The notes beneath the pieces are model-generated. The model was not told the DNA's origin and made no database searches. It saw only the letters and a list, made by a program, of their open reading frames with translations. From positions 1-21,893 of IMG/VR virus record IMGVR_UViG_3300007276_000353: a DNA stretch of 21,893 bases. One strand, 5' to 3'. The position numbers and the translations under genes are program-made. The DNA comes from a virus. Shown here in pieces: positions 1-21,893 of the stretch (position 1 is the first letter of the stretch; every line of letters begins with the position of its first letter).

Positions 1-816
1 AGCTACTGCAATGTTTGCAGAGCCATCAAAACTTGTACCACCAATAGTTCTAGCAGTTGTTAAAGTAGCTGCTGAACCTGTTGTGTTTTGATTAAGTGTA
101 CCGATTGTAAAGTCTAGTGTGTTATCTGCATCTTGGTAAGCAACTGTAATTCCTGATTCAGTATTACTCGATACCATAGCACCAACAGTATCAGAAATAA
201 CTTCTGATAAATCTATGTTAGCAGTACCATCAAAAGAAACACCGTGTATGGTTCTTGCTGTGGCTAAAGCTGTTGCAGTAGCTGCAAGTCCTGAAGTGTT
301 TTGATTACCAGCAGTGTTAACTCCCGGTAAGTCTATGTTGGCTGAACCATTAAAGGATACACCACCGATAGTCCTAGCTGTTGCCAGTATGGTCGCTGTT
401 GAAGCATTACCTGTTAATGCACCTGTGAAGCCTGTAGAAGTCAACATTCCTGTTGATGGGTTGTAAGTTAAACCTGTGTCTGTTTCTAAACCCTGTGTAC
501 CTGTCGCACCATCTACAAAAGTGGGGTAAACAGTTTCGTTAGCTGAGTTGTTTGCCGTAATCGTAGCGCCTGTAGCAGTGCCCAAGGCCACCGGTTCGAT
601 GTGGTAAACAGTAATAACCCTGCTATTAGCAGGAGCGGTAGCAAACGTTAAGGTTGTACCGGAAACAGAATAAGTATTGTGAGCCTGAAAAGCACCATCA
701 ATATAAACTTGTAAGTATTTTTCGTCTGTTGCGGCTTGAGTTAGGGTAAAAGTAGTATCACTACCATCCCCTGCAAAGATATCTGTATTCCAAGAAGAAG
801 TGCTTGTGCTAACTTC
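1..816 (-). CDS. Tail fibre continuation in the -1 frame, 3' end outside window
   Basis: This frame is open for 272 codons from 816 to the window edge, with a TAA at 817-819 just before it and no start codon of its own there. It continues the fibre begun at 1100. It first gives a beta-rich domain (LTQAATDEKYLQVYIDGAFQ), then a Gly/Ala/Thr-rich shaft. Three copies of a TARTI[GH]G[VT]SF[DN]G[ST]ANI motif lie at about 4-63, 208-270 and 328-390. This motif is widespread in phage tail fibres, where it forms trimeric shafts. The receptor-binding tip would lie beyond the window. It is confidently fibre sequence, but whether it is translated together with the front part depends on the frame break. 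Confidence 0.75.
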
Positions 817-1100
817 TTAAGTACAACTGCGGTTATCCTTAGTTCTGCTTTATCGCCAGAACTAAATGCACGCGCTGAGGTGTTATCTTGCGCTCTAACA
901 ATGGTTAAAACATGCGTACTACGAGCAGTAACTTTTACTATTTCAGTATTAGTTCCGTCGTCAAACGTACAATAAAAATGCTCACCTGAACTTAAAGATG
1001 GAAAAAGGTTACCATTAACAACAGTAGCACTTGTTGCGCTGTTGTTTAAATCCGCAGCAAGAGTTGTTTTGGCATTATTAGTATATTTAATACTCGCCAT
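741..1100 (-). CDS. Tail fibre N-terminal part, ends in a frame break
   Basis: The ATG at 1100 follows an AGGAG ribosome site. Residues 1-95 (ASIKYTNNAKTTLAADLNNS and onward, through LRITAVVLKKL) look like a normal fibre-attachment domain. The last 25 residues of this frame are an out-of-frame extension. Shifting by one base near 810-816 restores typical fibre sequence (STSTSSWNTDIFAGDGSDTT), which then stays open to the window edge. The intended product is therefore a longer tail fibre, and this 119-residue frame is its broken front. A sequence indel, a natural mutation or programmed -1 frameshifting could explain it. No classical heptameric slippery site is visible at the junction. Confidence 0.7.
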   Translation of the reverse strand: MASIKYTNNAKTTLAADLNNSATSATVVNGNLFPSLSSGEHFYCTFDDGTNTEIVKVTARSTHVLTIVRAQDNTSARAFSSGDKAELRITAVVLKKLAQALLLGIQISLQGMVVILLLP

Positions 1101-1118
1101 TTAAAAAACTCCTAAAAA

Positions 1119-1553
1119 TTAACTAACAGTTACAGTCCAAGTGATCGTAATAGCGTCAGCGGATCCTTTGTTAACTACATCAAACTCAGTGTGACATAAC
1201 AAAGTACCACTAGAAGAGGCATTTAAAATACCTGCTTCTACTACTGCACCTGTTCCTGTGCCAGCTGGAAATGTAGCTATGTAAGTTACTACAGCACCAG
1301 AAACAGCAGCACTTGTAAGGGTAACCCTACCAAGTTCATTTCCTAAAGCAGTATCACCAGCTGCGGGGTTAGTTGTGTCAGATCCGATAGCCATGTGTGT
1401 CATCGCTGCTGGGCTGTTTGAAGTTGTTTTTATCATACTTGCAGCCACAAAGCCTTTACCTGTGGTAACAACTAAGTTATCAATTTCACGTACAACCTCA
1501 TCATTTAGACGAACTTCTACTTTACCTTTTAAATTAAAACCATCATTAATCAT
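1119..1553 (-). CDS. Small beta-rich phage structural protein, unknown
   Basis: This 144-residue protein is rich in Thr, Val, Ala and Gly with alternating hydrophobic strands, opening with NLKGKVEVRLNDEVVREIDN and ending in TITWTVTVS. It resembles small tail-fibre-region proteins common in phages of aquatic bacteria. Those have a conserved MAIGSDTTNPAAGDTALGNE-like loop, present here near residues 53-72, but no biochemical role that I can name. The gene has a good TAGGAG ribosome site that overlaps the stop of the preceding gene. The intact frame and tight spacing support a real gene; a fibre or adaptor part is inferred from position. Confidence 0.7.
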   Translation of the reverse strand: MINDGFNLKGKVEVRLNDEVVREIDNLVVTTGKGFVAASMIKTTSNSPAAMTHMAIGSDTTNPAAGDTALGNELGRVTLTSAAVSGAVVTYIATFPAGTGTGAVVEAGILNASSSGTLLCHTEFDVVNKGSADAITITWTVTVS

Positions 1554-1561
1554 ATTTTCTC

Positions 1562-2440
1562 CTAATTAAATGCAAAAGTGCCTAGTGGGGATGCATTCAG
1601 AACACTGTTTTCACCCGAAATATATAGAACACTTATCGATTCGGATATTGTAGCACTATCTGCTGCAGATGTGCTAAAACTATATGCTAAGGCTTCTGCC
1701 AAAGAAGGAGTCTCAGTAAGTGCCTTAGCTAAAGAAGATGCTGTTGTTTCCGACATTGTCATTGAATCAGAAGCTGGTGTTGTCAAAGCAAAAGCTGATG
1801 ATTCACTTAAAGTAGCAGAGTTCCCAATGCCAGTAGACCAGTCAGTTGTTAATGGATCATCGTTGCTTGCCGTATCAACTAGACTAAGTGATTCAGTAAA
1901 AGTTCTTACAAAACTTACTACTTTACTAAAACTTTCGCTTACAGATGCTGTATCTGCTGAAGCTTTTGCAAAAGAGGATGCTAGTGTTTCAGATATTGAA
2001 GTTGAATTGGCAATAGCTTTACTAAAATTATAGGCTACAGATTCGGAAACAGATGCTGTATCGGCTGAAGCTTTTGCAAAAGAGGATGCTAGTGTTTCAG
2101 ATATTGAGTAAGAATCAGCAACAGCTTTACCAAAACTATGAACTAGAGTCTCTGAAACAGCTGGTGTATCAGCTAAAGATTTTGCAAAAGAGGATGCTAG
2201 TGCTTCAGTTATTGTGGGGGTATCAGCAAGTACTTTAGAAAAAGTTATAACATCTACAGAGTCTGTAATAGAAAGCGTTAAAGCGTTTGGATGCCCAACA
2301 ATGAAGAATAAATCTTTAGAAAAAGCATCTAGTGTTACATCTACAGCCGACAAATTTACATACTGTACAAGACCATTGATGTCTGTAAATGTAACAGTTG
2401 ATTTTAGATCAACATAGTTTAATGTATTTTTGAATGCCAT
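1562..2440 (-). CDS. Repeat protein with 18-residue Ser/Ala units, fibre-associated
   Basis: This 292-residue protein begins with a short non-repeated beta-type region (about residues 1-65). It then carries roughly nine imperfect 18-residue units of the form F-[AS]-K-[AS]-x-A-D-[TS]-x-[ST]-[VI]-S-E-[TS]-[LV]-A-[SY]-[SN], interrupted near 165-215. The repeats are Ser/Ala/Thr-rich, with Asp-Thr and Ser-Glu at fixed places. That would suit a beta-solenoid or an extended helical rod; which one cannot be told by eye. No enzymatic motif is present. The start overlaps the upstream stop, and the TAG stop is part of the TAGGAG ribosome site of the following gene. The position among fibre genes suggests a surface-exposed adhesion or spacer protein. 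Confidence 0.65.
   Translation of the reverse strand: MAFKNTLNYVDLKSTVTFTDINGLVQYVNLSAVDVTLDAFSKDLFFIVGHPNALTLSITDSVDVITFSKVLADTPTITEALASSFAKSLADTPAVSETLVHSFGKAVADSYSISETLASSFAKASADTASVSESVAYNFSKAIANSTSISETLASSFAKASADTASVSESFSKVVSFVRTFTESLSLVDTASNDDPLTTDWSTGIGNSATLSESSAFALTTPASDSMTMSETTASSLAKALTETPSLAEALAYSFSTSAADSATISESISVLYISGENSVLNASPLGTFAFN
1941..2107 (-). repeat. Near-identical 59-bp direct repeats, 108 bp apart
   Basis: Copies at 1941-1999 and 2049-2107 share the plus-strand core AGCTTTTGCAAAAGAGGATG and differ only at one or two bases. The distance of 108 bases is two 54-bp units, so the 18-residue coding periodicity is preserved. Such identity within otherwise diverged units indicates recent duplication or gene conversion. 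Confidence 0.85.
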
Positions 2441-2814
2441 TAATCAAAGTCTTCTCTAACCTTGAATTTAACTAAGTCTTGCACTGTTTGAACGCCGTTA
2501 TTACTTGTTGTGTACTCAAGTTCTCCCTCAAAGGTCCCGGCCTCTGTCCACGTTCCGCTAGGAAATTGAATAGCACACTGGCCATTGGTAGGGCCTGTTA
2601 GAGTAGCTGTAATAGTTTTAGTAATTACAGTAGATCCTACTTTACGTATGCGTAGTTTAACAACACCATTCGTTAAATTAACTGCTTCCCACGTAGTACT
2701 ATCATCAGCGTCTAGTGTAAAACCTGATGCCGCAGCATTGCTGTCTTTCAAAGTGAAATTTAACTGTGGAAGAGTGTCCCCCACTACTAGTTTTAATGTG
2801 TCTGAATATGCCAT
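2440..2814 (-). CDS. Small beta-rich structural protein, BppU N-domain-like
   Basis: This 124-residue protein opens with SDTLKLVVGDTLPQLNFTLK and continues with a beta-rich pattern ending in a Val-Lys-Phe-Lys-Val-Arg strand. This style is that of the immunoglobulin-like N-terminal domain of baseplate upper proteins (BppU_N) and of small adaptor domains used to mount fibres. It has a good ribosome site (AGAGGTAA) ahead of its ATG and follows the giant gene after 31 bases. Its stop overlaps the next gene's ATG. It probably joins tail and fibre components. The domain likeness is by eye; a profile search would decide it. Confidence 0.65.
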   Translation of the reverse strand: MAYSDTLKLVVGDTLPQLNFTLKDSNAAASGFTLDADDSTTWEAVNLTNGVVKLRIRKVGSTVITKTITATLTGPTNGQCAIQFPSGTWTEAGTFEGELEYTTSNNGVQTVQDLVKFKVREDFD

Positions 2815-2845
2815 AAATTACCTCTTATTATATACACGTTACGCT

Positions 2846-5800
2846 TTAAAAGGAAAACGGATTGTAATCATCTAGTTTTGCATCACCTTGCCACAGGTTT
2901 TCTACCCTTTCTGCGGTTGGCCCTAACCCGTTTACAAACCAGGAACTACCATATTCGTCTGCCTGTGTCATTCCGTAAATTAATCCATAAGCGCCAGCCA
3001 CACCACTTCGGTCTAATATCTCTATGAAATACTCCCCCCAAGGCATGTTGTCAGAGCGGAATGCAGTAGCATCCCCACCCCTGCGTAAGTATTTAATAAA
3101 TTCTCTTATTTCTAAACCAACAGCCGTTAAAGGCAGCAGGGTTACTGCTCCTAAAATTAAAGGTAAAGCTGTACTAGGCACTAACCCATCTTTTGCGTGT
3201 CTATTTTTTGTTTCTCTTATGGCACCACCAACGATGTTTTTTCCAAAAGCATAAAAGAAAGATTTAAGTTGCCAAATTAAAGCTGTGTATGGGTTTGAAG
3301 CCCAAACAGGTCTTTCAGCTGCACTTGGTCTAACAATAGATTCTTCTACAAACCTACCAATAGCTGCTTTTATTTTAGCGCCTTCGGGGCCAGAAAGATC
3401 TCGTTTGTTTTCTGATTTGCTCCAAGCTAATACTTCCTCTCTAGTAAGCTCTAGTTCTCTTAAATACCTATTACTCTCTGCATCATTTGTTTTAGCTAAA
3501 TTTATTAAGAATTGTTCGCCCATACCCGCTGCAAATATTCTTGTAAACTTAGTAAAAAAGTCTAAACCAATTACCTTAAAATACTTATTTGCTAAAAATT
3601 TGGTTTCTTTTGTCATGAAACCCAATTCAGCAACATTAATGTACATAGTTTCTAATGAGTCGTGTGTAATAACTCCTAAGTCTTTTGCAAATTGTTCTGC
3701 AGCTTCTCGGTTTTTAAGATAATACTTTACTTGGTCCATTGTCTGACCAAAATTGTTCATGCCTTTACTACGTAAAATGGGTCCTGCTAAATCTGGTAAA
3801 GAAGCAAGCGTAGTAAAAGTCAAAATCGTAACCATGTTAGTTAAAAGCCCCCAACTGTTTATTTGCCTGGCCCAACCAGACATGCCAAGCCCAACACGGC
3901 CAAGCATAGCTTCCATCGCTCTACGGGCGCCTCGCCTATCATTAACATCTTTTATTCTAGAAAGAAGAACTTCTGTAGCTTTCCAACCAGTTAGATCATT
4001 AACAAAACCAGAAGACTCTGTTCCAACAATAGCATTAGCGGCATCTTCACCTAGCTGGCTTGCAATGTTATCCCAATCTTGTGCAGTACTTGTTACTCGT
4101 GCTCTTTTGTCATACTCAACTCGTTTTACTGTATCTTCTATATAAGCTTTTAGGCTATAAGCTGCTGGATTAAGAAGTTCTATATCTTTTGATCCTTCGG
4201 GATTTATTTGACCCTGTTCATTAAGGCCCCGCCTAGCGGCCTCAGTTGGTATTGATTTAAAATATTTGACCCTTGCTTGGTTCATACCAAGAGATAAAGT
4301 AGAAATGCCATTGTCAGTTTTTGCGATGGCTTCGTTGTCTTCATCAGTTTCTAACCAAGATTCAACATAAGACTCCCAATTTTTATATGTAACACCTTGA
4401 CCATCAGTTATGTTTCTTACAGTTGGGTTGTACTTCCTTAAAAGCTTAGCCATCATCGCTCTTTTTTCAGGGCTTTGTCGCAGTTCTGCTAAACTCCATT
4501 TTCTTGGAAAGAAGTCTGGAAGTTTTAAAACACCTTCTAAATTACCATCAATATAAGTATCATAAAACTCACTTAAAAATTCTCTCATTTTTTGTGCTTC
4601 TGGACTAAGTTCAGCTGTAGGTGTACTAGCTTCCGCTTCTTCTGCTATTCGAGTTAGGGCTTCCATGTTAGGCTCGCCATTTTTTTTCTTGGGAACTAAC
4701 GAATAAATTTGATTTAGTTTTTGGTTTATAACTAAAATACGAACATTTATATATCCACTTTTATCTTCGCTTTGTGATTCCGAATACATAATTGCTGCAA
4801 GAGCGGGACTTAGTTCTTTTAAGTAACCATGTGCAGTTTTAAACACATAATTTAAAGATACATGTTTTTTATCTTTTGGCAAAAGTGGCAAAGGGGCTCT
4901 TAGTAAAGCTTCTACTTGACGTTTTATAAAGAACAACGCTTGTCTAGATACACCTTTTGGAGTATCTATTGTTTGCTCCATTACATCTAATACCCTATAA
5001 ACTTCTGCTTTTTGGTCCCTGGTAAAGTTATTAAATGTTGTTTTTTTATTCCCTGGTGGAGATAGGTTAGCAACTTGTTGGACTCCATTCATGTAAGTTA
5101 CAAAGTCTGGGTCTAGAGTAAATCTACCTTTTGCTTGCTTGTTAACTATATCGAAGAATTTTTTTAATCTTTGTATAATACGTTTAAAGTAAGACTGTAC
5201 AAAGTTAGTGGCTTTTTGATCTGGGTCTAACGCATAAACAGAATATTGATCCGCATACCATTCTTCAAAACCAAATTTACCATCATACTTTGTGCTACCT
5301 TGATCCTGCAAAGCTTTTTTTGCTTTAGCAAAAGCGTTGTCTAGTAATTTTTTAAGTTGTGGAATTTCTAAAGAACGTTCTAATTCGTGTCTATAAACAC
5401 CATGCCCTATTTCATGGCCTAACGCCCTGAGCATAAACGCAAACTGTTCGTCTGTGGGCTTTTGCTGCAAGTTTAAAATAATTACGTCTCCTTGCGCACC
5501 AAACTGTACTATCCGAGCAGGTTTTCCTGTTTTACGCATATCCTCTTTTATGTTCTCTACAATCCATTTAGCATTTCGAGAAACCCCTTTTTCATCTTCA
5601 TAGATATTATTAAACTCGCTGCCTAGCACAATGTCATCGTCAAGCGAAATAATACGTAAAGTTCGACCATACTTTAGCTGAGTGTTAATAGCATTTAAAA
5701 GTACATCAACTATAGAAACCCCTTTAGCCCCAGCAAAAGCACCAAACAAGTTTTCTCGTTTAAAGTAATCTTTTACTCTTTGTGTTGCTGAAGTTCTTTT

Positions 5801-8800
5801 GTTTTCTACACCTTGTTGTTTTTGAGTACTTAAGTAAGTTTTCCCTACTTTTGCGGAATTAGCGTTTAAAACATTTATGTGTGCGTCATAACCAAACTCA
5901 TCTCTTATACCACCCGCTTGCATTTGTTCTATTTCGTTTGCTTCTACGTCTATTGTTTCATTTAAAGAAGCTGCTTCGCTGTCTGTAAAAATACCTTCTT
6001 CTCGAGCAATGTCTTGCAGGTATTCTTGAAATTGTTTTAAATATTCGCGTTCTGATAAAAAAACCTTTTTTGTAGGCCCTACAAAATAATAAAAAGGTTT
6101 TTTAATAGTTTTTGTTTCCCCTTTTTTAGTCGTTCCTTTTTTTTCTAAAGGTACTACATCTTGAAAACCTCTTGCCTGTTTAAACTCGTTTTCAAAATCT
6201 TGTCTTGTGTATCCTTCGTACCGACCAAAAGGTTTTTCTCGGTTAAGTTTTGACTCGTTAGCTATAAAAACTATTCCTGCGCTCGGTACTTTCATACTAG
6301 CGCCAGTAACAATATTTTGCACTGTGCTTGCGCCTGAAGTTGTTCGTTCTGTTTTAAATATAGGCTCCCCCGCGTTATTTAGTTTTGGAATAGGGTTACC
6401 TTTATTATCTACTTTGTTTGTTCCATCTTTATTTTCTTCATAAACTGGAACCTGTTGTTCTAGTGTGTTTCCAGCACCCGTATCAAAAGCCAGCTGTTCT
6501 GATGTCCCTTCTAAGCCCGTTAAAGAACCTACAATTTGTTTTACGTCAGAATTAATAATGGTGTTTAGTGCCTTATTACTAACAGGTTCTTTTTTTATTG
6601 GAACTCCAACCTCAACAGAACCCGCTTTGTTTACAACAAATTTATCGCCCTGTTTTTTAAAGTTGCTTATTTTAACCGCATTAACTTCCGCATTAGTCAT
6701 GCTAGCAACTCTTTTGCCTTTGTATTCTATTGGTTGATTTAATTCTTCAGCTATACCAATTAAATTTTTAAAACCCTGTCGGTTTCTTTCTGCAGGGGAT
6801 AAAGAAGAATCTACTTCGTTACTATCATCTGCATACACTGCGTAATTAATAAGAGTAAGAATATCTACAGACTCCCCATTTATAGTAAAAGCTCGTGCTT
6901 CTGGAGAATCGTTTACTTCTTCTCTTTGTTGTCTGTAAGAGGCTTCTTTAGCTCTTTGTATTGCTTTGTCAAAGTCAGCTTGTTCTTGGCTTAAATCTGC
7001 AATAATAGAGTAAGCAGATTCTCCTTCTATTGGGTTGCCTTCTTTATCTACAGCTGGAACTTTTGATAATATAAAGTTTGATTTATCATCTCTTTTTTTT
7101 AGTCTAGTAAATTCGTTTAGTTTACCTTTAGGTACATCATCGATTCTTTGTACTCCGTCTTCGTAAGAAGTCCAAAAAGATCTTTCTCTGTCATCGTCTA
7201 ACGAATCTAAAAAGTCTTTTTTTTCTTCTATAGAAGGTTTTTGTTTATCCCCTATAGTTTTGTTTTTGTAACTAGAAGGTGTTAAAGCGGGTTCGGCTAA
7301 AACTTCTGTATCAACTTCCGCATTAACTGTTAAGTTACCACCTTCAAACGCATCAGCTAAAGTTCCACCAAACTCTGTTTGCCCTTCATCTCCAGCTGTT
7401 TCATAAGTAGGATCATCGTCTTCTACTACGTCTTTAACAGTTACTTTTTCTGGGCCTTTGTCTTCGCGTCTTATTTGTTCAAGTCTAGCTGCGTTAAAGT
7501 GTAAGCGAGCACTAGTATAAATTCCTTCTTTTGGGTTTGCGGTGTTCAGTGTATCTGTTAGCAACGTTATTAATTCTTTTAGCTCTGCATCAGTTAAATC
7601 TTTTATTTTTTTATCGCGGAATTTTGCAAACTTTTTACCTGTTTGCGTAATTTTAAAATTAGGGTTTGATGCATTAAGTGTTGTTGCACTTGGGCCCCCT
7701 AGTAAAACGTTTTCCCCTGCTTGGTTTATTACTCTTAAAGAACCCTTTGCGCTTACCGCAGTAACTTTAGCCTTATACCTTTCTCCCTTAGCATTGTAAA
7801 CATCAATCTCATCCCCTACTTCTAGAGTTGCAAGGTCTTGAGGGTTTGCTGCCTGGGCTCCATCTGCGGTGTCAGAAGGATCAGTACGTTGATCTGGCTG
7901 TTTTTTAGCTTCTTGTTCCTTATTTAACCTTGCTTGTTTTTCTTCTCCAGTTTGTTCTTTATCAGCTTTGGTAACAGTAACTTCGCCCGCGGCAAGTTCT
8001 TCTTTATATCTATCCCTAGCATTTTTTTCTGCAACTTTTTCACCAGCTTTGTTTGTGGACTGCGTAAATACATGATTACCATCTTTGTCTTTTACTACAA
8101 AAACAATTTCGTCGTCTATATTTTGAGGTTGGCTAAACCCTAAAAGCTCTTGTTTATATTCTTCGGTTAGCCCCCCTCTTTCTAGCATTTCTTTTTGTAT
8201 AGTTGATGACTCTTTTGCTTGAACTATAGCAACGCTGCCCTTTTCTTCGTCTACAAGAATCTCTACATCATTTATGTCTTTTATATTTTGGTTTCCAGAC
8301 TGTGTTGCCCAAATATTCTTTACAATTTCGTTAGCCTGTTCTTTTGTTGTGTTTTCTAAAACCACAGCTCTTCTTGCAGACTTAGATTTTACAAGATCAT
8401 TTATTTGTGCGATTAAATCAGCATCTGGTTCTACTTGAGTTCTACCATCTAGAACTTGTTGTGATTCTTCTTGGTTTAAATCTGCTTGAACTTCTCTGCC
8501 AGTCGACAATAAATTGTAGGCTTTCGCTATAACGCTTGTAGGAGCTGCTCTAGCACCACCGGCAAACGCTCCAACAAAAGCCGACTCCAACATGCGCATT
8601 TTTGCTTCTTGTGCTGAGTAATCAGGGTCTATTGCAAACCGTTGCGCAACTAACGTTCCTTCTTGTAAAGTTTCAGTTACGCCTTCTACTACAAAACTTT
8701 GCCCTGATTTTATAGCTACGGCTTTAGCCAGTTCTTTCATAAAAACACCAGCGGCCATGTCGCCAGCAACGGCGTCTCCCAAAGCCATTTTGGTCATGCC

Positions 8801-9289
8801 CCTAAAGAAAAGGCCTTCAGATAAAGTACCAAGTAGGGCTTGTGGTATACCCAAAGCGGCGGCCATTTTTGCTTCTTCTTTTGTTAGTTCAAAACCGGCA
8901 TCATCATATTCTTTTAATGCTTGGGACGAACCTACTACGTACTCTTGGCCAAATGCGCCTGTGCCCATTCCAATTTTAGTAGCTGTAGTGCTTGTATAAG
9001 TTCTAGCAGCTCTTGCCGCGTTATACCCGTTTTCAACAAACTCTGCTTCTGCTGCGGTTAGTTTTATGTTATTTTTTTTCTTTCTAGCAATTGTATTAAA
9101 CTTCTTTTTTAAAAAAGCTCGGCTTGCAAAAGTTACTCCACCTTTTCCAAGGTTAGCTACAATACCGCCAACACCCGCAGATATTACAGACGTCATGGCC
9201 ATTGGCGTAAAAGACCCTACGCCTTTTACTACTTGTTCTACAAAACCACTAAAAGTAGGAGCGTCGTAAAACTCTTCAAAAGCACCCAT
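2846..9289 (-). CDS. Giant ejection-type virion protein with metallopeptidase motif
   Basis: From its first in-frame ATG this protein has 2147 residues. It most likely is an ejected, multidomain protein occupying the T7 gp16 slot. An N-terminal region has Gly/Ala-rich hydrophobic segments. A small beta-barrel-like piece (LEVGDEIDVYNAKGERYKAK) sits near residues 486-536. A zinc-peptidase motif HEIGH is at residues 1292-1296, with EEWYAD at 1342-1347 supplying a possible third ligand. Long helical regions follow, then hydrophobic segments near 1818-1838 and 2040-2060 that could span a membrane. The ATG at 9289 has no Shine-Dalgarno, and the same frame remains open upstream to 9469 with protein-like sequence (SLGETFGEAVRAGGKQFESD). 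The real start is therefore probably near 9473 or the lysozyme is fused. Host target is unknown. Confidence 0.85.
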   Translation of the reverse strand: MGAFEEFYDAPTFSGFVEQVVKGVGSFTPMAMTSVISAGVGGIVANLGKGGVTFASRAFLKKKFNTIARKKKNNIKLTAAEAEFVENGYNAARAARTYTSTTATKIGMGTGAFGQEYVVGSSQALKEYDDAGFELTKEEAKMAAALGIPQALLGTLSEGLFFRGMTKMALGDAVAGDMAAGVFMKELAKAVAIKSGQSFVVEGVTETLQEGTLVAQRFAIDPDYSAQEAKMRMLESAFVGAFAGGARAAPTSVIAKAYNLLSTGREVQADLNQEESQQVLDGRTQVEPDADLIAQINDLVKSKSARRAVVLENTTKEQANEIVKNIWATQSGNQNIKDINDVEILVDEEKGSVAIVQAKESSTIQKEMLERGGLTEEYKQELLGFSQPQNIDDEIVFVVKDKDGNHVFTQSTNKAGEKVAEKNARDRYKEELAAGEVTVTKADKEQTGEEKQARLNKEQEAKKQPDQRTDPSDTADGAQAANPQDLATLEVGDEIDVYNAKGERYKAKVTAVSAKGSLRVINQAGENVLLGGPSATTLNASNPNFKITQTGKKFAKFRDKKIKDLTDAELKELITLLTDTLNTANPKEGIYTSARLHFNAARLEQIRREDKGPEKVTVKDVVEDDDPTYETAGDEGQTEFGGTLADAFEGGNLTVNAEVDTEVLAEPALTPSSYKNKTIGDKQKPSIEEKKDFLDSLDDDRERSFWTSYEDGVQRIDDVPKGKLNEFTRLKKRDDKSNFILSKVPAVDKEGNPIEGESAYSIIADLSQEQADFDKAIQRAKEASYRQQREEVNDSPEARAFTINGESVDILTLINYAVYADDSNEVDSSLSPAERNRQGFKNLIGIAEELNQPIEYKGKRVASMTNAEVNAVKISNFKKQGDKFVVNKAGSVEVGVPIKKEPVSNKALNTIINSDVKQIVGSLTGLEGTSEQLAFDTGAGNTLEQQVPVYEENKDGTNKVDNKGNPIPKLNNAGEPIFKTERTTSGASTVQNIVTGASMKVPSAGIVFIANESKLNREKPFGRYEGYTRQDFENEFKQARGFQDVVPLEKKGTTKKGETKTIKKPFYYFVGPTKKVFLSEREYLKQFQEYLQDIAREEGIFTDSEAASLNETIDVEANEIEQMQAGGIRDEFGYDAHINVLNANSAKVGKTYLSTQKQQGVENKRTSATQRVKDYFKRENLFGAFAGAKGVSIVDVLLNAINTQLKYGRTLRIISLDDDIVLGSEFNNIYEDEKGVSRNAKWIVENIKEDMRKTGKPARIVQFGAQGDVIILNLQQKPTDEQFAFMLRALGHEIGHGVYRHELERSLEIPQLKKLLDNAFAKAKKALQDQGSTKYDGKFGFEEWYADQYSVYALDPDQKATNFVQSYFKRIIQRLKKFFDIVNKQAKGRFTLDPDFVTYMNGVQQVANLSPPGNKKTTFNNFTRDQKAEVYRVLDVMEQTIDTPKGVSRQALFFIKRQVEALLRAPLPLLPKDKKHVSLNYVFKTAHGYLKELSPALAAIMYSESQSEDKSGYINVRILVINQKLNQIYSLVPKKKNGEPNMEALTRIAEEAEASTPTAELSPEAQKMREFLSEFYDTYIDGNLEGVLKLPDFFPRKWSLAELRQSPEKRAMMAKLLRKYNPTVRNITDGQGVTYKNWESYVESWLETDEDNEAIAKTDNGISTLSLGMNQARVKYFKSIPTEAARRGLNEQGQINPEGSKDIELLNPAAYSLKAYIEDTVKRVEYDKRARVTSTAQDWDNIASQLGEDAANAIVGTESSGFVNDLTGWKATEVLLSRIKDVNDRRGARRAMEAMLGRVGLGMSGWARQINSWGLLTNMVTILTFTTLASLPDLAGPILRSKGMNNFGQTMDQVKYYLKNREAAEQFAKDLGVITHDSLETMYINVAELGFMTKETKFLANKYFKVIGLDFFTKFTRIFAAGMGEQFLINLAKTNDAESNRYLRELELTREEVLAWSKSENKRDLSGPEGAKIKAAIGRFVEESIVRPSAAERPVWASNPYTALIWQLKSFFYAFGKNIVGGAIRETKNRHAKDGLVPSTALPLILGAVTLLPLTAVGLEIREFIKYLRRGGDATAFRSDNMPWGEYFIEILDRSGVAGAYGLIYGMTQADEYGSSWFVNGLGPTAERVENLWQGDAKLDDYNPFSF

Positions 9290-9469
9290 TTGGCTAAGTA
9301 TTTCTGAAGCGCTGTCGTCTAAAATTTTAGCGTTACCTAACTTAACACGTGCTGCTTCGTCATTACCGGTTAATAAATTACCAATAGCACCAAACGTGTA
9401 AATATCGGATTCAAACTGTTTTCCACCCGCTCTAACTGCTTCTCCAAAAGTTTCACCAAGGCTTAATTT

Positions 9470-10096
9470 TCATTGCGCATCACCTAGCCCCTCAACTTTT
9501 TCTCCAGCAAAAGCGCCTGAAACTGCTTCAATAGCTTTGGTATTTGGAGCAAAAGGATCACCTGCATTAAGAAGATTAGCAATTGGGCCTCTTTGTGGTT
9601 GAGTAGGTTCTGCTTGTGCACTTATTTTTTCTATAGGGGCAGGTTGATTGGCTTGAAGCTGTTGTAGAGCCGCTTGAAAATTTTGTACTCTTTTAGGGGT
9701 TTGGTTGTTCCATGCAGAATCTGCAGCTTCAGTTGCAGCCCCACTAAAATTTCCTTGTTGCATTAAGCCCCAAGTTTGTTGGTGGTCTTTATACCAGTTA
9801 GTTCCTAGTTGAAAGTTTACTTCACCAAGTGAGTCTATAAAGTTACTATTACCACCTTGGCCTAACTGATTTGCTTGTTGTGTTGCGGCTGTGTAAGCTT
9901 TAGTAGAATCTTGATCTAGCCATTTGCTAATAAGGGCGTCATCAATTGTATCGCCTTCTTTGTATTGACCAAGCTCAGCATTTGTTAATTTGTGTCCAAC
10001 CCCGGCTGTTAAAAAACCTTCGCTATCTCGATAAACGTCGTTTCTGTAGCCTTCGTTGGTTTTTAAGTTATTAAGAAAATTAGGAGAGATTGACAC
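9470..10096 (-). CDS. T4-type lysozyme (GH24) linked to the giant ejection protein
   Basis: This 208-residue protein hydrolyses peptidoglycan beta-1,4 bonds. The first 40 residues match T4 lysozyme: E15 in NEGYR, D24 in YRDSEG and T30 in LTAGVGH align with the T4 catalytic Glu11, Asp20 and Thr26. The lysozyme domain covers about residues 1-145. The remainder is a Gln/Pro/Ala-rich linker (PAPIEKISAQAEPTQPQRGP). The start is GTG at 10096, with a weak AGGT-type ribosome site. There is no signal peptide and no holin beside it. Together with the position inside the virion module, this suggests a tail-borne wall-opening enzyme rather than the endolysin, much as T7 gp16 carries its own murein hydrolase. 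The stop is UGA, in the same frame as the giant protein that follows. Confidence 0.9.
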   Translation of the reverse strand: MSISPNFLNNLKTNEGYRNDVYRDSEGFLTAGVGHKLTNAELGQYKEGDTIDDALISKWLDQDSTKAYTAATQQANQLGQGGNSNFIDSLGEVNFQLGTNWYKDHQQTWGLMQQGNFSGAATEAADSAWNNQTPKRVQNFQAALQQLQANQPAPIEKISAQAEPTQPQRGPIANLLNAGDPFAPNTKAIEAVSGAFAGEKVEGLGDAQ

Positions 10097-10103
10097 ACGC
10101 TAC

Positions 10104-12506
10104 CTACTCGTTTTCTGCGATTGCGGTTACAAATGCTTTATAAAATACGTTCATTCCTATCTTTCCTAGATCTATCTCTATTTTTTTTAGGCTTATTTTA
10201 TTCATACCCGGCTCCCCAAATTTAACAATTTCAGTAGGTACTAAAGTGATTTCACCATCTACATCATAACCGCGTACGTCTGGTGATAAGTTAAACCCTC
10301 CTGATTGAGGACCAATTGCGTATCCCAAGGTTATAAGCTCTTGAAACCATGTAGGTTGGGCTTCAATTTCATAATATTTATCTATAACGGTAAGACCTAA
10401 ACCAAGAGCAGCTTCATGCTCTTGCGGAGAAATGTCTTTAAGTCGTTTAGATCCATTTATTAAATGCGAAACTTGACCAGCAAAATCTAAAATATTTCCT
10501 GTATTTATTGGTAAAGGATCCGCTGAATCTACACCTATTATCTCATTACGAATCTTGGTAACCCCATTAAAAATGGTCTGAGGCTCAAGATAGGCATTCG
10601 CATCGTTTGCCATATCATTTAATAGCTTCAGTTTAGCGGTGTTACTGCTTGCTTGACTGCTTTGAGCAGCCATTAATTGAGGAGTTGTCATAGTCATGTC
10701 CCCTGTTTCAATTAAATTTATTGCCACTGGCATAAAATCTTTTCTTTGGTCGGCTGGCAAAGACGCTAAAATTTCAGAAGCTAGGATTGCTCTTCTAGAT
10801 TGGTCTAACGCGTCAAACCTGCCTTCTTTTGCTGTAATTAAATCCGCTATTCGTTGTTCTTCGTCTTTGTTAAATTTTATTTTTTTAGCCGCTGTTTCTA
10901 ATAGAACTTCAGCTTGGTTAAAATCTCCAGCTTTTATTGCTTTATCAATTGCGCTGCCTTCTGTTACAGTTACATTGTTTCTTGCTGCAACCGACAATAT
11001 AACTTTTCTTTCGTTAGGTTTAACTCTAGGGGCAAAAAACTTTTCGTCATCTACATATCTAGCAACAAAAGCATCTGGATCATCAGTGAACTCTTTATAA
11101 AGTTCTGGGCTGTTTTCCAATCTCTCTACAATCCTATCCTCATTTGCTTCATACCAATTAGCATTTTTCTTTAAAATGTCATAGTCTTTGTCTAAAATTG
11201 GATTTTCTGTATTGCTTTTTGCGTCTTTTAATCGCCCTGCTTCAGTTACAGGCACTCCGCCCCCTAAAGTAGTACCTCTTGCCGACATTCGTCCGCCAAA
11301 ATAATCTAAAACCTGGTTTTTTACTTTAGCTTTAAGATTTCTTTTTGCTATTTCTTGATAGTTTTTTATTGTTCTATCTCTAACACTTTTAGACATGCCA
11401 GCAGTATTTTCTAATTGTTTACTAAGTGCTGCTGCATCTCCCGGCCCCATATAAAAATCTTTACCTAGTTCTTGTCTTTGCGCGTTAAACATAGTGGAGG
11501 TAATGCCTGCATATGCAGAAGGATCAACTATTGGAAAAGTTTTTGGTGTTCCAGCTGTTGGATCTACTGTTGTTGGATCTACTGCTGTTGGTGTTACATT
11601 TGCTGCTGAATCTACTGCTGCGGGTGTTACATTTGCTGCTGAATCTACTGCTGCGGGTGTTACATTTGCTGCTGAATCTACTGCTGTTGGATCTACTGTT
11701 GTTGGTGTTCCACCTGTTTGCGCACTACTATCATCCAGTCTGGTTTCTATAGCCTTTTCAATAGCTCCTCTATTCTCACTTCCCCACGGAATATTACGCA
11801 TCTTATTTAAACCAGCCATAGCGGGATTTCCCCCACCTCCAATCGACACATCGTTCGCATATTCTTGGAATATAGTATTTAAGCTACCTATGTCCATTTT
11901 AACTATTGATTGTTCCGCTGCGTCAGGTCCAAATTCTGTAATGATGTCTCTAATATCTTTACCACCTATAGTCATAGGTGCAGAGTAAGATTGGTTTCTG
12001 GCTTTACTGTCAGTACGAACATATGGGACTAGTTCTATTTCGCCCGTTTCTTCGTTTTTTACTGGTTTGGTATTCTCTGGATCAAATTGTCTTCCAGGAC
12101 CTAATAAAGCAGATCCAAAACCCATTTGATTAAGCTTACGAAAAGTACCCTGGGTACCATACAAAGCTACAAAATCATTTAAATCAGTGTTTCCAAGCTG
12201 CGACTTTTTATTAGCAAATCCAGGATTATCAGGCCCCGTGCCTTCATACCAAGTTAGAAACTGTTCATTACTTGAAAACCCTGCCGGTTTATCCTGCATA
12301 TTTTCAATTTTTCCACCTTGTTGAATTCGGTTGTAATAACCTAAAGCATCTATTTCTAAAGTTGAATTAGCATTTACTATAGCTTTAGTATAATCTTCTC
12401 CTTGCTTTTGAGTAATTCCTTGATTAAAAGTTCTGCCCGCAAGTTCATCTTTCATAGACCCCGCTTTAGCGCGATCATAATTTCCTACTAAATCAAATAT
12501 TGCCAT
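10104..12506 (-). CDS. Large putative internal / ejection protein with 11-residue repeats
   Basis: This 800-residue protein lies where T7 encodes the gp15 internal core protein and has a similar length. It is mostly helical by composition. About residues 262-320 form a Thr/Pro/Ala/Val/Asp linker containing three exact copies of an 11-residue unit (NVTPAAVDSAA), dividing an N-terminal region (1-260) from a C-terminal region (about 330-800). The N-terminal part includes SSNEQFLTWYEG, a motif style common in phage internal proteins. The C-terminal part has repeated helical segments (DQSRRAILASEILASLPADQ and similar). No enzyme site was seen. The stop is TAG, and the GTG of the lysozyme follows after seven bases. 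The internal-protein role is inferred from order and size. Confidence 0.65.
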   Translation of the reverse strand: MAIFDLVGNYDRAKAGSMKDELAGRTFNQGITQKQGEDYTKAIVNANSTLEIDALGYYNRIQQGGKIENMQDKPAGFSSNEQFLTWYEGTGPDNPGFANKKSQLGNTDLNDFVALYGTQGTFRKLNQMGFGSALLGPGRQFDPENTKPVKNEETGEIELVPYVRTDSKARNQSYSAPMTIGGKDIRDIITEFGPDAAEQSIVKMDIGSLNTIFQEYANDVSIGGGGNPAMAGLNKMRNIPWGSENRGAIEKAIETRLDDSSAQTGGTPTTVDPTAVDSAANVTPAAVDSAANVTPAAVDSAANVTPTAVDPTTVDPTAGTPKTFPIVDPSAYAGITSTMFNAQRQELGKDFYMGPGDAAALSKQLENTAGMSKSVRDRTIKNYQEIAKRNLKAKVKNQVLDYFGGRMSARGTTLGGGVPVTEAGRLKDAKSNTENPILDKDYDILKKNANWYEANEDRIVERLENSPELYKEFTDDPDAFVARYVDDEKFFAPRVKPNERKVILSVAARNNVTVTEGSAIDKAIKAGDFNQAEVLLETAAKKIKFNKDEEQRIADLITAKEGRFDALDQSRRAILASEILASLPADQRKDFMPVAINLIETGDMTMTTPQLMAAQSSQASSNTAKLKLLNDMANDANAYLEPQTIFNGVTKIRNEIIGVDSADPLPINTGNILDFAGQVSHLINGSKRLKDISPQEHEAALGLGLTVIDKYYEIEAQPTWFQELITLGYAIGPQSGGFNLSPDVRGYDVDGEITLVPTEIVKFGEPGMNKISLKKIEIDLGKIGMNVFYKAFVTAIAENE
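11591..11689 (-). repeat. Three tandem 33-bp repeats in the 800-residue protein
   Basis: The plus-strand unit beginning GTGTTACATTTGCTGCTGAA occurs at 11591, 11624 and 11657, exactly 33 bases apart. Flanking degenerate units (GTTGGATCTACTGTTGTT) extend the low-complexity tract to about 11560-11715. It encodes in-frame NVTPAAVDSAA units, a flexible Pro/Ala/Val/Asp linker. Copy number could change by slippage without breaking the frame. Confidence 0.9.
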
Positions 12507-12512
12507 AGTTTT

Positions 12513-13124
12513 TTATATTAATTTGGCTAAGCTAGAGCCTAGACCACCTAAAAAACCATACTGTGATTTTTTAGCATTATTTCTACTTTGTTGGTACGCA
12601 TTTTTTGCGTTAATATTAGCTTGGCCATATTGTAACAACCCATTTAACAAAGATCCTAAATTACTTGATCCAAGTTGAGACCCAATTTTTAACCTTTCTT
12701 CATTTAAAGTTTCGTCAGATCTTCTTGCCATATTTCTAGCATTTGCCACATTTGATGCTCCTTGAAAATTAGAAAGTCTAGATTCTTCACTAGCTTGGGC
12801 TGCGTTAAACTCCACTCCGTACCTTTTTCTGTCTCTTTCTGCTTGCCCCAAAGCACTTTCGTTTGCTGCTGCCGCAGTTTCTCCACTTTCATCTACAGTA
12901 TCTATTTCAGTTGTTAGAACTCTATCTGTTTGAGCTCCATAATCTTGTACATTTTTTTCGTAGCGATTTATTGCTTCTTGTTGCCCTTGGTAATCTACAT
13001 CGCCAGTAAAAGTACTGCCACTAACTCGTCTATTGCCACCAGAAGGTTGTCCAAGTGCTGAGGGTGCTGATGAATTGCCATAGAACCCAGGAGATGCAAA
13101 TTTTGTTAGATAATCTTCTGCCAT
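12513..13124 (-). CDS. Putative internal virion protein, gp14-like position
   Basis: This 203-residue protein has a Ser/Gly-rich N terminus (about residues 1-45) and an acidic-helical middle with many Ala, Glu, Asn and Arg (about 50-150). Its C-terminal segment (LGSSNLGSLLNGLLQYGQAN and later YGFLGGLGSSLAKLI) has mild glycine-rich hydrophobic stretches that could touch a membrane. Small Ala-rich proteins with such ends are common among podovirus ejection proteins. The start codon overlaps the stop of the preceding gene (TAATG), which ties the two in expression. No catalytic motif is present and no homology can be asserted. It and its upstream neighbour could be parts of one internal core. Confidence 0.6.
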   Translation of the reverse strand: MAEDYLTKFASPGFYGNSSAPSALGQPSGGNRRVSGSTFTGDVDYQGQQEAINRYEKNVQDYGAQTDRVLTTEIDTVDESGETAAAANESALGQAERDRKRYGVEFNAAQASEESRLSNFQGASNVANARNMARRSDETLNEERLKIGSQLGSSNLGSLLNGLLQYGQANINAKNAYQQSRNNAKKSQYGFLGGLGSSLAKLI

Positions 13125-13831
13125 TACATTGGGGGCCTTTGGAGCCGTTTTCCGCTCGTTTGAGCACTTTGATTTGTAACCGGTATGTTTGTACCAGGTT
13201 TATATGCAATTACAGGAGTTTTACCAAAACCAAATGGGCCTACAGTACCTTTACCAGCTAAACCCGTGCCCTCTTCAAATCCTGCAAAACTCTTTTTAAA
13301 GGCGTTGCCTGTATCTCCCATATTAGCGGACATTTGGTTAGCTGCTGAGGCAACAACACTTCTCATTGCGTTTGTTTTAGCTAACTGTCTATCAGCTTCA
13401 CTAGATTGGTACGCAGTTTCTGCACCTTTGGCTTGTGTGCCACCCTGCACTGTATTGCCTTGGACCATGTTTCTAATGTTTTCGTTGTTTGTAGCCATTG
13501 ACAAATCTTTTGTTGTTTCCATAGCTTGCCCTTGTTGAAGTCCTTTTACTAAAGCACTTCCTGCTTGAATGGCATTTGCTGCTGCAGTATCGGATGCAAG
13601 TACGGTGCCTATTGAAGATCTTACGTTTTGTTGGGCATCTGCGTTAGCAATCCCAGTCGTTTGACCTTTGCGTTCTACAGCTTCAGTCGCAGCATACTCT
13701 TCTGCTAAAGGATCAAAAAGCTGGTCTTGTCTAGTTTTAGATTTGTCTAAAATAGCCAAACCTGCTTTTTCGTTTTCGGTTTGTTTAGTAAAAGTATCCC
13801 TTTTTACTTTTTTTCCTCTTAAAAAACTCAT
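13124..13831 (-). CDS. Ala/Gln-rich putative internal virion protein
   Basis: This 235-residue protein has no recognised family. It begins with a basic segment (MSFLRGKKVKRDTFTK), has a long Ala/Gln/Asn-rich centre (about residues 20-170) that looks helical, and ends in a Gly/Pro-rich tail (about 180-235) with FGFGKTPVIAYKPGTNIPV. The composition and location between the gp13-like gene and the large internal-protein genes resemble the T7 gp14 region. A role as an ejected core or channel protein is therefore plausible. No membrane segment or enzyme motif is visible. The gene follows the preceding stop direction tightly (two-base gap) and its TAA overlaps the next ATG. Confidence 0.6.
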   Translation of the reverse strand: MSFLRGKKVKRDTFTKQTENEKAGLAILDKSKTRQDQLFDPLAEEYAATEAVERKGQTTGIANADAQQNVRSSIGTVLASDTAAANAIQAGSALVKGLQQGQAMETTKDLSMATNNENIRNMVQGNTVQGGTQAKGAETAYQSSEADRQLAKTNAMRSVVASAANQMSANMGDTGNAFKKSFAGFEEGTGLAGKGTVGPFGFGKTPVIAYKPGTNIPVTNQSAQTSGKRLQRPPM

Positions 13832-13833
13832 AT

Positions 13834-14277
13834 TTATAATTCTCGTCTATATGTTTGTGTCACTAAATTAAAATCGTGTAGGGGTGCAATTTTTTCCCAA
13901 CCTTTTCTATTACTATCAAATTCTATTGCAACCGCTTTCATGTCATCTGCAACCTTTTCTAAAAATTTGAAGATAGCGTTTAGATAATTATACTCTGGTT
14001 TTTGATAACTTGCCCATACAAACAAGGTATCTTCACCGCTAATGCTTCTTAAAGTATTAACTACTATAAACCCAATATAAGCGTCTTCTTCATACAACAT
14101 GTACAACGTAGACAGTTCTTCTTGTAGAGATAAATAAATGTCAGGGCTAATCCAATTGGGTTTGCACTTGGTTCTAAGAGTTTCTAAATCAGGTTGTATT
14201 TTTTCAAAAGCACAACGTACTTCAGTAAGAGGGATCGTCTCAATTGAGAGCCCATCAATAGTCAATCTCTGAACCAT
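13834..14277 (-). CDS. GNAT-like protein in the T7 gp13 position
   Basis: This 147-residue protein resembles the small acyltransferase-like proteins found among podovirus virion genes. Visible features are an early helical segment, a central beta-beta unit (STLYMLYEEDAYIGFIVVNT), a strand-turn-helix around FVWASYQKPEYNYLNAIFKF and a final GWEKIAPLHDFNLVTQTYRR stretch typical of the end of the GNAT fold. The canonical acetyl-CoA loop (Q/RxxGxG/A) is not evident, so enzymatic activity is doubtful. Its place after the connectors and before the internal proteins is that of T7 gene 13, whose product family has been linked to the same fold. It overlaps the upstream gene by 23 bases. Function in assembly is more likely than metabolism. 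Confidence 0.62.
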   Translation of the reverse strand: MVQRLTIDGLSIETIPLTEVRCAFEKIQPDLETLRTKCKPNWISPDIYLSLQEELSTLYMLYEEDAYIGFIVVNTLRSISGEDTLFVWASYQKPEYNYLNAIFKFLEKVADDMKAVAIEFDSNRKGWEKIAPLHDFNLVTQTYRREL

Positions 14278-14938
14278 ACTTCTTATACCTTTTACGAGGG
14301 CTTAATCCAGCTCCTCTATATTTAACTGTTCGCTTAACTCCTAAATCACCGCCTCTGGCTTTTAGTTCTGCTTGTACAATTTCTTGACTAAACAAATTTA
14401 AGTAATCGGCGGCAGCTTGTGGGTCAGTCCAATCTTTTGCTGGAATTCTAAGAAGCCTATAAAGTGTTCCATAAATTATACCATCTCGATAACTATTAGA
14501 AAAAGTAGTGTCAATGTTACTTGTAGTTCTACTTGGTTTTAACGCAACAGACAATTGAATGCCATTAGCAACCGCGCTTCCTGGTATTGGTATAACCCAA
14601 AAAGCGTCTGGGGTTTTTTGTAAATATACCTGTGGTACAGATGTTTTATTTCTCCAATCAGAGTAATTAAGTTCAAGACTTCTAGGACTAATAGGATCTA
14701 AATCATTACCATCATAAGTCATCCAAAGTATTTGATGCACATCCGTGCCGCTTGGTTGATCAAATTCATATTCAAACACTCCTGGAATACTAGTAATAGC
14801 ATCTAAGTCAAAAGTATATGCTTTAGACCTTTCAGCAAACTCTATGCAAGCAGAGCGTAACGTAGACTCAATTAAAGAATCTGGGCAATTTGGAACATAC
14901 GGAAGTATGTCTTTTACTAGCGAATCAAAAGCTGCCAT
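14255..14938 (-). CDS. Second connector-like virion protein
   Basis: This 227-residue protein has a layout similar to the preceding adaptor. It opens with a helical segment (FDSLVKDILPYVPNCPDSLI), has a beta-rich centre with repeated short strands, and includes a helical YRDGIIYGTLYRLLRIPAKD region near residues 145-165. The C terminus is very basic (RTVKYRGAGLSPRKRYKKYG), which would suit contact with DNA or with an acidic partner. It starts on the stop of the preceding gene, and its TGA stop lies 23 bases inside the following gene. It may be a second ring of the neck or a tail completion protein. Common ancestry with the upstream adaptor is possible but is not shown by clear identity. Its virion role is inferred from position. 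Confidence 0.68.
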   Translation of the reverse strand: MAAFDSLVKDILPYVPNCPDSLIESTLRSACIEFAERSKAYTFDLDAITSIPGVFEYEFDQPSGTDVHQILWMTYDGNDLDPISPRSLELNYSDWRNKTSVPQVYLQKTPDAFWVIPIPGSAVANGIQLSVALKPSRTTSNIDTTFSNSYRDGIIYGTLYRLLRIPAKDWTDPQAAADYLNLFSQEIVQAELKARGGDLGVKRTVKYRGAGLSPRKRYKKYGSEIDY

Positions 14939-15654
14939 TATTGAGCTCCAGGAATAGGGGGTGAAGAGGCAGCTTGCATTCCAGGTTTATCAGAATTAGG
15001 GTCAAATAATACTTTAGATTGACCGCCGCCTGAAATACTTGCCATAAATAACTGATAATGTGATCCGGCTCTTTGGGCGTTGCCTGCAAACTCTGCATCT
15101 TTCATATAACATCTGTATAAAACATAATCTACAAGGGCATTGCCATAAATGTCATCCATTCCTATGGTACTACTAGTGGAACTTAAGTCCGTAGGAACAT
15201 CAGAATAAACAATTTCTATGTAAGCATTAAGTCCAGATTTAACTCCGGGGTATACGTAAAACTTCTTGGGATCGTCGGGATCAAATATGTAATGTTTTAT
15301 TACAGACCCATGCGCAGCATCTCCTGTAACGGTTGGGTTATGCCAATCAGGTTCTATAGAATTTAGTATGTCTTCATCAACTAACCTAATAGTTCTACCA
15401 CCTGTTGCGCCGTCTTGGTTGCTAGACATATTACGCACTACTTTAATTAAAGTTAAGCCAGGTACAGCTTGTTCTGTACCAGTAGCAAGTGAGTTATTAA
15501 CGTGTTTAGCGGTCGCTTCTGGTCTAAAATTAACTACTTCTCTTTGTGCATCGTTAATGTAACGAAGCAACTCAGCCGAAGTCCAACGAACGCCTGTAGT
15601 ATCTTGTAAAGTATCTTGTATTCTAGATATTAAATTTGCGCCCGATAGTGCCAT
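14938..15654 (-). CDS. Head-tail connector / tail tubular A-like adaptor
   Basis: This 238-residue protein probably forms the ring beneath the portal that joins head and tail. The N terminus (LISRIQDTLQDTTGVRWTSA, then ELLRYINDAQREVV) is the helical opening seen in many podovirus adaptor proteins, in the gp6-like or T7 gp11-like group. This is followed by a beta-rich middle and a helical stretch around residues 160-200 (IYGNALVDYVLYRCYMKDAE), a usual pattern in this group. The start overlaps the previous stop and the stop overlaps the next ATG. The order after capsid and small protein fits T7 gene 11. The adaptor role is recognised by style rather than by catalytic residues, so the subfamily remains open. 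Confidence 0.8.
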   Translation of the reverse strand: MALSGANLISRIQDTLQDTTGVRWTSAELLRYINDAQREVVNFRPEATAKHVNNSLATGTEQAVPGLTLIKVVRNMSSNQDGATGGRTIRLVDEDILNSIEPDWHNPTVTGDAAHGSVIKHYIFDPDDPKKFYVYPGVKSGLNAYIEIVYSDVPTDLSSTSSTIGMDDIYGNALVDYVLYRCYMKDAEFAGNAQRAGSHYQLFMASISGGGQSKVLFDPNSDKPGMQAASSPPIPGAQ

Positions 15655-15926
15655 TATTTTTTAGTCGTTTTTTTAACCGTTGTTTTTTTAGGTGTTTCTA
15701 CACCTTCAACCTTAGCTTCTACTTCAACTACCTCAGCAACTTTTACGTTCATAGGCTCTGAAGGTTTTTTGTCTTTAATCATATCTGGTTTATGTTCTGT
15801 GCAACCTTCTTGCAAACAGAATACACCTAAATCTTGTCCAACTTCTTTCGGTACGCCTGCTTCTAATCTAATAGATGCGCCCCAAGTGGTTGAAATATAC
15901 TTGTCGTCTTTTGATATTACTATCAT
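15654..15926 (-). CDS. Small Lys-rich protein after capsid gene, unknown function
   Basis: This 90-residue protein has two parts. A compact N-terminal half (about residues 1-45) includes two cysteines (CLQEGC). The C-terminal half is low-complexity, rich in Lys, Val, Glu and Thr, and ends in a run of basic residues. Its ATG follows a good AAGGAG Shine-Dalgarno placed just after the capsid terminator. Its stop overlaps the next gene's ATG (TAATG). Small proteins at this position in podoviruses are sometimes head decoration or completion factors, but nothing in the sequence proves that. No known family was recognised. It is real coding sequence, judging by the ribosome site, the tight junctions and the intact frame. 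Confidence 0.75.
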   Translation of the reverse strand: MIVISKDDKYISTTWGASIRLEAGVPKEVGQDLGVFCLQEGCTEHKPDMIKDKKPSEPMNVKVAEVVEVEAKVEGVETPKKTTVKKTTKK

Positions 15927-15938
15927 AATTTACTCCTT

Positions 15939-15968
15939 AAAAAGGGGGTGGCCCAACATGAGCCACCC
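15939..15968 (-). terminator. Rho-independent terminator after capsid gene
   Basis: On the minus strand a GC-rich 7-bp stem (GGGTGGC / GCCACCC, arms 15962-15968 and 15946-15952) with a 9-base loop is followed by two C and five T residues (15939-15943). It lies between the capsid stop and the Shine-Dalgarno (AAGGAG) of the next gene. Its place right behind the capsid gene resembles the T-phi terminator after T7 gene 10. It is probably leaky, since the downstream virion genes need transcripts too. Confidence 0.75.
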
Positions 15969-15970
15969 AC

Positions 15971-15990
15971 AAAAAGCATACTTAGTATGC
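15971..15990 (-). terminator. Hairpin with U tract overlapping capsid stop codon
   Basis: On the minus strand a perfect 6-bp stem (GCATAC / GTATGC, arms 15985-15990 and 15976-15981) encloses a 3-base loop that is the TAA stop of the capsid gene. Five T residues follow immediately (15971-15975). The stem is short and only half GC, so alone it would be a weak intrinsic terminator or an mRNA 3'-end stabiliser. Confidence 0.55.
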
Positions 15991-17127
15991 AACATCCAAT
16001 CTAATAACACCAAAGTCTTCAACGCCACCATTGTAGTCGCTGTTGAACTTAGGCTTCTTAAGACCAAAGATTTTACCAATGGAGATACCATTTTGGTTAC
16101 CGTAGTCGAAGCTGTCTTCAACTATTTGTGGTAAACCAATATCGGCCATAGCAAGAGCTTGAGCTCCACAGAATAAACAAGCAGAACCGTCGATAGTAGC
16201 ATCGGCGCCCCATTTGTATCCAGCAGAACCAGCATTACCAGAAGCTCCAGATGTTGCGTTCGCTGTATTGAACACATGTCTGAACTCATGGACCATAATG
16301 CCATCAACCATTAAGCTTGAAGAACCTGAGAACAAGCTATTGCTTGGTCCTCTGACTCCAGCATTTCTTACGTTAGTTAAGAAATCTGAATCAAGTTTAA
16401 GATCCGCCATTACTTGAGGTGACACAAATAAATGATATACCTCTTCTCCACCTGCGCTTCTTACTCCACGGATGTAGTTGTCTTTAGCATAAGCTTTTAG
16501 AGCAACTAAGCATTCGTAAGTGATGGTGTCAGCTGCTACCGTAGCAGTTACATCACCAGCAACAAGTCCACTAGTAGCATCCCATCTTCTATGTCTGTTA
16601 GAAGTTGGAGCTGTTACATCCCCACCAAAAGTCATGTCGCCAAGATTTTGTCCTGTATTCAGAACTGGTCTTAAAGCACCACTGTTTTTGAGGGTGTAAG
16701 AAATACCAGAAAGCGTTAAGAACGCTAATTGGTCAATACGGTCTGCCATTGCGTAAGCAAGTGCATCACGTGAGTTCTCACGAAAATTAACAACTGATTT
16801 TTGATCAGCAAGACGACCTGAAAGTCTGTTTGCAAATCTCAATTGATCAAGTTGTACAACAATGTCGTAGGCTCTTAAAGTCTCTTCATTACCTTCTAAG
16901 GTGTTGTCTCCAATAATACCATCACCAGACATGTCAGCAAGAAGTGTTAAAACAGCTCTTGTTCCTTTTTCTGATTGAGTAAGTTCAGATATTCTCTGAA
17001 CCATAGCATTGGATCCGCTACCTGCGAATTGGTTAATGAAAGACATATTCCTAGCGACACGCCAAAAATCACGAGACCAGATCGTTAATTGTTCGCTGGT
17101 CAACGCGCTAAAGTTTGTGTTAGCCAT
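15982..17127 (-). CDS. Major capsid protein (N4-gp56 / Phage_capsid_3 type)
   Basis: This 381-residue protein is the main shell subunit of the icosahedral head. The stretch from about residue 45 to 130 follows the pattern of the N4-gp56 capsid family: a short Lys-Gly-Thr segment, then LADMSGDGIIGDNTLEGNEE, then Leu-Asp-Gln-Leu-Arg-Phe-Ala and ADQKSVVNFRENSRDALA. The C-terminal part includes MVHEFRHVFNT and a glycine-rich IGKIFGLKKPKFN segment. An open frame extends five codons upstream to a TTG at 17142, but those codons contain the Shine-Dalgarno GGAGGA. The ATG at 17127, eight bases after it, is therefore the better start. Two hairpins follow the stop directly. An HK97-like fold is expected from family knowledge and is not visible directly. 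Confidence 0.93.
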   Translation of the reverse strand: MANTNFSALTSEQLTIWSRDFWRVARNMSFINQFAGSGSNAMVQRISELTQSEKGTRAVLTLLADMSGDGIIGDNTLEGNEETLRAYDIVVQLDQLRFANRLSGRLADQKSVVNFRENSRDALAYAMADRIDQLAFLTLSGISYTLKNSGALRPVLNTGQNLGDMTFGGDVTAPTSNRHRRWDATSGLVAGDVTATVAADTITYECLVALKAYAKDNYIRGVRSAGGEEVYHLFVSPQVMADLKLDSDFLTNVRNAGVRGPSNSLFSGSSSLMVDGIMVHEFRHVFNTANATSGASGNAGSAGYKWGADATIDGSACLFCGAQALAMADIGLPQIVEDSFDYGNQNGISIGKIFGLKKPKFNSDYNGGVEDFGVIRLDVAY

Positions 17128-17339
17128 TGGGCTATCCTCCAAATAAAATTAAAATAACCAGCCGACTTATGGAGCGGCTCATTGTCCGTATACCCTTTTT
17201 CGTTGGGAAACGTTCTCATAATTTTACGAACATGACGTCGACCAGTTTTACGCCATGATAGGCGAATACGTTTTTTTACCGTAACGACTCGTGCTAGTTA
17301 TCGGACTAGCGACCGAATACTTATATCTTATACTAAGGC
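17128..17339 (-). promoter_or_regulatory. Leader region ahead of the major capsid gene
   Basis: This is the only sizeable gap between genes in the window (about 210 bases). On the minus strand it contains a perfect 6-bp inverted repeat (arms 17305-17310 and 17293-17298, loop 6), a 7-base A run, a weaker hairpin (AGCCG/CGGCT arms around 17160-17179) and an AT-rich stretch. It ends in a strong Shine-Dalgarno GGAGGA at 17135-17140. I could not identify a convincing sigma-70 -35/-10 pair. Neither hairpin has a good terminator U tract. It may hold a phage promoter, an RNA-processing site or a stabilising 5' UTR for abundant capsid mRNA; which one is not decidable by reading. Confidence 0.45.
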
Positions 17340-18404
17340 TTAACCAAAGTCACCACGCATCCTTCTTAAAGTCTCTGCGGGCAAAGCGTCAAACTCTTCG
17401 CTTGATAATAAAGATAAATCAACTTTTTTCTCTGTTTTACTCTCTCCCTTCATTGCAGGGGGTTGAGAGTCTGCGGCTTGCAATTTTTTATTAACATTAG
17501 CAGTTTGTGTTTTTTGCTGAAGCACTTTATTAGCAGTTGATGTTGGATCAGCTGCTGGCTTTAACAATTCCGGTTTTTTAACCGCAAGAGTGTACTCAGT
17601 TGCCTTTGCTAAAGAGTCAGCCAAGGTATAACCTTGCGAAACAAACGCGTCGCGCAATTCAATTACCTGAGATTGCAAATCTACATCAAAAGTAGCGTCA
17701 TTTTCATTCAATACAGGAAAAGTAGCCTCAATTTCAGCAGCTTTAGCTTGCAACTCATTCATTTCGTTGCTTTGTTGCACAGTTTGGCCCATCTTTGCTT
17801 GCATTTCGAACATAAACTGTTCTTTTTCAGCGTTTCTTATTTCATTTCTAAGAGATACTGCTTGTTCAGCCTCGCCATTAAGCATTAACTCTTGATATTG
17901 AATTTCTTTAGAGTCAAAATCATACTCAGGTGCATTTTCTAGTGCTTTAGCTTCTGTTTCTTGAACTTCATTTAGTTTTTTTTGCATTGCTTTGTTTTTT
18001 GCTAGCACTTCGTCAAGCCTAGACTTAGGCACCATAGGAGCTTTAGTCTGTTTTACGTTAGTTTGTTCGTCAAGGCCTTGCTCGCTTCCTTCAATTGTTT
18101 GAAGATCTGGTTGTGCAACTGGTTCGCTGTCTTCATCCACTCCTTCTTCGCTAATTTCTTCTGGTTCAGCTGGTTCTTCTTCCGCACTTTCTGCTTCTGG
18201 TTCTGTTTCAGCAACCTCTTCTTCTGCAACGGCGTCATTTTGCTCTTCGACTTCTTCATTTTTGTCCTCCTGAACTTCATCAAAGTTAAGATCTACTCCA
18301 AAGGGTTGTGCTTCTTCTTCAGAAACAGTGTCAGCCCCCGGCATACCGTCCATAATTAGATCATCCATTTTCTCAGCATTATTCTTTTCTTTACTTTTAG
18401 CCAT
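17340..18404 (-). CDS. Capsid assembly scaffolding protein (probable)
   Basis: This 354-residue protein lies between portal and major capsid genes, the usual scaffold position. The N-terminal third (about residues 30-100) is extremely acidic, dominated by Glu, Asp, Pro and Ala, and low in complexity. The middle (about 120-230) is Gln/Glu/Lys/Ala-rich and predicted helical, as in scaffolds that form rods inside the prohead. The C-terminal end is short and mixed-charge, which in known scaffolds is where the capsid protein is bound. A strong Shine-Dalgarno (AGGAGG) lies upstream of the ATG at 18404, and the start overlaps the portal stop by eight bases. No protease gene is visible next to it, so the scaffold may leave the head intact. 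No residue-level signature is diagnostic; the call rests on composition and location. Confidence 0.82.
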   Translation of the reverse strand: MAKSKEKNNAEKMDDLIMDGMPGADTVSEEEAQPFGVDLNFDEVQEDKNEEVEEQNDAVAEEEVAETEPEAESAEEEPAEPEEISEEGVDEDSEPVAQPDLQTIEGSEQGLDEQTNVKQTKAPMVPKSRLDEVLAKNKAMQKKLNEVQETEAKALENAPEYDFDSKEIQYQELMLNGEAEQAVSLRNEIRNAEKEQFMFEMQAKMGQTVQQSNEMNELQAKAAEIEATFPVLNENDATFDVDLQSQVIELRDAFVSQGYTLADSLAKATEYTLAVKKPELLKPAADPTSTANKVLQQKTQTANVNKKLQAADSQPPAMKGESKTEKKVDLSLLSSEEFDALPAETLRRMRGDFG

Positions 18405-20520
18405 TTCTATTACCTCCTGTAGGTTTCATGGCAGCTGTTGCAATTTTTGCTGCAGCTGTGGTTTCACTTTGTTCTCTTCTTACTTCGTTTGTCATTCCTG
18501 ACAACCTTTCACGTAATTGGAGTTCTTCGCGCTTCATTTGAAGTTTGCTTTGTAGTTCCGCAACTTTCATTTGCGGATCAATATTTGTTTCTGATTGAGT
18601 TTTAGCTACATTCAAGGCAGCTTCAGATTGTAATCTTGTTACTTCTGCTTCTAGTTTTGCAATCTCAAGCTGTGTTGAACGTATTTGTGATTCCATTTGG
18701 AATTGTTGTATTTGCATTTCTTGTTCGGATGGAGGATTCATACCTTGTATTTCTCTTATGCGTTCTGCAATTTCTCCTTTACGTGCTAGATGTGAATACT
18801 CGACAATTAAATCGTCTGGAATTGGAACTCCAACTTTTCTTAATTCAATAGACTCTGCAAATTGTGTTTCTTCAAATGTATCTCTTGAAGGAGCAGTTCC
18901 AATAACTACATCGTACTCTCCTAGAGTTAAGTTGTTAATGATTTGCCCTTCGGGTGTAACTTGGTTAACTCTTAAAGGTGCTTTAGGTTTTAACGGATTA
19001 TTTTCGTCTGTAATTTGAATGACTCTTTCTTCTGTGTAGTAAGTTTGAACTAAATCTAAAACTCTTTCTGCTAAATAATGTCTAGTCTTTCTTAGATTAT
19101 CTAAAGGCACTTGAATCATTAAAGCGCCACGGCTCTGTTTTTGTTGTATAGCAACACCAGAAACTTCTGCCCCATCAGTACCTAACATAGCGTCGCTTAT
19201 GCCACTAATAGTTTTAATATTATTAGCTGCTTTCATTGCTATACGATCTAAACCCGTAGGTATTTGATTGGGTTGAATTTTTGCGGGGGGAGTACTTCCT
19301 CTATTATACTCAAGCACCAACCCTGTTTCTGCGCCGTGTTCTTCTAGGTCATCTGCATTCATTCCTGTTAAGGAACCAGACTCTACAACCCAACCACTGT
19401 TGGCAGTTGTGTTAACTATATGTAGTTCTTGAGATGAAATCTTGTTTAATTGTTCTTGTGGTGATATTAAGTTACGCACCATTCCAAAAGGTTTGCCCCT
19501 TCTCCAATATGGAAAATAAGGAACCAAAGTAAAATGATTGTAAGGGGACCAATCATCATGTAGTACAACAGTGTCCGCGGTTACCGTCCAACGAACTTTT
19601 TTAATCATTTGTTCAGTTATATATAAACCGTAATCGTCCGCAAACTTTTTCTTTTTTCTTTCGGTCCAGTCGTACGGGACAGTTCGTTTGTCTCCAGTTA
19701 CGGGATCAACATAAAACATACATTTTTTTAGTTTGTAATGTTGGCGTTCAATAACGCGAATAGATCTAAGAGTCCGCGCTTCGTCAGGATCGTTTGGGTA
19801 TTGTGTATTTGAACCTTGGTAATCACCATGTGTGTCACCATAAGTTTCATCCTCATACTCCATAGAATCTGCACCGAGTGTAGTACCTACCTCAGCAATC
19901 ATTCTTAACTTATCAGCTTTGTCTTCTCCATATACTTCTTCTATTTCGTCAAGGCTCATCCACTTACTTTCAAATATTTCATTCCAAGTTTTAGGATCAT
20001 ATTGTTTTGCATCTGGATCAATTAAAATATCCAATGGATCTTTTTGCTCTATTTGTACTTCACCTTTTATGTGATCAGAAAAATCTATACGAACATCAAA
20101 CCACCCTCGGTCTTGAATTAAACCATCAGAAAAAACTTGTCCTTCTGTCCATTCTAATTTGTTGTTATCAGAAATTTGCATATACAACTTTGTAAGTATG
20201 TCAGCAACTTCTTGATCGCCGGATCCTCTAGGTTTAAATTGTACGTCTGCTCTTCGTGTACTTTGTTCACCAATAACAGTGTTGACTGTAGGTAAAATTG
20301 TATTGATAGTTAAAGCTGGTCGACCCTGGTCGTCGAGCGCTGCTATATCAGCTTCGTCCCATTGTTCGCCGCGGTAAAATGCGTCACATTGTTTTGCAAT
20401 CTCTATGTAATCATCGTGGCCACTGTCCCGGGCTCGGGTGTAGCATTCCCATTGTTGTTTAGCAAGGGTAAGCTCTTCGGCTGCGCTGAGCTTCTTTTTT
20501 TTCTTTTTATATTCTGCCAT
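18397..20520 (-). CDS. Portal protein, P22-like family
   Basis: This 707-residue protein forms the dodecameric ring at one capsid vertex, where the terminase docks and the tail attaches. The N-terminal part has the pattern of P22/epsilon15-type portals: an early CDAFYRGEQW motif, then PALTINTILPTVNTVIGEQ, and later KDPLDILIDPDAKQYDP. The region from about residue 605 to 690 is a long Gln/Glu/Lys-rich helix, probably coiled coil, which would suit a portal barrel or stem. The N terminus is strongly basic (six Lys in a row). The start overlaps the terminase stop (TAATG). The gene ends eight bases inside the scaffold gene. Its position between terminase and scaffold is canonical. The portal role is firm; the P22-like subfamily is based on recognised sequence style only. 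Confidence 0.93.
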   Translation of the reverse strand: MAEYKKKKKKLSAAEELTLAKQQWECYTRARDSGHDDYIEIAKQCDAFYRGEQWDEADIAALDDQGRPALTINTILPTVNTVIGEQSTRRADVQFKPRGSGDQEVADILTKLYMQISDNNKLEWTEGQVFSDGLIQDRGWFDVRIDFSDHIKGEVQIEQKDPLDILIDPDAKQYDPKTWNEIFESKWMSLDEIEEVYGEDKADKLRMIAEVGTTLGADSMEYEDETYGDTHGDYQGSNTQYPNDPDEARTLRSIRVIERQHYKLKKCMFYVDPVTGDKRTVPYDWTERKKKKFADDYGLYITEQMIKKVRWTVTADTVVLHDDWSPYNHFTLVPYFPYWRRGKPFGMVRNLISPQEQLNKISSQELHIVNTTANSGWVVESGSLTGMNADDLEEHGAETGLVLEYNRGSTPPAKIQPNQIPTGLDRIAMKAANNIKTISGISDAMLGTDGAEVSGVAIQQKQSRGALMIQVPLDNLRKTRHYLAERVLDLVQTYYTEERVIQITDENNPLKPKAPLRVNQVTPEGQIINNLTLGEYDVVIGTAPSRDTFEETQFAESIELRKVGVPIPDDLIVEYSHLARKGEIAERIREIQGMNPPSEQEMQIQQFQMESQIRSTQLEIAKLEAEVTRLQSEAALNVAKTQSETNIDPQMKVAELQSKLQMKREELQLRERLSGMTNEVRREQSETTAAAKIATAAMKPTGGNRNG

Positions 20521-21893
20521 TAAGCGCTCATTGATGATTTACGTTTGCCATCTTTTACTAAGTGTTTTAACCCATCTCTCCATGACGGAATATGCTCTGG
20601 TCTTTCATAAAACGTAGCAAACTCTGTCATCATTAAACCAATCCACGCCAATGCATCTACCTGGTCATCGTGCGTACCATTTGGAAAACGTAATAGTTCT
20701 GCAACCATTGTCCCCGTCCAAGCGGCATCTTCTGGAAAGTATACCATACCTTGTTGCATTCTACCCTGGATTGCTCGAGCACGTAACTCCTTATCGCGCC
20801 TACCAACTTTTAAGTCTTTAAAGTAAGCTTCGTTAAGGCCGCGTTCGCGTGTTCTTTTTTCTAAGAACGGACCCAGGGCCATCTCAATATGACCTCTTTC
20901 TATTCCCACTATACCTGGGCGCCAGAGTTCGTACAAGTCTAAAATTTGTTCTACTAGTTCAAACCCGTCGTACCTACCTCGAACAACATCAACAATGAAT
21001 AAATTATCATATTCATCGACGCCGACAACAATACCAACTGAATAATCGTTCCTGTCACGCTGGCCGATCGCAAGATCCCACGCGCAGTAGTATTTAAGTT
21101 TTGAAGTATCAATCTCATCGAAGTTATAATAAGCGATCATGTCGCGGTTAAAATAGTCGCCTTCGTCAGATACAGGATTCTGTTGGTATAGAGCAGACCA
21201 ATCGCGCGGGCCGATGGCTTTCCTTATCTGCTCGAGAGCTTCTACATTATATCTCTCTGGGTGTAAACTTTCACCTGTTTCTCTAAACTTTTCGTCTTCT
21301 TCTGCAATTGCTGGGTAGCGAATCACTTCCCACGCATCTGCGCCCTCATCTGCTTGCATTAATAAGCGTCCGGCTAAGTCGTCGTCGTGCCAACGCGTAA
21401 GAATCACAAGTATTCCTCCACCTGGGGACAACCTTGTATAAGCTGTGGATGTGTACCAATCCCAGGTCGCATCTCGGTTGTTATCGGATTCTGCATCCTC
21501 TCTGTTTTTTACCGGATCATCGATAACCATAACGTGCGCACCCTTACCAGTAATACCACCACCAACACCAGCTGCGACATAACCGCCGCCTTCTGTTGTC
21601 TGCCATGATTCTACTGACTGAGAATCTTTATCTAGTCTAGATTTTTCGAACACATTTTTGTATACTGGTTCTCTTAGCAGTTGACGTACTTTTCTTGAGA
21701 AACTCATAGCTAACGACCCAGAATAAGAACAACTTATAAACTCGTGTTCAGGATGCCGGCCCAAGTGCCAAGCTGGAAATGCAATACTAGCAAGAGTAGA
21801 TTTACCATGTCGAGGTGGCATGAAGAGCATCAATCTTGGTGACTCTTTATTCGCTACCTGTTCGCTGAACTTTTCTAGCCGTTGGCAAATATC
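20520..21893 (-). CDS. terL: Phage terminase large subunit (5' end outside window)
   Basis: This is the ATPase-nuclease motor that packages phage DNA into the prohead through the portal. Counting from the Leu codon at 21833, a Walker A stretch (PPRHGKST) lies at residues 6-13, a Walker B (VMVIDDP) near 101-107 and a coupling-type motif (LTRWHDDD) near 145-152. The C-terminal RNase H-like nuclease half shows its acidic residues in AWDLA (D253), VGIERGH (E312) and THDDQVDA (D389/D390). The frame stays open from 21833 to the window edge with terminase-like sequence (ending SPRLMLFMPP). The codon at 21833 is TTG and is therefore not the start; the true start lies beyond the window. The stop codon overlaps the ATG of the portal gene (TAATG), consistent with translational coupling. 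The family assignment is secure. The packaging mechanism (cos, pac or terminal repeats) cannot be deduced. Confidence 0.96.
   Translation of the reverse strand, partial: DICQRLEKFSEQVANKESPRLMLFMPPRHGKSTLASIAFPAWHLGRHPEHEFISCSYSGSLAMSFSRKVRQLLREPVYKNVFEKSRLDKDSQSVESWQTTEGGGYVAAGVGGGITGKGAHVMVIDDPVKNREDAESDNNRDATWDWYTSTAYTRLSPGGGILVILTRWHDDDLAGRLLMQADEGADAWEVIRYPAIAEEDEKFRETGESLHPERYNVEALEQIRKAIGPRDWSALYQQNPVSDEGDYFNRDMIAYYNFDEIDTSKLKYYCAWDLAIGQRDRNDYSVGIVVGVDEYDNLFIVDVVRGRYDGFELVEQILDLYELWRPGIVGIERGHIEMALGPFLEKRTRERGLNEAYFKDLKVGRRDKELRARAIQGRMQQGMVYFPEDAAWTGTMVAELLRFPNGTHDDQVDALAWIGLMMTEFATFYERPEHIPSWRDGLKHLVKDGKRKSSMSA

Follow-up and report, generated by a model that had tools for sequence, protein, structure and literature searches.

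A lysozyme module and a giant putative virion protein encoded in one reading frame that is interrupted by a single TGA in a metagenomic virus record

The sequence analysed here, referred to as the window, is the whole 21,893-base stretch of IMGVR_UViG_3300007276_000353, a 21.9-kb linear metagenomic virus record. The main genes of the window all lie on the minus strand, and profile searches located genes for a terminase, a P22-like portal and a major head protein upstream of the lysozyme/giant protein gene. Translation of the minus-strand frame from GTG 10096 to TAA 2846 revealed 2416 codons with one internal stop, a TGA at 9472-9470. The lysozyme open reading frame (9470-10096) begins at this GTG and encodes 208 amino acids, while the earliest ATG past the TGA is that at 9289, 180 bases downstream. 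The 60 intervening codons contain no ATG, GTG or TTG, and a search just upstream of ATG 9289 yielded no Shine-Dalgarno-like stretch. The original prediction had described the two proteins as sharing one frame split by a single UGA, with no start codon in the intervening codons, no ribosome site at ATG 9289, and an ATG at 9473 beside a run of four A; all of these are borne out by the sequence and its translation. The features of the window that concern the present analysis are as follows.

9473 to 10096, minus strand: residues 1-208 from a GTG start, comprising an N-terminal GH24 phage-lysozyme module with a linker rich in proline and glutamine (PF00959, phrog_2083, E15-D24-T30)
9470 to 9472, minus strand: in-frame TGA, where the two closest relatives, L002 and L003, have GGA (Gly) (translation, alignment with relatives)
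9290 to 9469, minus strand: 60 post-stop codons for KLSLGETFxEAVRAGG..., a conserved segment at the N-terminal end of the giant protein (dN/dS, homologues)
2846 to 9289, minus strand: remainder of the giant ejection-type protein, with ATG 9289 as an internal Met (alignments; phrog_30152, phrog_6958)
741 to 1100, minus strand: 5' part of a tail-fibre-type gene, frameshifted near 818 in the window (comparison with the overlapping record L097)

The lysozyme module matched PF00959 with 34.9 bits (curated cut-off 22.3) and phrog_2083, 'internal virion lysozyme motif', with 52.3 bits, the latter match being to the C-terminal end of the profile. The catalytic Glu-Asp-Thr set E15, D24 and T30 is present in NEGYRNDVYRDSEGFLT, with the spacing of T4 lysozyme, and the module is ∼43% identical to the lysozymes of Pseudomonas podoviruses. 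The giant part has no Pfam match and only weak PHROG matches, all to virion proteins; near its C terminus it is weakly related to the 'virion structural protein' families phrog_30152 and phrog_6958. Virion location and ejection of the giant protein are suggested by gene order and these weak matches.

Two further observations were made on the giant protein. In the fused frame, residues 1561-1565 (5402-5416, minus strand) form a zinc-metalloprotease-like HEIGH motif, with EEWYADQ ∼50 residues later at 5246-5266. The HExGH motif is found in all ten other records checked, in a region where Pfam has no domain, and may possibly mark a conserved zincin inside giant virion proteins. The two closest relatives lack a counterpart for a segment of ∼140 residues (7495-7925) of the giant protein, where the alignment shows a gap.

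The coding nature of the 60 codons following the TGA was assessed by comparison with the nearest relative, from which they (9469-9290) differ by 6 amino-acid and 13 synonymous changes, giving dN 0.055 and dS 0.77. The corresponding values are dN 0.10 and dS 0.74 for the lysozyme domain, and dN 0.10 and dS 0.98 for the 300 codons following the 60. The 60 codons are therefore coding and under purifying selection, constrained like the lysozyme domain and the next 300 codons. Furthermore, relatives retain a stretch of the type LGETFxEAVxAGG that can be recognised at 28-54% identity, and homologues of the giant protein that carry no lysozyme have it too. A protein initiated at ATG 9289 would lack this conserved stretch, and the Met encoded there is absent in two more distant relatives, L007 and L008; ATG 9289 is therefore rejected as the gene start. 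The dN/dS values together with the homologues, lysozyme-less ones included, uphold the earlier view that these codons are open and protein-like and that the extension upstream of ATG 9289 is real protein.

Relatives were collected from IMG/VR by one scan with the lysozyme and one with the giant protein. In the two closest (72-77% identical), lysozyme and giant protein form a single unbroken frame, reading CAA GGA AAA TTA AGC at the junction as against CAA TGA AAA TTA AGC in the window; as these two are 98% identical to each other over the N-terminal third, the identity of the glycine codon is in effect documented by a single lineage. L007 and L008 are likewise fused. The alignment of homologues, which had been proposed as a check, thus gave a clear outcome: the giant protein is fused in one frame to the same type of lysozyme in 10 of 50 loci, and a stop separates the two at the junction in none of the 50. 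In the DNA examined, which covered up to 5 kb on either side of the giant gene, no lysozyme could be recognised at the remaining 40 loci, and a separate lysozyme gene was found nearby at none of the 50. One of the lysozyme-less loci has a transglycosylase-like module, four have another N-terminal module, and the rest have a short N terminus (one being a fragment). The transglycosylase-like module stands in place of the lysozyme in L094, and a module of the type 'NNxLNVRxNxxNNWxGQTG' does so in L083, L086, L087 and L092.

Searches for additional copies of the junction were also carried out. Searching IMG/VR with a degenerate DNA pattern that spans the junction retrieved only the two closest relatives and two unrelated loci, an exact 35-base pattern beside it matched no further record, and no near-identical record covering 9470 was found. 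GTDB genomes contained no relative of the giant protein, and the first ∼490 residues encoded downstream of the TGA matched nothing in annotated phage records. Among the relatives, the stop at 9472-9470 is unique to the window record.

These observations make it highly probable that a single gene encodes lysozyme and giant protein as a fused product of ∼2416 residues, and that the TGA is a one-base departure from the glycine codon of the relatives, arising either by error or by nonsense mutation. On the sequences compared, the TGA is not a conserved translational device. In the fused product, an N-terminal GH24 muramidase would open the peptidoglycan during DNA entry, and would be followed by the linker and then by a very large virion protein, which is probably ejected.

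The record contains a further frame break, which bears on the cause of the TGA. A one-base gap near 818 puts the tail-fibre-type gene (741-1100 and 1-816) out of frame in the window. IMGVR_UViG_3300022072_000235 (L097; 17350 bases) overlaps positions 1-2591 of the window and is 99.92% identical to it over 2592 bases, differing by one mismatch and by a single gap, which lies near 818; it carries the tail-fibre-type gene intact, as a 669-residue open frame. It is likely to represent the same or a sister phage, and it ends before 9470. It extends past the first base of the window into more tail-fibre-type genes. Gene 1562-2440 of the window, in the same region, has imperfect repeats at 1941-2214, ∼108 bases apart and 86% identical. 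The records of the two nearest relatives contain no split genes. With one frame-breaking base in the 2.6 kb of checkable sequence, a second at 9472 would be unsurprising as an error. Since the record has another frame break, which is absent from the 99.9% identical L097, a sequencing or assembly error in the metagenomic record appears to be the likeliest cause of the TGA, with a true strain-specific nonsense mutation ranking second.

Were the TGA a genuine nonsense mutation carried by a living phage variant, it would split the gene, leaving a free 208-residue lysozyme and a giant protein that is weakly initiated at an internal site and devoid of ∼60 conserved residues, or else a defective genome. 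Such an origin is possible but rather unlikely. A single base change is enough to produce it, and lysozyme-less giant proteins exist in the family, so that some lineages can do without the enzyme module. These points have to be set against the 180 bases without a start codon or ribosome site, against the loss, on initiation at ATG 9289, of residues kept in homologues even where the lysozyme is lacking, and against the strong purifying selection on the gene on both sides of the stop. The original prediction had offered two other explanations, of which one was a start of the giant gene at ATG 9473, overlapping the lysozyme stop as ATGA and hidden by a wrong length of the A run, or a programmed slip at that place. 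The ATG and an AGGTG stretch do exist in the window; the AGGTG, however, is part of conserved Leu-Gly-Asp codons, and the relatives have an equally long A run with neither an ATG nor a stop, the frame being open through the site. The A run is therefore not a signal of a lost frame, and this explanation, now refuted by the relatives, is extremely improbable.

The other explanation was functional UGA readthrough, by which the phage would make lysozyme both on its own and, in a minority of products, fused to the giant protein. In its favour, a UGA with A as the next base is leaky in bacteria, and the frame past the stop is open and conserved. However, the UGA is present in none of the relatives, every fused one of which has an open frame, and readthrough would lower the yield of a structural protein. 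Folding against shuffled sequences detected no stimulatory RNA structure after the UGA, the downstream RNA folding worse than the shuffles (z +1.4 and +1.6), and neither the window record, which is without any tRNA gene, nor the relatives contain a suppressor tRNA. As the UGA is not conserved, lacks a stimulatory structure and serves elsewhere as an ordinary shared terminator, readthrough finds no support and is considered very unlikely. The narrower variant, a recently arisen leaky UGA giving mostly free lysozyme, little lysozyme-giant ejection fusion and an altered stoichiometry of the ejection machine, is given slightly less credence still. Decoding of the UGA by the phage as glycine (code 25) or as another residue is the least probable of all, even though the residue of the relatives at this site is glycine: the gene at 14255-14938 and its homologue share their termination point, a UGA (14255-14257), no other internal UGA occurs in 5745 codons, and all 361 positions with Gly in both the window and a relative use GGN. 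A UGA-recoded code (4 or 25) was accordingly rejected, UGA not being used as sense and being a shared terminator at 14255-14257. Selenocysteine was rejected as well, because the residue in the relatives is Gly rather than Cys or Sec and the UGA is followed by no stimulatory structure.

The preferred reading, a single lysozyme-giant protein gene, gives an arrangement that may be compared with T7 gp16, the likeness lying in gene layout and probable function. T7 gp16, also called internal virion protein D, stands with related podoviral ejection proteins that begin with a peptidoglycan hydrolase. As in those proteins, a cell-wall-cutting module at the N terminus is fused to a large protein of virion or ejection type, a fusion seen in the relatives and broken by the TGA in the window; the gene likewise follows those for portal, capsid and tail proteins. 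Unlike T7 gp16, which has a lytic transglycosylase, the present protein has a GH24 lysozyme, and its ∼2400 residues compare with 609-1337 in gp16-like proteins (PMC8954989). The N-terminal transglycosylase of T7 gp16 aids the passage of DNA through the peptidoglycan, and ejection proteins exchange the hydrolase module among themselves, as reviewed in PMC8954989. The proteins of phrog_2083 share the matching lysozyme module, which is N-terminal here and C-terminal in the profile. Prokaryotic genes with in-frame stops and suspected readthrough (PMC7918605) resemble the present gene in having one internal stop flanked by coding sequence and a low dN/dS; the case made there rests on evolutionarily conserved stops, unlike the stop described here, which occurs in one record only.

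The annotation of the locus is corrected accordingly, as a gene caller would wrongly report two products, a free lysozyme and a protein of 2147 residues. The window record has frame-breaking differences, and claims of recoding or slippage drawn from it need support from the reads. Giant virion proteins of ∼2000-2400 residues with interchangeable N-terminal cell-wall enzymes constitute a modest new example of a known modularity.
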